A stretch of 64,000 nucleotides of DNA from Spirosoma sp. (lineage in GTDB: Bacteria > Bacteroidota > Bacteroidia > Cytophagales > Spirosomataceae). The DNA lies in the NCBI RefSeq assembly GCF_026391055.1, contig NZ_JAPLET010000026.1, positions 868,001-932,000 on the forward strand. The letters are read 5' to 3'. Shown here one piece after another: positions 1 through 64,000 of the stretch. How positions within the stretch are numbered: position 1 is the first letter of the stretch; each line of letters begins with the position of its first letter. Under the pieces are notes generated by a model. The model was not told the DNA's origin and ran no database searches. It saw only the letters and a list, made by a program, of their open reading frames with translations. A program made the translations under genes and the position numbers.

Positions 1-520
1 CGATCGGAATCGTACCTATGCCGAAATCAGACCGTTTGATGGTGCCGCTCGCTTTAAAACCAGCTTTTTCCTGCTCTTTACCACCCATGCCTTTCATGGC
101 AACAGGGCCAACCATAGTCACATTGAGCGTTACGGGTTTTGTAACGCCGTGCATAGTCAGATCCCCCATCAGTTTGTACTGCTTTCCTTCCACTTTTTTG
201 AACGACGTGCTCTTGAATGACAGGGCTGGAAATTTGGCGGCATCAAAGAAGTCGGGGCTTTTGAGGTGACCATCCCGGCGCTCGTTGTCGGTATTGATGC
301 TGTTTACATCGGCCGTTAATTCGAACGTGGCATCCGACAAATCGGCTTTTGCCGAGGAAATTTTTGCATCGAACGATTTGAAATTACCGTCAACATCCGA
401 CAGCAAATTGTGCGTAAGCGTAAAGCCTACCCGAGAGTGTGATTTATCCACCGCCCAGGTTTGCGCGTAAGCAGTTGACAGACTAAGCAGGGCAGCGATG
501 GAGAATACAAGTGTTTTCAT
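1..520 (-). CDS. YceI family protein (partial, runs off window start)
   Basis: Reverse translation from ATG at 520 gives MKTLVFSIAALLSLSTAYAQTWAVDKSHSRVGFTLTHNLLSDVDGNFKSFDAKI..., a signal peptide plus YceI-like lipocalin fold sequence. Confidence 0.85.
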   Translation of the reverse strand, partial: MKTLVFSIAALLSLSTAYAQTWAVDKSHSRVGFTLTHNLLSDVDGNFKSFDAKISSAKADLSDATFELTADVNSINTDNERRDGHLKSPDFFDAAKFPALSFKSTSFKKVEGKQYKLMGDLTMHGVTKPVTLNVTMVGPVAMKGMGGKEQEKAGFKASGTIKRSDFGIGTIPI

Positions 521-589
521 GTGTGTTTGAATTGGTTTGATAATAATTAACTGAACAGAGTAAAGTCTATGGTATTCGAACAAGTAACC

Positions 590-3190
590 TTATCGGGGTC
601 GACCGCCCGCCGGGGCCGCTGCGGGAGCTGCCTGTGGCTGACCACCACCGTCGCCTTCACCTTTTACGTCGTCATTACTAACCGAACGGCCCTTTTTGCG
701 GGGTGCTTCAAAGGTCATTTTGCCGATTCGGTACGAGAACGTCACTTTTACGTTTGAGTTGTACAGGTTAGTAACACTCACCGACGACAGCGTTGGCGTG
801 TTCAGCGTAGTGCGCATCGTTACGCCACCCGCGAAGTTCTCGGCAGCTAGTCCGATGCTGCCCCGTTTGTTTGCCACATCTTTCCGAATGCCCACTGAGT
901 ACATATAAAAGCTGCCCATAGTGCCCTGCAACTGGGGGCTTGGTCCCCGGAAAAAGCTGAACACCTGCGCGCTCCACCCTTTGTCGAGCTGAAGCTGGCT
1001 CATCAGCCGCCCGCCAAGGCTCACACCCGTATTGCTGATCGTGATCGACTTCCCGTCGGCACCCGGCGTCAGGCCCTGCATGTACACATAGTACGCATCA
1101 ATACCGCCGTTGACCGTCCATTTAGGTGTGATGCTAGTATTGAAAAAGATGTTGGTACCAACGGTGCGCTGTACGCCAATATTTTGAAACGTCGTGATGA
1201 TCGCCCCGGCCAGCGTATCGGATGGTATCCGGATTTGGGAGATACCGTTGTTGGTCAGCCGCCCGAATACGGAGGCATTGATGTACGTTTTCTTGACGGT
1301 CGAACTCAGACTAAGCTCAACGTTGTCGGTTAGTTCGGGGCTCAGGTTTGGGTTACCCACCATAATCATCTGTGGGTTGGCCGTATTTACGTTTGGGTTC
1401 AGTTGTTGCAAACCTGGCCGTTGAATCCGGCGGTTATAAGCGGCTTTTACGGTCGTTCCCCCTTTCAGACTTTTCGAAACATTGATGCTGGGCACCAGAT
1501 TGCTGTAACTGGGAATATTCAGGTTTGTATTTTCGTTTGCTTTTGCTGTAATACCCGTGTGTTCGTAGCGGGTACCCACTTTGAATGTGTATTTGCTGGG
1601 CGTTACGTAAGTGTAAGAAATGTACCCCGCGCCGATGTTCTGGTTGTAGAGCAATGAACCGGATGGATTTGTCGGGTCGAAAACCAGCTCACCCGTACTG
1701 CCGCCAAGCTGGTACTGAAACCGGCTATCAACCTGCCGCATAATAGCCTTGCCCCCAAATTCCAGCAATTGGTTTTTGCGGATGGGCGTCTGGTAATCGG
1801 TCTGGATCGTAAACTCCTGGTTGGTGTTGTTGTTGAGGTTGCGCTGGCGGCTGGTCAGCTCGCCCGTTTGGCCAAGAATATCGGCGTAGAAGTTATTAGT
1901 CAACCCTGTGCGGCTGTACTGAGTGGAGATAGACCATTCCTGCTGAGGCTTGAACGTCCGGATATAATCCAGGTTCATATCCACCGAGTTGGACAGATCT
2001 TTCCGGTCTACATCGCGATTCGACATATTGCGCAGTACTTCGTTGGCGTAAGTATTGGTCAACTGGGTTTGCTGCTGAATGAAATTTCGGGTACCAAACC
2101 GAACGTTAGCCGATAACGACTGATTTTTAGCCAGATCGTAGTCCATACCCAGCGTATATTGCCCGAATATCGGCTTGTCGAAAGCGGTACCCTGCTGGCT
2201 CGTCCGCAATGTCTGTCCGCCAACCTGCGTGGTTTGATCTAGGGTAGACGAAGCGCCATTGTACCCGGCGCGGCCGAAACCGCCCAGGGTCAGGCCCAGT
2301 TTACCCTGGCGGTACGAACCGTTCAGCCCCAGATTCGATGCGCGAAGCCCTGCTCCGGCATCAACATTCAGCGTCAGCCCATGCAGGGTATTCTTTTTAG
2401 TGACGATGTTAATAATACCGGCGGCTCCTTCGGCATCGTATTTGGCCGATGGGCTCGTGATCACCTCTACCGATTTAATCATGTCGGCGGGGAGTTGCTT
2501 AAGTGCATCGGCCACGTTGGCGGCCACAATGGTCGATGGTTTGTTGTTGATCAGTACCCGGATATTCTGGCTGCCCCGCAAACTAACGTTTCCGTCCAGA
2601 TCGACCGACAGCATGGGTACCCGCTTCAGCACATCCGAGGCATCGCCCCCTTTGGCGGTTATGTCTTTATCGGCATTGAACACCAGCCGGTCAACTTTTT
2701 CTTCGATGAGTGCCGCCTGCCCCGTTACCACAACTTCGCCCAGCGTACGCACATCGGCCGGGAGTTTTACAGAGCCCAGGTTGATGTCTGTGCCTTTTAC
2801 AACGGTGACCTTCTGCGAGTCGCGGGTTTTGTAGCCAATAAACGAATACTGAAGCCGGTAATCGCCCGGTGCCAGTTTAGTCAATGAAAACTGTCCTTTG
2901 GCATCCGATGTCGTTCCATCGATGGGCTTGTTGGTAGCAACATTTATGAGTGCAACGGTGGCAAACTCAACGGGTTTGCCCGAAGTCGAATCGACCAGTA
3001 TCCCGGCTATCTTCCCATTTCCTTTAGGCGTTTCTTCGGCCGCACCCGTAAATTCTTTTTTACGGCGCGTATCCTGCCCGCCGAAGCTACCAGGGCCACC
3101 ACCCGGAGGGCCAAACTGTGCATAGATGACACTGGGTTCAAGCAGAGTCGTTAACGTTCCTAAGAGCAGAAGGAGGAAATATCTTTTCAT
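590..3190 (-). CDS. Outer membrane beta-barrel / TonB-dependent receptor with N-terminal carboxypeptidase-regulatory-like domain
   Basis: ORF 590..3205; MKRYFLLLLLGTLTTLLEPSVIYAQ signal; GKIAGILVDSTSGKPVEFATVALIN CarboxypepD_reg-like; plug-like LKRVPMLSVDLDGNVSLRGSQNIRVLINNKPS. Confidence 0.9.
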   Translation of the reverse strand: MKRYFLLLLLGTLTTLLEPSVIYAQFGPPGGGPGSFGGQDTRRKKEFTGAAEETPKGNGKIAGILVDSTSGKPVEFATVALINVATNKPIDGTTSDAKGQFSLTKLAPGDYRLQYSFIGYKTRDSQKVTVVKGTDINLGSVKLPADVRTLGEVVVTGQAALIEEKVDRLVFNADKDITAKGGDASDVLKRVPMLSVDLDGNVSLRGSQNIRVLINNKPSTIVAANVADALKQLPADMIKSVEVITSPSAKYDAEGAAGIINIVTKKNTLHGLTLNVDAGAGLRASNLGLNGSYRQGKLGLTLGGFGRAGYNGASSTLDQTTQVGGQTLRTSQQGTAFDKPIFGQYTLGMDYDLAKNQSLSANVRFGTRNFIQQQTQLTNTYANEVLRNMSNRDVDRKDLSNSVDMNLDYIRTFKPQQEWSISTQYSRTGLTNNFYADILGQTGELTSRQRNLNNNTNQEFTIQTDYQTPIRKNQLLEFGGKAIMRQVDSRFQYQLGGSTGELVFDPTNPSGSLLYNQNIGAGYISYTYVTPSKYTFKVGTRYEHTGITAKANENTNLNIPSYSNLVPSINVSKSLKGGTTVKAAYNRRIQRPGLQQLNPNVNTANPQMIMVGNPNLSPELTDNVELSLSSTVKKTYINASVFGRLTNNGISQIRIPSDTLAGAIITTFQNIGVQRTVGTNIFFNTSITPKWTVNGGIDAYYVYMQGLTPGADGKSITISNTGVSLGGRLMSQLQLDKGWSAQVFSFFRGPSPQLQGTMGSFYMYSVGIRKDVANKRGSIGLAAENFAGGVTMRTTLNTPTLSSVSVTNLYNSNVKVTFSYRIGKMTFEAPRKKGRSVSNDDVKGEGDGGGQPQAAPAAAPAGGRPR

Positions 3191-3444
3191 TGTCAGTTGT
3201 ATCACGAATTAACTGACCAAAACAACATCTATTCTGTGAGCCGTAAAAACGCAATAGACCGTTAGGGTATAAACGTCGACAGAGACCCGGTTTTAACCGA
3301 TAGAATCGAATCACCCGATGCGACCTCCCGGAATGGCCGATCTATCGACTGAAAGACCGACCCTATCGGTGAATTCAGGTCAACCAGCGATTGACCGATG
3401 GGAAAATTAGAATTTGACGTAAACTTGCAGCTTCTCAAGCGATT

Positions 3445-4512
3445 ATGGCTGCTACCCTGTTTTCACGCCGGTATGTTCCGCTCCTCAGTCATGTATTAGG
3501 CTGGGGATTGCTGGGCTATCTGCTTTTTTTCTCCCAGTCTTTTGGTTCAGAAATTCGACTTCCTGACTTGTTCTGGGTTCGGCAGGGCATTTTCTTCTGT
3601 CTTATGGTGGGCATGTTCTATCTGAATTCGCAGGTACTGGTTCCCCGGCTGCTGCTGCAGGACCAGCCGAGCCGCTACACGATGACGCTCATGGGTGTTA
3701 TCATTGGCATACTGCTCATTTTGTGGGCGGTCGAGAGTTGGTTCAACCTGCCGATTTTGGTGCACAGGGCGTTTCATCCCGATGGCAAGGGGCACCCCAA
3801 AACCTACGGATGGATTCAGCCAAATATGTTCACGATTTTACTAATGCTGGGCATGAGTACCAGCCTATCACTGCTCCAAAAATGGCAGGCCGATGCTAAC
3901 CTGAGGCTGGCGCTGGAACAGGCTAAAACAACCTCCGAACTGTCTTTTCTGAAGGCGCAGATCAATCCGCACTTCTTCTTCAATACGCTGAACAACATCT
4001 ATGCCCTCACCCTGCTCGATGTGGAAACGGCTCGCGAAGCCTTACACCGGCTTTCGCGTATGATGCGATACGTGCTGTATGATACCCAAACCGGTACAAC
4101 TCTGCTGAGTAAAGAACTCGCCTTCGTTAGCGACTACATCCAGCTCATGCAGCTTCGGCTGACGGATAAGGTAACCGTTACGCTTACCCCTCCCAGCCCG
4201 CTGAACGACCGGCCCATTGCGCCCATGCTCTTGCTCCCTTTTGTGGAAAACGCGTTTAAGCATGGCGTCAGCGCCCTGCATTCTAGCCAGATCCATATTG
4301 CCATTCAGCAACAGCAGAATCAGCTGCTACTCGATGTTCGCAATACCCTGTTTCTGGACAAATCACCCTCGCTCGAAACGGGCAACGGCATTGGCCTGAC
4401 CAACACCCGCCGACGGCTCGACCTGCTTTATCCAGGCCGTTATGCGTTACAAATCAACGAACAGACACCCTCCGGCGAATATCAGGTTCAACTAACCCTC
4501 GACCTATCATGA
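3445..4512 (+). CDS. LytS/YehU-type sensor histidine kinase
   Basis: Transmembrane N-terminus; FLKAQINPHFFFNTLNNIYAL His_kinase motif; C-terminal GNGIGLTNTRRRLDLLY. Confidence 0.92.
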   Translation: MAATLFSRRYVPLLSHVLGWGLLGYLLFFSQSFGSEIRLPDLFWVRQGIFFCLMVGMFYLNSQVLVPRLLLQDQPSRYTMTLMGVIIGILLILWAVESWFNLPILVHRAFHPDGKGHPKTYGWIQPNMFTILLMLGMSTSLSLLQKWQADANLRLALEQAKTTSELSFLKAQINPHFFFNTLNNIYALTLLDVETAREALHRLSRMMRYVLYDTQTGTTLLSKELAFVSDYIQLMQLRLTDKVTVTLTPPSPLNDRPIAPMLLLPFVENAFKHGVSALHSSQIHIAIQQQQNQLLLDVRNTLFLDKSPSLETGNGIGLTNTRRRLDLLYPGRYALQINEQTPSGEYQVQLTLDLS

Positions 4513-5273
4513 CTCTTTCCTGCATTGCCGTTGATGATGAGCCGCTGGCGTTGGGCCTTGTTTGTGCTTTCATTGAAAAAACGCCTTTTCTCCAGTTGGC
4601 CGGTCGCTACAGTAGCGCTGTCGAAGCCTTAGAGGGGTTACTATCCGGCCCTCCTGTGAATGTAGTTTTTCTGGATATCCAAATGCCGGACCTGACCGGC
4701 CTAGAACTGGCCCGCGTTCTGGAGCGGAGTAACCGGGGCGCACACACGACACGGATTGTCTTTACCACCGCTTTCGATCAGTTTGCGCTGGATGGCTTTC
4801 GGGTCGATGCGCTGGACTATTTGCTGAAGCCGTTCAACTACGAAGAGTTTTTACGGGCAGCGAGTAAAGCCCGGCAGTATTTTGATCTGGTTCAGCGGAC
4901 GGAACCAACCCCGGCAGCTCAGGCTCTGGCTGCTCCCAGCGAAATGGCCGACGATCACCTCTTTCTGAAAGTCGAGTATCAGTTGGTTCGCATTGCCTAC
5001 AACGACATTCTATACATTGAAGGACTGAAAGATTACGTGAAAGTATATCGGCAAAGTGAGCCGGATAAGCCTTTGTTATCACTGACGAGTTTGAAGGGTC
5101 TGGAAGAAAAATTGCCAGCCAATCAGTTCATGCGGGTTCACCGGTCGTTTATTATCTCTCTGCAACGGATCAGTGCGTTTACCCGAAACTCCGTCCAGAT
5201 CGGTTCGGTGGTCATACCGGTCAGTGATCAGTACAAAGATGTTTTTGGCCAGTTCATCGGACGATGGCTTTAA
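4509..5273 (+). CDS. LytTR family response regulator
   Basis: Receiver domain (CIAVDDEPLAL, VFLDIQMPDLTGLELA, YLLKPF) plus LytTR domain (ILYIEGLKDYVKVY, FMRVHRSFIISL); overlaps kinase stop by 4 nt. Confidence 0.95.
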   Translation: MTLSCIAVDDEPLALGLVCAFIEKTPFLQLAGRYSSAVEALEGLLSGPPVNVVFLDIQMPDLTGLELARVLERSNRGAHTTRIVFTTAFDQFALDGFRVDALDYLLKPFNYEEFLRAASKARQYFDLVQRTEPTPAAQALAAPSEMADDHLFLKVEYQLVRIAYNDILYIEGLKDYVKVYRQSEPDKPLLSLTSLKGLEEKLPANQFMRVHRSFIISLQRISAFTRNSVQIGSVVIPVSDQYKDVFGQFIGRWL

Positions 5274-5414
5274 GGAAAACTGACTCCGCGGTCCTGCCTG
5301 ACAGTGGTTTTATGATACTCTCGACAAGTTGTATAGGGCAAAAATTGGGTAGAATGTTCGTTCAACCAAACTACTGCCTAACTTTAGCACCTGATAACTT
5401 TAGCACGTCGTCCC

Positions 5415-5735
5415 ATGCTCGTAACTACTACCTCCAACATTGAGGGAAAAACTATTACAAAATACGTAGGTCTGGTTAATGGAGAGGCCATTATTGGAGC
5501 CAACCTTGTCCGGGATTTTTTCACCAGTATTAAGGATGTCGTAGGTGGTCATTCAGGCGCTTACGTACAGGCATTGCGCGAAGCGAAAAGCATTGCGCTT
5601 AAAGAAATGATCGATCAGGCGACCCGGCTGGGTGCTACCGCCGTGATCGGCGTCGACCTGGACTACCAGACCATTGGCGGCAACGGTTCCATGCTGATGG
5701 TTAGCGCCAACGGCACCGCCGTTGTTGTCGAATAA
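5415..5735 (+). CDS. YbjQ family (heavy-metal-binding domain) protein
   Basis: 106 aa; [27 protein letters not shown]...[36 protein letters not shown]. Confidence 0.92.
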
Positions 5736-5757
5736 ATCATTGGACATAGCAATCATG

Positions 5758-5779
5758 AAAGGCCATTCGGCCTTTTTTG
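5758..5779 (+). terminator. Rho-independent terminator downstream of YbjQ gene
   Basis: aaaggcc-attc-ggccttt followed by T tract. Confidence 0.75.
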
Positions 5780-5867
5780 TGCCCTGGCACAGCCGTTTGC
5801 AGCTTTAACCGACACGGCATAAGTACCTCAAAATGAATGGTTAAGCTACCTCCGAGGTGTTATAACA

Positions 5868-6344
5868 TTAAATTTCTTCTTTTACTGACCCACACTTCAG
5901 CATCTTATCGCCGTAATATGGATTTCGTACCTCGCGCTTGTCGCTAAGCCAAAAGGCACCCTTCCCTTCAGCGGCCATCGGGCAGTACTGCACGTACGTT
6001 TTAGCTGGTTTAGTCGCTTTAGCCAGCGCAATCATACTGGTCGAAAGGGCTTCAAATTGCGTTCTTTGTGCGTCAACGTTATTCGTCCGACTAATGGTAG
6101 CCGCCCTGGCTTTCGCTGTAGCAAGGTTTTTTTTATCAATCGCCGACAGCCTGGCTGCGTCGACCTTACCCAGAGCAGTAACCAAAGCAGTTGCTCCCGA
6201 TTTGGCTTTAGGGGCATCAGTAGCCACCAGAGCATCTTTAACACTGTAGTAGGCACTCAGCGCCGGAGCGGTGGTTTGCGCCGAAGCGGCCAGGGAAAAG
6301 AGTAATAAGCCGACCGCGGCAAACGTAAAGCGAATTGTTTTCAT
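5868..6344 (-). CDS. DUF3347-like secreted protein
   Basis: MKTIRFTFAAVGLLLFSLAASAQ signal; C-terminal YVQYCPMAAEGKGAFWLSDKREVRNPYYGDKMLKCGSVKEEI typical of DUF3347; start inside ORF 5868..6425. Confidence 0.75.
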   Translation of the reverse strand: MKTIRFTFAAVGLLLFSLAASAQTTAPALSAYYSVKDALVATDAPKAKSGATALVTALGKVDAARLSAIDKKNLATAKARAATISRTNNVDAQRTQFEALSTSMIALAKATKPAKTYVQYCPMAAEGKGAFWLSDKREVRNPYYGDKMLKCGSVKEEI

Positions 6345-6721
6345 GAATTTATCGAATTGTCTGGATGAAACAGCAGTAATGAACAGCCATATCAATTGGC
6401 TTAAAGTGACCAGACAAAAAGCCACCAGCCTAAATAGTCCTGTTCAATAAAGCGGGTGGTTGTTCGTCTGCACTCTGGACATACGTTTACAGGCACAAAG
6501 GTATAAGCTTTGCCAGGAAATTAATTTATAGGATTCGCACAGGTAACTATACAATTCCCGAAAACGGCAGTGCAAGATTGTCCTTTATCATCGCATTAGT
6601 TAATCTGCACCGGGCCACCATCCGAATAATTAATAATCTAATTAAATAGGAGTCTACTCATCAAAAATAAAGAGATTTGAAACAGCCTAATCGGCTTGTA
6701 CCCACCCATTATTGAATCATT

Positions 6722-8953
6722 GTGAACGCTTGTTTTTCCTGTTTTCTGATTTTTCTATCTGTTTCAGTCTACAGTCAATCTATCATTTATGTAACGCCCA
6801 CGGGGGCGGGCACTCAGTCCGGTTCATCGTGGACCAATGCCCTGCCAGGCAATTCGCAGTTACGGAGTAAGTTACTCTCGGCATCGGCAGGAACACAGCT
6901 CTGGCTATCCGGTGGGCAGTATTCTCCTGGCTCATCACGAACTGAAACCTTTGCCATTCCATCGGGTGTACAGGTATATGGTGGATTTATGGGTAACGAA
7001 ACGGCCCTGAGTGATCGCTTGCTGAGTTCGCCTTCCAGCACAACCCTAACAGGTGAAATCGGCGACCCAACCAGCATCACGGACAATAACTACCATGTTA
7101 TAACCTTCACGAACGCATCCAGCGACACACGCCTGGATGGCGTGGTCATTACGGGAGGAAATTCAGACGCCAGTACATCCCCGCATGATTCAGGGGGCGG
7201 GATCTACAATAATGGTAGTGGTACAGGCAACAAAAGCAGGCCTATTCTGACAAACTGCCTGATTACAGCGAACACGGCCGTTAATGGCGGAGGCCTTTAC
7301 AACGATGCCCACGACGGCGGAGAGAGTTCACCCACGTGTATAAACTGCATTTTTCAGGAAAACAGTGCCTCCTTTAGTGGGGGTGGCGTTTACAACTACG
7401 GCTACCGGGGCTTTTGCAGTCCCATGCTAACAGGCTGCGTGTTCAGGCGAAACAGGGCTGTCGTCGGAGGAGGCTTCTTCAGCAATGCTACCTTCAACGC
7501 AGCCATAAATAACCCGATACTCACCAACTGTGTGTTTGAAGAGAATACCGCCAGTTCAGGGGCGGGCCTTGTCTTCGCCAGTGGACTCTATGCCTTTCTC
7601 CACCCCATCCTAACCAATTGCCTGATCAACCATAATCAGGCCAGCGGCTCTGGGGGAGGTATTCAGGTCTCTGCCACCATTGGCTGCTCGGCCGATCCTA
7701 CACTCATCAATTGCGTGCTGGCCGATAACTCAGCCGGAACAGCCGGAAGCGGTATCTATAGCGCGTGTTACAGTGATTCATATATAACCATCCGCCTAAC
7801 AAACAGCCTTATATGGACAAACGATATTGCCCACGATACCGGCTCGAACAGAATAGCACCCACCTACGCCATAACGTACTCCAACGTTCAGGGAGGGTTT
7901 TCGGGTACGGGCAACACAACTGTTGATCCGCTGTTCGTTGACCCGCCCAGTAATAACTACAAGGTACGCCCAAACAGTCCGGCCATAAATACCGGCGATC
8001 CTGCCAGTACAACCAGCACCGTTTCGGCAACGGATCTGGCTAATGAGCCACGAATTGTGAACGGCCGAATCGATAGGGGTGCCTACGAGTACATTCCTAT
8101 GGCTGACCTACGCATGACACTCTCCGTCAACACACGCACACCGGCGGTTAAACAACCCATTGAGTATAAACTGACCATTACCAACGACGGCCCCGACCCG
8201 GCTACCAATGTTACTTGGTACAATCGACTCCCGCCCTCTTTGAGCTTCGCGGGAGGTAAGGATGTATCCAATTCGTTTACCCTGGTTTATGGCACAATTG
8301 CTTCACTGAAGCCAGGAAAATCGACAACGTTCTCCTACCAGTTGCAGCCCGAACAACCCGGGCGCTATAGCAACGCGGCCCAGATCACAACCAGTGACCA
8401 AAGAGATCCTGACAGCCAGCCTAATTCCGGTACCGGCGACGGCCAGGACGATGCCGCGCAAACGGATGTCCGTACCACGGATGACAACGGTGCTGTCTAT
8501 GTATCACCGAATCTAAATCAGGCTCCCTTGCCGTCGGTTACCTCAAACCAACCCGCTCCAGACCCTACAAAAGCCGACCTTAGTTTATCTATTTCCCTTT
8601 CGAACCGAACCCCGCGCGTGGGTGATGTGGTGGCGATTACCTGTCAGGTTAGTAACGCAGGCGAATTGACAGCAACGGGTGTGTCCCTGACGCTCACTCT
8701 TCCAACAGGCCTTTCCTTTGTGTCGGGTTCCGGATTTACCCAGACGGGGCAATCGCTTATGGGAACGGTTGGGACCGTCAAGGCGGGAGCTCAGGCTCTG
8801 CTAACTGCCCACGTACGCATTAACCTACGCAACGCAGCCTTGTTGTTCGCAGAAATCCTGACCAGCAATCAACCAGATCCCGATAGCCAGCCAGGTTCCG
8901 GCACAACGGATGGCCAGGACGACATGGCCACCGCCGATTTCCGCGTGCCATGA
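6722..8953 (+). CDS. Right-handed beta-helix / choice-of-anchor Q protein with two DUF11 (conserved repeat) domains
   Basis: GTG start; IYVTPTGAGTQSGSSWTNAL; repeated LTNCLITANTAVNGGGLYN solenoid motifs; ADLRMTLSVNTRTPAVKQPIEYKLTITNDGPDPATNV DUF11. Confidence 0.85.
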   Translation: MNACFSCFLIFLSVSVYSQSIIYVTPTGAGTQSGSSWTNALPGNSQLRSKLLSASAGTQLWLSGGQYSPGSSRTETFAIPSGVQVYGGFMGNETALSDRLLSSPSSTTLTGEIGDPTSITDNNYHVITFTNASSDTRLDGVVITGGNSDASTSPHDSGGGIYNNGSGTGNKSRPILTNCLITANTAVNGGGLYNDAHDGGESSPTCINCIFQENSASFSGGGVYNYGYRGFCSPMLTGCVFRRNRAVVGGGFFSNATFNAAINNPILTNCVFEENTASSGAGLVFASGLYAFLHPILTNCLINHNQASGSGGGIQVSATIGCSADPTLINCVLADNSAGTAGSGIYSACYSDSYITIRLTNSLIWTNDIAHDTGSNRIAPTYAITYSNVQGGFSGTGNTTVDPLFVDPPSNNYKVRPNSPAINTGDPASTTSTVSATDLANEPRIVNGRIDRGAYEYIPMADLRMTLSVNTRTPAVKQPIEYKLTITNDGPDPATNVTWYNRLPPSLSFAGGKDVSNSFTLVYGTIASLKPGKSTTFSYQLQPEQPGRYSNAAQITTSDQRDPDSQPNSGTGDGQDDAAQTDVRTTDDNGAVYVSPNLNQAPLPSVTSNQPAPDPTKADLSLSISLSNRTPRVGDVVAITCQVSNAGELTATGVSLTLTLPTGLSFVSGSGFTQTGQSLMGTVGTVKAGAQALLTAHVRINLRNAALLFAEILTSNQPDPDSQPGSGTTDGQDDMATADFRVP

Positions 8954-8994
8954 AACAGGAAAGGCGAGCCATGAGGCTCGCCTTTCCTGTTTCA
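8951..8994 (+). terminator. Perfect 20-bp stem hairpin containing the stop codon; putative bidirectional terminator between convergent genes
   Basis: tgaaacaggaaaggcgagcc-atga-ggctcgcctttcctgtttca, perfect complement over 20 bp. Confidence 0.75.
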
Positions 8995-9013
8995 TTTCAT
9001 ATTCATTTGTCGA

Positions 9014-10543
9014 CTAGAACCGATCATCGTCTTCATCCTCCTCTTCGCCAAAGCTGCTACCAGGGTTGAACATCGACCCGAGCAAGTCTTTGAATGACAA
9101 GCCCGTATCCATGGCTTTCTTACCAACCAGCGAGTGTTCGGCCAGACCATGCAGAGCGAACTCCATCATAAACAGCTTCTCGGTTTTGCTCAGACGCGGG
9201 TGGAAACCGTCGACCAGATCGTCGAGCCCGTCGATGGTACGCAGCCGGGCTTCGTAATCGCGGTTCGATAAGTCGTTGAGGAACTCCATCGTGTTGCCAT
9301 CACCAAACCAGTCGGTGACTTTCTTGTACGGATTGCCCCGCTTGTCTTTTTTGGCTTTTTCGGGGTTTGGAAAATAGGCCAGAAACTGATTACGGATGGC
9401 TTTCCCGATCAGGTTCTGCGCGACGATAACCGGCCCTTCTACTTCACCTTCGTAAACCAGTTCAACTTTACCGCAAATAGCGGGAACGACCCCGTACAGG
9501 TCAGAAACGCGCACATACGTTTCTTTCTCCCCGTTGATGAGCGCTCGCCGTTCGGCCGAAGACAGGAGATTCTCGTAGGCCGAGATAGTCATCCGGGCCG
9601 ACACCCCACTTTTCGAGTCGACGTATTCGCTTTCGCGGGCTTCGAGTGCTACCTGTTCAATCAAATCGGCAACCAGATCGTTGGTCTTAACCATGCCTTT
9701 CTGCTCGGTTTTCACGACGGCTTCCTGCAAAGTGATTTTCTTGCCAATTTCGATGGATTTCGGGTAGTGTGTCACTATCTGGGAGTCGATTCGGTCTTTA
9801 AGCGGGGTTACAATGCTGCCCCGGTTGGTATAATCTTCCGGGTTCGCGGTAAACACAAACTGAATATCGAGCGGCAAACGTAATTTGAAACCCCGAATCT
9901 GAATATCGCCCTCCTGCAAAATGTTAAACAGCGATACCTGAATACGGGCCTGCAAATCGGGTAATTCGTTAATAACGAAAATACAGCGGTGCGAACGCGG
10001 AATCAGACCGTAGTGAATTGTCCGTTCATCCGAATACGGCAACTTAAGCGTAGCGGCCTTGATAGGATCTACGTCGCCAATCAGATCGGCTACCGATACG
10101 TCTGGTGTGGCCAGTTTCTCGGTGTATCGCTCACTGCGGTGCATCCAGGAAATAGGCGTCTGATCCCCTTTTTCAGCAATAAGGTCAATAGCAAACCGGG
10201 AAAGCGGCTGCATCGGGTCGTCGTTTAATTCAGACCCAGCCACAACAGGAATATACTCGTCCAGCAGGTTAATCATTAGCCGGGCAATACGGGTCTTTGC
10301 CTGTCCCCGAAGGCCCAGCAGATTGATGTGGTGCATGGACAGGATCGCGCGTTCGACATCGGGGATAACCGTATCTTCGTACCCCCATATTCCCGGAAAA
10401 ACGATTTCTTTTTCCTTAATTCGGTCAATCAGGTTATCCCGCAGTTCCTGTTTAATTGAGCGGGTTTCATAGCCAACGGCTTTTAATTCGCCAAGCGTTG
10501 AGATTGTTAGTAATTTTGATGCTTTCAGGCTGCGGTAGTTCAT
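9014..10543 (-). CDS. MoxR/magnesium-chelatase-like AAA+ ATPase
   Basis: LLGLRGQAKTRIARLM P-loop; VFVINELPDLQARIQVSLFNILQEGDIQIRG; FVFTANPEDYTNRGSIVTPLKDRIDSQI. Confidence 0.88.
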   Translation of the reverse strand: MNYRSLKASKLLTISTLGELKAVGYETRSIKQELRDNLIDRIKEKEIVFPGIWGYEDTVIPDVERAILSMHHINLLGLRGQAKTRIARLMINLLDEYIPVVAGSELNDDPMQPLSRFAIDLIAEKGDQTPISWMHRSERYTEKLATPDVSVADLIGDVDPIKAATLKLPYSDERTIHYGLIPRSHRCIFVINELPDLQARIQVSLFNILQEGDIQIRGFKLRLPLDIQFVFTANPEDYTNRGSIVTPLKDRIDSQIVTHYPKSIEIGKKITLQEAVVKTEQKGMVKTNDLVADLIEQVALEARESEYVDSKSGVSARMTISAYENLLSSAERRALINGEKETYVRVSDLYGVVPAICGKVELVYEGEVEGPVIVAQNLIGKAIRNQFLAYFPNPEKAKKDKRGNPYKKVTDWFGDGNTMEFLNDLSNRDYEARLRTIDGLDDLVDGFHPRLSKTEKLFMMEFALHGLAEHSLVGKKAMDTGLSFKDLLGSMFNPGSSFGEEEDEDDDRF

Positions 10544-10755
10544 TCGATGATTCTTAGTGAAGAATGTGGAACGATACGTGTAGATCAAGAAATAGCGCTT
10601 AACTTAATGGTCTATCTATTTCTCCATATTGATGGCCTCTGCACGGATCACCCTTCATTAGGACTAACAGGCTTTCGGGAGAAATGGTTTTTGGATGGTC
10701 AAATTGACTAATTTTACCGATTATGCACCGGAATGACAACTCCGGTTGTCGTTTT

Positions 10756-12549
10756 ATGAAATCAACATTACGAGTTTTCTTTTCGTTTAGCATACTTCTT
10801 GGGGTTTTTAGTTGCCGCGTTCAGCACAGTCCGCCCGAGTTGGTTAAGATATCTGTCGGCCAGGCTTACGTAGACCAACCCATTACGCTGTCGGGCTATC
10901 AGTTCGGTACTGACCCTACGGTTACGTTTGGCTCAGCGACCTCGGCCGTTAATGCGCCTATTGGCAGCCACGACGAAACCACCATTCAGCTTCAGGTTCC
11001 CAGGGTCGCTCCGGGGAAAACCCAGATTCGTGTTCAAACGAAGGAGGGCAGTTCCGATCCGCTGCCCTTTACGGTTATTCAGCCAGCCCCTATCGTGACG
11101 GCGATTACACCCACAAACGGACTTCCGGGTACTCAGGTAGTCGTTACGGGCGATTACCTGAACGAAATCCGCCGGGTTCGCTTCAATGAAATCGACGCCA
11201 TCATTAACGATAGTACAGCCAAAAAAATAACGATTACTATCCCGCAAGCTGTAGCCAGAGGACCGCAGGCGTTTATTGTCGAGACATCGGCGGGTGTTGT
11301 TATCAATCGATTTGTTATTGCCGGAACGCCCCAAATTACCAGCATAAGCCCTACTAAAGCCAAACCCGGTGCGGAGTTAGTTATTCTTGGCAAGAACTTT
11401 ACGGATGGCACAGTCAGTATCAACGGGCTGGTTACCGATAAGGCGCTGACAACAGTCAAAGACACTGAGATACGCACCGTTATTCCTCAGTCGGCGACTT
11501 CAGGACTAGTACGGGTGCAGGTTTTTGAATCATTGATAGCTACCAGTACCGATACGCTAAAACTGTTCCAGCCACCTTTTATTACGCACCTTCTTGCCCA
11601 GGACGGCGCAGCAGGCGAAAAACTGATTATAGAAGGTCGTGACTTCCGTGAGATTTCGACCGTGTCGATTGGTAATGTAGCTGTACCCTTCCGGGTAATT
11701 AGTGAAACGCAACTGGAAGCTACCGTTCCTGTTTTGCCCGCATCAGGTCGGGTATCGGTATCCGCCACCGGAATTGGCGGTACGACGACGGCAACGGACC
11801 CATTCTTCTTTTTCCTGCCGCCCTCCAATCTTACATTCAGTCCAGCCCGGCAACTGCCCGGACGCCCGCTAACGGTATCCGGCAATAACTTATACCGGAT
11901 CACCAGTGTCAGCGTCAGCGGCATTCCGGTGCCCATCACCAGCCGTAACGAAGGTGTCGATCTGCTCATCGGCATTCCCGAAGTCGCCGTAAGTGGCCCA
12001 ATTACAGTAAGTAGCCGGGCAGGTAGCGCATCGGCTCCGTTAGTAATCGTCCAGAAAGCGGTGGTTTCGGACATCCTCCCGTTAAAAGCCCGACCCGGCG
12101 AGCGGGTGGTTATTAGGGGCGATTTTTTGTTGAATGCTTCAATTTTATTCACAGGCTCCACGACACCTGCCGCCGATGGGGGCAAAAAGGAGGATAAAGA
12201 ACGCTGGGTATTGGTGCCAGCTACTGCTCAGACTGGGCCATTGCGGGTCACGAACGAAACGAATGATGTAATTACAACGGCACCGTTCACAGTTCTTCGG
12301 CTTATCAGCAACATAGACTTCACCCCCAAATCGGGTAAGGTTGGCGATCAGATTGTTCTGACCGGGCAGAATATGGCCACCGTTCAGGAGATTCACTTCA
12401 GTAACGGAACGTCCACACCGGCCGCTTTTGTCCTGGAAGGGGCGAACCTTCGGGTCACGATTCCGGCCGGAGCGACAACGGGGCAGATCTGCCTGACCAA
12501 TGAAGCCGGAACGAGTTGCAGCAGTTCGAATTTTACGATAACGCGGTAG
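10756..12549 (+). CDS. IPT/TIG domain repeat lipoprotein
   Basis: Lipoprotein-like N-terminus (FSILLGVFSCRV); repeated PTNGLPGTQVVVTGDYL, PTKAKPGAELVILGKNF, PKSGKVGDQIVLTGQNM. Confidence 0.88.
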   Translation: MKSTLRVFFSFSILLGVFSCRVQHSPPELVKISVGQAYVDQPITLSGYQFGTDPTVTFGSATSAVNAPIGSHDETTIQLQVPRVAPGKTQIRVQTKEGSSDPLPFTVIQPAPIVTAITPTNGLPGTQVVVTGDYLNEIRRVRFNEIDAIINDSTAKKITITIPQAVARGPQAFIVETSAGVVINRFVIAGTPQITSISPTKAKPGAELVILGKNFTDGTVSINGLVTDKALTTVKDTEIRTVIPQSATSGLVRVQVFESLIATSTDTLKLFQPPFITHLLAQDGAAGEKLIIEGRDFREISTVSIGNVAVPFRVISETQLEATVPVLPASGRVSVSATGIGGTTTATDPFFFFLPPSNLTFSPARQLPGRPLTVSGNNLYRITSVSVSGIPVPITSRNEGVDLLIGIPEVAVSGPITVSSRAGSASAPLVIVQKAVVSDILPLKARPGERVVIRGDFLLNASILFTGSTTPAADGGKKEDKERWVLVPATAQTGPLRVTNETNDVITTAPFTVLRLISNIDFTPKSGKVGDQIVLTGQNMATVQEIHFSNGTSTPAAFVLEGANLRVTIPAGATTGQICLTNEAGTSCSSSNFTITR

Positions 12550-12597
12550 AGACACCACATCCGGCATCTCTACCTATCACTACCTATCGGTCAACAA

Positions 12598-13533
12598 TTA
12601 TGCCTGCATTTGCCTTACCAGCACTTCATTGATCCTGACATAACTTTCGTGCGTCCAGCCAGCAACGTGCGGAGTCAGTACAACCCGATCCGACTGGCGA
12701 AGGTAATCGAATGACTGCTGCTGATCGGGCGTGAGTTTGGCCAGTTTCTCATTCTCAAGCACATCCAGGCAGGCCCCGCGAATCTTTCCGCTTTCCAACC
12801 CGCGAACAATGGCAGCCAGAGAAGCGATTTCGCCCCGCGCAACATTTATCAGATAAAATGGTTTGCTGAATTGCGCGATAAACTCGTCATTGATCAGTGT
12901 ACGTGTTTCGTCGGTTAGTGGAATGTGTAAGCTGAGCACGTCCGCTTCAGCTTTGATTTTCTCCAGAGAAGCTTCTTCGGCATAGGCATTGCCGTAATTG
13001 GTCAGGAATTTGTCATAAGCCAACACACGGCACCCAAACCCACTCAGCCTACGGGCAGTGGCCTGTCCATTGTTGCCGTAGCCAATAAGCCCAACGGTCA
13101 GACTACCGAGTTCATAGCCCCGGTTACCTTCCCGATCCCATATACCCTGACGCACCTCTCGGTCTGCCTTCAGAATATTGGCCAGCAAGGCCAGCAACAT
13201 ACCAACGGCATGCTCACCAACGGCATCGCGGTTTCCTTCGCCCGCATGAAAAACACGAATATGCCGCTGCTCTGTTGCAACCAGATCAATAAGATCCAGA
13301 CCAGCACCGGCCCGGGCAATAAAACGAAGCTTAGGGGCCTGGGCCAGCAGCTCCTCATCTACGAAAGTTTTACTCCGGATGATTAGCCCATCGAAAGGCG
13401 AAAGCGCGGTTAACAAGTCAGCACGCGTAATTTTTGGCTGATAATCAAACTGATAGCCCGCCTGATCGAGCATGGTAAAAAGCGACGGGTGCATTTCGTC
13501 GGCAATGAGAATAGAGAGTTGGTTCTGGGACAT
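12598..13533 (-). CDS. D-isomer-specific 2-hydroxyacid dehydrogenase (SerA-like)
   Basis: MSQNQLSILIADEMHPSLFTML; VGLIGYGNNGQATARRLSGFGCRVLAYD; LHIPLTDETRTLIN; NVARGEI; VVLTPHVAGWT. Confidence 0.92.
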   Translation of the reverse strand: MSQNQLSILIADEMHPSLFTMLDQAGYQFDYQPKITRADLLTALSPFDGLIIRSKTFVDEELLAQAPKLRFIARAGAGLDLIDLVATEQRHIRVFHAGEGNRDAVGEHAVGMLLALLANILKADREVRQGIWDREGNRGYELGSLTVGLIGYGNNGQATARRLSGFGCRVLAYDKFLTNYGNAYAEEASLEKIKAEADVLSLHIPLTDETRTLINDEFIAQFSKPFYLINVARGEIASLAAIVRGLESGKIRGACLDVLENEKLAKLTPDQQQSFDYLRQSDRVVLTPHVAGWTHESYVRINEVLVRQMQA

Positions 13534-13564
13534 CCGTTGGGTTTTCGTAACTTGCGGCAAATAC

Positions 13565-13651
13565 AGTGAAAAATGAAGAATGAAAAGTGAGGTGTAAACA
13601 CGTCTTTGTTTATTCCGTTTATTCGTCACTTTTCATTCTTCATTTTTCACT
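13565..13651. repeat. Perfect 26-bp inverted repeat between divergent genes
   Basis: agtgaaaaatgaagaatgaaaagtga (13565-13590) and tcacttttcattcttcatttttcact (13626-13651). Confidence 0.95.
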
Positions 13652-13685
13652 ATTTGCTAACTCTTGGCGAAACTACAAAAAGTGC

Positions 13686-15344
13686 ATGGAACAACGCCAA
13701 TCCGACGAATCGAATCCAACTCGTACAACTCCATCTGATGCGCCAGCGCCAGACGTTCAACCGCGTGCTACACAAGCCGATGAACCTGGGCCTACGCCAC
13801 CGCAAACGGGCAATCAGCCAGCGGGAAACCGACAAGATAATCCGCAGCGGACTAATCGCAACGGCGAACCGCGCAACGGCGAACCGCGCAACGGCGAGCA
13901 ACGCAACAGCGAGCGAAACCGCGATGGCGGACCACGCGATGGCGGACCACGCGATGGCAATCAGCGGGAAGGAGGCCGGAATCAACGCGATAACCGACAA
14001 CAGCAACCAAAAATCGGCCCGGACGACAAATCGGCGCCTGCCAACGGTGCCGCCACAAATGAGCGACCCGAGCGCGGACAGCGACCCAATCAGCAAAACC
14101 AGCAGCGACCTAAACAACAGCGCGATGGACAAGGGCAGCCCGCCAATGGGCAGCGCCCGGCTGAAAACCGCCAGCGCGATGACAATCAGCCTGAACGCAG
14201 CCGCCCCGCTAACGATAACCGAAACGGGCAACGTGACTCTGTACCGCAGGAAGCAGGTCTGGGGCAGCGCGACGCTGGTGGACAGCCCGCGCAACCGGCC
14301 GAAACAAACAGCCGGGGCGAACGATTGGTTATCGGCATTTCGCTGGGCGACTACAATGGCATTGGTCCGGAAGTAATCCTGAAAGCCCTGCAATACAACC
14401 GGTTACAGAAAATCTGCACGCCCGTCATTTACGGTTCCATGCGCATTCTGAACCGCTATCGTAATTTACTGAACCTGAAAGACTGGAACCTCAATGGCGC
14501 CCAGACAATCGGCCAGATTAGCCATAAGCTGACAAATGTCATCACATGCTGGCCCGACCAGAATCAGGATATTCAGCCTGGTCAGGTAACGACTGATGCC
14601 GGGCAGGCCGCTCTGGCGTGTTTGCAACGGGCGGTCGAGGATTTAAAAGACGGCAAGATCGATGCTCTCGTTACAGCACCGATCAACAAAAACAACATTC
14701 AGTCCGATGAGTTTAAATTTCCGGGCCATACCGAATACCTGGCACAGGAATTTGGCGTTCAGGATAATCTGATGTTTTTGGTCAGTCAAACCTTACGGGT
14801 GGGTGTTGTAACCGGGCACGTACCGCTGGGCCGTGTTCGGCAAAACATCACCCGCGAACGAATTGCCCAGAAGTTAACCCTTATGATGCATTCGCTGAAG
14901 CAGGACTTTGGTATTGAAAAGCCTAAAATTGCGGTACTTGGGCTCAACCCTCATGCGGGCGAAGAAGGACTGCTGGGAACGGAAGAGAACGACATTATCA
15001 AACCGCTCATTGCCGATTGGCGCAACAAGGGCCAGCTGGTGTTTGGCCCCTACCCCGCCGACGGATTCTTTGGCACACGAGCGTATACGAAGTTCGATGC
15101 CGTGCTGGCGATGTATCACGATCAGGGATTAATCCCGTTTAAGGCTATTGCGTTTGAAGAGGGCGTCAACTTTACGGCGGGTATGCCTGCCGTGCGAACC
15201 TCGCCCGACCACGGGACCGCCTATGACATTGCCGGGAAAGACCTTGCCGACGAAACGTCCATGCTACAGGCTATCTACACCGCCATTGATGTAGCCCGTA
15301 ACCGCAAAGAGTTTGTCGAACTGGAAGAAGGAGCTTTAAAGTAA
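13686..15344 (+). CDS. pdxA: 4-hydroxythreonine-4-phosphate dehydrogenase with ~210-aa low-complexity N-terminal extension
   Basis: Catalytic core from RLVIGISLGDYNGIGPEVILKAL; APINKNNI; FPGHTEYLA; LNPHAGEEGLLGTEE; MYHDQGLIPFK; TSPDHGTAYDIAG. Preceded by Q/N/R/G/P/D-rich tract. Confidence 0.93.
   Translation: MEQRQSDESNPTRTTPSDAPAPDVQPRATQADEPGPTPPQTGNQPAGNRQDNPQRTNRNGEPRNGEPRNGEQRNSERNRDGGPRDGGPRDGNQREGGRNQRDNRQQQPKIGPDDKSAPANGAATNERPERGQRPNQQNQQRPKQQRDGQGQPANGQRPAENRQRDDNQPERSRPANDNRNGQRDSVPQEAGLGQRDAGGQPAQPAETNSRGERLVIGISLGDYNGIGPEVILKALQYNRLQKICTPVIYGSMRILNRYRNLLNLKDWNLNGAQTIGQISHKLTNVITCWPDQNQDIQPGQVTTDAGQAALACLQRAVEDLKDGKIDALVTAPINKNNIQSDEFKFPGHTEYLAQEFGVQDNLMFLVSQTLRVGVVTGHVPLGRVRQNITRERIAQKLTLMMHSLKQDFGIEKPKIAVLGLNPHAGEEGLLGTEENDIIKPLIADWRNKGQLVFGPYPADGFFGTRAYTKFDAVLAMYHDQGLIPFKAIAFEEGVNFTAGMPAVRTSPDHGTAYDIAGKDLADETSMLQAIYTAIDVARNRKEFVELEEGALK
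13857..13961 (+). repeat. 15-bp in-frame minisatellite within pdxA 5' part
   Basis: Successive cgcaacggcgaaccg / cgcaacggcgaaccg / cgcaacggcgagcaa / cgcaacagcgagcga, then ccacgcgatggcgga units; encodes NGEPR/DGGPR pentapeptides. Confidence 0.85.
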
Positions 15345-15435
15345 GTTATTGATCAGTAGGCTATTGAGTTACTCTGCTGGCTTATACCTAAAAGCGAATA
15401 ACCAATAACTTAATAACAACTAACTAATTCAACAA

Positions 15436-16323
15436 ATGCTCAAATCAATGACCGGCTTCGGCAACGCAACAGTGGAGGCTGGTGGCCTGTCTGTAACCGC
15501 CGAAGTTAAAACTCTGAACTCTAAATTTTTAGATATTTATTGCCGGATGCCCCGCCAGTTCTCCGACAAGGAAATTGAACTGCGGGCTTTGTTGACACAC
15601 CAACTGGAGCGCGGCAAAGTAGAGCTTTCTCTCAACCTGGCTCGCACCAATGCCGTTCGGCCGGGGGTTACCATCAATCGCCCGCTGGTGGCGGCTTACG
15701 TAGCTGATTTGAAGGAAACGGCCAATACAATGCTGATGAGCATTTCGGATGGGGATGTGCTGCAACTGGCACTTCAGCAGCCGAATGCCTACCTCACCGA
15801 ATCGGCCGACCATACGGCCGACGTATCGGATTGGGAAACGGTACTGGCCGCCGTTCAGGAAGCCATCCGCCGGTGCGATGGGTTTCGTAAACAGGACGGA
15901 GCGGTACTGGAAGGAAAATTTCAGGAGTATATTCAGGTCATTACCGACCGGCTGGCCGATATTGAAGAACAGGATGTAAAACGGATGCCTGCCGTGCGTG
16001 ACCGGATGCGCAACTCGGTGCGTGAGCTGCTGGAAAGTGAGTCCTTCGACCATAATCGTTTTGAACAGGAGCTAGTCTATTACGTGGAGAAATTCGACAT
16101 CTCGGAAGAGAAAGTCCGGCTCAAAAACCACCTCAGCTATTTTCTGGAAGTACTGGCGACTGAAGAAGCCAACGGTAAGAAGCTAAACTTCATCTCTCAG
16201 GAAATTGGCCGTGAGATCAACACCATCGGCTCCAAAGCCAACGATTCGTCTATCCAGCGGTTTGTGGTGCAGATGAAAGACGAACTGGAGAAGATTAAAG
16301 AGCAGACGATGAATGTGATTTGA
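15436..16323 (+). CDS. yicC: YicC/YloC family protein (putative endoribonuclease)
   Basis: MLKSMTGFGNATVEAGGLSVTAEVKTLNSKFLDIYCRMPR...EANGKKLNFISQEIGREINTIGSKANDSSIQRFVVQMKDELEKIKEQTMNVI. Confidence 0.96.
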   Translation: MLKSMTGFGNATVEAGGLSVTAEVKTLNSKFLDIYCRMPRQFSDKEIELRALLTHQLERGKVELSLNLARTNAVRPGVTINRPLVAAYVADLKETANTMLMSISDGDVLQLALQQPNAYLTESADHTADVSDWETVLAAVQEAIRRCDGFRKQDGAVLEGKFQEYIQVITDRLADIEEQDVKRMPAVRDRMRNSVRELLESESFDHNRFEQELVYYVEKFDISEEKVRLKNHLSYFLEVLATEEANGKKLNFISQEIGREINTIGSKANDSSIQRFVVQMKDELEKIKEQTMNVI

Positions 16324-16366
16324 GGTATTGTCACAGGGGCAAGCCCTGACCCTGCTGACAATACCT
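16323..16366. repeat. Hairpin at yicC stop / glycosylase leader
   Basis: aggtattgtcacaggg ... ccctg-c-tgacaatacct; 16 paired bases with one bulge. Confidence 0.7.
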
Positions 16367-16374
16367 GACCAAGC

Positions 16375-17040
16375 TTGACAACCATTTACCCTTCCAGACA
16401 ACCCTTGGCAACGTTTGACACTTCTTTTTACCAATCCCACGATACGCTTACCCTGGCTCAATTGCTTTTAGGTTGTGAACTCGTTCATGAATCGGAAGAA
16501 GGCATTACAGCCGGGGTAATTGTTGAAACGGAAGGATACCTGACCGACGACCCGGCCTGCCACGCCTATCGACGGCAGACGACCCGCAATGCTGCCATGT
16601 TTGGTCCCGCAGGCACATTATACGTCTACCAGATTTACAATCACTACAACTGTATCAACGTCGTGACCGGACCCGAAGGTGTTGGCGAAGCCGTACTGAT
16701 TCGTGCCCTCGAACCCACCGAGGGTATCGATCTAATGGCCCTACGCCGGAACGAAGCCTTTAAAACGGGCTTTGAGCGCTACCGAAACAATACCATCGAC
16801 GCCACCACTGCCGATGGACAGCGTAACCTGGCCAACGGCCCCGCTAAACTGACCATTGCGCTGGGGATCAACAAAAACGAACACAATGCATCCTCCCTGA
16901 CCACGGGCAACATCTTCATTCGCGGCCCTGTGCTGCACGATTTCGACATGGTCACGACTACGCGCATCGGCCTGACCCATGGTGCCGATCTACCGTATCG
17001 GTACTACCTAAAAGGGAATAAGTTCGTGAGTAAGAAATAA
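16375..17040 (+). CDS. DNA-3-methyladenine glycosylase (AAG/MPG family)
   Basis: TTG start (exact start uncertain); LLGCELVHESEEGITAGVIVETEGYLTDDPACHAYRRQTTRNAAMFGPAGTLYVYQIYNHYNCINVVTGPEG; NGPAKLTIALGI. Confidence 0.93.
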   Translation: MTTIYPSRQPLATFDTSFYQSHDTLTLAQLLLGCELVHESEEGITAGVIVETEGYLTDDPACHAYRRQTTRNAAMFGPAGTLYVYQIYNHYNCINVVTGPEGVGEAVLIRALEPTEGIDLMALRRNEAFKTGFERYRNNTIDATTADGQRNLANGPAKLTIALGINKNEHNASSLTTGNIFIRGPVLHDFDMVTTTRIGLTHGADLPYRYYLKGNKFVSKK

Positions 17041-17045
17041 GCCGA

Positions 17046-18608
17046 TCAGTCCGCTTTTCCCAGATACCTTACCAGATCACCAATAGACCGGATGCCTGCT
17101 TCTTGAGCCTGCTCCCGGCGCATCATCAGGCAATAACTATTGTTAAACCCGAGGGGCTTCAACCAGCTCATCTGGTACTTCTCATGAAACTGCGCCCGGC
17201 AAAACTGGTATACCGAATCGGGCTGCATCGGCAATGTTTTCAGGATAGCTGCCGTTGGCTGTAAAACCACCAGCAAACCCGTTCCTGTGTATTCGGGATA
17301 GAAATCAATGGCACCTGTACGGAGGGCATCGAAACAGATTTGCGTTCCCCCCAGCCCCGTTTTCGTTACCAGTCGAAGTTGTGTCTGGCCTTCGATCAAC
17401 TGCCGGTAGATCTCCGCCAGAATGTACTGCTCCGTAAATACTTTAGACCCCATCACAACGGTCTCCGTTCGATTTCCGGGCGTGGGAATTTTGTATAAAC
17501 CTTCTTGTTGTAAAAAATCCTTCGCCACACGCTCCGGCGACTCTTTTCTGAAATCGACCCGGTAGTTCAGGTCCGTCATCACCGAATCGGTTAGCTTACC
17601 CGCCAATAAATTCAGCGTCGGTTCCAGATCAGGGTGCCGGTCGAGGGCGGCCTGTCGAACAACCGGAGCGGCATCGTAAGGTGGAAAAGCATGTTTGGGA
17701 TCGGCCAGAACCAATAAGTTGAAGGCATTGATTCGGCCATCTGTCGAGTAGCCGCTAATGATATCGACCTGCCCCCGATGAATGGCCTCGTACATCAGGT
17801 TCTGGTCGATAAGCCGGGGTCGCAGTTGCAGCCCGTACGTTTTCTGCAAACCCGGATAGCCATCGGCACGCCCGTAAAATTCGTGGGCAAATCCAGCGAT
17901 CAATTTATCCTGACGCCCCGGCATTAGATAAAACGCCGATAAAAACGGTACCAGCACGACAAAGGCCAGTGCACCCACCCGCAGCTTTTTTTCGGATAAG
18001 TGCTGCAAACGCGCCAGTCCAAAATCAAAGCCGATGGCTAGTAACGCAGCCGGAATAGCTCCGGACAGCATCATGTTGACATTACTTAGGGCAATCCCGC
18101 TAAAGATAAATTCGCCCAGTCCACCAGCCGCTACATAAGCCGCCAGTGTGGCCACACCTACGTTAATAACGGTTGCCGTGCGGACACCCGCAAAGATAAC
18201 CGGCAGCGCCAGCGGCAGTTCAACTTTTGTCAGGATTTGATTTTGGGTCATGCCCACGCCACGGGCCGCTTCTTTTACCAGCGCACTTACTTCAGTGATA
18301 CCAACGTAGGTATTGCGAATAATGGGCAGCAACGCATACAGAAACAACGCCACCAGCGCCGGGCCAACACCAATACCCAGCAAAGGAATCAGGAAGCCCA
18401 GCAAGGCTACACTCGGCACCGTCTGCAGTACACCGGCAACGCCCAGCACACTGTTTGCCAGTCGGGTTTTTCGGGCAATAAAAATGCCAAGCGGCACCCC
18501 AATCAGCAGCGCCAGCAGCAACGATACAAACGTTAACCCAATGTGGGTTAGTGTTTGCTCCAGTAACTTATCGGCATGTTCACGGACAAAGGCAAAAAAG
18601 TCAGTCAT
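17046..18608 (-). CDS. OpuC-like ABC transporter: permease fused to glycine betaine/osmoprotectant-binding domain
   Basis: N-terminal permease (GVLQTVPSVALLGFLIPLLGIGVGPALVALFLYALLPIIRNTYVGI); C-terminal OpuAC-like (GSKVFTEQYILAEIYRQLIEG...FYPEYTGTGLL). Confidence 0.92.
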   Translation of the reverse strand: MTDFFAFVREHADKLLEQTLTHIGLTFVSLLLALLIGVPLGIFIARKTRLANSVLGVAGVLQTVPSVALLGFLIPLLGIGVGPALVALFLYALLPIIRNTYVGITEVSALVKEAARGVGMTQNQILTKVELPLALPVIFAGVRTATVINVGVATLAAYVAAGGLGEFIFSGIALSNVNMMLSGAIPAALLAIGFDFGLARLQHLSEKKLRVGALAFVVLVPFLSAFYLMPGRQDKLIAGFAHEFYGRADGYPGLQKTYGLQLRPRLIDQNLMYEAIHRGQVDIISGYSTDGRINAFNLLVLADPKHAFPPYDAAPVVRQAALDRHPDLEPTLNLLAGKLTDSVMTDLNYRVDFRKESPERVAKDFLQQEGLYKIPTPGNRTETVVMGSKVFTEQYILAEIYRQLIEGQTQLRLVTKTGLGGTQICFDALRTGAIDFYPEYTGTGLLVVLQPTAAILKTLPMQPDSVYQFCRAQFHEKYQMSWLKPLGFNNSYCLMMRREQAQEAGIRSIGDLVRYLGKAD

Positions 18609-19335
18609 TCAACCGGTGGGGTTTTTCGTCCAGAAAGTCCCGCACGAAATCGGTAGCGGGGGTATCAAGCAATTCATCCGGCGGTCCGATCTGAACAATC
18701 TGCCCTTTATCCATCAGAGCAATGCGGTCAGCTAGTTCAAGGGCTTCGCTGACATCGTGCGTAACCAGCACCACTGTTGTTTGGCGTAGTTCATTCAGCC
18801 CGAACAACTCCCGCCGAACGTGCTTTCGAGTAAAGGGATCGAGCGCGCCGAAGGGTTCATCCATCAACACCACGGGCGGATTAACAGCCAGAGCCCGCGC
18901 CAGGCCGACCCGCTGCCGCTGCCCACCGCTCAACTCGGCGGGGTATCTATTGAGCAGCGAATTGGGCAGTTGGAGTTTATCCATCAGTTCGCGGGTACGG
19001 GCCTGAATTCGGCCGGTTTCCCAGCCAAGTAGCTTGGGAACTGTGGCAATCGCATCGGCAACGGTGTAATGAGGAAACAGGCCACCATCCTGAATGACGT
19101 ACCCAATACGCCGACGCAGTTCCGGTCCCGGCTGCTGGCGGATATCAAGGCCATCGACGCTGATGAAACCGCTGGTCGGCTCAATCAGGCGGTTGATCAT
19201 CTTAAGCGTAGTCGTTTTACCGCAGCCACTGGTTCCGAGCAACACCAGCGTTTCGCCCGGTGCCACAGTCAGCGATACGTCGTTAACGGCCGTATGGGAA
19301 TCGAAGCGTTTGATTACTTGCCGAACCTCTATCAT
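18601..19335 (-). CDS. ABC transporter ATP-binding protein (OpuCA-like)
   Basis: LLGTSGCGKTTTLKMINRLIEPTSG; LSGGQRQRVGLARALA; VVLMDEPFGALDPFTR; overlaps permease start by 8 nt. Confidence 0.95.
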   Translation of the reverse strand: MIEVRQVIKRFDSHTAVNDVSLTVAPGETLVLLGTSGCGKTTTLKMINRLIEPTSGFISVDGLDIRQQPGPELRRRIGYVIQDGGLFPHYTVADAIATVPKLLGWETGRIQARTRELMDKLQLPNSLLNRYPAELSGGQRQRVGLARALAVNPPVVLMDEPFGALDPFTRKHVRRELFGLNELRQTTVVLVTHDVSEALELADRIALMDKGQIVQIGPPDELLDTPATDFVRDFLDEKPHRLND

Positions 19336-19613
19336 TCTACGATCTGAACGCCTTTCCAGAACGCAACCCGGTTTTGAATCTGGCTGGCAGCTGGTTTGGG
19401 CTCTGGATAATACCAGGCAGCATCCGGATTGGTTTTGCCCTCCACCGTTAAGCTATAGTAAGAGGCCAGTCCTTTCCAGGGGCAGGTGGTATGCGTTTCA
19501 CTATCGACCAGAAACTTCGCTTTAACGGAGTCTTTCGGGAAATAATGGTTATTTTCAACAACGACGGTGTCGTCGCTTTCGGCGATGGTTTCGCCGTTCC
19601 AGATAGCTTTCAT
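19332..19613 (-). CDS. DUF427 domain-containing protein
   Basis: MKAIWNGETIAESDDTVVVENNHYFP...TTCPWKGLASYYSLTVEGKTNPDAAWYYPEPKPAASQIQNRVAFWKGVQI. Confidence 0.92.
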   Translation of the reverse strand: MKAIWNGETIAESDDTVVVENNHYFPKDSVKAKFLVDSETHTTCPWKGLASYYSLTVEGKTNPDAAWYYPEPKPAASQIQNRVAFWKGVQIVE

Positions 19614-19697
19614 GAGTCAGTAAGGTTTGAGATGATGTAAGGCCAATTCATGCATGAACCAGCGTTCGTATATAACTGAATAACTTGTGTTTTGTCT

Positions 19698-21626
19698 TTA
19701 CTTCAATACCTGCACTTCAATAACCGAATTGTCGTACACTCGATGCGTGGCTTTCTGAAAATCGGCAACATCCGCTTTGTAGATATTCTCCACATATTTC
19801 TGCGGATTCCGGTCGATGAGCGGGAACCACGTGCTTTGCACCTGAATCATGACCCGGTGACCTTTTTTGAACGTATGCAACACATCCTGTAGTCGAAAAT
19901 TCACGTCAGTCACCTCGCCGGGTTTAAACGGCTCCGGCTTCTCGAACGAGTTGCGAAACCGCCCACGCATAGCCTCCGACCGAACCATCTGCTGATAATT
20001 ACCCAGGGTAATGTTTCGGTTAGGCATATACGGATGGTTCGGCTCATCGGGCGGGTACACATCAATGAGCTTCACTACCCAGTCGGCGTCGGTGCCCGTC
20101 GTGCTCACTTTGAGCTTCGCCATAATCTCTCCACCCAAGGTCAAATCCTCCGTCAGTACCTCCGTCTGGAAGGTAAGTACATCCGGCCGACGACCCGCAA
20201 ACCGCTGATCTTCGGACATGTAATTAAACGGCGTAAAGCCCTGAGTCGTCGTGATATCTTCGGTATACGGAACAGGTTTAGCCGGGTCACTGACGAACTC
20301 CGAGAACCGGTTGTTGCCAACGTCCATTGTCCGGTTAGTGGCCAGGGTGCCATCCGATATCAGGAAAAACTGTTTTTGGGAAGCGTCGGCCACGGGCCAT
20401 TTGTCGAACGTTTTCCACTCGTTGCGGCCGGTGTTGAAGAGGTACGCTTCGGGCAAACCGCTCTTGCCATCGCCTGCTCCTTTCAGGAAATGGGTGAAGA
20501 ACTTCGCTTCGATATTCCGCTGGTAAAATGTAGCGATGCTGTCGCCAAAATAAACGTTGCTGTGCAGCGTATGCCCCGTTTCCCGCGACCAACGGCCATG
20601 CCCGAACGGCCCCATAACCAGCGTATTGTATACACCGGGGCTATTCTTCTCAATCGTTTTATACACGTTCAGCGGCCCGTACAAATCTTCGGCATCGAAC
20701 CAGCCGCCCACCGTCATAACGGCCGAACGAACGTTTTTCAGGTGCGGTAGAATACTCCGTTTCTGCCAGAACTCGTCGTAGTTGGGGTGATTGATAGTTT
20801 CCTGCCAGTAGAAGTTATCCTTGTAATATTTGTCGGCGTTTTTCAGCGGCCCCAAGTCATATTGCCACTGGAAACCGTCTTTTGTTCCCGTCTGAATCAT
20901 CTGGTCGTTGTACCAGGCTTTGGTTGTTGGCTCGGGATGCTGCACGCCAAACACAGGGAACGTGAACAGATACGCCTGAATGAACGCACCGTTGTGGTGA
21001 AAATCGTCGAAGAAAAAGTCGGAAACGGGGGCCTGGGGCGACGCAGCTTTCAGGGCGGGGTGTGCATCTGGCAGAGACGCGGCCGTGTAGAATCCCGGAT
21101 AACTGATGCCCCACTGCCCTACCCGACCGGTATTGTTCGGTACATTTTTGAGCAGCCACTCAATGGTATCGTAGGTATCGGAACTTTCATCAGGTGAGCC
21201 TGCCGCTGAAACGGTGGTCTGCCCTTTCTTACCCCCTTTTTTGGCAGATGCCGGAGGGTCGGGCAGGTTGGGCGTCATGTTGGTCCAGGTGCCTTCCGAC
21301 GCCCAGCGCCCCCGCACATCCTGATACACAAAAATAAACTTCTCACGCATGAGCGTTCCCGATGGACCCACCTGCGCCGGGTAGGCATCGGCACCATACG
21401 GGGCCACGCTATAGCACGTCCGCTGCATCAGGAACGGGTATTTTTGGGTAGCCGATGCGTCTTTGGGCACATACACGGCGGTATGCAGTTTGGTGCCATC
21501 GCGCATGGGGATTTTGTACTCGAATTTCTGGTACGTATCGCGGACAAAGTTGCCGGTCGATGTCAGTTGCGCGTGGGCGGGAAAGACACATGCCATCAAA
21601 AGCAGTGCGTAGAGCCAGTATCTCAT
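19698..21626 (-). CDS. CocE/NonD family hydrolase (X-Pro dipeptidyl peptidase-like)
   Basis: KIPMRDGTKLHTAVYVPKDA; GRVGQWGISYPGFYTAASLPDAHPALKAASPQAPVSDFF; MTVGGWFDAED. Confidence 0.92.
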   Translation of the reverse strand: MRYWLYALLLMACVFPAHAQLTSTGNFVRDTYQKFEYKIPMRDGTKLHTAVYVPKDASATQKYPFLMQRTCYSVAPYGADAYPAQVGPSGTLMREKFIFVYQDVRGRWASEGTWTNMTPNLPDPPASAKKGGKKGQTTVSAAGSPDESSDTYDTIEWLLKNVPNNTGRVGQWGISYPGFYTAASLPDAHPALKAASPQAPVSDFFFDDFHHNGAFIQAYLFTFPVFGVQHPEPTTKAWYNDQMIQTGTKDGFQWQYDLGPLKNADKYYKDNFYWQETINHPNYDEFWQKRSILPHLKNVRSAVMTVGGWFDAEDLYGPLNVYKTIEKNSPGVYNTLVMGPFGHGRWSRETGHTLHSNVYFGDSIATFYQRNIEAKFFTHFLKGAGDGKSGLPEAYLFNTGRNEWKTFDKWPVADASQKQFFLISDGTLATNRTMDVGNNRFSEFVSDPAKPVPYTEDITTTQGFTPFNYMSEDQRFAGRRPDVLTFQTEVLTEDLTLGGEIMAKLKVSTTGTDADWVVKLIDVYPPDEPNHPYMPNRNITLGNYQQMVRSEAMRGRFRNSFEKPEPFKPGEVTDVNFRLQDVLHTFKKGHRVMIQVQSTWFPLIDRNPQKYVENIYKADVADFQKATHRVYDNSVIEVQVLK

Positions 21627-21693
21627 GGTTATTGACCAGTAGTAAGGGAGTTGATGGTTGTAAATATAGCGATATGCATCAGATAGGCTACCA

Positions 21694-21726
21694 ATAAAAA
21701 ACGCCTGACTAATGCAGGCGTTTTCA
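21694..21726 (-). terminator. Rho-independent terminator of the Zeta-like kinase operon
   Basis: Minus strand: aaaacgcctg-cattagt-caggcgtttt followed by TTTATT. Confidence 0.8.
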
Positions 21727-21758
21727 ACTCGTTTGGTAAGCTGACTAGGCGGGATGCT

Positions 21759-21920
21759 CTATAAATCACGGGCTCTGACATGAACGGGTTTGCCGTCGCG
21801 TTCCACGACCAGGGTATCATCGTCTCGTTTTGCCTTTTCAACAACTTTTTGAACCGCCCGGCGTATTCCTGCCAATACGGCTTCATTGCTAGGAATTGGT
21901 TTCACCTGACTTGCTTTCAT
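21759..21920 (-). CDS. 53-aa putative partner of Zeta-like kinase (absent from the ORF track because it is <60 aa)
   Basis: Translation from ATG at 21920: MKASQVKPIPSNEAVLAGIRRAVQKVVEKAKRDDDTLVVERDGKPVHVRARDL, stop TAG; overlaps kinase 3' end by 32 nt. Confidence 0.7.
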   Translation of the reverse strand: MKASQVKPIPSNEAVLAGIRRAVQKVVEKAKRDDDTLVVERDGKPVHVRARDL

Positions 21921-22482
21921 AATTCAGAATGGTTTTCCAAATGTCTTTTTTTAACACAATAGTTTCGCTATCAATTCCACCCGTAGCTACCGTCTCCGCA
22001 ACTATTCCAGCATTATTGAAAACGGCAAAACAATCACAAACAGGAACATATAGTTTAGTGAGGTTAATCATACTTCGCCCGTATCGTCTGTCTATAACAT
22101 CCGGTGGAATATTATGTCCTCCCCGAGAAACGCGCATGGCAACTCGCTCCTTTGATACTTCGGCTGAAGGTAGCCAGAAATAATAAAGACTTACGACATA
22201 ACCCATTTTTTGTGCTCTTCGTATCGTTTGCACATACGAACGAGTAGACAATGTTGTCTCAAAAGCGAAGTCAACTTCTTGCTTCATGAGGTGTTCAATG
22301 CGCTGCAACATAATCCGTCCAGCTTCAAAAGCTGCTGCATCAGGCTTAAATGGTGAAAGTCCCCGAGTGATCTCGTCAGCATTGACAAACTCCCACACAT
22401 TCAATACCTCCGGTAATAGTGTATACGCAGCGGTGGTCTTCCCCTCCCCATTGGGTCTGGCCATGATATACAGATTAGGCAT
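21889..22482 (-). CDS. Zeta toxin-like P-loop kinase
   Basis: MPNLYIMARPNGEGKTTAAYTLLPEVLNVWEFVNADEITRGLSPF...FAFETTLSTRSYVQTIRRAQKMGYVVSLYYFWLPSAEVSKERVAMRVSRGGHNIPPDVIDRRY; ORF extends to 22503. Confidence 0.85.
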   Translation of the reverse strand: MPNLYIMARPNGEGKTTAAYTLLPEVLNVWEFVNADEITRGLSPFKPDAAAFEAGRIMLQRIEHLMKQEVDFAFETTLSTRSYVQTIRRAQKMGYVVSLYYFWLPSAEVSKERVAMRVSRGGHNIPPDVIDRRYGRSMINLTKLYVPVCDCFAVFNNAGIVAETVATGGIDSETIVLKKDIWKTILNYESKSGETNS

Positions 22483-22486
22483 AGCG

Positions 22487-22687
22487 TTAATCGGTCTCTT
22501 CAAGCGTAAAGATATGCTCTACGGCCTTGCCGAAGACCTGCGCCAGTTTCAGAGCCAGAATGGTAGAAGGCACGTAACGCCCGGTTTCAATCGAGTTGAT
22601 CGTCTGCCGACTAACGCCAATTCGATCGGCCAGATCAGCCTGCGACAGGTTGTGCTCCGCCCGCTCTACTTTCAGTCTATTCTTCAT
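22487..22687 (-). CDS. XRE family helix-turn-helix transcriptional regulator
   Basis: MKNRLKVERAEHNLSQADLADRIGVSRQTINSIETGRYVPSTILALKLAQVF. Confidence 0.95.
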   Translation of the reverse strand: MKNRLKVERAEHNLSQADLADRIGVSRQTINSIETGRYVPSTILALKLAQVFGKAVEHIFTLEETD

Positions 22688-23157
22688 AAAGCCAGCAGGT
22701 TAGTACTGTTCCGATGAATAAGCCAGCGAAACCGAATGATAAAGACCAGCAACACCGTGAACATATTGTAGATCATGACATTGAAAAATGCTTCATCGTA
22801 GACGGTCAAAATGGCGATGGCTAAGACGATGTAGTTCGCATATACGCTCCATTGTAGCGCTTCGAGCCGTAGCTGGCCAATCATTTCATCTTCTACTTTT
22901 TCGCGGGAGAAAGCAATTAGCATTAAACCAATGATCACTCCGATAGCCGCTACTTCGTCCGTCAGATCCTGGTTATCCATTAAGTGTGTTACCGAATGAC
23001 CAGACGTTATGGTAAATGACTCACTTAGCCACCGAGCAGTTAACCAGCCAACCTTAAAATCTGCATACATAGCCGCAAACCCCAAGATTGCTGACGGAAC
23101 AAAAACAATCCAGCCAATAAGCCGGAAGCGATGCGGGAAAAGCCACTTTGTTTTCAT
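22684..23157 (-). CDS. Hypothetical multi-pass membrane protein co-transcribed with XRE regulator
   Basis: Start MKTKWLFPHRFRLIGWIVF; several hydrophobic helices; 4-nt overlap with XRE gene. Confidence 0.75.
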   Translation of the reverse strand: MKTKWLFPHRFRLIGWIVFVPSAILGFAAMYADFKVGWLTARWLSESFTITSGHSVTHLMDNQDLTDEVAAIGVIIGLMLIAFSREKVEDEMIGQLRLEALQWSVYANYIVLAIAILTVYDEAFFNVMIYNMFTVLLVFIIRFRWLIHRNSTNLLAL

Positions 23158-23165
23158 AGATATGT

Positions 23166-23222
23166 AAAGTTTATTTGACACACCAAACGTAAAGTTTATT
23201 TTTCAAAATGTCAAGTTTATTT
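23166..23222 (-). promoter_or_regulatory. Putative promoter and triple operator of the membrane protein-XRE operon
   Basis: Three direct copies of (a)aagtttattt (23166, 23191, 23212); on minus strand TTG-N20-TACGTTTG fits the Bacteroidetes TTTG/TAnnTTTG promoter. Confidence 0.55.
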
Positions 23223-23304
23223 TACACAAGTAGTATAAAAAAGGCACGGGTCAATACCCGCGCCAGTATTCCAGCATGCACAGGAATAATGCCTATGCTT
23301 GCAT

Positions 23305-23631
23305 TTACATTTTAAAGATTTCTTTCATCAGCACCCATTTTTCTCCCGGCTTCGCCATGGGCAGGGCTTGTTGGTAGGTCCACATCAGGTTTTCCCACTC
23401 CTGCACCTTCGGGTTAGCCGCGTCGGCTGCGGCTTTGGCTTCGAAGGAGAAAGTCTCGTCCGTTTCCATGATCATGAACATCCGGTTGCCAATGCGATAG
23501 ATCTCCATCTCGGTAATTCCCGACTCGCGGATGCTGGTTTCAATCTCGGGGCGTATCTGTTTATGATAGGCTTCGTATTCGGCAATTTTAACGGGGTCGT
23601 CGATCAGATCGAGGGCAAAGCAGTAACGCAT
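23305..23631 (-). CDS. L-rhamnose mutarotase family protein (possibly L-fucose mutarotase)
   Basis: MRYCFALDLIDDPVKIAEYEAYHKQIRPEIETSIRESGITEMEIYRIGNRMFMIMETDETFSF...EWENLMWTYQQALP. Confidence 0.92.
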   Translation of the reverse strand: MRYCFALDLIDDPVKIAEYEAYHKQIRPEIETSIRESGITEMEIYRIGNRMFMIMETDETFSFEAKAAADAANPKVQEWENLMWTYQQALPMAKPGEKWVLMKEIFKM

Positions 23632-23670
23632 AAAAGGGGTACGTAAAGGGTAGTGACGGTTCGGTTACGA

Positions 23671-24456
23671 TTAATCGGTAATGGCCCGGTCGAGGTGGGT
23701 GTAGCCACCGTCGACGTGTACGAGTTGCCCGGTTGTATGGCTCGATTTATCCGACAGCAGGAACGCCACAGCATTGCCTAGTTCTTCGGGTGTGGTCATG
23801 CGGTGTTCCAGCGGAATTTTCGAAACGATCTGTTTTAACTTCTCTTCCGGATTGGGCAGGGTTTTAATCCAGTTAGCGTAGAGCGGTGTCCAGCTTTCGG
23901 CAACCACTACGCAGTTGACCCGGATTCCATAGGGCAGCAATTCTACCGCCCACTCACGGGTTAGCGCGCTACGGCCTCCGTTCGATGCGGCATAGGCCGA
24001 CGTGTTGCCCTGCCCCGTTTCGGCTACTTTTGAGCCAATATTTACGATAGGCCCTTTCGAGGCTTTCAAGGCGGGTAAGGCATGATGGGCCATCAGGTAA
24101 TAATGCACCAGATTTTTGTGCAGTGACGCAATGAACCCTTCGTAAGAACCATGCTCAAGACCAACGCCGTCATTGACGCCCGCATTATTCACCAGCCCGT
24201 CTATCCGGCCAAACTGAGCCAGTGTTTGCTCCACGGCGCTCTGACAGGCCACGGGCTCGGTCAGTTCCGCGACGATCTGATGCGCCTGCCCACCCGTAGC
24301 CCGAATGGCATCTACCGTATGTTGATTATCAGCTTCATTACGCCCAATAATTACGGGAATGGCGCCTTCTGCGGCCAATACCTTAGAAATCCCTTCGCCA
24401 ATACCTTTGGCGCCACCGGTAACGATGATGACTTTATCGTGCAGGTTTAAATTCAT
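23671..24456 (-). CDS. SDR family oxidoreductase (L-fucose dehydrogenase-like)
   Basis: KVIIVTGGAKGIGEGISKVL; DGLVNNAGVND; SAYAASNGGRSALTREWAVEL; context with mutarotase and GH29. Confidence 0.88.
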   Translation of the reverse strand: MNLNLHDKVIIVTGGAKGIGEGISKVLAAEGAIPVIIGRNEADNQHTVDAIRATGGQAHQIVAELTEPVACQSAVEQTLAQFGRIDGLVNNAGVNDGVGLEHGSYEGFIASLHKNLVHYYLMAHHALPALKASKGPIVNIGSKVAETGQGNTSAYAASNGGRSALTREWAVELLPYGIRVNCVVVAESWTPLYANWIKTLPNPEEKLKQIVSKIPLEHRMTTPEELGNAVAFLLSDKSSHTTGQLVHVDGGYTHLDRAITD

Positions 24457-24482
24457 GGATTAAAACGTTAATAAGGTTCAGA

Positions 24483-24540
24483 AAAAACCCGAGACGAAAG
24501 AAGAAAGACAAGTCCGGGCCTTTTCTCCTTTCGTTTCGGG
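24483..24540 (-). terminator. Hairpin terminator downstream of the ManA-like gene
   Basis: cccgagacgaaag ... ctttcgtttcggg arms, A-run at 24483 (T-tract on minus). Confidence 0.5.
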
Positions 24541-24564
24541 TGGACAAACTACGACAGACTCGTT

Positions 24565-25545
24565 TTAAGGGACATACGTTTCAAGCACCGTCATATCGCC
24601 ATCGGGCACCAGTGTCACTGTATCGACCGATGCAGGAATCAGGGCGCACTGGCCCATTGTCAATGAAACCGAGTACCCCCCCGGTGCTTTGATGGTGAGC
24701 GATCCGGCTACGCAGATCAGAATAACGAAGGAGTCGATGTGTGTATAGTCATGCTCCACTTCCTGATTAAAGTTCAGGACGTTGGTAACGAAATAATCAC
24801 TCGCAACAGCATTTACGCTTTCGTTTACCTTTTTGTCGTACTGCGTTTTATAGTCGTCGTAATGCTTGTAATTAATGGCATCGACAGCCAGATCGGTATG
24901 CAATTCGCGTTTCTGCCCGGTGGTAGCGTCGACTCGGTCGAAGTCATAGATGCGATACGTTGTATCGGATGTCTGCTGGATTTCGGCCAGTAGCAGCCCT
25001 TTGCCAATGTAGTGAACCCGACCGGCGGGCAGGAAAAATACATCGCCGGGCTGAGCCGATTCAATGTTGAGCAGATCCTGAATGGTATTGTCGGCCACGG
25101 CTTTTACGTACTCTTCTTTGGTCACCTCGCGGTTAAATCCCGAGTTCAGTTTTGCGCCCTCATCGGCCTGCATGATGTACCACATTTCGGTTTTACCGAA
25201 CCCACTTTTCCGTTCGGCGGCCAGTTTATCATCGGGGTGCACCTGAATGGAGAGATCATCGTTGGCGTCGATGAACTTGACCAGCAGCGGAAACCGGTTA
25301 CCATAAGTGTTGTACACATGTTCGCCCACTAGTTCACCTTTGTACTGCTCAACCAGTTCGCGCAGGGATTTTCCTTTTAGCGACCCTTCCTGAACCACAG
25401 AAACGTTTCCTTCTACGTCAGACACTTCCCAGGTTTCACCACAGTTAGGCAATGGCGAAAAGTCTTTACCGAGGATGGCGTTAATTTTCTGGCCTCCCCA
25501 GATTTTATCTTTAAAAATAGTTTCGAATGTAAGCGGATACAGCAT
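24565..25545 (-). CDS. manA: Type I phosphomannose isomerase-like protein
   Basis: MLYPLTFETIFKDKIWGGQKINAILGKDF; PLLVKFIDANDDLSIQVHPDD; GKTEMWYIMQAD; GDVFFLPAGRVHYIGKGLLLAEIQQTSDTTYRIYDFDR. Confidence 0.93.
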   Translation of the reverse strand: MLYPLTFETIFKDKIWGGQKINAILGKDFSPLPNCGETWEVSDVEGNVSVVQEGSLKGKSLRELVEQYKGELVGEHVYNTYGNRFPLLVKFIDANDDLSIQVHPDDKLAAERKSGFGKTEMWYIMQADEGAKLNSGFNREVTKEEYVKAVADNTIQDLLNIESAQPGDVFFLPAGRVHYIGKGLLLAEIQQTSDTTYRIYDFDRVDATTGQKRELHTDLAVDAINYKHYDDYKTQYDKKVNESVNAVASDYFVTNVLNFNQEVEHDYTHIDSFVILICVAGSLTIKAPGGYSVSLTMGQCALIPASVDTVTLVPDGDMTVLETYVP

Positions 25546-25632
25546 AGTAATGTGTACGTATTGACAAGGATGAGTAATGATTAGCTGAGTGATAGCCCTT
25601 TTAAATAACCACTGGTATTCTGTAATTGTTGA

Positions 25633-26997
25633 TTACTCTCCGGACGAAGCTTTATATACACCAATTTCGGCCAGTTGTACCGGCCCATTGGCGTTAGAAA
25701 TCAGCAACCGCAATTTAGACGACGTAACAGCCGGAAAGCGTAAAAGCCGCTTGTAGCCTACGGTCGTAAATGTCTGGAGCGGCTTCCAGTTCGAGCCGTC
25801 CCAATACTCGACACGACCGCTGGCAATGCGCTGCCCGTTGGCAATATTTTCCTGAATGGCTATCCGGTCGAACGATTTTTCTGCGCCAAAAGTAATGACA
25901 AGGGGCTGGTTAGCCGATAATGTGGTAAACGTCGTCAGTTTTTTATCGGTTAAAGACGGCTGCCCGGCCACGAGGTTCTGCTTAAAGGTTTCATCAAGAA
26001 TACGTCGGAACGCCCGCAGACTAGCCACGTCCGGCTCCGAAAGCAACCCATCCCGATTTGGCGGAATATTCAGCAACAACAGGCTATTACGGCCTACGGA
26101 CTGATAATAGAGGTTTACCAGATTCTGGGCCGAACGTACTTTCGAATCTTCGGATGGGTGATAAAACCAGCCCGGCCGGATAGACACGTCCGTTTCGGCC
26201 GGAACCCATTGCCTGCCGGTGGCATCGCCCCGGTTTAAATAGCCTGGATCGGCCTTACCGGGTGCCAGCCCCTCGGTGTTTATGGTAGACCAGCATGTTT
26301 CACCGGCATTACCGGCTTCATTACCGACCCAGCGAACATCGGGCCCGGCATCGGAAAACATAACCGCATTGGGTTGTAATTGACGAACCAGCGCCCAGTA
26401 ACCAGCAAAATCGTAGGTCATATCTTTAGCATTATCGCCTTTGGCCCCATCAAACCAAACTTCGGATATGGGTCCGTAATTAGTGAGCAACTCACGGAGC
26501 TGACTTTTGTAAAAGTCATTGTAAGCGGCCGTGCCATAGCGGGGTTCGTGCCGATCCCAGGGTGACAAATAAACGCCGAATTTCAGGCCAAATTCGTGGC
26601 AGGCATCGGCCACTTCTTTAACTACATCACCTTTACCATTTTTCCATGGGCTGCTCTTAACGGAATGATCGGTCATTTTTGATGGCCAGAGACAAAACCC
26701 GTCATGGTGCTTGGCGGTGATAATCGCCATCTTGAATCCAGCTTCTTTTAAGGCTTTGATCCATTGACGGGCATCTAGTTTGGCCGGATTAAAGATTGCA
26801 GGGCTTTCGGTTCCATCCCCCCACTCCTTATCCGTGAACGTGTTTACGGTAAAATGCAGAAAAGCAGTTGTTTCCAGGGGTTGCCAGGCAAGCTGCCGGG
26901 GTGTAGGTCGAACTACACCGCTTTTTTCCTGTGCGTAGCAAACGAATGAACTTAACAACAATAGAGTATATACTACTGTGCATAAAAAACGATTCAT
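25633..26997 (-). CDS. Alpha-L-fucosidase (GH29)
   Basis: MNRFLCTVVYTLLLLSSFVCYA signal; FKMAIITAKHHDGFCLWPSKMTDHSVKSSPW; GPISEVWFDGAKGD; LLLNIPPNRDGLL. Confidence 0.95.
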   Translation of the reverse strand: MNRFLCTVVYTLLLLSSFVCYAQEKSGVVRPTPRQLAWQPLETTAFLHFTVNTFTDKEWGDGTESPAIFNPAKLDARQWIKALKEAGFKMAIITAKHHDGFCLWPSKMTDHSVKSSPWKNGKGDVVKEVADACHEFGLKFGVYLSPWDRHEPRYGTAAYNDFYKSQLRELLTNYGPISEVWFDGAKGDNAKDMTYDFAGYWALVRQLQPNAVMFSDAGPDVRWVGNEAGNAGETCWSTINTEGLAPGKADPGYLNRGDATGRQWVPAETDVSIRPGWFYHPSEDSKVRSAQNLVNLYYQSVGRNSLLLLNIPPNRDGLLSEPDVASLRAFRRILDETFKQNLVAGQPSLTDKKLTTFTTLSANQPLVITFGAEKSFDRIAIQENIANGQRIASGRVEYWDGSNWKPLQTFTTVGYKRLLRFPAVTSSKLRLLISNANGPVQLAEIGVYKASSGE

Positions 26998-27519
26998 AGC
27001 ATTAAACGTAAAATACGATATCATATCATGTTTATTTATTAGAATAAGCGCTACGCAAAAATTTTTTTAGTTTATATTATGCTGAATTTTAGATACTTCA
27101 TCAGCAAATAGCTTACAACTCAACATAGTCTGTTAAAAACCCTTGCATTAAATTACCATTACTCAACGCCATCCAGCTTATAAATTAATAAACCTGTTCA
27201 CTTGGTTAGCTAGAAAACACAAGAAGTACCATTTCCCACTTTCAGTAAATACAATGACAAACCACCAGCAGCAAATGTATTGTACCTGTATATATCATAC
27301 CAGCATTCTGTTTATTCCCCCATAAACAAACCTGTCGACAAACGGAGTGTCTTTGCCATTCTCTTCGTAGCAAAGCTTAGCTGCTAAATAACGTGAATTT
27401 GAACTCTATTTACTACCCGCTGCCAACTACGCGATTTTCAGGTCTTTACCAGACCTATGTTTATTAACTTCCTCTTACCACCGTTAAAACTTGATACACA
27501 CCCATGCTTACCTTATTTC

Positions 27520-28080
27520 ATGAAAAAGCAAATAGTACCTAATAGCCCCGTAACTACAGAAACTGACCAACTCTCTATTTGTACTCTGGAGAGCTTCGAC
27601 ACCCTTTACAGTAACTATGCCAGTAAAATCCACCAAAAATGCCTGACGATGATCAATGACGACGAAACCGCCAAAGATTTTACGCAGGATATTTTTCTTA
27701 AAGTTTATACCAAACTTCATACATTTCAGAACCGGGCCTCGTTTGCCACCTGGATTTATGCCATTGCGCATAACTACTGCCTGGATCAGATTAGAATCAG
27801 CAAACGGTTCAGCAGGGAATCGCTGTCGGATGATCTGATCGGTGAACTGCCCGAAAGTGACAACCAGGAGCCCGAGGTTACTCGACTCCATGTTCTGGAA
27901 CTTCTTTTGAAGGACTTACCCATTCATGAGGTAACTATGTTACGGCTCAAGCACGAGCAGGGTTTAAGTGTCAAAGCCATTAGCCAACAGTACCAACTAT
28001 CCGAAAGTGCCGTAAAAATGCGCCTTAAGCGAACACGGGATAAGATACAGGGCCTGTTGGACAACCAGTGCTACGCTTAA
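27520..28080 (+). CDS. RNA polymerase sigma factor, ECF subfamily
   Basis: DDETAKDFTQDIFLKVYTKLHTFQNRASFATWIYAIAHNYCLDQIR; QGLSVKAISQQYQLSESAVKMRLKRTRDKI; ORF extends to 27457. Confidence 0.93.
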   Translation: MKKQIVPNSPVTTETDQLSICTLESFDTLYSNYASKIHQKCLTMINDDETAKDFTQDIFLKVYTKLHTFQNRASFATWIYAIAHNYCLDQIRISKRFSRESLSDDLIGELPESDNQEPEVTRLHVLELLLKDLPIHEVTMLRLKHEQGLSVKAISQQYQLSESAVKMRLKRTRDKIQGLLDNQCYA

Positions 28081-28093
28081 TCCTACACTAATT

Positions 28094-28129
28094 AAATGCC
28101 GTCGGGAATATGCTTCCGACGGCATTTTT
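28094..28129. terminator. Rho-independent terminator between convergent genes
   Basis: aaatgccgtcgg-gaatatgctt-ccgacggcattt + TTA. Confidence 0.85.
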
Positions 28130-28134
28130 ATAGA

Positions 28135-29217
28135 TCAGACTACCTGTTCCAGCATACTGATATAGCCATTTATGCCTTCGTCAATTTCGCGCAGGTAAAT
28201 GAATTCATCTGCCGAGTGCGACCGTCCCGAGTGCCCGGGTCCGCATTTAAGGGATGGGCAGTTCAACACCGCCTGATCCGATGTGGTTGGCGAGCCGTAC
28301 GTATGTCGACCCAGGGCAAGACCTGCCAGTACAATTGGATGATCATCGGGGATAGACGACGGCTTAAGCCGGATTGAGCGCGGTTTTACTTCAGCCTGTA
28401 CATTGGCCTGAATCGTTTCAATGACTTCTTCAAGGGTATACTGCTCGGTCACTCGTACATCCACCGTAAATGTGCAGGTATCGGGTACAACGTTGTGTTG
28501 AGTACCCGCATTGATAATTGTCACAGAAAGCTTTATTGGCCCTAACGTGGGCGAAACCTTAGGAAATTGGTAGGTTGTTAGCCAGTTTATATCCTGAATG
28601 GCTTTGTAAATGGCGTTATCTCCTTCGTCCCGGGCAGCATGACCACTAATACCCCTTGCCGTACAATCGAGTACCAGCAGACCCTTTTCGGCAATAGCCA
28701 GTTGCATTTCGGTTGGCTCACCAACCACGGCGAAATTGATAGGTGGTAGTTCGGGCAGTAATAGTTCCAGCCCGTCGCGACCTGAAATTTCTTCTTCGGC
28801 AGTGGCGGCCATCACGATATTGTACTTCATGTCGGGCCGGTCATAAAAATAGGCGAAGGTAGCCAACAGAGAAACCAAACACCCGCCTGCATCATTACTG
28901 CCTAAGCCAAAGAGCTTCTCGTCACGTTCGAGCGGCTCAAACGGGTCGAGCGTCCAGGACTTGTTAGGCTTCACCGTGTCATGGTGTGAATTCAGCAGGA
29001 TCGTTGGCTTGGCCGCATCGAAATGCCGGTTACTGGCCCAGATATTATGTTTAAGTCGCTGGAAGGGAATTTGCTTATTCCGGAAAAACGCTTCGATTTC
29101 AGCCGCCGTATTCGCTTCCTCCCGGCTGAACGATGGAGTCGAAATGAGCCGTTTGAGTAGGGTTCGAGCATCACTGAAAAGCGTTGCTTTTTGAGTTGAT
29201 ATGTCGGTTTGAAGCAT
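28135..29217 (-). CDS. M20 family metallo-hydrolase (ArgE/DapE-like)
   Basis: PTILLNSHHDTVKPNKSWTLDPFEP; GLGSNDAGGCLVSLLA; ATAEEEISGRDGLELLLPEL; VGEPTEMQLAIAEKG. Confidence 0.92.
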   Translation of the reverse strand: MLQTDISTQKATLFSDARTLLKRLISTPSFSREEANTAAEIEAFFRNKQIPFQRLKHNIWASNRHFDAAKPTILLNSHHDTVKPNKSWTLDPFEPLERDEKLFGLGSNDAGGCLVSLLATFAYFYDRPDMKYNIVMAATAEEEISGRDGLELLLPELPPINFAVVGEPTEMQLAIAEKGLLVLDCTARGISGHAARDEGDNAIYKAIQDINWLTTYQFPKVSPTLGPIKLSVTIINAGTQHNVVPDTCTFTVDVRVTEQYTLEEVIETIQANVQAEVKPRSIRLKPSSIPDDHPIVLAGLALGRHTYGSPTTSDQAVLNCPSLKCGPGHSGRSHSADEFIYLREIDEGINGYISMLEQVV

Positions 29218-29224
29218 AAAAAAA

Positions 29225-29254
29225 GCGTTGACCGCCCAAATATACGGCCAACGC
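29225..29254 (-). terminator. Terminator of the S1-like peptidase gene
   Basis: Minus: gcgttggccg...cggtcaacgc followed by TTTTTTT. Confidence 0.75.
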
Positions 29255-29325
29255 GACGAAGTCTCTTTGCTTCGGGTTTTATCAAATCATGTAATCAGCC
29301 CGGCCAGCAAGCCAACTCTATCTGA

Positions 29326-30210
29326 CTAAGCTTCATAAAACTTCACCTTTTTTTCCCGCAAAAAGGCTTTGATGACGTCTACATGAACGCACTGGCCAAC
29401 GTTCAGAAAGGGGTAGTTTGACACCCGGCTTCTGCGGCCGTTAACCAGTACTTCCTGATCCTCAATGTCGAAGCCAAGATGAAGATGGCGCGTGGCGGAT
29501 TGCATGCCGTAGATAAGTCCGTTTGTATCGAACAAAGGCCCCCCACTCTGCCCCCGCAGGCCCGGTGTACTCAGTTCAATCCCTGTAATGGCGCCATTAT
29601 CACCCGTCAGCCGGGTTACAATTCCGTCAATCGGGAAACTGGGCGAAGTAAGACGTCCCGATGTGGTCCACTCAATGTCGTCGATGGCTGGATTGTATCG
29701 GAAGTTGTTGAACTCAGGAAAAGGGTAGCCTAACCGGCATAAACTCCGGCCCGGTTTAACACGGCTGGTATCGCCCAGAAAAACGGCGTGCGAGCGGTAT
29801 AAAAGTCGGTTGTAGCCCTCAAAACGCAGCAGGGCAAGATCCTGCGTAGGATGGTGATCTATATTTAATTTCTGAAACTGGTCAACGCAGCTGATAAAAT
29901 TGTTTCTTACCCGGATGATCGTATCAGGTGTCAGCTTGAATTTGTTCTCTAACTGGCTGATTAAGTGAGCTGCATTCTTTTCCCGCAGGGCTTCCCGACG
30001 TTCGCCCTGAAACTCCCGATACTTGTAGTAAATCGGCTCGCTCTGGCGGATAAGTTCGGCAACATGTTTACAAGTAATAGCGCATCCTTCTTCATTTATA
30101 AAAAAAAGAGTGGCCGTACCCGGTACTATTTCATTATGACCATAAAGCCGAACGATAGAATGCATCGGCTGGGTAAACGGATTAACGCGTTCAATGGCGT
30201 CAACAAACAT
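29326..30210 (-). CDS. Trypsin-like (S1/HtrA-like) serine protease domain protein
   Basis: GTATLFFINEEGCAITCKHVAELI; DLALLRFEGYNR; TPGLRGQSGGPLFDTNGLIYGMQSATRHL (catalytic GQSGGP). Confidence 0.88.
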   Translation of the reverse strand: MFVDAIERVNPFTQPMHSIVRLYGHNEIVPGTATLFFINEEGCAITCKHVAELIRQSEPIYYKYREFQGERREALREKNAAHLISQLENKFKLTPDTIIRVRNNFISCVDQFQKLNIDHHPTQDLALLRFEGYNRLLYRSHAVFLGDTSRVKPGRSLCRLGYPFPEFNNFRYNPAIDDIEWTTSGRLTSPSFPIDGIVTRLTGDNGAITGIELSTPGLRGQSGGPLFDTNGLIYGMQSATRHLHLGFDIEDQEVLVNGRRSRVSNYPFLNVGQCVHVDVIKAFLREKKVKFYEA

Positions 30211-30300
30211 AAAAATGTATCGATAAATGAGTCTGCAAGTTAATCAATCCAGAGTCACTTATCGGCCATACCCGCGTACAAGGCAGACATAGGGGCTTTT

Positions 30301-30366
30301 TTTCAGACAGGGCTACAGCACGGGCAGCGCGTTGCCTTGCTTTTTGTGCTGTAGTCCTGTCTGAAA
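30301..30366. repeat. Long inverted repeat downstream of small lipoprotein gene
   Basis: tttcagacagggctacagcac (30301-30321) / gtgctgtagtcctgtctgaaa (30346-30366), 20/21 complementary. Confidence 0.9.
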
Positions 30367-30378
30367 GCAAATTTTGCT

Positions 30379-30675
30379 TTAATTTTTGGGCGTTACTTTC
30401 ACCTCCGCCGGAACGGCTGCACCCCGGTCTCCGCTATCGGGTGGAGCCTGTTGAGGAGCATTCAATGCGTTGTTGGTCGTGTCGCCCTGCCGGCCAAATA
30501 CGGAGCTGTCGCTAGCGGCAGTGGTGTCGGTCATGGTTGCCTCTGTGCTATTTTCCGAGGCATTTTCACTCTTTTTACCGGAGCAACTCCAGAAGGTCAG
30601 GCTGGAGCCGACGAGACAGGCAGCCAATTCTAAAGATTGAAGCGGTCGCATGCGGGTATGAACCATAGCTTTCAA
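30379..30675 (-). CDS. Small hypothetical lipoprotein
   Basis: LELAACLVGSSLTFWSCSGKKSENASENSTEATMTDTTAA; lipobox-like SCS plus low-complexity tail. Confidence 0.6.
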   Translation of the reverse strand: MKAMVHTRMRPLQSLELAACLVGSSLTFWSCSGKKSENASENSTEATMTDTTAASDSSVFGRQGDTTNNALNAPQQAPPDSGDRGAAVPAEVKVTPKN

Positions 30676-30766
30676 ACGTTAGCGTAAAGTATACCAGTTA
30701 ATCAAATTGATAGTTGCTATAGCCGAGTGCTTCCTTACGTTTGCTCGTCGTGGCCCTTTTCAAGGC

Positions 30767-31678
30767 TTATTTTTTGATAGCTGATGAATCACGTATGCCG
30801 AGTGCACCAGGAGCCGTTGAATCCTTTGCCTGCCCATGAGCTTCCTGAATACTTCTTTTCGTAGCCGCTGATGTATCCTCAACGGCGTTGGACTCGACGC
30901 GGGCAGTGGAATCGGTGCTAATGCCATCCGTACCATTCTGATTTTCGCTGCATTTCTGAATAAGCAACGCCAACACCAACACAGCAATGGCAATCATAGC
31001 CCAGCGAAGCCAGCGCACGTTCTCATGTCGTCGATCACCATCCGGACTTTTAGGAATATTGGGGTTAACGACGGTTCCGCTGAAGTTATCCGTTCCCTGA
31101 ACTTCGGTTTGTTGCCCGGCCGGGGTAATGAGTTCGTCAAACTCCAGTAAACTATGTATACCGTCCAAACCCGTTGGAAGGGATTTCCTGAACTCACTTG
31201 CCTGCCCGAGCATCAGGGTTTTTAGATTTTCGGCTGTCAACCCCTTTTCCTGTTCCTGACGCCCCAGAACGCCCATGAGTACAGAAGCGGCCAGACCAAG
31301 AACAGTCATGGCCGATTGAGGCTTTGTTCCGCTGTATACGCCAATCAGTTCGGCAGAACGAACAAGTTTATCACCAAAAATATGATCCAGAAATTCGGTA
31401 TCCGCGTTGGTAGCCTCTGATATTGCCTGTGGCGTATCAATGACCTGACTTATATCCAGGGGTGTCCGGCCATAGTCTCCTTTGTCGAGAAAACTAACGA
31501 TTGAGCTTGCTCCCCCGCTCGACTGCACCCGCCGGGTTAATGCTCCGAGCAATGTGGGCAAAACGCCGTTAACAGCTTTCAGCGTAGTTGCGGGCGATTC
31601 ATTGAGGGCAGTACTTAATTTATCGATTACACCGGGTGTAAACTGTTCTTTAAGGTAATTTAATAGATGAACGGCCAT
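30767..31678 (-). CDS. DUF937 domain-containing protein
   Basis: LLNYLKEQFTPGVIDKLSTALNESPATTLKAVNGVLPTLLGALTRR; SAELIGVYSGTKPQSAMTVLGLAASVLMGVLGRQ. Confidence 0.88.
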   Translation of the reverse strand: MAVHLLNYLKEQFTPGVIDKLSTALNESPATTLKAVNGVLPTLLGALTRRVQSSGGASSIVSFLDKGDYGRTPLDISQVIDTPQAISEATNADTEFLDHIFGDKLVRSAELIGVYSGTKPQSAMTVLGLAASVLMGVLGRQEQEKGLTAENLKTLMLGQASEFRKSLPTGLDGIHSLLEFDELITPAGQQTEVQGTDNFSGTVVNPNIPKSPDGDRRHENVRWLRWAMIAIAVLVLALLIQKCSENQNGTDGISTDSTARVESNAVEDTSAATKRSIQEAHGQAKDSTAPGALGIRDSSAIKK

Positions 31679-31805
31679 GACATTTCGTTGAGTTGAGATA
31701 CATAAAACCGACCATCTGACTGAATGTTCTATTTTAACTCGGGAAGTGAGTGAGCATGCCCGTAAGCGGTCAGTTGGTGAATAGCAAATGACAGGCCAGT
31801 AACAA

Positions 31806-31850
31806 ATAAGTGGCTGATGTCAGCGCACTACGCTTGCATCAGCCACTTAT
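31806..31850. repeat. Inverted repeat with nested inner stem
   Basis: ataagtggctgatg / catcagccacttat perfect 14 bp; inner AGCG/CGCT. Confidence 0.9.
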
Positions 31851-31866
31851 ACCCTACTACTTACTA

Positions 31867-32334
31867 TTACAGCTGCGGGATCCGTAATACCTGATCGGGG
31901 TAGATCAGATCGGGGTCTTTCAGCATGGGCTTGTTTGCTTCGAAGATGACGCCGTATTTCATAGGATCGCCATAGACTTCTTTCGCTATTTTAGACAGCG
32001 AATCGCCGGATTTTACCGTGTAAAACTTACCTTCTGGCGTAGGCTGATCGACAGAAAGCTGATTATCAACGGCTGATACGCCTTCCACGTTACCAACGGC
32101 CAACGCAATTTTTTCGGCATCCTCCTGCGACTTTACCGAGCCAGTTATCTTAACTGTATCGCCTTTTGTCTTAACGGTCAGTGTGTTATAAGCCAGCCCC
32201 AATTGCTTAACGTGGTCGAGCAACGCCTGAGCACGTACTGGCTCAACAGCTTCTGCCTGCGCCGGAGCCGGAGCTACCTGATCCTTATGAAAGATTTTTT
32301 CGCCTACACCCTTAAAAAATGATAAAAGACCCAT
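31867..32334 (-). CDS. BON + LysM domain protein (Kbp/YgaU-like)
   Basis: MGLLSFFKGVGEKIFHKD; KGDTVKITGSVKSQEDAEKIALAVGNVEGVSAVDNQL (BON); FYTVKSGDSLSKIAKEVYGDPMKYGVIFEANKPML (LysM). Confidence 0.95.
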   Translation of the reverse strand: MGLLSFFKGVGEKIFHKDQVAPAPAQAEAVEPVRAQALLDHVKQLGLAYNTLTVKTKGDTVKITGSVKSQEDAEKIALAVGNVEGVSAVDNQLSVDQPTPEGKFYTVKSGDSLSKIAKEVYGDPMKYGVIFEANKPMLKDPDLIYPDQVLRIPQL

Positions 32335-32555
32335 TGGTTTAGTATAGTTTTAATGAAACATGTGTTTATGGCCAGCAATTACGCTAACGCATTTCTGACA
32401 AACAACAGCCAAGGTCTAACGTTTGTTTAAAAACATATACTTAATACGAAAGCGCTCTAGTAATTATAACCTATAGTATATGCATAAAGGCTTTACTTTT
32501 GCGTTCTTTTCCTACACGTTTTCACTCGTTTTTACAATCAACAACACGTATACGA

Positions 32556-33902
32556 ATGCTATTTAAAAATAGGTCTCAGTGGGGGCTTGTCTTCACCATA
32601 CTGGTCGGTCTTGGCGCCTGCACAAACAACGATATTGATCCGACCGGAGGCAGTACTGCTACGCCAACCAAAGGCAGTGCTGACTTTACTAAATATGTGG
32701 CGGTAGGGAACTCCCTCACGGCTGGCTACGCAGATGGTGGTCTTTATCGGGACAGCCAGATCAACTCTTATCCGAACATTTTGGCGGGCCAGTTTGCGCT
32801 GGTTGGTGGTGGCAGTTTCGTGCAGCCGCTGTTTACGGAAGCACAGGCCGCCGGGTCGGGCTACTTAAAACTAATTAAGGTCCCTTCTCCCACTGATCCG
32901 TCAAGCCTGCTTTCATCCATCGGTCAGGTTGCGCCCGGAGCGGCACGGGGCGGCTTTGCCGCCGGCAATATTCCTCTGATGACCAAGTTTACCGATGCGA
33001 ATCAAAATCTGGGCGTTCCGGGTATTCGTGTATCCGACATACTGACGCCCAATTACGGTTCTACCCAGGGAAATGCGTATTTCGAACGGTTAATCGCCAA
33101 CCCGCTCACCACCTATTTTCAGTACATGAGCGATAACCTGAGCGGAGCTACGTTTTTCTCGTGCTGGCTGGGTAACAATGATGCCCTGGGCTACGCCACT
33201 TCAGGCGGAGACACCCCTTTGACGCCAACGGCTTTGTTTACCACAAACTTCACGGCCGCCATGAACAAACTAACCGAAGGTGGTCGTAAAGGCGTTGTTA
33301 TAGGCATTCCCACCATTACAACGTCACCTTATTTTACAACGCTGCCGCTATCGCTGGTACTGGCGCAGCTGAATCTGGTGCTAAGGCCAACAACGCCCCT
33401 CACCGCTCTGGTCATTCAGACAGCCAATGGTGTTCGGGCCACGCAAACGGGCGATTTGCTCATGCTATCGAACGCCCTCGATTATGCCAACATTGGCAGC
33501 ACATCGGTAGGCACAAAAGTGGGGCCTTATGGTCTTAGCATCACCAACCCCCTGCCGAACAAGATCGTTTTGGATGCAGGTGAAGTAACCGCACTGAACG
33601 CAGCCATTAGCACCTATAACGGCATAATGAAGGCGCAGGCAGATGCCAAAGGGACCGCCTACGTTGACCCCAACACCATCCTGAACCAGATAGGGTCGGG
33701 CACAGGTATTAGCCAGAATGGCGTTACTTATACGTCCAGTTTTATCCAGGGGGGCGTATTCAGCCTCGACGGCATTCACCTTACACCCGCAGGTTATGCG
33801 CTGATGGCGAATGAGATTATCAAAGGAATCAATGCAAAATACGGCTCGACCATTCCGGCGGTTAACCCTGCCAACTATCGCCGTGTGTTACTGCAACAAT
33901 AA
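32556..33902 (+). CDS. SGNH/GDSL hydrolase family lipoprotein
   Basis: KYVAVGNSLTAGYADGGLY; LNQ...; FFSCWLGNNDALGYAT; FSLDGIHLTPAGYALMANEII. Confidence 0.9.
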   Translation: MLFKNRSQWGLVFTILVGLGACTNNDIDPTGGSTATPTKGSADFTKYVAVGNSLTAGYADGGLYRDSQINSYPNILAGQFALVGGGSFVQPLFTEAQAAGSGYLKLIKVPSPTDPSSLLSSIGQVAPGAARGGFAAGNIPLMTKFTDANQNLGVPGIRVSDILTPNYGSTQGNAYFERLIANPLTTYFQYMSDNLSGATFFSCWLGNNDALGYATSGGDTPLTPTALFTTNFTAAMNKLTEGGRKGVVIGIPTITTSPYFTTLPLSLVLAQLNLVLRPTTPLTALVIQTANGVRATQTGDLLMLSNALDYANIGSTSVGTKVGPYGLSITNPLPNKIVLDAGEVTALNAAISTYNGIMKAQADAKGTAYVDPNTILNQIGSGTGISQNGVTYTSSFIQGGVFSLDGIHLTPAGYALMANEIIKGINAKYGSTIPAVNPANYRRVLLQQ

Positions 33903-33912
33903 TTACGTATTC

Positions 33913-34704
33913 ATGCAACTCAGACAACTCTCAATAGTCGCCCTGCTACTGGCCGGCGTATCAACTTCTTTCGCGCAAATCAGGCCGTTCGAATTTGGTG
34001 TTAAAGGAGGAGGTACGTTCACGCACGGCTTCACCAACGTACCTGCTCAAACAATAGGCAGCGTTCAGGTGCCTAATCTGGAAAACAAGAACAATGGGAT
34101 CGGCTATGGTTATTCAGGCGGATTGTGGGCCCGGAAGAACTTTAACAACTTCTTTATTCAGGCTGAAGTGACCTATAATCGCTTCGTGCTGAAGCAAAAA
34201 ACAAATGTTACGCTCGATGTAAACGCCAACGCAATGCTGGCGAATGCGCTGCCCGTGAGTGTTCAGCCGGGTTTATTGAATGCTACCCTCAAGGCTACGT
34301 CGGAGTCGATTCTGGAAGCAGTAGACGTACCTATTTTGTTCGGGAAGCGATGGATGGGTGGCAAGTTACGCGGCTACGCCGGACCGAATTTCATTTTCGT
34401 ACAAAAAGCGCAACTGGACCGAACAACGGCGGGTGTTATCAACGCCAACCCCAACGTGAGTTTCCCGCAAACGGATATTCCGGCCACAAGCGCCAGCACC
34501 AATCTGCTTAACAAATACGAAGCGCTGAATCTGGAGGTAAAGGATTTTACCTACGCGCTCGAACTAGGCGTTGGCTATACCCCTCTTCCATTCCTGGATG
34601 TCGATGTTCGGTATGCAGCCCCCGTGGGTGGTGTGTACAAAGACTCAAACATTACTGGCTTTCTGGGTATTGCCACCGTATCACTCGGTTTCAGACTATT
34701 CTAA
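33913..34704 (+). CDS. Outer membrane beta-barrel protein (PorT-like porin family)
   Basis: MQLRQLSIVALLLAGVSTSFAQ signal; FEFGVKGGGTFTHGF; YGYSGGLWARKNFNNFFIQAEVTYNRFVLKQK. Confidence 0.85.
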   Translation: MQLRQLSIVALLLAGVSTSFAQIRPFEFGVKGGGTFTHGFTNVPAQTIGSVQVPNLENKNNGIGYGYSGGLWARKNFNNFFIQAEVTYNRFVLKQKTNVTLDVNANAMLANALPVSVQPGLLNATLKATSESILEAVDVPILFGKRWMGGKLRGYAGPNFIFVQKAQLDRTTAGVINANPNVSFPQTDIPATSASTNLLNKYEALNLEVKDFTYALELGVGYTPLPFLDVDVRYAAPVGGVYKDSNITGFLGIATVSLGFRLF

Positions 34705-34804
34705 TTACTGGTTATTGGTTAGTAGTTAATGGGTATAAAATCAACGGTCAGCTTTATAGCTCCCAGTTTAAACTTTACAGCCAATAACTATTAACCAGTA
34801 ATTA
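34702..34804. repeat. Inverted repeat joining stop codons of convergent genes
   Basis: taattactggtta (34702-34714) / taaccagtaatta (34792-34804), perfect 13 bp plus degenerate ttattggttagtagtt words. Confidence 0.85.
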
Positions 34805-35425
34805 TGGCTCTGCGATGAGTTCAAATCCACTCCCGGCAGGTTTGAGTTGATAGCGCGCCAATTGATAGCCTCCAGATGGCGCTACATTGGCATCGCCGGG
34901 GCGGTATACAGGAAACTTACGATAAAGAGTATTTCGTTCTGTCCACAAACTATCGTGGCCCATGTAGCCATCCACAGGCTGCATTCGCCAGGCAGGCACA
35001 AGAATGTCGGCTTTGCGTTCGGGCAAAAACTGCCAGGCGTGTACCTGCCCGAACGACCCACTTCCGTCCGTCATGGTGTAAACGTATAACTCAGGAAACC
35101 GATTATTATCCAGATCGGCGACATCAGCCCCTACAACGGCTCCATCTATCGGGATTGTAAAGTTGGTTAAGAGCAACGCGCCCCTATAGGCTTTAACCTG
35201 CACAGTGTGCGTGCGCTCACTGTCTGAAGCTGCAACAGTAAAGGCATATATACCAAAGCGTAACGATTTGATGTAGCAAGGTTCAGCTGAAACAAACGGG
35301 TTTTCGCTCACGACAGAGTGCCCGTGAACAGTGGCAAACACTGGAGTATGATAAGATCTAGTTTGAGCCAGTTGAACAAGCCATGCCAAGCTCAATAAAA
35401 CGTATCCTGCCGTGCTACTCATCAC
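34802..35425 (-). CDS. Hypothetical secreted protein, possibly PliI-like lysozyme inhibitor
   Basis: N-terminal hydrophobic segment; VVGADVADLDNNRFPELYVYTMTDGSGSFGQVHAWQFLPER resembles PliI-type motif from memory. Confidence 0.5.
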   Translation of the reverse strand: MMSSTAGYVLLSLAWLVQLAQTRSYHTPVFATVHGHSVVSENPFVSAEPCYIKSLRFGIYAFTVAASDSERTHTVQVKAYRGALLLTNFTIPIDGAVVGADVADLDNNRFPELYVYTMTDGSGSFGQVHAWQFLPERKADILVPAWRMQPVDGYMGHDSLWTERNTLYRKFPVYRPGDANVAPSGGYQLARYQLKPAGSGFELIAEP

Positions 35426-35479
35426 CCCGTTTAGTGTTTTTTACTTACAACGGCATGGGGTCGAAAAAAGTTGATTAGT

Positions 35480-35818
35480 CTACGGTTCCAGAAATAATTC
35501 GCCAATTGACGTTAACTTCAGCAAGGTAGGCAATACTTGTAAACCCTTGTCTGTCAAGCTGTAATCTACTCGTGGTGGTACCTCATTAAACGATTTCTTC
35601 TCAACAACCCCCAGACTAACCAACGCCTTAAGTTCCTGAATTAAAACCTTTTCACTGACGGCTGGGATCATACGCCGAAGCTCTCCATACCGCCGGGCTT
35701 CAGTACCTAGTTGATATATAATATACAGACGCCATTTCCCACATATTATATCTAATGTTTTTTGAAGAGCTAAATGCTTTGGGTCAATAGATTGTTGTGT
35801 ACTTACTTGATCGTTCAT
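35480..35818 (-). CDS. HxlR family transcriptional regulator
   Basis: LQKTLDIICGKWRLYIIYQLGTEARRYGELRRMIPAVSEKVLIQELKALVSLGVVEKKSFNEVPPRVDYSLTDKG. Confidence 0.95.
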   Translation of the reverse strand: MNDQVSTQQSIDPKHLALQKTLDIICGKWRLYIIYQLGTEARRYGELRRMIPAVSEKVLIQELKALVSLGVVEKKSFNEVPPRVDYSLTDKGLQVLPTLLKLTSIGELFLEP

Positions 35819-36224
35819 GAGGAGAATAGCACTAACCTTTTGGTATGTAACGTACTGATTAAAAGAGAGTTACAGTAACATGAGCAAATATAGATATTTG
35901 TATTAAATCTATAGCATAGCTTTTTTCCCGAAGGTTATATAAACATTAAGACAGCAAGTAACTATCTATCAATCAAGACCAAAAAAAAATTATTTTAGTC
36001 ATTTATTTCATTCTACTAATGAATGATTAATAAAGAGTCAGGCAATAAATGTTCAGATTAGGTACCGGGTAGCTTTAGCAACTCTATTTATAAACGAGAA
36101 CATGAATATTTGGAGCGCTATTCTGAGTAAAATAATTAGGTAATGGTGCTGAAGTCTATTAATTGATCATTTATCTACGGTTAGAATAGCTTTATTTTGT
36201 TTCTTTCAACGTCAATCACTTTTA

Positions 36225-37130
36225 TTGAAAACGCTGCTTGTTATTGCTGGACCAACGGCCGTTGGTAAAACCAGCCTATGTGTTCGTCTGGCCAAACACC
36301 TGCATACCGATGTTGTTTCGGCCGATTCGCGGCAACTTTACCGGGAGCTTACCATCGGTACTGCCAAACCTAGTTTTTCCGAAATGGACGGTGTACGCCA
36401 TCATTTCGTCGATTCGCATTCCATTCTGAACCCGGTCAATGCGGGGCGCTACGAACAGGAATGTCTTACCATACTGAACAGTCTGTTTGAGACAAAGGAT
36501 ACTGTTATTCTGTCGGGAGGAACCGGCCTGTATATAAACGCCGTTTGCGATGGCCTTGACGATATGCCCCCGGTAGACCCTGCTTTGCGGGCGAGGTTAC
36601 TGGCTCGTTTCCAGCAGGAAGGGATAACGAATCTTCAACATGAACTACGCCAGCTGGACCCCCTGTATGCACAAACCGCCGACTTACAGAATCCAATCCG
36701 GGTAACGAGAGCGCTGGAGGTATGTCTGTCGACCGGACACCCTTATTCATCGTTTCGGCGTCGGCAAACGGCCGAACGTTCATTCAAATCCGTATTGATT
36801 TCGCTTGAGCGGCCACGTGAAGAACTTTACTCACGCATAGATGCCCGGATGGATGCGATGCTTCAGGCCGGACTAATCGATGAAGTAAGATCACTCCTAC
36901 CCTACCGGCATCTGCCTGCTCTACAGACTGTTGGGTATCAGGAAGTTTTCTCGTATCTGGATGGAGAGTATGACTATGAAGAAATGGTTCGTTTACTAAA
37001 ACGAAACTCCCGCCGGTATGCCAAACGGCAATTAACCTGGTTCCGGAATCAGGGAAACTACCAGTGGTTCGCCCCGGACGATGACGAAAAAATCATCAGT
37101 AAGCTGAATGATGTCAGAGATAGTATATAA
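36225..37130 (+). CDS. miaA: tRNA dimethylallyltransferase
   Basis: TTG start; KTLLVIAGPTAVGKTSLCVRLAKHLHTDVVSADSRQLYRELTIGTAKPS; HHFVDSHSI; LSGGTGLYINAVCDG. Confidence 0.97.
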   Translation: MKTLLVIAGPTAVGKTSLCVRLAKHLHTDVVSADSRQLYRELTIGTAKPSFSEMDGVRHHFVDSHSILNPVNAGRYEQECLTILNSLFETKDTVILSGGTGLYINAVCDGLDDMPPVDPALRARLLARFQQEGITNLQHELRQLDPLYAQTADLQNPIRVTRALEVCLSTGHPYSSFRRRQTAERSFKSVLISLERPREELYSRIDARMDAMLQAGLIDEVRSLLPYRHLPALQTVGYQEVFSYLDGEYDYEEMVRLLKRNSRRYAKRQLTWFRNQGNYQWFAPDDDEKIISKLNDVRDSI

Positions 37131-37169
37131 AATGTATTTCACTACTTCTTACATCATTCAGCTCGCTTC

Positions 37170-37463
37170 TTATTGTGCGCGATAGGCAAGCATTCCGCCA
37201 ATGACATTACGGACATTATTGAAGCCGTTCTCCTCCAGAATCTGCTGAGCCATGCCGCTACGCTTGCCCGATCGGCAATGGACAATAACCTCTTCGTCCT
37301 GCAAGCCATCGAGTTCGTCCAAGCGATACGACAAGTCGCCGAGAGGAATAAGAGTGGCGCCAATATTATCCGCTTCGTATTCGTCCGGCTCACGAACATC
37401 GAACAAGTTTAACTTTTCACCCTTATCGAGCCGCTCCTTTAATTCCTGTACTGTAATATCCAT
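37170..37463 (-). CDS. Rhodanese-like domain protein
   Basis: MDITVQELKERLDKGEKLNLFDVREPDEYEADNIGATLIPLGDL; EVIVHCRSGKRSGMAQQIL. Confidence 0.96.
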   Translation of the reverse strand: MDITVQELKERLDKGEKLNLFDVREPDEYEADNIGATLIPLGDLSYRLDELDGLQDEEVIVHCRSGKRSGMAQQILEENGFNNVRNVIGGMLAYRAQ

Positions 37464-37476
37464 AGTTTTAGTTAAT

Positions 37477-37513
37477 AAGTCAGTAAGTCGATAAGTGGCT
37501 AACTTACTGACTT
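37477..37513. repeat. 12-bp perfect inverted repeat
   Basis: aagtcagtaagt ... acttactgactt, loop contains ataagtggcta. Confidence 0.85.
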
Positions 37514-37515
37514 CG

Positions 37516-39381
37516 TTAATGTTGAATGATTAATTTATGCACTGATGTCCGCTTATCAGCAAACAGTCGGACTAGATAAAAACCATCTGGCAGATAACTT
37601 AAATCTAACGTTTGCTGACCACGACTTGGTTCGAAACTGCTTAGTAAACGACCACCGTTGCTCATAACCTCCAGTCGATTTATCGTTGGGTCATCCCACC
37701 GGATAATGCCGCTTGTCGGGTTCGGGTACGCCCGTAGCGGAGATAAAGGTTCCGGTTCCGGAGTAGCGGTTACGATGGTATCCGGCTTGGCCCCCATTAC
37801 AGGACGGAGCATAAAGGCCCCCCTCACATTTAATGCGGCCGAACTCCCGTTCTGGTCCCAACTGCTGCCGCTATTGTAGAAAATTTGAGAGCCGAAGGGG
37901 CTGTTTTTATCAAACCCCAGCCGAAGCAAGGCCGTATCGCTGCTACTGACCTGCTGGTAGCCAACGTAGAACGTATCTTTTACGGAAACGCTCTTCGAGA
38001 ACTTGTAGTCAACAAACCCATTTCGTGATGCCGGATATTGCGTTAAGAATGACTGTTGATAGATGGCCGTTCCGGGCCGGCCGGCGCGGTTGTTGTACAC
38101 ATTGATGATGAAGGCCTGCCCGGTCTGGTTGGTCATAAAGGGCACAATACAAGCACGGATACCCCCAATGGCATCGGGCTTGTTCAGAATAAATCGCACA
38201 GCTATCTGCTCGCGCTGCCTTATTTGCTGGGCATACTCCCAGCTACCGTCGTCGTAAGCGTAGTAATCATCTAAAGCTGCAACAGCCGAGATGGTATCGT
38301 TGATACGGAGATTGATACCCGGAATGGATGGATTTTGGTCGTCGCTGGTCAACAGATCAACTTTATAGCGCAAGATGGCTCTGGTAGCCTGACCAAACCC
38401 GGTAACGGGAGTTGGTTTTACTACTTTACGCTGAGAACTGAGGGACGAAATCAGGGTTGAGCTGGTTTGTGGGTCCTCCTGCACCAGTCGCTGCGATACC
38501 TCATCGCGAACCGTAAACCGGAAGGTAGTAAAGTTGAAATTGTTAAATAGGTTGTTGATATCCGTGGTAACCGTATCCGCCATTTCAGCAGCCGGATTAA
38601 CGACGTATTGCGACAGGGGCATGGCCGTATACCGCTTCAGCAGGGGCGTTAGCGACTGTCTAACCGCCACATCTTTCACAAATCGGTCATTAACGGACCG
38701 ACCTTTGTTCAGGTAAATGTAATCGATGTGCCAGGTATCGAACGGGCCCGATTCACGGCCAAACGTTCGAAAACGAAAAGCAAATCCGGCATGAAAGTAG
38801 ACCTGATTCCGCACAGGGACGAACACCTGAAAAAAGTTATTATTAACAACACCCCCTACTTTGGCCCAAACGGTACGCCACCTGTTTGTATTATCCAGAA
38901 ATTGAACGGTCAGTGAATCACCCGCCTGACGACTCAGCGAATCGCCGGGATCGGGCAGTTCTCCCTCTCCTTTAGCCTGCCAGTAAAAACTCAGGTAAAC
39001 GGAATCGGCAGCCGTTAGCCCGGCCAGATTAATGGGTTGTGAGGTCAGAGTATCGGTATATCCCTGCGCCAGCGAGTTGTTCTGCACATATGGCCGACCG
39101 TTGGCGGCCAGCCCATCGAAGGAGGCAACGTTGATAGTGGGGTGATTGATAGCCATGGTGTTATTGATATATACACCACTGCCCGGTTGCCAGCGGGCCG
39201 GATCGGGCCGGTCGATACCAGGTCGACCACTTGCCGTTGAAAAGTCCTCAAAAAATGGCAAATTGAGCGAACCCTGTCCCCTGCCTGTCGAACACGACAA
39301 AACCAACAGGATAAGCCAGATGCCACGCAGACGGCGTCCGGCAAACGGTGTGGGCGGCTGACAACGGAAATCAATTCTCAT
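37516..39381 (-). CDS. T9SS type A sorting domain-containing protein
   Basis: C-terminus LSPLRAYPNPTSGIIRWDDPTINRLEVMSNGGRLLSSF...DGFYLVRLFADKRTSVHKLIIQH. Confidence 0.88.
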   Translation of the reverse strand: MRIDFRCQPPTPFAGRRLRGIWLILLVLSCSTGRGQGSLNLPFFEDFSTASGRPGIDRPDPARWQPGSGVYINNTMAINHPTINVASFDGLAANGRPYVQNNSLAQGYTDTLTSQPINLAGLTAADSVYLSFYWQAKGEGELPDPGDSLSRQAGDSLTVQFLDNTNRWRTVWAKVGGVVNNNFFQVFVPVRNQVYFHAGFAFRFRTFGRESGPFDTWHIDYIYLNKGRSVNDRFVKDVAVRQSLTPLLKRYTAMPLSQYVVNPAAEMADTVTTDINNLFNNFNFTTFRFTVRDEVSQRLVQEDPQTSSTLISSLSSQRKVVKPTPVTGFGQATRAILRYKVDLLTSDDQNPSIPGINLRINDTISAVAALDDYYAYDDGSWEYAQQIRQREQIAVRFILNKPDAIGGIRACIVPFMTNQTGQAFIINVYNNRAGRPGTAIYQQSFLTQYPASRNGFVDYKFSKSVSVKDTFYVGYQQVSSSDTALLRLGFDKNSPFGSQIFYNSGSSWDQNGSSAALNVRGAFMLRPVMGAKPDTIVTATPEPEPLSPLRAYPNPTSGIIRWDDPTINRLEVMSNGGRLLSSFEPSRGQQTLDLSYLPDGFYLVRLFADKRTSVHKLIIQH

Positions 39382-39407
39382 CGGGTAATACAGGCCGGAA
39401 GTAGTTT

Positions 39408-40184
39408 TTATTGGTCCGGTTCAATTGGCCCTACAATCCACAGATCCATTGTCTCGCCAACGCGGATACGCTCGCCAGACCGTGCTTCGGGCCGCTGTCT
39501 GATTACGGTACCAACCTCCTTCTCGGGGTCGTCTACGGAAATTTTCGTGCCAACTTTCAAATTCGATCCGCGAATAGCGGCTTCGGCTTCGTCGACTGGC
39601 AATCCTACAACGTTCGGAATCTCGAACATCGTACTTCCTAATCCATCACCAACTTCAAGATCGATTTGAGCGCCTTTAGGAATGGGCGTTCCAGGCGTGA
39701 TTTCCTTACCATTATACAACTGCCGAAGCACCGCATTTTTGGCCACATCTGGTACATAGATGGGCGGGCCGCTTAGTAGATCCAACGACTTGAGGTTAAG
39801 TTCTGCACTGCGAAGGGTTAAGTTGACCAAATTAGGCATCTGTACCATCGGTGCGACACGCTTGGTAATGGTCAGGTATATTTTACGACCCTCCTTTACC
39901 TTCGCATTAGCCCTTGGGTACTGCTGAATTACCGTTAATGGCTGTGCTCCGGCAACGAAGGTGCAGTCACTAACTTCGTAACGGAGATCTCTGTCATCCA
40001 GCAGGTTCTCCATCTCATCCAGACTCAGGCGCGTTACATCCGGTACGGTGATCGTCTGCCCATGATTCGTTGTATAGGGCAGATAAACGAAGAAGAATAC
40101 CAGAAACAGAGCAGCTATCAGGGCCAGAATAATGCCAATATGGATCAGCAGGTCAAAAAAGGAGCGGGTGCTGATTTTAGCCAT
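39408..40184 (-). CDS. PASTA domain-containing membrane protein
   Basis: Single TM then QTITVPDVTRLSLDEMENLLDDRDLRYEV; PMVQMPNLVNLTLRSAELNLKSLDL; FEIPNVVGLPVDEAEAAIRGSNLKVG. Confidence 0.93.
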   Translation of the reverse strand: MAKISTRSFFDLLIHIGIILALIAALFLVFFFVYLPYTTNHGQTITVPDVTRLSLDEMENLLDDRDLRYEVSDCTFVAGAQPLTVIQQYPRANAKVKEGRKIYLTITKRVAPMVQMPNLVNLTLRSAELNLKSLDLLSGPPIYVPDVAKNAVLRQLYNGKEITPGTPIPKGAQIDLEVGDGLGSTMFEIPNVVGLPVDEAEAAIRGSNLKVGTKISVDDPEKEVGTVIRQRPEARSGERIRVGETMDLWIVGPIEPDQ

Positions 40185-40271
40185 TCGGGTGTGGTGATTG
40201 GTGAAGCCTTATCGGCGCAGTGGGTTCATTTGGTTTACTAATCGCACAAAAGTAGCAGAATCCGCAACGGC

Positions 40272-40874
40272 CTATCGATAGCCCGCAAACATTTTTTTAA
40301 GGTATTTACCAACAATATCGAACTCCAGATTGACCATGTCGCCAACCTTTAAATCCCGAAACGTGGTGTGATTATACGTATATGGAATGATGGTTACCCG
40401 GAACCGATTGTCTTCTGAATTGAAAACGGTCAAACTAACGCCATTGATACATATCGAGCCTTTTTCGACCGTTATGTTTCGATTGGCGGGGTCATCACCC
40501 GGCGCATATTCAAAATCGAAGAGCCAGCTGCCGTCAACGTCCTGTATATTGGTACAGCGTCCGGGCTGGTCAACATGCCCCTGTACAATATGCCCATCAA
40601 ATCGGCCATTGGCAGGCATACACCGTTCAAGATTGACCCGATCGCCAACGGCTAGCTTGCCAAGATTGGTTTTTTTTAGCGTTTCATCCACGGCCGTTAC
40701 CGTGTAGCTTCGGTCGTCCAGGCTGGTCACCGTCAGGCAAACGCCGTTATGGCTAACACTCTGATCAATTTTCAGTTCGGGAGTCAGCGACGACTCAATT
40801 CTAAATGTCAGGTTGGTCCCTGTTGCTTCTATGGCTTCTACAAGACCGGTTGTTTCTACAATTCCAGTAAACAT
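40272..40874 (-). CDS. ribE: Riboflavin synthase
   Basis: MFTGIVETTGLVEAIE; VSHNGVCLTVTSLDDRSYTVTAVDETLKKTNLG; GHIVQGHVDQPG; KGSICINGVSLTV. Confidence 0.96.
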   Translation of the reverse strand: MFTGIVETTGLVEAIEATGTNLTFRIESSLTPELKIDQSVSHNGVCLTVTSLDDRSYTVTAVDETLKKTNLGKLAVGDRVNLERCMPANGRFDGHIVQGHVDQPGRCTNIQDVDGSWLFDFEYAPGDDPANRNITVEKGSICINGVSLTVFNSEDNRFRVTIIPYTYNHTTFRDLKVGDMVNLEFDIVGKYLKKMFAGYR

Positions 40875-40893
40875 AAATAGGAATAAGTTGGTG

Positions 40894-40962
40894 AGTCGGT
40901 AAGTTAGTAAGTGGCTTGCGCATGTGTTGCTCAGGCGTCAGCCACTTACTAACTTACCGACT
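40894..40962. repeat. Perfect 23-bp inverted repeat
   Basis: agtcggtaagttagtaagtggct (40894-40916) / agccacttactaacttaccgact (40940-40962). Confidence 0.95.
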
Positions 40963-41715
40963 TATCACCATAAACAGCGAACTACCGAAGGGGGTTCGTC
41001 TCAATAGTTTTTGCTCCGCCCGAACAATACCGAGCAGCAGTTTATTAAGCCACCTAACCGGCAAATACACATCCGACTTCGCTTCGCCGGGCTTACTCCA
41101 GCCCAGCCTTAACCGAAGTCGCTGCCATTGCCTCACCAAAACTATGGGCAGTGAAAGAATAAAACTCCAATAGGTATATGATCGAAGATTCAGGCAATTT
41201 TGAGAAAGTAGCGGCTCGAAATCGCTTAAAACAAATCGCTGGACAATGCCAACGGCCAAATCATGTTCTCCACGAAAAGCACCGAAGGCGTTGTTATTGC
41301 TGATCAGGATACCCCCCGGTTTTAGCCGACCAGTCAAGGCCATCATCAGTGGCGCTAAGTCGGCCTTCGTAAAATAACAGAAGACATCGTTACAGATAAT
41401 AGCATCGTACATATGCGTCGGCTCGAAATCGGCCAGATCGTTGAGATTAACGAGCGAAACGGGAAGCTTCCGGTCATGGCAGTACACAACCGCATCGACC
41501 GACCCGTCGATGCCTCGCAGGCGGGTGTAGCCCATCTGATGCAAAAAAGTTAGCAATCCACCGGTGCCGCAGCCAGCGTCCAGAATGGCCACATCGCGGT
41601 TTTCACCAAACCGATGCATCAGTGCCTCGCCTACCCGTTCATGTAAATGCTTGTACCACCACAACTGGCCTTCCAGCCTGAACATTTTTTCGTATTCTTC
41701 CGAACGACCAATCAT
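40954..41715 (-). CDS. Class I SAM-dependent methyltransferase
   Basis: VAILDAGCGTGGLLTFLHQMGYTRLRGIDGS; ICNDVFCYF; LKPGGILISNNNA. Confidence 0.9.
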   Translation of the reverse strand: MIGRSEEYEKMFRLEGQLWWYKHLHERVGEALMHRFGENRDVAILDAGCGTGGLLTFLHQMGYTRLRGIDGSVDAVVYCHDRKLPVSLVNLNDLADFEPTHMYDAIICNDVFCYFTKADLAPLMMALTGRLKPGGILISNNNAFGAFRGEHDLAVGIVQRFVLSDFEPLLSQNCLNLRSYTYWSFILSLPIVLVRQWQRLRLRLGWSKPGEAKSDVYLPVRWLNKLLLGIVRAEQKLLRRTPFGSSLFMVISR

Positions 41716-41772
41716 GCTTGAGAAACTGTGTAGACGTAGATCCTGAAGACGCCGATCATAACGCTGACCTGA

Positions 41773-42711
41773 TTACTGCTCTACCGCTTGCTCTTTCCGC
41801 AGGCCTTTATACTTGATAACGTAGGGCGGCAGTCCACTGTGGGCCATAAATAACTTACCGAGGTACTCGCCCAGCACACCCAGGAATAGCAGTTGAACGC
41901 CCAAACCGGTCACAATAGCCCACATAACAACTATCCAGCCGCCAAAGTCAATCCGATTCGTCAGCCAGCCTATTACCAGCAACAGACCACCGAACACCCC
42001 AAGGCTTGCCAGAGCAGCCCCTAAAACAGTAAACATCCGGATTGGCCAAAGTGAATAACCGATAAACACGTTTATAAACAACGAAACAAGTTTACGGACC
42101 GTGTAACCCGAACGCCCTTCAGTCCTGGCATTATGCGGTACCTCAACGCTCCCTACTGTAGTTGTTGTTCGAAAGATCAGCCCGTCGATGTACGGATAAG
42201 GCCCTTTGTAACGGCAGATTTCGTCCACCACTTCGCGACGGATAACCTTAAAGCTTGACAGGTACAGGTCCTTGGGCTTACCTATGGAATAGGTTGTGAG
42301 GATGTTTACAAGCCGGCTACCAATATTTCGAAACCAGTGATGCTTCTTTTGGGCGTACCGGCTATAAACCACATCGTATTGCCCATGCTCAGCAGCCTCA
42401 ACAAGCGTCAGGATGGCCTCGGGTGGATTCTGAAAATCATCGTCAATAATGACTACATACTGACCCGTTGTGTGATTCAGGCCACATAGTACGGCATTGA
42501 ACTCACCAAAATTGCGACGAAGGGAAATAGCCGTCACATTATCGTATCGATTCTCAAGCTGTTGGCACACACTCTCCGAACGATCAGCGCTGCCGTCATT
42601 AACCAGAATTATTTCAAACGCCAGTCCGGCCAGCCACCCCTGCAACCGTTCTGTCAACGGGGCAATGGTACGTTCGCTGTTATAAACTGGAATGACGACG
42701 GATAAAAACAT
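41773..42711 (-). CDS. Glycosyltransferase family 2 (DPM1/undecaprenyl-phosphate glycosyltransferase type)
   Basis: LSVVIPVYNSERTIAPLTERL; IILVNDGSADRSESVC; VVIIDDDFQNPPEAI; two C-terminal TM helices. Confidence 0.95.
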   Translation of the reverse strand: MFLSVVIPVYNSERTIAPLTERLQGWLAGLAFEIILVNDGSADRSESVCQQLENRYDNVTAISLRRNFGEFNAVLCGLNHTTGQYVVIIDDDFQNPPEAILTLVEAAEHGQYDVVYSRYAQKKHHWFRNIGSRLVNILTTYSIGKPKDLYLSSFKVIRREVVDEICRYKGPYPYIDGLIFRTTTTVGSVEVPHNARTEGRSGYTVRKLVSLFINVFIGYSLWPIRMFTVLGAALASLGVFGGLLLVIGWLTNRIDFGGWIVVMWAIVTGLGVQLLFLGVLGEYLGKLFMAHSGLPPYVIKYKGLRKEQAVEQ

Positions 42712-42765
42712 GAATCTAAAAGTGTGAAAAGCAAAAAAGGAGCGTGTCAGGTCGGTAATGGCGAT

Positions 42766-43881
42766 TCAGACGTTCGTTGTTTTACTTATTGAATTAATGG
42801 TCTCGATAATAAAGTCGGTCTCATGATCCGTCAACGCCGGGTTGAGGGGCAAACTCAGGCTGTTCTGGTGCAACTGCTCGGCAATTGGCAGGAATAAATG
42901 AGCGTATGCCGCATAAGCCTGCTGATGGTGGGGCGGGATAGGATAATGTATATCCGTTCCAATACCCTGCTCCAGTAGATAAGCCCGGAAATCGTCGCGC
43001 CTGGGATGCTGAATAACAAACAAGTGCCAGGCATCTAGTTCAACCTGATCGGCCGGCGGCAGTACAACGTCCGGGTTGGTAATACCAGTTAGATATCGTT
43101 TTACCAGTTCTTTCCGACGGTTGTTCGCTTCGGTCAGCCCCGGCAGTTTAACCGATAGCACGGCAGCCTGAAGTTCATCCAAACGACTGTTGAATCCCAG
43201 ATAGTCGTTTATGTACTTTTGCCCGGACCCATAGTTTCGCAAGGCACGCAAACGCTCGGCAAGCACACTATCATTTGTTGTAATAGCCCCGGCATCACCC
43301 AGCGCCCCAAGGTTTTTGGTTGGATAAAAGCTCCAGCCTGCGGCATCGCCCAGATTACCCGCTCTTTGCTGTATCCTGTTACCCTGGTAACTGGCACCAT
43401 GTGCCTGAGCGGCATCTTCGAGCACGTTCAGGCCATATCGTTGAGCCAGCTTATTGATTGCATCCATATCGCAGCAGCGGCCATACAGATGCACGGGCAG
43501 AATTGCCCGGGTATTGGCCGTAATGGCTGCTTCAATACGGAGAGGGTCGAGTAAGTAGGTGCGTGGATCGGGCTCAACAAAAACGGGAGTCAACCCAGCA
43601 TGCGTAATGCTGAGTACCGAAGCAATGTAGGCGTTCGATGCAACGATGACCTCACTTTTAGCCGGAAAAGCCCATGCGTTCAACACTAATGTCAAAGCCT
43701 CCAGCCCATTGGCAACGCCTACACAATGCCTGGTCTGGCAATAGGCTGCAAACTCACTTTCAAACGCTTCGACTTCCTGTCCTAGCACATACCAGCCCGA
43801 TTTCGTGACCCGTCCAACGGCTGAGGTAATACTCTGTTGATAAGGTTCGTTAATACGTTTTAAGTCCAGAAACGGAATCAT
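42766..43881 (-). CDS. DegT/DnrJ/EryC1/StrS aminotransferase (FdtB-like)
   Basis: [93 protein letters not shown]. Confidence 0.95.
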
Positions 43882-44285
43882 TCAGAAGCAGCCATAAGTA
43901 GACTATTCTCCATTTGGCCGTTCAGATAAGGCTCGTAAATGTAATCGTCTTTATCGTACAACTCATTTGAAACGACCAGTAGAATAGCATCGTCGGAGAA
44001 CTCATCCATGCTATGCCAGTCTTTAGGTTCGAGAACCAGACATTGGCGTGGAGTAGCCAGGCGAATCACCTCCTCCTTTGCGCCATCGTTGTTATAAACC
44101 CGGCAGCTACCTCTCAGGCAGATAAGTGCATTCCAGGCCTGATGATGTCGATGACCCGCACGAGTGCCACTGCCAGCTTCGTAAATGTAAAAGACGCGTT
44201 GAATTACGCCAGGAATAATTTTTTCAAAAACGGTTAAGTTTCCCGTATCGGATTCGTATGTTGTTAATTCGTAAAGTTTGGCCAT
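43878..44285 (-). CDS. WxcM/FdtA-like sugar 3,4-ketoisomerase (cupin)
   Basis: [75 protein letters not shown]. Confidence 0.93.
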
Positions 44286-44465
44286 CCGCAAAACTGGTTT
44301 GACTAATGAAGTAGCTGATTTATATTGGCGGTTCTAAAATTATTAAAAACGAATTGAACAGTATGCCACAATTAATTCACTAAGCATAAATACTTACAAA
44401 TCTATGTAAAGTTAAACTTATATGATATATGTACCCATTTTTAATCCCTTTTTGTCTATAAAATC

Positions 44466-45110
44466 ATGATAAAGAATAGATTCTTCTTAACCGGATTGTT
44501 CTTACTGAGTCTAATCGTCCTCTATTATACCTTCTTCGACGGTGGTAATATTACTTCATCCAGTAGTATAGGTGAGGTCATTGACCCGGCTACCTACCGC
44601 CAGCAAGTAGACGTGAAACGCACTGAAAAAGACAAGTTTATGCGAACCAGTACTGAGTCGCCATTCACGGATAAGTCGTCTTTTAAAGGACTCACCTATT
44701 TTGCCCCTGACCCGTCTTACCGGGTTACGGCCCGACTTGAACCTTTTGCCGACAAGACCCAGAAGCTGGTCGTTAGCATGAGCGATGGCAGCGAAGAAGT
44801 GTACGAAAAATTTGCCCATGCCGTTTTCAGTCTGGATGGCGAAGCACACCGACTGTTGATCGTTAAGCAGGAAAATACATACTCCATTCTCTTTCGGGAT
44901 GCGACTTCGGGCAAAGAGACATACGGGGGCGGACGCTATCTGGAACTCGATCCTGCCACGCTCACCGATACGCGCACCACGCTGGACTTTAACACGGCTT
45001 ATAACCCCTATTGCGCCTATAATCCCGGCTACGCCTGTCCACTACCCCCAGCAGAAAACACCCTGAAAGTGGCGGTAAAGGCTGGCGAAAAATACATTCC
45101 CCACGAGTAG
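44466..45110 (+). CDS. DUF1684 domain-containing protein
   Basis: FKGLTYFAPDPSYRVTARLEPF; GKETYGGGRYLELDPA...TLDFNTAYNPYCAYNPGYACPLPPAENTLKVAVKAGEK. Confidence 0.93.
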   Translation: MIKNRFFLTGLFLLSLIVLYYTFFDGGNITSSSSIGEVIDPATYRQQVDVKRTEKDKFMRTSTESPFTDKSSFKGLTYFAPDPSYRVTARLEPFADKTQKLVVSMSDGSEEVYEKFAHAVFSLDGEAHRLLIVKQENTYSILFRDATSGKETYGGGRYLELDPATLTDTRTTLDFNTAYNPYCAYNPGYACPLPPAENTLKVAVKAGEKYIPHE

Positions 45111-45213
45111 CCAACCTGAACCCTGTCAGTTTTTTGGTGTCAATTACCTGAATGAGCAAGTAGCCAATCAAGCAAATGGCTAACTTTGCAGTAATTATCT
45201 GCTTTGCCGCTGT

Positions 45214-47658
45214 ATGGAAGTTTCCTATAAATGGTTACAAGAGTTCATTGAATTACCCGAGTCACCCGAAGAAGTCGGTAAAATTTTAACCGCAACGGGA
45301 CTTGAAGTCGAAGGAATAGAAAAGATAGATGCTGTACCCGGTGGACTGTCGGGCGTAGTTATTGGCCAGGTACTGACCTGTTCTAAACATCCCGATGCCG
45401 ATAAACTGAGCCTGACTACGGTTGATGTTGGAGCCGAACAGCCCTTACCTATTGTGTGCGGTGCACCCAATGTGGCAGCTGGTCAGAAAGTGATTGTCGC
45501 ACTGGTGGGGGCTACACTTTATCCAAGCGCCGGCGAACCCTTTCAGATTAAGAAAGCCAAAATTCGGGGCGCAGCCTCCGAAGGGATGATCTGTGCCGAA
45601 GACGAAATTGGCCTGGGCACATCCCACGCAGGTATTATTGTGCTGGACCCGGACGGTCCGGCGTCCCAGCTGCCAAACGGGACACCCGCAGCCCGTTATT
45701 TCAACCTCGAATCAGATTATCAAATCGCCATTGGGTTAACGCCTAACCGAATCGATGCCGCGTCTCACTACGGTACAGCGCGCGATCTGAAAGCCGTACT
45801 CAAACGGCCCCTTCGCCTGCCCTCCGTAGACGCCTTCGCCGTAGCTGGCACAGACCTGACGCTCGATGTACATGTGGAAGATACGACAGCCTGCCCGCGG
45901 TACGCCGGGGTTACGTTAAGTGGCCTGACCGTTGGCGAATCGCCCGACTGGCTGAAACAACGGTTACTTAGTATTGGCCTCAACCCCATCAACAACGTCG
46001 TCGACGTAACCAATTACGTTTGTCATGACCTTGGTCAGCCCCTCCATGCGTTCGATGCCGCCAGGATTGCAGGCGGTAAGGTCATCGTGAAAACATTACC
46101 GGAGGGTACGCCTTTTATAACCCTGGATGGTGTGGAAAGGAAACTGACGGCTACCGATCTGATGATCTGCGATGCTGAAAAGCCGATGTGTATCGCTGGT
46201 GTTTTTGGCGGTCAGTATTCGGGTGTATCGGCCCAAACGACCAGCATCTTCCTGGAATCTGCTTATTTCTCACCAACGTCTGTTCGTAAAACGGCCCAGC
46301 ACCACGGGTTGAAAACAGATGCCTCGTTCCGGTTCGAGCGTGGCATTGACCCCAACATAACGGTATTTGCTCTGAAACGCGCTGCCCTGCTCATTCAGCA
46401 AGTGGCCGGTGGAACGGTTAGTTCAGCTGTTACCGATATTTACCCAGACCCGATCGAGTCATTCCGGGTGCCGGTGCGTTACCGTAACATCGATCGACTG
46501 ATTGGCATCAAAATCGACCACTCTGAGATTCATCGGATATTGGAAGCACTGGACATTCAGGCCGAAGAAAAGACCGATGCAGGTTTTCTGGCCATTGTGC
46601 CTCCCTACCGCGTCGATGTAACGCGTGAGGCCGATGTTGTTGAAGAAATACTTCGAATCTATGGGCTTGATAACGTTCCCCTGTCGGTAAACCTGGCGGC
46701 TGATTCGTTATCGGAATTCCCCAAAACAGACCCTGATCAATGGCAAAGCCGGGTTGGCCAGCTGCTGGCGGCCAATGGCTTTTACGAAATCCTGACCCTA
46801 TCACTAACCCGTCCGGCCTATAATGATGCCATCCGGTCGTCATTGCCCGGCGAGGACGTAACGCTGCTCAATCCCCTTAGCGAGGAGCTGTCTGTTATGC
46901 GGCAAACGCTGCTGTTCTCGGCGCTCGAAACGCTGTTGTATAACCAGAACCGACGGCAGAAAGACTTGAAGACATTCGAATTTGGCAAGGTTTATCATAA
47001 AGTAAAACTTGACGATTCGACTACGAAATACGTTGAACGGATACGGATGAGCCTGGCTATTCTCGGCAACCAGCAACCCGAAAACTGGCTTCAGAAAGCA
47101 CAACCGGTGGCGTTTCATGACCTGGCTACGGCTGTTCAGCGGATACTAAACCTATTCCGGGTCAAAGCTTACGAAACCCAACCCGCCGACACTACCCTTT
47201 TCCAGTATGGCGTGACGTATGTTGTCAATAAAAAACCACTTGTTAGCCTGGGGTTAGTAAACCCCAAACTGACGAAGCTGGTAGATCTGAAACAGCCTGT
47301 GTTTTACGCCGACTTCGATTGGCAGGCTCTGCTCAAACTAGCAACGACCAAAGTACGCTACGAGGAGGTTTCCAAATTTCCCGAAGTTCGTCGTGACCTG
47401 TCGCTGGTACTTGATCAGGCCATTTCGTTCGAGCAGATCAGTAAGCTGGCCCGACAAACGGAACGGAAATTATTACGGTCTGTGAATGTGTTTGATGTGT
47501 ATGAAGGAGAGAATCTGGGTGCTGGCAAAAAAGCCTATTCAGTCAGTTTCATGCTTCAGGATACCACCCAGACCCTTACGGAAGCAACAATTGATAAAAC
47601 AATGCAACGGCTCATGACGGCTTTTGAGCAGGAGTTAGGGGCAGTAATCAGAAAATAA
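45214..47658 (+). CDS. pheT: Phenylalanyl-tRNA synthetase beta subunit
   Basis: MEVSYKWLQEFIELPESPEEVGKILTATGLEVEGIEKID; VTPNRIDAASHYGTARDLKAVL; C-terminal FDX-ACB (KFPEVRRDLSLVLDQAISFEQI). Confidence 0.98.
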   Translation: MEVSYKWLQEFIELPESPEEVGKILTATGLEVEGIEKIDAVPGGLSGVVIGQVLTCSKHPDADKLSLTTVDVGAEQPLPIVCGAPNVAAGQKVIVALVGATLYPSAGEPFQIKKAKIRGAASEGMICAEDEIGLGTSHAGIIVLDPDGPASQLPNGTPAARYFNLESDYQIAIGLTPNRIDAASHYGTARDLKAVLKRPLRLPSVDAFAVAGTDLTLDVHVEDTTACPRYAGVTLSGLTVGESPDWLKQRLLSIGLNPINNVVDVTNYVCHDLGQPLHAFDAARIAGGKVIVKTLPEGTPFITLDGVERKLTATDLMICDAEKPMCIAGVFGGQYSGVSAQTTSIFLESAYFSPTSVRKTAQHHGLKTDASFRFERGIDPNITVFALKRAALLIQQVAGGTVSSAVTDIYPDPIESFRVPVRYRNIDRLIGIKIDHSEIHRILEALDIQAEEKTDAGFLAIVPPYRVDVTREADVVEEILRIYGLDNVPLSVNLAADSLSEFPKTDPDQWQSRVGQLLAANGFYEILTLSLTRPAYNDAIRSSLPGEDVTLLNPLSEELSVMRQTLLFSALETLLYNQNRRQKDLKTFEFGKVYHKVKLDDSTTKYVERIRMSLAILGNQQPENWLQKAQPVAFHDLATAVQRILNLFRVKAYETQPADTTLFQYGVTYVVNKKPLVSLGLVNPKLTKLVDLKQPVFYADFDWQALLKLATTKVRYEEVSKFPEVRRDLSLVLDQAISFEQISKLARQTERKLLRSVNVFDVYEGENLGAGKKAYSVSFMLQDTTQTLTEATIDKTMQRLMTAFEQELGAVIRK

Positions 47659-47666
47659 TAGTGGAG

Positions 47667-47718
47667 TGGTTAATTAGTCAACTAGTTTCAACCAGTTAAC
47701 CATTTCACTAATTAATCA
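47667..47718. repeat. Degenerate inverted repeat downstream of pheT
   Basis: tggttaattagt (47667-47678) / actaattaatca (47707-47718), 11/12. Confidence 0.7.
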
Positions 47719-47731
47719 ATTACTTTATACT

Positions 47732-48070
47732 GTGGTTAGCGAACATCAAATTATTGCACTGGTCGAGCGTTTTGAGCATAAACTCAAAAAGCTTAGGGAA
47801 GAGTATGTTGATGCGCAGAAGCAGGTCGAACAACTGGAACTGGAGAATGCAACCCTTCAGGAAAGTTTGAAAGAACAACAGGATTTGGTCAGGCAACTGC
47901 GGAAAAAACCTGTTAATTCGGAAAAAAATACACCAAAGTCGAAAGATGTTGGTATAATTGTAAAAGACAATCTGTCTGAGACAGATACGAATGCTGAATT
48001 AAAACGACAACTCGACGAGTATATCCGGGAACTGGAACGGTGCATTGCTCATTTGAGTAGTTTGTCATAA
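47732..48070 (+). CDS. Coiled-coil protein upstream of zapA (ZapB-like)
   Basis: VERFEHKLKKLREEYVDAQKQVEQLELENATLQESLKEQQDLVRQLRKK; position adjacent to zapA; GTG start. Confidence 0.75.
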   Translation: MVSEHQIIALVERFEHKLKKLREEYVDAQKQVEQLELENATLQESLKEQQDLVRQLRKKPVNSEKNTPKSKDVGIIVKDNLSETDTNAELKRQLDEYIRELERCIAHLSSLS

Positions 48071-48079
48071 ACCCAAATT

Positions 48080-48108
48080 GGCTCCGGGGGGAACGCCCTA
48101 TCTGAGCC
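48080..48108 (+). ncRNA. Candidate RNA hairpin in the spacer before zapA (weak)
   Basis: ggctc ... gagcc arms with inner gggg/ccc pairing. Confidence 0.2.
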
Positions 48109-48118
48109 GACTGCAGCG

Positions 48119-48406
48119 ATGGAAGAACTGCCAATTCGCGTAAAAATTGCCGACCGATTCTACAAATTAGCCGTAGAGCCGGACTCGGAAGCTATAGTAC
48201 GCGAAGCCGCCAAGCTGATTCAGGAAGAACTGAAGCAATACCGGGAAAAAGGGCTTACTGATACGCAGGAGGCCCTGGCAATGATAGCCTTCGACTGCTT
48301 GGTCACCAAGCTCAGAGGAGAAAGACAAATGCAGCGATTACAACAAATGGTGTTTGACAAAATAACTCAATTAGACCAGGTTATCACGCCGGTCGTCACG
48401 ACATAA
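48119..48406 (+). CDS. zapA: Cell division protein ZapA
   Basis: MEELPIRVKIADRFYKLAVEPDSEAIVREAAKLIQEELKQYREKGLTDTQEALAMIAFDCLVTKLRG. Confidence 0.93.
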   Translation: MEELPIRVKIADRFYKLAVEPDSEAIVREAAKLIQEELKQYREKGLTDTQEALAMIAFDCLVTKLRGERQMQRLQQMVFDKITQLDQVITPVVTT

Positions 48407-48509
48407 ACAACGGCGGGATTACATCCCACAATACCCAGAGTAAGCGTTCAGGGCACTCGTATCGCAGCAGATTGATGGTTTATTTGTTCAATCCTAACGA
48501 TATAGTCCA

Positions 48510-50120
48510 ATGGACATTCCAATTTGGTTAACGATTCTTGCCGCCCTTGCAGGGGGTGGTATTGGCATATTAATTGGTCGCCAAACCATGGCGGGCGTTC
48601 GCGCGAAGCATGAGAAAGATGCAGAAGAAAAAGCAGCAGCTATTTTGAAAAATGCTGAATTACAGGCCGAAACGATAAAAAAAGATCGGATACTGGAAGC
48701 AAAAGAAAAATACCTGAAGCTGAAAACGGAATTTGAGGAAACAACCAATCAGAAGCGAAATCTACTTCTTCAGAACGAAACCAAACTCAAGCAGCGCGAA
48801 CAACAACTTGCACAACAGGCCGATCAGCAGCGCACCCGTGAAGGTGAGCTGAACCAGCAGCGCAATGAACTTGGGCAGCAAAAAAACACGCTCGCGCAAC
48901 AGATTGAGGCTCTCAACAAACGCCGTGAAGACGTTGACCGCCGGCAGCAGGAAGCCGACCGTATGCTCGCTGATCAGGTGTCTCAGCTCGAAAAAATTGC
49001 GGGTCTGTCTGCTGAGCAGGCACGTGAGCAACTCATAGAAACGCTGAAAGCCGAGGCCGAAACACGGGCTTCCTCCTACATCAAAAATATTATTGAAGAA
49101 GCTAAGCTGACCGCTACCAAAGAAGCGAAAAAGGTGGTTATCGAAACCATCCAGCGAACGGCTACCGAGCACGCCATTGAAAACTGTGTGTCTGTTTTCA
49201 ACATCGAATCAGATGATGTAAAGGGCAAAGTTATTGGACGGGAAGGCCGTAATATTCGTGCTCTCGAAGCTGCAACCGGCGTCGAAATTATCGTCGATGA
49301 TACCCCAGAAGCCATTATCATTTCGGGCTTCGATCCGGTTCGGCGCGAGATTGCCCGGCTCTCCCTGCACCGGCTGGTACAGGACGGCCGTATCCACCCC
49401 GCCCGGATTGAAGAGATCGTTGCTAAAACCCGCAAAAATATTGAAGACGAAATTGTTGAGATCGGCGAACGGACTGTCATCGACCTCGGCATTCACGGTC
49501 TTCACCCCGAACTGATCAAGATGGTTGGCCGGATGCGCTTCCGGTCGAGTTACGGGCAAAACCTGCTCCAGCACTCCCGCGAAGTAGCCAAACTGTGCGC
49601 AACCATGGCGGCTGAACTGGGCCTGAATGCCAAGCTCGCCAAGCGGGCTGGACTGCTTCACGACATTGGCAAAGTGTGGCCTGAAGAAGCCGAACTGCCC
49701 CACGCTATACTGGGCATGGAGCTTGCCAAGAAATACAAGGAGAATCCAGAAGTTATCAATGCTATCGGTGCTCACCACGACGAGATCGAGATGACGAGTA
49801 TGATTTCGCCGATTGTGCAGGTTTGCGACGCCGTATCAGGCTCACGGCCGGGTGCCCGTCGTGAGATGATGGAGTCGTATATCAAACGGCTCAAGGAGCT
49901 GGAAGAACTGGCCGGAAATTTTCCGGGCGTAACCAAGTGCTACGCCATTCAGGCCGGTCGCGAGTTGCGGATTATGGTCGATGCCGATCATGTTTCCGAT
50001 GAGCGTGCCGGTATTCTATCGTACGAAATTTCGCAAAAAATAGAGAAAGAAATGCAGTATCCCGGTCAGATCAAAGTAACGGTCATTCGGGAAATGCGGG
50101 CAGTAGCTTACGCGAAGTAA
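48510..50120 (+). CDS. rny: Ribonuclease Y
   Basis: N-terminal TM; coiled coil; KH domain ([48 protein letters not shown]); HD domain ([13 protein letters not shown]). Confidence 0.98.
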
Positions 50121-50127
50121 ACGTCAA

Positions 50128-50199
50128 TGGTTAATGAGAAATGGACAATGTATACTGGACGGAGTTAGCCAGTATACATTGTCCATTTCTCATTAACCA
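50128..50199. repeat. Perfect 31-bp inverted repeat
   Basis: tggttaatgagaaatggacaatgtatactgg (50128-50158) / ccagtatacattgtccatttctcattaacca (50169-50199), 10-nt loop. Confidence 0.97.
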
Positions 50200-50224
50200 G
50201 TATTCATTATACATTTAGCTCATT

Positions 50225-50890
50225 ATGGATTTCCTAACCACCGTTTTATTGCTGCTCGTTGGTGCAGGCGGGGGCGTTGCCCTGGCAAATGCATTGCGTA
50301 GGCGTACGGGCATCACAAATATTCGAACAGACTCGGTCATTCTGCTGGAACGGATTGAGAAAGTATTCAAGGTGGTTATGGCCGAAGGGTACTTCTCGGA
50401 AATTTACAACTACCAGGATCAGAAGAAAATTTTATATCTCCTCAATGACCCCAAAAAAGCGATGGTCATTGCCCGATCCAAAGTGCTGGTTGGTTTCGAC
50501 TTTGCAAAAGTCCGGTTCAGGGCACCCGATAATGGAGACAAAAAGCTGATCATCGAGTCATTTCCCGAACCAGAAGTCTTGTCTATCGATACTGATTACA
50601 AGTTTTACGACATACAGGCCGGCATTTTGAACCACTTTAGTGGTGACGATTATACGCAGATTCTTGACGAAGCCAAACGAGCCATGAACGAACGGGCTAT
50701 GCAGAGCGATCTGCCTAAAATTGCCAATAACCAGATTCAGTACATGATGTATCAACTGGCGAGTTCAATGGGTTGGCAGCTCCAGTTACCCGAAGCCGAT
50801 CAGCAAAAGCTGGAAGCCCTCAAGGCGCAGGCAGAAGCCGAGGCACAGCCAACAAAATGGCTGAACGCAGGCAATCAGTCCGAAAGCTAA
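50225..50890 (+). CDS. DUF4230 domain-containing protein
   Basis: VILLERIEKVFKVVMAEGYFSEIYNYQD...KKAMVIARSKVLVGFDFAKVRF...SFPEPEVLSIDTDYKFYDIQAGILNHFSGDDYTQI. Confidence 0.88.
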   Translation: MDFLTTVLLLLVGAGGGVALANALRRRTGITNIRTDSVILLERIEKVFKVVMAEGYFSEIYNYQDQKKILYLLNDPKKAMVIARSKVLVGFDFAKVRFRAPDNGDKKLIIESFPEPEVLSIDTDYKFYDIQAGILNHFSGDDYTQILDEAKRAMNERAMQSDLPKIANNQIQYMMYQLASSMGWQLQLPEADQQKLEALKAQAEAEAQPTKWLNAGNQSES

Positions 50891-50946
50891 ACGTTTTCTA
50901 ACGGACTCATTACCTTTCTGGTTACGTCAGAAACTATTTATCCGTT

Positions 50947-52968
50947 ATGCGAATCGGCTACCTGCTTCTGTTTTTTCTTCCCTGTTTCGTCAGCGCCCAG
51001 GACAGTACCGACGGGGGACTTTTCTGTCGGATGGGCAAGGTTCGTTATTTTGGACAGTCGGCCGCCAACCCGAAGGCAAGGCTGGCTTATCCGGGCGATG
51101 CCTCCATCGATGTTACGTATTACGGCCTCGACATGCGACTGACTACGTCACCAAACACGCTGCGGGCCGCCACCACAATTACGCTTAAAAGTACGGTGGC
51201 CTCGCTCGGCAGTTTCTACCTCGACCTGAACTCAACAACGGCAACCACCGGAGAGGGTCTTCGAGTCGATTCCGTAAAAGCAGGCAGTCGAACGCTACCC
51301 TTTCAGCACGACCAGAATAAACTGACCATCACTCCTCCGCAGCCGCTCACCATTGGTCAGGTGCTTACCTTAACAGTGTTTTATCAGGGTATTCCAAACA
51401 GTACGACCAATGGTAGTTTCAAGTTCGATAAACACGAAAGCACAGCTGATCCCGTCATATGGAGTTTGAGTGAACCTTATGGCGCTTCGGACTGGTTCCC
51501 CTGCCGGGATACACCAGCCGATAAAGCCGACTCGTCGTCGGTGCGTATTACCGCTCCGGCTCAGCTCGTTTCTGTTTCAAATGGCGCACTCGTCAGCACA
51601 ACGTCGAATACTGACGGTACCAAAACGTATCTGTGGCGCAACAGTTACCCTATTGCCCAATATCTGATCTCGATAGCCGTCTCCAATTATAGTGAATACA
51701 ACACACCCGTCACATATGGCAGCCAGACCATGCCTGTTACGCACTACATCTACCCCGAAAACCTGGTTCAGGTTCAGGCTAGCCTCGACCGGACGCCGGG
51801 CATGATTCAGCTGTTCTCGAACCGGTTTGGCCCTTACCCGTTTTTACGCGAGAAATACGGTCATGCTCAGTTTGCGCGTAACAATGGCGGGATGGAGCAT
51901 CAGACGATTTCGTCGATGGGCATATCCTCATTGACACCAACGGTCATTGCTCATGAACTGGGCCATCAGTGGTTCGGCGATAAAATTACCTGCCGCGACT
52001 GGCAGAATATCTGGCTCAACGAAGGGTTTGCCTCTTATACCGAAGCGATCTATACCGAATCCGTAAGCGGGCTGGCTGGTTATCAGAACTACATGAACAA
52101 TTTCATGAGTAGTGCCCGAACGGCCCGAGGCTCCATTTATGTGCAGGACATTTCCAACTTTAACAACATTTTCAGTAGCTCACGGACTTACGCCAAAGGG
52201 GCTGCTGTTCTGCACATGCTGCGGGGTGTTTTGGGCGACAGCACCTTTTCCCGCACCATACGCACGTACGCCGAATCGCCTGTACTGGCCTATAAAACGG
52301 CTGTAACTGAAGATTTCCAGACTGTAGCCGAACAGGTTTCCAGCCGTTCGCTGGATTACTTCTTTAAGGAATGGATTTATGGCGAAGGCTATCCGGTTTA
52401 TAAGGCAACGGTATCGCCGGGAAGTACTGACAAGACGGTAACGGTACGGCTGGAACAACGAAATGCCTTTGCTACTAGTCCAGCTTCCTTTACCATGCCC
52501 GTGCAATTACAGATCAAATCAGCTGCGGGCGATACAACGGTAACGGTTGTCAACGATCGACCCGATCAAACATTTACCCTGCCCGCTAAAGGTACCGTAT
52601 CCGGCCTGGTCGTCGATCCTTCTAACTGGATCTTAAAAACCGTTGAAAGCGTTTCGGTTTCATCCTCTGTTACCCCTTCTACATCGGTAGTAACCGCCCT
52701 TGATGACCCTACGCCGGGCAGCTTCCGTTTATATCCTAACCCAACCACCGAAACCCTATTGGTTGATTTTACGCTGCCTTCTGGTGGGGCCGCCACTATT
52801 TCGCTCATTAATTTGCAGGGACAACGTCTCCAAACAATAACCGACCCATCGCTTACAGCAGGCAAGCATACCAAAAGTCTCTCGCTCCACGGCTTACCTA
52901 CCGGCCGCTATACGGTAATAATTGAGACATTGGATGGACGACAAAGCCGGGTAGTTTTAGTAAACTGA
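50947..52968 (+). CDS. M1 family metallopeptidase with T9SS sorting domain
   Basis: GGMEHQTISSMG; TVIAHELGHQWFGDKITCRDWQNIWLNEGFASY; C-terminal FRLYPNPTTETLLVDF...GRYTVIIETLDGRQSRVVLVN. Confidence 0.96.
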   Translation: MRIGYLLLFFLPCFVSAQDSTDGGLFCRMGKVRYFGQSAANPKARLAYPGDASIDVTYYGLDMRLTTSPNTLRAATTITLKSTVASLGSFYLDLNSTTATTGEGLRVDSVKAGSRTLPFQHDQNKLTITPPQPLTIGQVLTLTVFYQGIPNSTTNGSFKFDKHESTADPVIWSLSEPYGASDWFPCRDTPADKADSSSVRITAPAQLVSVSNGALVSTTSNTDGTKTYLWRNSYPIAQYLISIAVSNYSEYNTPVTYGSQTMPVTHYIYPENLVQVQASLDRTPGMIQLFSNRFGPYPFLREKYGHAQFARNNGGMEHQTISSMGISSLTPTVIAHELGHQWFGDKITCRDWQNIWLNEGFASYTEAIYTESVSGLAGYQNYMNNFMSSARTARGSIYVQDISNFNNIFSSSRTYAKGAAVLHMLRGVLGDSTFSRTIRTYAESPVLAYKTAVTEDFQTVAEQVSSRSLDYFFKEWIYGEGYPVYKATVSPGSTDKTVTVRLEQRNAFATSPASFTMPVQLQIKSAAGDTTVTVVNDRPDQTFTLPAKGTVSGLVVDPSNWILKTVESVSVSSSVTPSTSVVTALDDPTPGSFRLYPNPTTETLLVDFTLPSGGAATISLINLQGQRLQTITDPSLTAGKHTKSLSLHGLPTGRYTVIIETLDGRQSRVVLVN

Positions 52969-52982
52969 CGACTTTTTAAGTC

Positions 52983-53447
52983 GTGAAAAAATTAGCAGTT
53001 GTTCTTCTTATTGCGTTGAGTGTGTCCACCTCAGGTTTTGTTTTCGGTCAGGATAAGCTTGGTATTACCCGACATAATCATATTTCCATTCACGTAAAAG
53101 ATGTTCCAACGAGTGCGGCTTTTTATCGGGATGTACTGGGCCTAAAGCCAATTCCTGTTCCAGAGAATCTGAAAGCCATTCGTGCCTGGTTTGATTTAGG
53201 AAACGGCCAGCAGATTCACCTTCTGGATGGCCGGACAGAGCAGATCGTTCATGATAAAAACGGCAGCCATTATGCCCTGTTTGTGGAGGATATCAACAAA
53301 TCGGAGCAATACCTGAAAGCTAAAAACATCCCGTATCATCGGCAGGTACGCTTTGATGGAATTGTACAGGTCTACTTCTCTGATCTGGACGGCTACCTGT
53401 TTGAATTGAATGAGGATAAAAACAAAAAATCAATGACAACAAACTAG
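52983..53447 (+). CDS. VOC family (glyoxalase-like) protein
   Basis: GTG start; RHNHISIHVKDVPTSAAFYRDVLGLKPIPVPENLKAIRAWFDLGNGQQIHLLDG; VYFSDLDGYLFELNE. Confidence 0.93.
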   Translation: MKKLAVVLLIALSVSTSGFVFGQDKLGITRHNHISIHVKDVPTSAAFYRDVLGLKPIPVPENLKAIRAWFDLGNGQQIHLLDGRTEQIVHDKNGSHYALFVEDINKSEQYLKAKNIPYHRQVRFDGIVQVYFSDLDGYLFELNEDKNKKSMTTN

Positions 53448-53622
53448 TGTTTTTATCCTGTTTTGAGGGTTTTGGAGCGTATTTACGAAAGCTGGAACCG
53501 CTTCCTCAATTAAACAGATCAGGAATTAACATTTTCTGACTGGCTTGGTTTGTTAAGTAGGCGTCTATAGGCTGGTCAATTGATGAGCAGACTATTTAAC
53601 TCAATACCCTACACGAGCAAAC

Positions 53623-54834
53623 ATGAAAGTATCATCCTCAGCGAACGACTTGGCAAATGCCACCACCCTATCTGTCCAGTCAACTAAATCTACAACTACA
53701 CATAATCCTCTATCAGGTTCTGCCAGCCAGGTTATTCCTGATCTGATCTGTTTCTCGCACTTACGCTGGAACTTCGTATACCAGCGGCCTCAGCATTTAC
53801 TAAGCCGGGCCTCAAAAAACTATCGGGTATGGTTTCTTGAGGAACCTATGTGGAGCGATAGCTTACATATGAGTGTAAGTAAGCAAACAGATCGGCTCAC
53901 GGTATTGGTACCACACCTGCCGCATGGTACTGACCCTGAAGAAGCCATTCGTCTACAGCGTCAGTTGCTGGACGAATTTATTGCTCGTGAAACCATTCGT
54001 TCGTTTGTCGCCTGGTATTACACGCCTATGGCGATGCTGTTTAGTGACCATCTGGAGCCTAGCCTAACGGTCTATGACTGTATGGATGAGTTATCCGCTT
54101 TCTGGGGTGCCCCTCCTCAGCTACTGCAAAAGGAAAAGCAATTGATGCAACAGGCAGACGTTGTTTTCACGGGCGGTTACAGTCTGTATGAAGCTAAGCA
54201 AAGTCGGCATCCACATGTGTTTGCTTTTCCAAGCAGCATCGATTTTGCCCATTTCTCGTCGGCTCGTAAACCCCAGCCCGATCCTGTCGATCAGCGCTCA
54301 ATTGCGACTCCCCGGATTGGCTTTAGCGGTGTTATTGACGAACGGTTCGACTACAAGCTCATGGGTGAACTAGCCGAACGTCGTCCGGATTGGCAGTTTG
54401 TCCTTCTCGGGCCAATCGTTAAAATAGATCCTAAGCTACTTCCACATCAGCCAAATGTCCATTATCTGGGTATGAAGGCGTATAAAGATTTACCGATGTA
54501 TTTCAGCAACTGGGATGTAGCCATATTACCTTTTGCACTCAACGAATCGACGCGGTTTATCAGCCCTACTAAAACCCCTGAGTATCTGGCGGCTGGCTTG
54601 CCGGTCGTATCAACGCCGATTCGGGATGTGATTCGGACCTATGGTAGTAAAGAACTGGTGGAAATTGCGAACAATGCCGAAACGTTCGAGCTGGCGATTG
54701 AGCGTATGATGACCAAGGAATCTTCCAACTGGCAAGCAGTCGACTCGTTCCTGAAAGAAAATTCGTGGGATCACACCTGGAGTGAGATGAACCGACTCAT
54801 GGTCGCTCAGTTAAGTGTAGTGGTTGATCAGTAA
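53623..54834 (+). CDS. Glycosyltransferase (GT-B, family 1/4-like)
   Basis: LICFSHLRWNFVYQRPQHLLSRASKNYRVWFLEEP; YDCMDELSAFWGAPPQLL; RFISPTKTPEYLAAGLPVVSTPIRDVIRTYG. Confidence 0.92.
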   Translation: MKVSSSANDLANATTLSVQSTKSTTTHNPLSGSASQVIPDLICFSHLRWNFVYQRPQHLLSRASKNYRVWFLEEPMWSDSLHMSVSKQTDRLTVLVPHLPHGTDPEEAIRLQRQLLDEFIARETIRSFVAWYYTPMAMLFSDHLEPSLTVYDCMDELSAFWGAPPQLLQKEKQLMQQADVVFTGGYSLYEAKQSRHPHVFAFPSSIDFAHFSSARKPQPDPVDQRSIATPRIGFSGVIDERFDYKLMGELAERRPDWQFVLLGPIVKIDPKLLPHQPNVHYLGMKAYKDLPMYFSNWDVAILPFALNESTRFISPTKTPEYLAAGLPVVSTPIRDVIRTYGSKELVEIANNAETFELAIERMMTKESSNWQAVDSFLKENSWDHTWSEMNRLMVAQLSVVVDQ

Positions 54835-54842
54835 ATGAGCAT

Positions 54843-54943
54843 AAGTTAGTAATTGGCTGCGCCTAAGTTGGTAAGTGGCTGACGCATAAATAATGTTTTC
54901 GCGTCAGCCACTTATCAACTTAGGCGCAGCCAATTACCGACTT
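54843..54943. repeat. 43-bp inverted repeat (3 mismatches) between convergent genes
   Basis: aagttagtaattggctgcgcctaagttggtaagtggctgacgc (54843-54885) / gcgtcagccacttatcaacttaggcgcagccaattaccgactt (54901-54943). Confidence 0.95.
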
Positions 54944-54945
54944 GT

Positions 54946-56619
54946 TTACTCCCCCTTTGGTACAACCAGCACAACATCTTCTTTCTCAATTATAACTTGT
55001 CCTTCCGCTAACCCTTTAGGCTTGCGAACATACTTTTTGGGGGTTACCGTAACCGGACATAAGCTATCCATCTTCCGTTTGGAATACCAGGCGGCCAATT
55101 CGGCGGCACGCTCAACAACCCGCTTTGGAAATGCTTTACCAGGCTGATATTTTATGACGACATGTGAGCCTGAAACATCGCGTGCATGAAGCCATAGATC
55201 ATCCTTGTACGTGTAGCGCTGAGTAAGAAGGTCATTATTCTTGGCATTCCGGCCAATCAGAATACGAAACGAGTCGAACATTATCTCCTTAAAAAGTGGT
55301 GCTGCTTCTCCGGCGCTGGCGTAGTTTGTTTCCACCAGCAGATTATGCTGTTTAATATACCGACGAAGATCTTTCAGCGTTTTTATTGCTTCCAAATCTA
55401 TCTTTTGCTGGTCTATGCGAACGATTTCGGCTTCGCGGGCTGCTATCTGGTCGGAAAAATGCTGCTCTTCAAGCTTCTCGTTCTTAGCCTTCCGGTAGTA
55501 GTTCTCTGCATTCTTCTGCGGAGTGAGATCAGGCTTAAGCTTAATGACCAAAGGCTGGTCCCGGTAGAAATCGTATAGGGTAACCCGTTCCGGCGATTTC
55601 ATACTGGGAGTAGACGGAATATCGTGCAGGTTAGCCATCAAAATATGTCCTTTTTCTTCATGGCTGGCTCCTTCTTCCTTCGATAGCAGCCTTTGCAGGG
55701 ATACATCAATCTGCGACTCAGCCCGTTTTCGACGCTTTTCGAGCAGTTTTAGCAGATTTGCTTTCTCATGCTCAAATACAGTCAATCCATTAAACGACGT
55801 ATAAAATCGGTTTGCCGCTTCGATGGGGTCCGTAAACTCACGTCGGGGCGTATCAGCGGGTAAGTCATCGAACGGTAGTAGGCTAAGCGTTGGCTTGTGT
55901 TCCAGCCGAATCAGGAAGTAGTGCGGGTGCTCCAATTGGTACAACGCATCCTGAAGAACAGCCCACTTCTCGGGTCCTCCCCTAACGGCCCGCTTTGCTT
56001 CCTGTTCGTCAATCCACCTGTTTACTACTTTACCAAACGTTGGGAAGAGTTTTCTGCGCTCGAAGTTAGCCTGCTCAAAAGCGGCATACGATTGGTCGAT
56101 AGGCCGGTCAAAACCGTCCAACAGAAGCTGAGAATCAGTCGCCAGTTGGCGATTGAACAAGTCAACTACTTCATTTCCCTGAAACGCCAACAGGTTGGGA
56201 CGATTACCGAAGAACTTAAAGACTAGCGAAACATCATCTTCCAGTACAATGGCCAGGCAGCGCTCATTCAGAAACGTCCGTACACCAATAACTGCCCGTT
56301 CTTTACCGGGCTCTCCAACGATAGACTCGAACAAGTCGACGCTGTTTGTACGCGCACGCTGTACGCTTTCAGGAAAGAACAAGCCGGAGAAATCGGGGCG
56401 GAGGCTTGCCTTGATATAGAAGGGTTTATAATAGTTAATTTTTCCTTTGGCCTGAGCAAATACAAGAACTACCTCGTCCCGATCCTGACTAAAACACGCC
56501 ATAAAGCGGAGGCCGGTAATGGATTCATTGGCATGGATATTCGGACCAGGCGATTGAGGCAACAGGTATCCTTCAAGAGCGGGTCCAAGCTGCTTAAGGA
56601 AGTAAAAGTTAGTATGCAT
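54946..56619 (-). CDS. NFACT RNA-binding domain protein (RqcH/Fbp54 family)
   Basis: LYDFYRDQPLVIKLKPDLTPQKNAENYYRKAKNEK; ILIGRNAKNNDLLTQRYTYKDDLWLHARDVSGSHVVIKYQPGKAFPKRVVERAAELAAWYSKRKMDSLCPVTVTPKKYVRKPKG. Confidence 0.93.
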   Translation of the reverse strand: MHTNFYFLKQLGPALEGYLLPQSPGPNIHANESITGLRFMACFSQDRDEVVLVFAQAKGKINYYKPFYIKASLRPDFSGLFFPESVQRARTNSVDLFESIVGEPGKERAVIGVRTFLNERCLAIVLEDDVSLVFKFFGNRPNLLAFQGNEVVDLFNRQLATDSQLLLDGFDRPIDQSYAAFEQANFERRKLFPTFGKVVNRWIDEQEAKRAVRGGPEKWAVLQDALYQLEHPHYFLIRLEHKPTLSLLPFDDLPADTPRREFTDPIEAANRFYTSFNGLTVFEHEKANLLKLLEKRRKRAESQIDVSLQRLLSKEEGASHEEKGHILMANLHDIPSTPSMKSPERVTLYDFYRDQPLVIKLKPDLTPQKNAENYYRKAKNEKLEEQHFSDQIAAREAEIVRIDQQKIDLEAIKTLKDLRRYIKQHNLLVETNYASAGEAAPLFKEIMFDSFRILIGRNAKNNDLLTQRYTYKDDLWLHARDVSGSHVVIKYQPGKAFPKRVVERAAELAAWYSKRKMDSLCPVTVTPKKYVRKPKGLAEGQVIIEKEDVVLVVPKGE

Positions 56620-57616
56620 GAGTACTCAGAAAGGTAGGCAAAATACAGTAGACAGCCGAATTATAGTCCCATATTCTGCATCCTTCACTGGTTTACTAAA
56701 ACCAAAAAACTAAAATAAACAGGCAATATTATAACCATGCCGAAGGGCAAATCAGACACATACAAAACTTTAAATACGCTATATATGGACACTAATTATA
56801 ACAATAAACTAATTAAATATCATTATAATTAGTTTACAATAAAATCAATTGAATTATATACCTAAAAAATCAATAATAAATCAACTAGTCTTAGGCATTT
56901 GATCATCATGATTTTTCATCCCCTTCATCTCGTTACAGTGAAAACTCACGAACGCAGCACATTGCGGGTAATCTTATAAATGATACATAGTCCGACGATG
57001 AATCTAGCAAATTTTAACGCTCAAAATTTACCAGTTATCAAGTATGTTCTTCTCTAAAATTTCTGAAATAGTTTAGCAAAATAAGTCAGTTTACTACATT
57101 AATTTATCCTCCCTAAATAAAGTTATGTACTTAAAAAATCAGCGGTATAATTATAGTCAATAACTTACTCTAATTCCTATCTTCGGAGTAAGTCTACTCT
57201 CTCGGTGTAACAACTATTCCAAAAAATCCATTAGTTGAATTCGGGCATAAGTTTGAATAAAGCAGGACAAAATAATGTTACAAACACTAAGGCCGTTCAC
57301 ATGTAACCAATTTAAACATAAAATCATAATCCTTTAATGATCAGCAATTTGTCGATGAACGAGCACAGCAATAAAATACATACCAACAATTAGGCAAGCA
57401 TAGATTTATGCAATGTTATCTTCTATAAAGCATACTACACCCAATGCTATTTTACATGTTAACTAGCCACTTATGATGACAAAAAAGCAGTATTTATTAC
57501 GAAATTTTAGCAATAAATTAAAGACTTGGTTATATACGAAGTGTATACTTGAACAATATTTACCATGTTAAAAAACAGTAAAATCAATTAGCCATATATA
57601 CCTATTTGTTGTTAGA

Positions 57617-57650
57617 TATAAATACTTAATTGTACTCGTATAAATACTTA
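57617..57650. repeat. Direct repeat tataaatactta x2 in AT-rich region upstream of susC
   Basis: tataaatactta at 57617-57628 and 57639-57650, 22-bp period. Confidence 0.7.
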
Positions 57651-57910
57651 AGTAAAGAAAATGATATTATTTTATTTATATTAATTAGTAAAATAAATAA
57701 ATATAAACAAATCAATAAACCATAATCCAAAGAAATAGCCAACTGTTTGATTGATAGACACTTCATTAATTAAGCTATATAACTATTAAGTTAATTAATT
57801 TCATTTTAATAGATTCAAAATCACTATATTGTTACTAATTCTTTTTGAAATACAATTTATCATTCATAATATTGATTCGTTTTATTAAATAATTAACCAA
57901 CCTATTTTTC

Positions 57911-60900
57911 ATGAAAGCATCGTTCTACAGATTTCTGCAGACCGCTTTTCTGGGCACAGTATTATTACTGTGGAGCTTAAACGCTTCTGCCCAGGACCGT
58001 CGCCTAACGGGTAAGATCACGGGCGCTGATGGCCCGGTACCAGGGGCCAACGTTGTACTTAAAGGTACCCAAACGGGTACTGCCACTGATGCTGACGGCA
58101 ACTATGCACTGAACATTCGGGGTGCTAGCCCGGTGCTGGTGATATCAGCCATTGGCTTCAAAACGCTGGAAGTAGCTGTAGGTAACCGCACATCGGTTGA
58201 CGCAACGCTCGAAGACGACGCCACCGCCCTGAGCGAGGTTGTTGTAACAGGTTATTCGACAGAAAACCGTCGGGACGTAACCGGCGCGGTATCTACAGTG
58301 AAGCCAGCTCAACTGAAAGTTGTGCCATCAACAAACGTTGAACAGCAGTTGCAGGGCCGGGTAGCTGGTGTAACCGTTATTACCAATGGCCAGCCAGGTA
58401 CAACCAGTCAGGTTCGGGTACGAGGTTTCGGTTCGTTTGGTGGTAACCAGCCTTTGTACGTTGTTGATGGTGTACCAACCCAGAGCATCCAGTACATCGC
58501 TCCAGATGATATCGAGTCGACTACGGTTCTGAAAGATGCGGCTTCGGCATCTGTTTATGGAGCACGTGCTGCATCGGGCGTTATTGTATTGACGACCAAA
58601 AAAGGCCAACGCCGGGCTCAGAAACTGAGCATTAGCTACGATGGCTTGTATGGTGTTACCGACCCAGGTCATGGTCAGAAAATTCTGACGCCACAGGAAC
58701 AGGCTGACTGGACCTGGCAGGCCCGCAAAAACGATATTTTCCAGGCTGGTGGAACGGTTGGTCCAACTAGCTTTACGGGTATTGCCAATGGTCAGTATGG
58801 ATCAGGACAAACACCTGTTCTGCCGGATTATTTGCTGGTAGGCGGCCAGACAGGCGTATCAGCATCTGCAGTAAACTTGGAAGCAGAGCGTGCAAAGTAT
58901 AACATTAACCCTGCCAATGGAGCCATTTACAATGTCATTCCTGCAAACAAGGCAGGAACAGACTGGTATGGCGCTATCACTCGCGTAGCTCCCCTGATGC
59001 GTCACACACTGGGCTTCTCCGGTGGCACTGAGTCGAGCCGGTTTTACCTAAGTCTGGGTATGCAGAAACAGGCTGGTATCATCACTTATAACGATTTCTC
59101 GCGTTACACTTTACGTGTGAACACGGAATTCGATATTACGAAGAAACTGCGGTTCGGTGAGAACATCCAGCTAGCCTATGTGTCTACAACAGGTCTGCAG
59201 GGTAGTACAGGAAGCACGCTCGGTAATGGAACGAACAACAACTCCAGCGTTGCGGCCGACGAAAACGATATCCTCCTGGCGTTCCGTCAGGCACCGATCA
59301 TCCCTGTGTACAACTCATTTGGTGGCTATGCCGGTACAGCAGCGTCGGGCTTTAATAACGCCCGGAACCCGGTGGCTAACCGTATCGGAGCAAAGGACAA
59401 CCTCAACTATAACCTGATTGCCTTTGGTAATGCTTACTTGGAATATGATGTCATTCCGGCGTTAACGCTGCGCAGTAGCCTGGGCGGAACGTACTTCAGC
59501 AATTACGGCAATCAGTATAACCGGTCTCAGTACGAGAACTCAGAGAACAACACGAACTACGTGTATAACGAATCGGCAAACGTTGGTTTAGCCTGGACGT
59601 TCACCAATACGGCCCAGTACAAGCAAAAGTTTGGCATTCATGACGTTAGTGTTTTAGCAGGTATCGAAGCGCTTAACACCGGAAGTGGTCGCGGCATTAA
59701 TGGTTCCGGTCTGAACCCATTCACGACAGACCCAAACTACGTAACCATTGGCACGACAACGCCGGGCGCTACGCGTGGTGTAAACAGCTACTACGGCAAG
59801 GGCAATAACTTCTATTCCCTGTTTGCTCAGGCGCGTTATACATTCAATGACAAGTATATCCTTACGGGTGTAGTTCGTCGGGATGGTTCGTCGCAGTTTG
59901 GCTCTCAGAACCGCTACGGGGTATTCCCCGCTATTTCGGCGGCCTGGCGTCTGTCATCTGAAGATTTCATGAAGAACCTGCCCTGGGTTTCTGATTTGAA
60001 AGTACGCGGTGGCTATGGTTTGATGGGTAACTCGAACTACCTGAGTTCGACAAACCAGTACAATCTGTTTGGTTCCAACGCGGCTAACAGTTACGACATT
60101 GCGGGTGCAAACACATCGGTACAGGCCGGTTACTACCGCAGCCAGATTGGTAATGCTGCCGCTAAGTGGGAAACCAGTATCACTTCAAACATTGGTATAG
60201 ACGGTGCTTTCTTTAACAATAAATTAGAAGTCGTTCTTGACTTCTGGCAGAAAGACACAAAGGACCTGCTCTATCCGCTGGCTCTCCCAGGCGTAGTTGG
60301 TGTTCGTGCCAATGCCCCTTACGTGAACGTGGCCAGCATGCGTAACAAAGGTATTGACCTGCTCGTTACAACGCGGGGCAACGTAGTTGGCGACCTGGGC
60401 TATGAGGTTACTGCAGTTGGAAGTATCCTGGATAACAAAATCACGGCCATTGCACCATCGGTACCTTACTTCACCGCCAATGGTCAGCGTTTGAGTTCAC
60501 CTGTTGTTCGCAATCAGCCTGGGCATGATCTGTCATCTTTCTATGGCTACAACGTAATTGGCCTCTTCAATAGCAAAGCAGAAGTTGATGGCGCTCCTAC
60601 GCAACCGGGTGCTGCTCCTGGCCGTTTCCGTTATCAGGATATTGATGGTAATGGTAAAATCGACGATGACGACCGCACATTCCTGGGAAGCCCGATTCCT
60701 AAGTTTACAGGTAGTTTGACGCTGACGCTGAAATACAAAGGTTTCGACCTGAACACACAAGTGTATGCTTCGCTTGGTAACAAGATCTTTAACAACTCGA
60801 AATGGTATACCGACTTCTATCCCTCGTTCCCGGGGGCGGCTGTTAGCCAGCGGGTGAAAGATTCGTGGTTGCCAACGCATACCGACACTAGAGTGCCCAT

Positions 60901-61201
60901 TTTTGAGAACACCTCAAACTTCAGCACCAACACAGAGTCGAACTCTTACTACGTAGAAAACGGCTCTTATGGCCGGATGCAGTACCTGACGCTGGGCTAT
61001 ACCTTCCCAGCCTCCCTGCTGAACCGGGCCAACTTGAGCCGGTTAAGACTGTCGCTGTCTGCTACGAACCTGTTCACAATTACGAAGTACTCCGGTTTAG
61101 ATCCAGCCGTTGGCGGCTCGGCTGACCAAAACTTCGGTATCGACATTGGTAACTATCCCGTTACTCGTGGCTATAACGTAGGCTTGAGCTTCGGTTTCTA
61201 A
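57911..61201 (+). CDS. SusC/RagA family TonB-linked outer membrane protein
   Basis: MKASFYRFLQTAFLGTVLLLWSLNASAQDRRLTGKITGADGPVPGANVVLKGT; LSEVVVTGYSTENRRDVTGAVSTVK; VRVRGFGSFGGNQPLYVVDGVP. Confidence 0.98.
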   Translation: MKASFYRFLQTAFLGTVLLLWSLNASAQDRRLTGKITGADGPVPGANVVLKGTQTGTATDADGNYALNIRGASPVLVISAIGFKTLEVAVGNRTSVDATLEDDATALSEVVVTGYSTENRRDVTGAVSTVKPAQLKVVPSTNVEQQLQGRVAGVTVITNGQPGTTSQVRVRGFGSFGGNQPLYVVDGVPTQSIQYIAPDDIESTTVLKDAASASVYGARAASGVIVLTTKKGQRRAQKLSISYDGLYGVTDPGHGQKILTPQEQADWTWQARKNDIFQAGGTVGPTSFTGIANGQYGSGQTPVLPDYLLVGGQTGVSASAVNLEAERAKYNINPANGAIYNVIPANKAGTDWYGAITRVAPLMRHTLGFSGGTESSRFYLSLGMQKQAGIITYNDFSRYTLRVNTEFDITKKLRFGENIQLAYVSTTGLQGSTGSTLGNGTNNNSSVAADENDILLAFRQAPIIPVYNSFGGYAGTAASGFNNARNPVANRIGAKDNLNYNLIAFGNAYLEYDVIPALTLRSSLGGTYFSNYGNQYNRSQYENSENNTNYVYNESANVGLAWTFTNTAQYKQKFGIHDVSVLAGIEALNTGSGRGINGSGLNPFTTDPNYVTIGTTTPGATRGVNSYYGKGNNFYSLFAQARYTFNDKYILTGVVRRDGSSQFGSQNRYGVFPAISAAWRLSSEDFMKNLPWVSDLKVRGGYGLMGNSNYLSSTNQYNLFGSNAANSYDIAGANTSVQAGYYRSQIGNAAAKWETSITSNIGIDGAFFNNKLEVVLDFWQKDTKDLLYPLALPGVVGVRANAPYVNVASMRNKGIDLLVTTRGNVVGDLGYEVTAVGSILDNKITAIAPSVPYFTANGQRLSSPVVRNQPGHDLSSFYGYNVIGLFNSKAEVDGAPTQPGAAPGRFRYQDIDGNGKIDDDDRTFLGSPIPKFTGSLTLTLKYKGFDLNTQVYASLGNKIFNNSKWYTDFYPSFPGAAVSQRVKDSWLPTHTDTRVPIFENTSNFSTNTESNSYYVENGSYGRMQYLTLGYTFPASLLNRANLSRLRLSLSATNLFTITKYSGLDPAVGGSADQNFGIDIGNYPVTRGYNVGLSFGF

Positions 61202-61282
61202 AACAACGGATTAGCCGTGAGTTTGGCAATTCAAACTCACGGCTCTAATGAAACATTATCTAATCGTAGGTAAAGTCAAACC

Positions 61283-63031
61283 ATGAAAAAAATCATTCTA
61301 AAGGGCACAATCGCAACGCTGGTACTTACCATGGTTACGTTTGCCTGTAAAGACAAATTTCTGGATGTACCGGCAACAGGTCAGTTGGCCAGCAATCAGC
61401 TAACATCCAAAGCAGGACTTGAGGGCATACTTCTCTCCTCCTATGCACAATTAAACGGCCGGGGATTTTCTCGGGCAACCAGTTCGTATAACTGGGTACG
61501 GGGCAGCGTTTCGGGTGGTGAAGCAAACAAAGGCTCCAACTCTGGCGATGGCGGTGGTAACACAAACTTTTCAACCTTCCAGCGCTACGAAATATTACCT
61601 TCAAATGGTGATATCAACGATAAGTGGAAGGGAATGTATGAAGGCATCAGCCGGGCCAATGCCGTTCTGCGGACATTACCCTCGGCAAGCGCTGATGTAT
61701 CAGACGCCGATAAAAAACGGCTGGCTGCTGAAGCTCGCTTTCTGCGCGGACATTACTATTTTGAGTTGAAGCGGTCGTTTAACATGGTACCATACATAGA
61801 CGAAACGCTGGATTATGGAGCAGGTATTGAACTGGTTAAAAACGATGTAGACATCTGGCCAAAAATTGAGGAAGATTTCAAATTCGCACAGGACAACTTA
61901 CCTGAAGCTCAGGGTGCAGCTGGTCGGGCTAACAAATGGGCTGCTACAGCTTACTTAGCCAAGACGTACCTGTACCAAAAGAAGTATACGGCGGCTAAAC
62001 CGCTGTTCGATCAGGTTATTGCCAACGGTAAAACCACCAACGGTAAAAAATACGGTTTGGTGGCTAACTATACGGATGTTTTCAACGCGGCAAAAGATAA
62101 CAGCGAAGAGTCGGTGTTTGCTATTCAGGCTGCCGTTAACACGGGTGATGTAGCCAACTCGGCGCAGGAACTGGACCTGAACTTCCCCTATAACACAGGA
62201 TCGAACGGTCCTGCTGGTTGCTGCGGATTCTTTGCGCCAAGCTTCGAGCTGGCTAACTCGTTCCGGGTTAATGCAAATGGTCTGCCTCTGTTAGATGGCT
62301 CTTATAACAGCGGAGCTAACCAATTGAAAAATGATCAGGGTATTGATTCGAAAGCCGCTTTCACACCTGATGCTGGTCCTGTTGATCCTCGCCTTGACTG
62401 GTCTATTGGACGCCGTGGTATTCCTTATCTGGACTGGATGGTTCACCCAGGTCTGGACTGGATTCGTGATCAGAGTTATGCAGGTCCGTTCTCTCCTAAA
62501 AAGTTTGTCTTCTACCGGTCTCAGGACAAAACCCTGACGGATGGTAGTTCCTGGACGGATGGTTACTCGGCTATTAACTACAACATCATCCGTTACGCTG
62601 ATGTATTGCTGATGGCTGCTGAAACTGAAATCGAGGCTGGTAGCCTGGAAGTAGCCCGTGGCTACATCAATCAGGTCAGAACCAGAGCTGCTAACGCCGA
62701 TGCGTGGGTTAAAACGTCTGATGGAAAGAATGCAGCTAACTATGTAATCAGTAACTACACAACTCCTTTCGCAAGCAAGGACGATGCCTTGGCGGCTGTT
62801 CGGTTCGAACGGAAGCTGGAGCTATCGGGAGAAGGTCACCGTTTCTACGACCTTGTTCGTTGGGGCATTGCCGCACCTGTGCTGAACGCGTACCTGAGCT
62901 ACGAAAGCCAGAAACTGCCATTAGGTTATTCGGGTGCTAAGTTTACGGCCGGTAAAGATGAGTACTTCCCGATTCCGCAAGTTCAGATGGACCTGCAGAA
63001 AGGGATATTTAAGCAAAACCCCGGTTACTAA
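61283..63031 (+). CDS. RagB/SusD family nutrient uptake outer membrane protein
   Basis: MKKIILKGTIATLVLTMVTFACKDKFLDVPATGQLA; AEARFLRGHYYFELKRSF; FERKLELSGEGHRFYDLVRWG; YFPIPQVQMDLQKGIFKQNPGY. Confidence 0.98.
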   Translation: MKKIILKGTIATLVLTMVTFACKDKFLDVPATGQLASNQLTSKAGLEGILLSSYAQLNGRGFSRATSSYNWVRGSVSGGEANKGSNSGDGGGNTNFSTFQRYEILPSNGDINDKWKGMYEGISRANAVLRTLPSASADVSDADKKRLAAEARFLRGHYYFELKRSFNMVPYIDETLDYGAGIELVKNDVDIWPKIEEDFKFAQDNLPEAQGAAGRANKWAATAYLAKTYLYQKKYTAAKPLFDQVIANGKTTNGKKYGLVANYTDVFNAAKDNSEESVFAIQAAVNTGDVANSAQELDLNFPYNTGSNGPAGCCGFFAPSFELANSFRVNANGLPLLDGSYNSGANQLKNDQGIDSKAAFTPDAGPVDPRLDWSIGRRGIPYLDWMVHPGLDWIRDQSYAGPFSPKKFVFYRSQDKTLTDGSSWTDGYSAINYNIIRYADVLLMAAETEIEAGSLEVARGYINQVRTRAANADAWVKTSDGKNAANYVISNYTTPFASKDDALAAVRFERKLELSGEGHRFYDLVRWGIAAPVLNAYLSYESQKLPLGYSGAKFTAGKDEYFPIPQVQMDLQKGIFKQNPGY

Positions 63032-63057
63032 GGCAACTGTTAAAAAACGGTATCAAT

Positions 63058-63093
63058 AAAAAAGGCCATCCTGCTCAGCAGGATGGCCTTTTT
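63058..63093 (+). terminator. Rho-independent terminator after susD
   Basis: aaaggccatcctg-ctcag-caggatggccttt followed by tt. Confidence 0.88.
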
Positions 63094-63809
63094 CCGTTAC
63101 AAACAATCAACTCCCGGAGCTGCCACAGGTATACTCAACAAATAAAATTTCGCGCCGAGCTACGGCAGGGACATAAAGACATACTTGCTTACTGAACTCG
63201 CTACGCAGCATGTCTAACTAGTACCGACCTCATCTAGTACAGAATTGAACAGATTAACGCTATTTATCAGGGTATACAGTACCGTTTCGGGAAACAGTAA
63301 ACTGGCTGAGTGTCGCTTCACCTAGAATGGGCACTGTTAATTGGTTTTCCCTTCCTTGGGCAAATATCCGGGAATCTTCGTCACTAAGCTGGCTAGCCCC
63401 CCTACAAATCAGAAATTCATCATATACTCAAAGTTACTATTTAAATTGTATGTAAAACTACTCAATTCATTTAGTTTAAGTCATAATATATACTACCTGA
63501 TTATGTAATAGTTAGTATAACAAATACTCAAAAACTACATTCTAATTATTCTTTTTACTTAGTTTTCAGAAAAAATTTTACTGTAAATTATACTTACGTA
63601 AATATAACTATAACAATTTCATAAACATATAACAAAAGCTAATTTATTGATTTACAACAGTTTATTAAAATTTGATTATAACTATTCCAGTATATAATAA
63701 TATTTTTCTCTTTTCTATATTGCCTTATTGTTACTTTTTCCCTTTGAAATACAATTTCCATTCTATAATATTGACCTGTTTAACCAAATTTTTAACCAAC
63801 CTAATCTTC

Positions 63810-64000
63810 ATGAAAGCATCGCTCTACAGGTTTCTGCAGACCGCTTTTCTGGGCGCAGTACTACTGCTTTGGGGCTTTACAGCCTCTGCCCAAGACCGTC
63901 GTGTGACGGGTAAAATTACGGGTATTGATGGCCCCGTACCAGGGGCCAACGTTGTTCTGAAAGGAACACAAACCGGGACTGCGACGGATGCAAACGGCGA
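63810..64000 (+). CDS. SusC/RagA family protein, second paralog (partial, runs off window end)
   Basis: MKASLYRFLQTAFLGAVLLLWGFTASAQDRRVTGKITGIDGPVPGANVVLKGTQTGTATDANG, near-identical to the N-terminus of the 57911 gene. Confidence 0.93.
   Translation, partial: MKASLYRFLQTAFLGAVLLLWGFTASAQDRRVTGKITGIDGPVPGANVVLKGTQTGTATDANG

What the first reader, a model, noticed from the sequence alone, without database searches (positions are those of the whole stretch)
21759..23157. Compact four-gene unit: membrane protein, XRE regulator, Zeta-like kinase with atypical P-loop, and hidden 53-aa partner
All four ORFs are codirectional and overlapping or abutting, with operator-like repeats upstream and an intrinsic terminator downstream (21694-21726). 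The kinase resembles Zeta/PezT toxins, but its Walker A begins R-P-N-G-E-G-K-T-T, where GPNGAGKT is usual. The partner (RRAVQKVVEKAKRDDDTLVVERDGKPVHVRARDL) resembles small proteins that, as I recall, usually lie upstream of Zeta-like kinases; here it is downstream. Its integration with an XRE/membrane pair may be a variant toxin-antitoxin or stress/defence module.
Basis: partly seen in the sequence, partly recalled or inferred. Interest (0 to 1): 0.66.

Follow-up and report, generated by a model that had tools for sequence, protein, structure and literature searches.

The report
Probably disarmed Zeta-type toxin-antitoxin operon
In a Spirosoma bacterium a gene for a probable cell-stopping enzyme and a tiny protein that probably keeps it in check share an operon with a membrane protein and its regulator; the operon recurs in related species, the enzyme gene is repeatedly broken there while the small partner survives, and in this genome the enzyme carries damage in its energy-binding loop.

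Summary
The four genes are real, codirectional on the minus strand and tightly packed: MEM 22684-23157, XRE 22487-22687, KIN 21889-22482, ATX 21759-21920. Three operator-like repeats precede them and a terminator hairpin follows. The same order recurs in about a dozen Spirosomaceae genomes, in Spirosoma at one chromosomal site, so the linkage is not chance. MEM-XRE and KIN-ATX also occur without each other: two modules sharing an operon. KIN belongs to the Zeta/PezT kinase superfamily (Pfam PF06414; best solved-structure matches zeta and PezT). ATX is a helix plus beta-hairpin protein in no Pfam family above threshold. It lies DOWNSTREAM of KIN in nearly all Bacteroidota relatives, so that order is the rule here. 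Best evidence for toxin-antitoxin: in 24 relatives KIN is broken or gone while ATX is an intact ORF; I found no relative of at least about 45% identity with intact KIN and no small downstream ORF. AvrRxo1:Arc1 shows the same pattern. The window's Walker A (RPNGEGKT) breaks a glycine conserved in the 25 other intact kinases aligned; the only other R9 copy seen has a premature stop. I read it as a recently disarmed toxin, ordinary in kind. Toxicity and co-transcription were not tested.

The parts
22684..23157 (-). MEM: 157-aa membrane protein, conserved FSREKVEDEMI..LRLEALQWSVYANY motif; no Pfam family at threshold
   Evidence: XRE directly downstream in all 30 homologous loci inspected
22487..22687 (-). 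XRE: 66-aa HTH_3 regulator
   Evidence: PF01381 E=5.7e-16; 75-98% identical in the MEM loci inspected
21889..22482 (-). KIN: 197-aa Zeta/PezT-superfamily P-loop kinase
   Evidence: PF06414 37.5 bits, cut-off 22.3; AF2 pLDDT 90; Foldseek best 1gvn_B 6.5e-8, then 3q8x and 2p5t
22432..22458 (-). Walker A of KIN, RPNGEGKTT: G9R and A13E
   Evidence: G9 in 25/25 other intact kinases, A13 in 24/25; lower pLDDT over residues 11-20
21759..21920 (-). ATX: 53-aa helix plus beta-hairpin protein, putative antitoxin
   Evidence: family alignments A1 and A5; AF2 pLDDT 90; conserved downstream of KIN
23162..23228 (-). Three operator-like repeats (TGTMAA-N6-TTKACA), presumed XRE binding sites
   Evidence: the exact palindrome is at only 4 places in the genome, two of them here
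23184..23214 (-). Bacteroidota-type promoter candidate TTG-N20-TACGTTTG among the repeats
   Evidence: read from the sequence; consensus from general knowledge; TTTACGTTTG conserved in many relatives
21694..21726 (-). Intrinsic terminator hairpin with U-run
   Evidence: z = -2.7

Best explanation
The operon carries two modules. MEM-XRE is an autoregulated pair: XRE probably binds the three palindromic repeats and represses its own promoter, with MEM likely acting on XRE at the membrane (inferred). Behind it sits a KIN-ATX toxin-antitoxin pair: KIN is a Zeta/PezT-type kinase that in its active form would phosphorylate a small nucleotide-sugar or nucleotide metabolite and stop growth, and ATX, a helix-hairpin protein read from an overlapping frame just downstream, neutralises it by binding. 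The pair is inherited at one site and tends to decay toxin first. In this genome the kinase carries G9R and A13E in its ATP-binding loop and is most likely inactive or strongly weakened, with ATX still intact. Shown: gene anatomy, homology, conserved order, decay pattern, P-loop substitutions. Inferred: toxicity, neutralisation, repression by XRE, loss of activity here.
For: Zeta_toxin Pfam match above cut-off; best solved-structure matches are zeta and PezT. All residues invariant across 26 aligned relatives (N11, G12, G14, K15, T16, D36, E75, R113, R117, GGH, R132, R133 and others) are retained; the deviations among 62 highly conserved columns are G9R, A13E and A39T. ATX follows KIN in nearly all relatives. 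Decay is asymmetric: 24 genomes have broken or absent KIN with intact ATX; in G026, G011, G020, G039 and G084 the kinase is gone or nearly gone and ATX is intact. R9 recurs in G004, which has a premature stop; another relative, G334, has K15Q in an otherwise intact ORF. The kinase evolved under purifying selection (pairwise dN/dS about 0.07-0.22, dS saturated) and the window copy is not faster than its closest homologue, so any loss is recent. No second kinase in the genome. Zeta loses toxicity when its Walker A lysine is replaced (K46A; PMC6356619).
Against: No toxicity, binding or transcription data. Length alone makes the kinase the more frequent first casualty: with 197 against 53 codons, 24 of 24 has a chance of about 0.003 by my own arithmetic, before allowing for shared ancestry. 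Some breaks could be draft-assembly errors. The catalytic lysine is intact, so R9/E13 might be tolerated. By profile alone 19 intact kinases lack an intact recognised ATX; most of these show a divergent small ORF on inspection, but distant G280, G288 and G425 do not show a clear one.
Confidence: 0.62

Rival explanations
1. The window kinase is an active toxin with a tolerated P-loop variant; the operon is a fully working toxin-antitoxin module.
For: K15, T16, D36, E75 and the lid arginines are retained; full-length ORF; low dN/dS and no acceleration; glutamate at the 13 position occurs in some other P-loop ATPases (general knowledge).
Against: G9 is kept in 25/25 other intact kinases and in the Walker A segments shown in the phylum survey; the only other R9 copy seen has a stop; two P-loop changes occur together.
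Confidence: 0.2
2. KIN is not a toxin but a metabolic or repair kinase (polynucleotide or sugar kinase-like) and ATX is a small activator or chaperone.
For: Polynucleotide kinases and other P-loop kinases also match the fold, more weakly; the neighbours include a rhamnose mutarotase and a dehydrogenase.
Against: Zeta and PezT rank first and PF06414 passes its cut-off; frequent loss of the kinase with retention of the small partner is the reverse of what an activator would show.
Confidence: 0.12
3. All four proteins form one functional circuit in which MEM-XRE senses envelope stress and controls the kinase, so the quartet is a single stress or defence system.
For: Order and junction conserved in about a dozen genomes; shared upstream repeats and downstream terminator; Zeta toxin acts on a cell-wall precursor (PMC6356619).
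Against: MEM-XRE persists where the kinase is gone, and KIN-ATX sits directly behind a cysteine-rich-domain gene, NadA, a RecN-like or an HsdS gene elsewhere; no defence-family match for the window kinase.
Confidence: 0.15

Closest known systems
epsilon-zeta and PezAT (solved structures 1GVN, 3Q8X, 2P5T)
   Same: Zeta-type kinase fold, best structural matches; conserved lysine, acidic and arginine residues; kinase with a small partner
   Different: Here the partner is downstream, is predicted as a helix plus beta-hairpin with no significant solved match, and shows no DNA-binding domain. KIN is shorter (197 aa; the matched zeta and PezT chains are 240-272).
AvrRxo1:Arc1 (PMC4938570)
   Same: Zeta-superfamily kinase with the antitoxin gene downstream; arc1 is intact downstream of all avrRxo1 homologues including pseudogenes, the same decay pattern as here
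   Different: KIN is about half the length of AvrRxo1 (414-421 aa); similarity of ATX to Arc1 was not tested; AvrRxo1 is a secreted effector acquired horizontally, KIN sits at one site across a genus
Non-canonical PezAT of Mycobacterium, Rv0366c-Rv0367c (PMC6362051)
   Same: Zeta-like kinase lacking the N-terminal helical region, with a non-canonical partner; shown bacteriostatic and relieved by its antitoxin
   Different: Antitoxin upstream and 129 aa with a ParD-like region
Plasmid zeta-like kinases of Proteobacteria and Firmicutes annotated 'zeta toxin family protein'
   Same: about 28-40% identity to KIN over the matched part; small abutting partner gene
   Different: Partner upstream in those inspected

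Membership tests
Zeta/PezT kinase superfamily | Zeta_toxin domain PF06414 above the gathering score | tested here: met
   37.5 bits against 22.3, E=2.2e-9; the aligned stretch covers residues 53-146 only
Zeta/PezT kinase superfamily | Zeta-like fold | tested here: met
   AF2 pLDDT 90; zeta and PezT are the eight best matches, TM-score 0.60-0.74 on the query
Zeta/PezT kinase superfamily | Intact Walker A GxxxxGK[ST] | tested here: not met
   First glycine is R9 in the window; met in the 25 other intact relatives aligned. Membership of the family rests on fold, Pfam and the relatives; this copy fails the motif.
Zeta/PezT kinase superfamily | Phosphorylation of UDP-N-acetylglucosamine | not testable with these tools
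   needs an enzyme assay
Type II toxin-antitoxin | Adjacent co-oriented small partner gene conserved with the kinase | tested here: met
Type II toxin-antitoxin | Kinase toxic alone, neutralised by the partner | not testable with these tools
   indirect support from asymmetric decay
epsilon-zeta / PezAT proper | Epsilon-type or PezA-type antitoxin upstream of the kinase | tested here: not met
   partner is downstream, predicted helix plus hairpin, no significant solved match
Phd/YefM antitoxins | PF02604 above the gathering score | tested here: not met
   14 bits against 29.8; best aligned member E=7.7e-4
Known anti-phage defence systems | PADLOC match | tested here: not met
   none for KIN, ATX or MEM; HTH-domain matches for XRE; weak scattered hits for some relatives of KIN

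The most novel reading that the evidence does not exclude
The kinase with RPNGEGKT is not dead but repurposed: a pseudokinase that, held by ATX, feeds signal into the MEM-XRE pair, so that a toxin-antitoxin module has become a regulatory part of a membrane sensor operon.
Probability: 0.07. Interest if true: 0.6.

Novelty: new variant of a known kind. Interest (0 to 1): 0.36.

Why it matters
It gives a natural series of intact, point-damaged, frameshifted and deleted Zeta-like kinases, many at one chromosomal site, with the small partner kept, which makes toxin-first decay of a chromosomal toxin-antitoxin pair directly testable. It also points to a small putative antitoxin family (helix plus hairpin, downstream of the kinase) that Pfam does not hold, common in Bacteroidota and seen on a cyanobacterial plasmid and in a Verrucomicrobia bin.

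Tried and rejected
Rejected: that the four genes are chance neighbours; that the locus is a recent mobile insertion (same neighbours, rhaM and a peptidase S15 gene, in many species); that KIN is an old pseudogene. Led nowhere: phmmer and profile searches of solved structures for KIN and ATX; Foldseek for ATX; Rfam; PHROGs for KIN, ATX and MEM; plasmid search with ATX; paper searches for COG4185 and for zeta toxin with Spirosoma. The operator palindrome was not found in the 400 bases upstream of KIN in five loci where MEM-XRE is absent or detached, so it goes with MEM-XRE.

Full report
What is there. On the minus strand four ORFs lie head to tail: MEM 22684-23157, XRE 22487-22687, KIN 21889-22482 and ATX 21759-21920. 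Successive genes overlap by 4 nt, are 4 nt apart, and overlap by 32 nt. Three direct repeats lie just upstream of MEM; they carry the palindrome TGTMAA-N6-TTKACA, two copies exact and one degenerate. This region, with TTTACGTTTG, which fits a Bacteroidota -7 element (general knowledge), is conserved upstream of MEM in most relatives. The exact palindrome occurs at only four places in the 8-Mb genome, two of them here. A hairpin with a U-run follows ATX. The genome is probably a Spirosoma: four of the six named contigs found with KIN are Spirosoma, and two of them match by length and place loci that the genome search labels same genus.

What the proteins are. KIN passes the Pfam Zeta_toxin cut-off. 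An AlphaFold2 model with 26 aligned sequences has pLDDT 90, and its eight best solved-structure matches are zeta and PezT, followed by polynucleotide kinases. XRE is a plain HTH_3 regulator. MEM matches no Pfam family at threshold, nor do its aligned relatives, and it is followed by XRE in all 30 loci inspected. ATX matches nothing above threshold; Phd/YefM is a weak suggestion. Its model is one long helix and a beta-hairpin with no significant solved counterpart.

The linkage is real but not obligate. MEM-XRE-KIN-ATX, or its remnants, stands in the same order in about a dozen Spirosomaceae genomes, and in Spirosoma mostly at one site between L-rhamnose mutarotase and an S15-family peptidase gene. 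Several genomes keep MEM-XRE and have lost the kinase; others keep KIN-ATX behind a cysteine-rich-domain (LutA-like) gene, NadA, a RecN-like gene or a type I restriction specificity gene. In G025 a piece of the XRE tail still precedes KIN, which suggests that MEM-XRE was deleted there. I read this as two modules in one operon.

Partner order. In this family it is the rule: nearly all relatives in Bacteroidota, and those on a Geminocystis plasmid and in a Verrucomicrobia bin, have the small gene downstream. The upstream order was seen only in distant plasmid-borne zeta-like kinases.

Decay. Among the loci tabulated, 54 genomes have intact KIN and intact ATX, 24 have broken or absent KIN with intact ATX, and 8 have KIN broken or absent with ATX missing, partial or not recognised. 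By profile, 19 more have intact KIN without an intact recognised ATX; on inspection most of these hold a divergent small ORF downstream, and I found no clear exception among relatives of at least about 45% identity (G062 and G065 have 47-48-aa ORFs without the hairpin). Length alone favours hits in the kinase, so the asymmetry is suggestive (about 0.003 under a length-only null, my arithmetic, ignoring relatedness); complete kinase loss beside an intact ATX in several genomes strengthens it. The same pattern is reported for AvrRxo1:Arc1 (PMC4938570).

The P-loop. The window reads RPNGEGKTT. G9 is kept in 25 of 25 other intact kinases aligned and A13 in 24 of 25; with A39T these are the only deviations among 62 highly conserved columns. 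G004 has R9 too, with a premature stop, and G334 has K15Q. Pairwise dN/dS is low and the window copy is not faster than its closest homologue, so the gene was under selection until recently. Zeta toxin loses toxicity when its Walker A lysine is replaced (PMC6356619); whether G9R does the same is not tested here. My reading is recent loss or weakening of toxin activity with the antitoxin retained.

Limits. Toxicity, binding, transcription and repression are inferred. The decay count mixes isolates and draft or binned genomes and is not corrected for phylogeny.

Noticed in passing
L010 (G012) and L025 (G009), kinase codon 37/38: Two kinases whose partners are of different allele types carry a near-identical 21-base stretch, CCGGGCCGYCGTTRCGGTTGC, in place of 5 bases at the same site, which shifts the frame. 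The motif is dispersed in Spirosoma genomes (up to 6 copies with at most one mismatch, none in the backward control).
   Followed up: partly
L188, L190, L194: In three genomes of one genus of the phylum (g133) a KIN-ATX pair lies 2 nt behind an ORF that looks like a type I restriction specificity subunit; the L188 one was confirmed by Pfam.
   Followed up: no
L087 (Geminocystis plasmid): A 52% identical kinase with its downstream small gene lies on a cyanobacterial plasmid near an RloB family gene.
   Followed up: no
L001-L011, ATX and KIN: ATX comes in two main allele types in Spirosoma (AGIRRAVQKV and GFRLAHKRL). The window kinase is closest to G032 (77%) although the flanks are closest to G035 and G026, which suggests exchange of alleles at the site.
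   Followed up: no
window 22684-23157 and alignment A4: MEM defines a membrane protein family without a Pfam match at threshold, found with the XRE gene in every locus inspected.
   Followed up: partly
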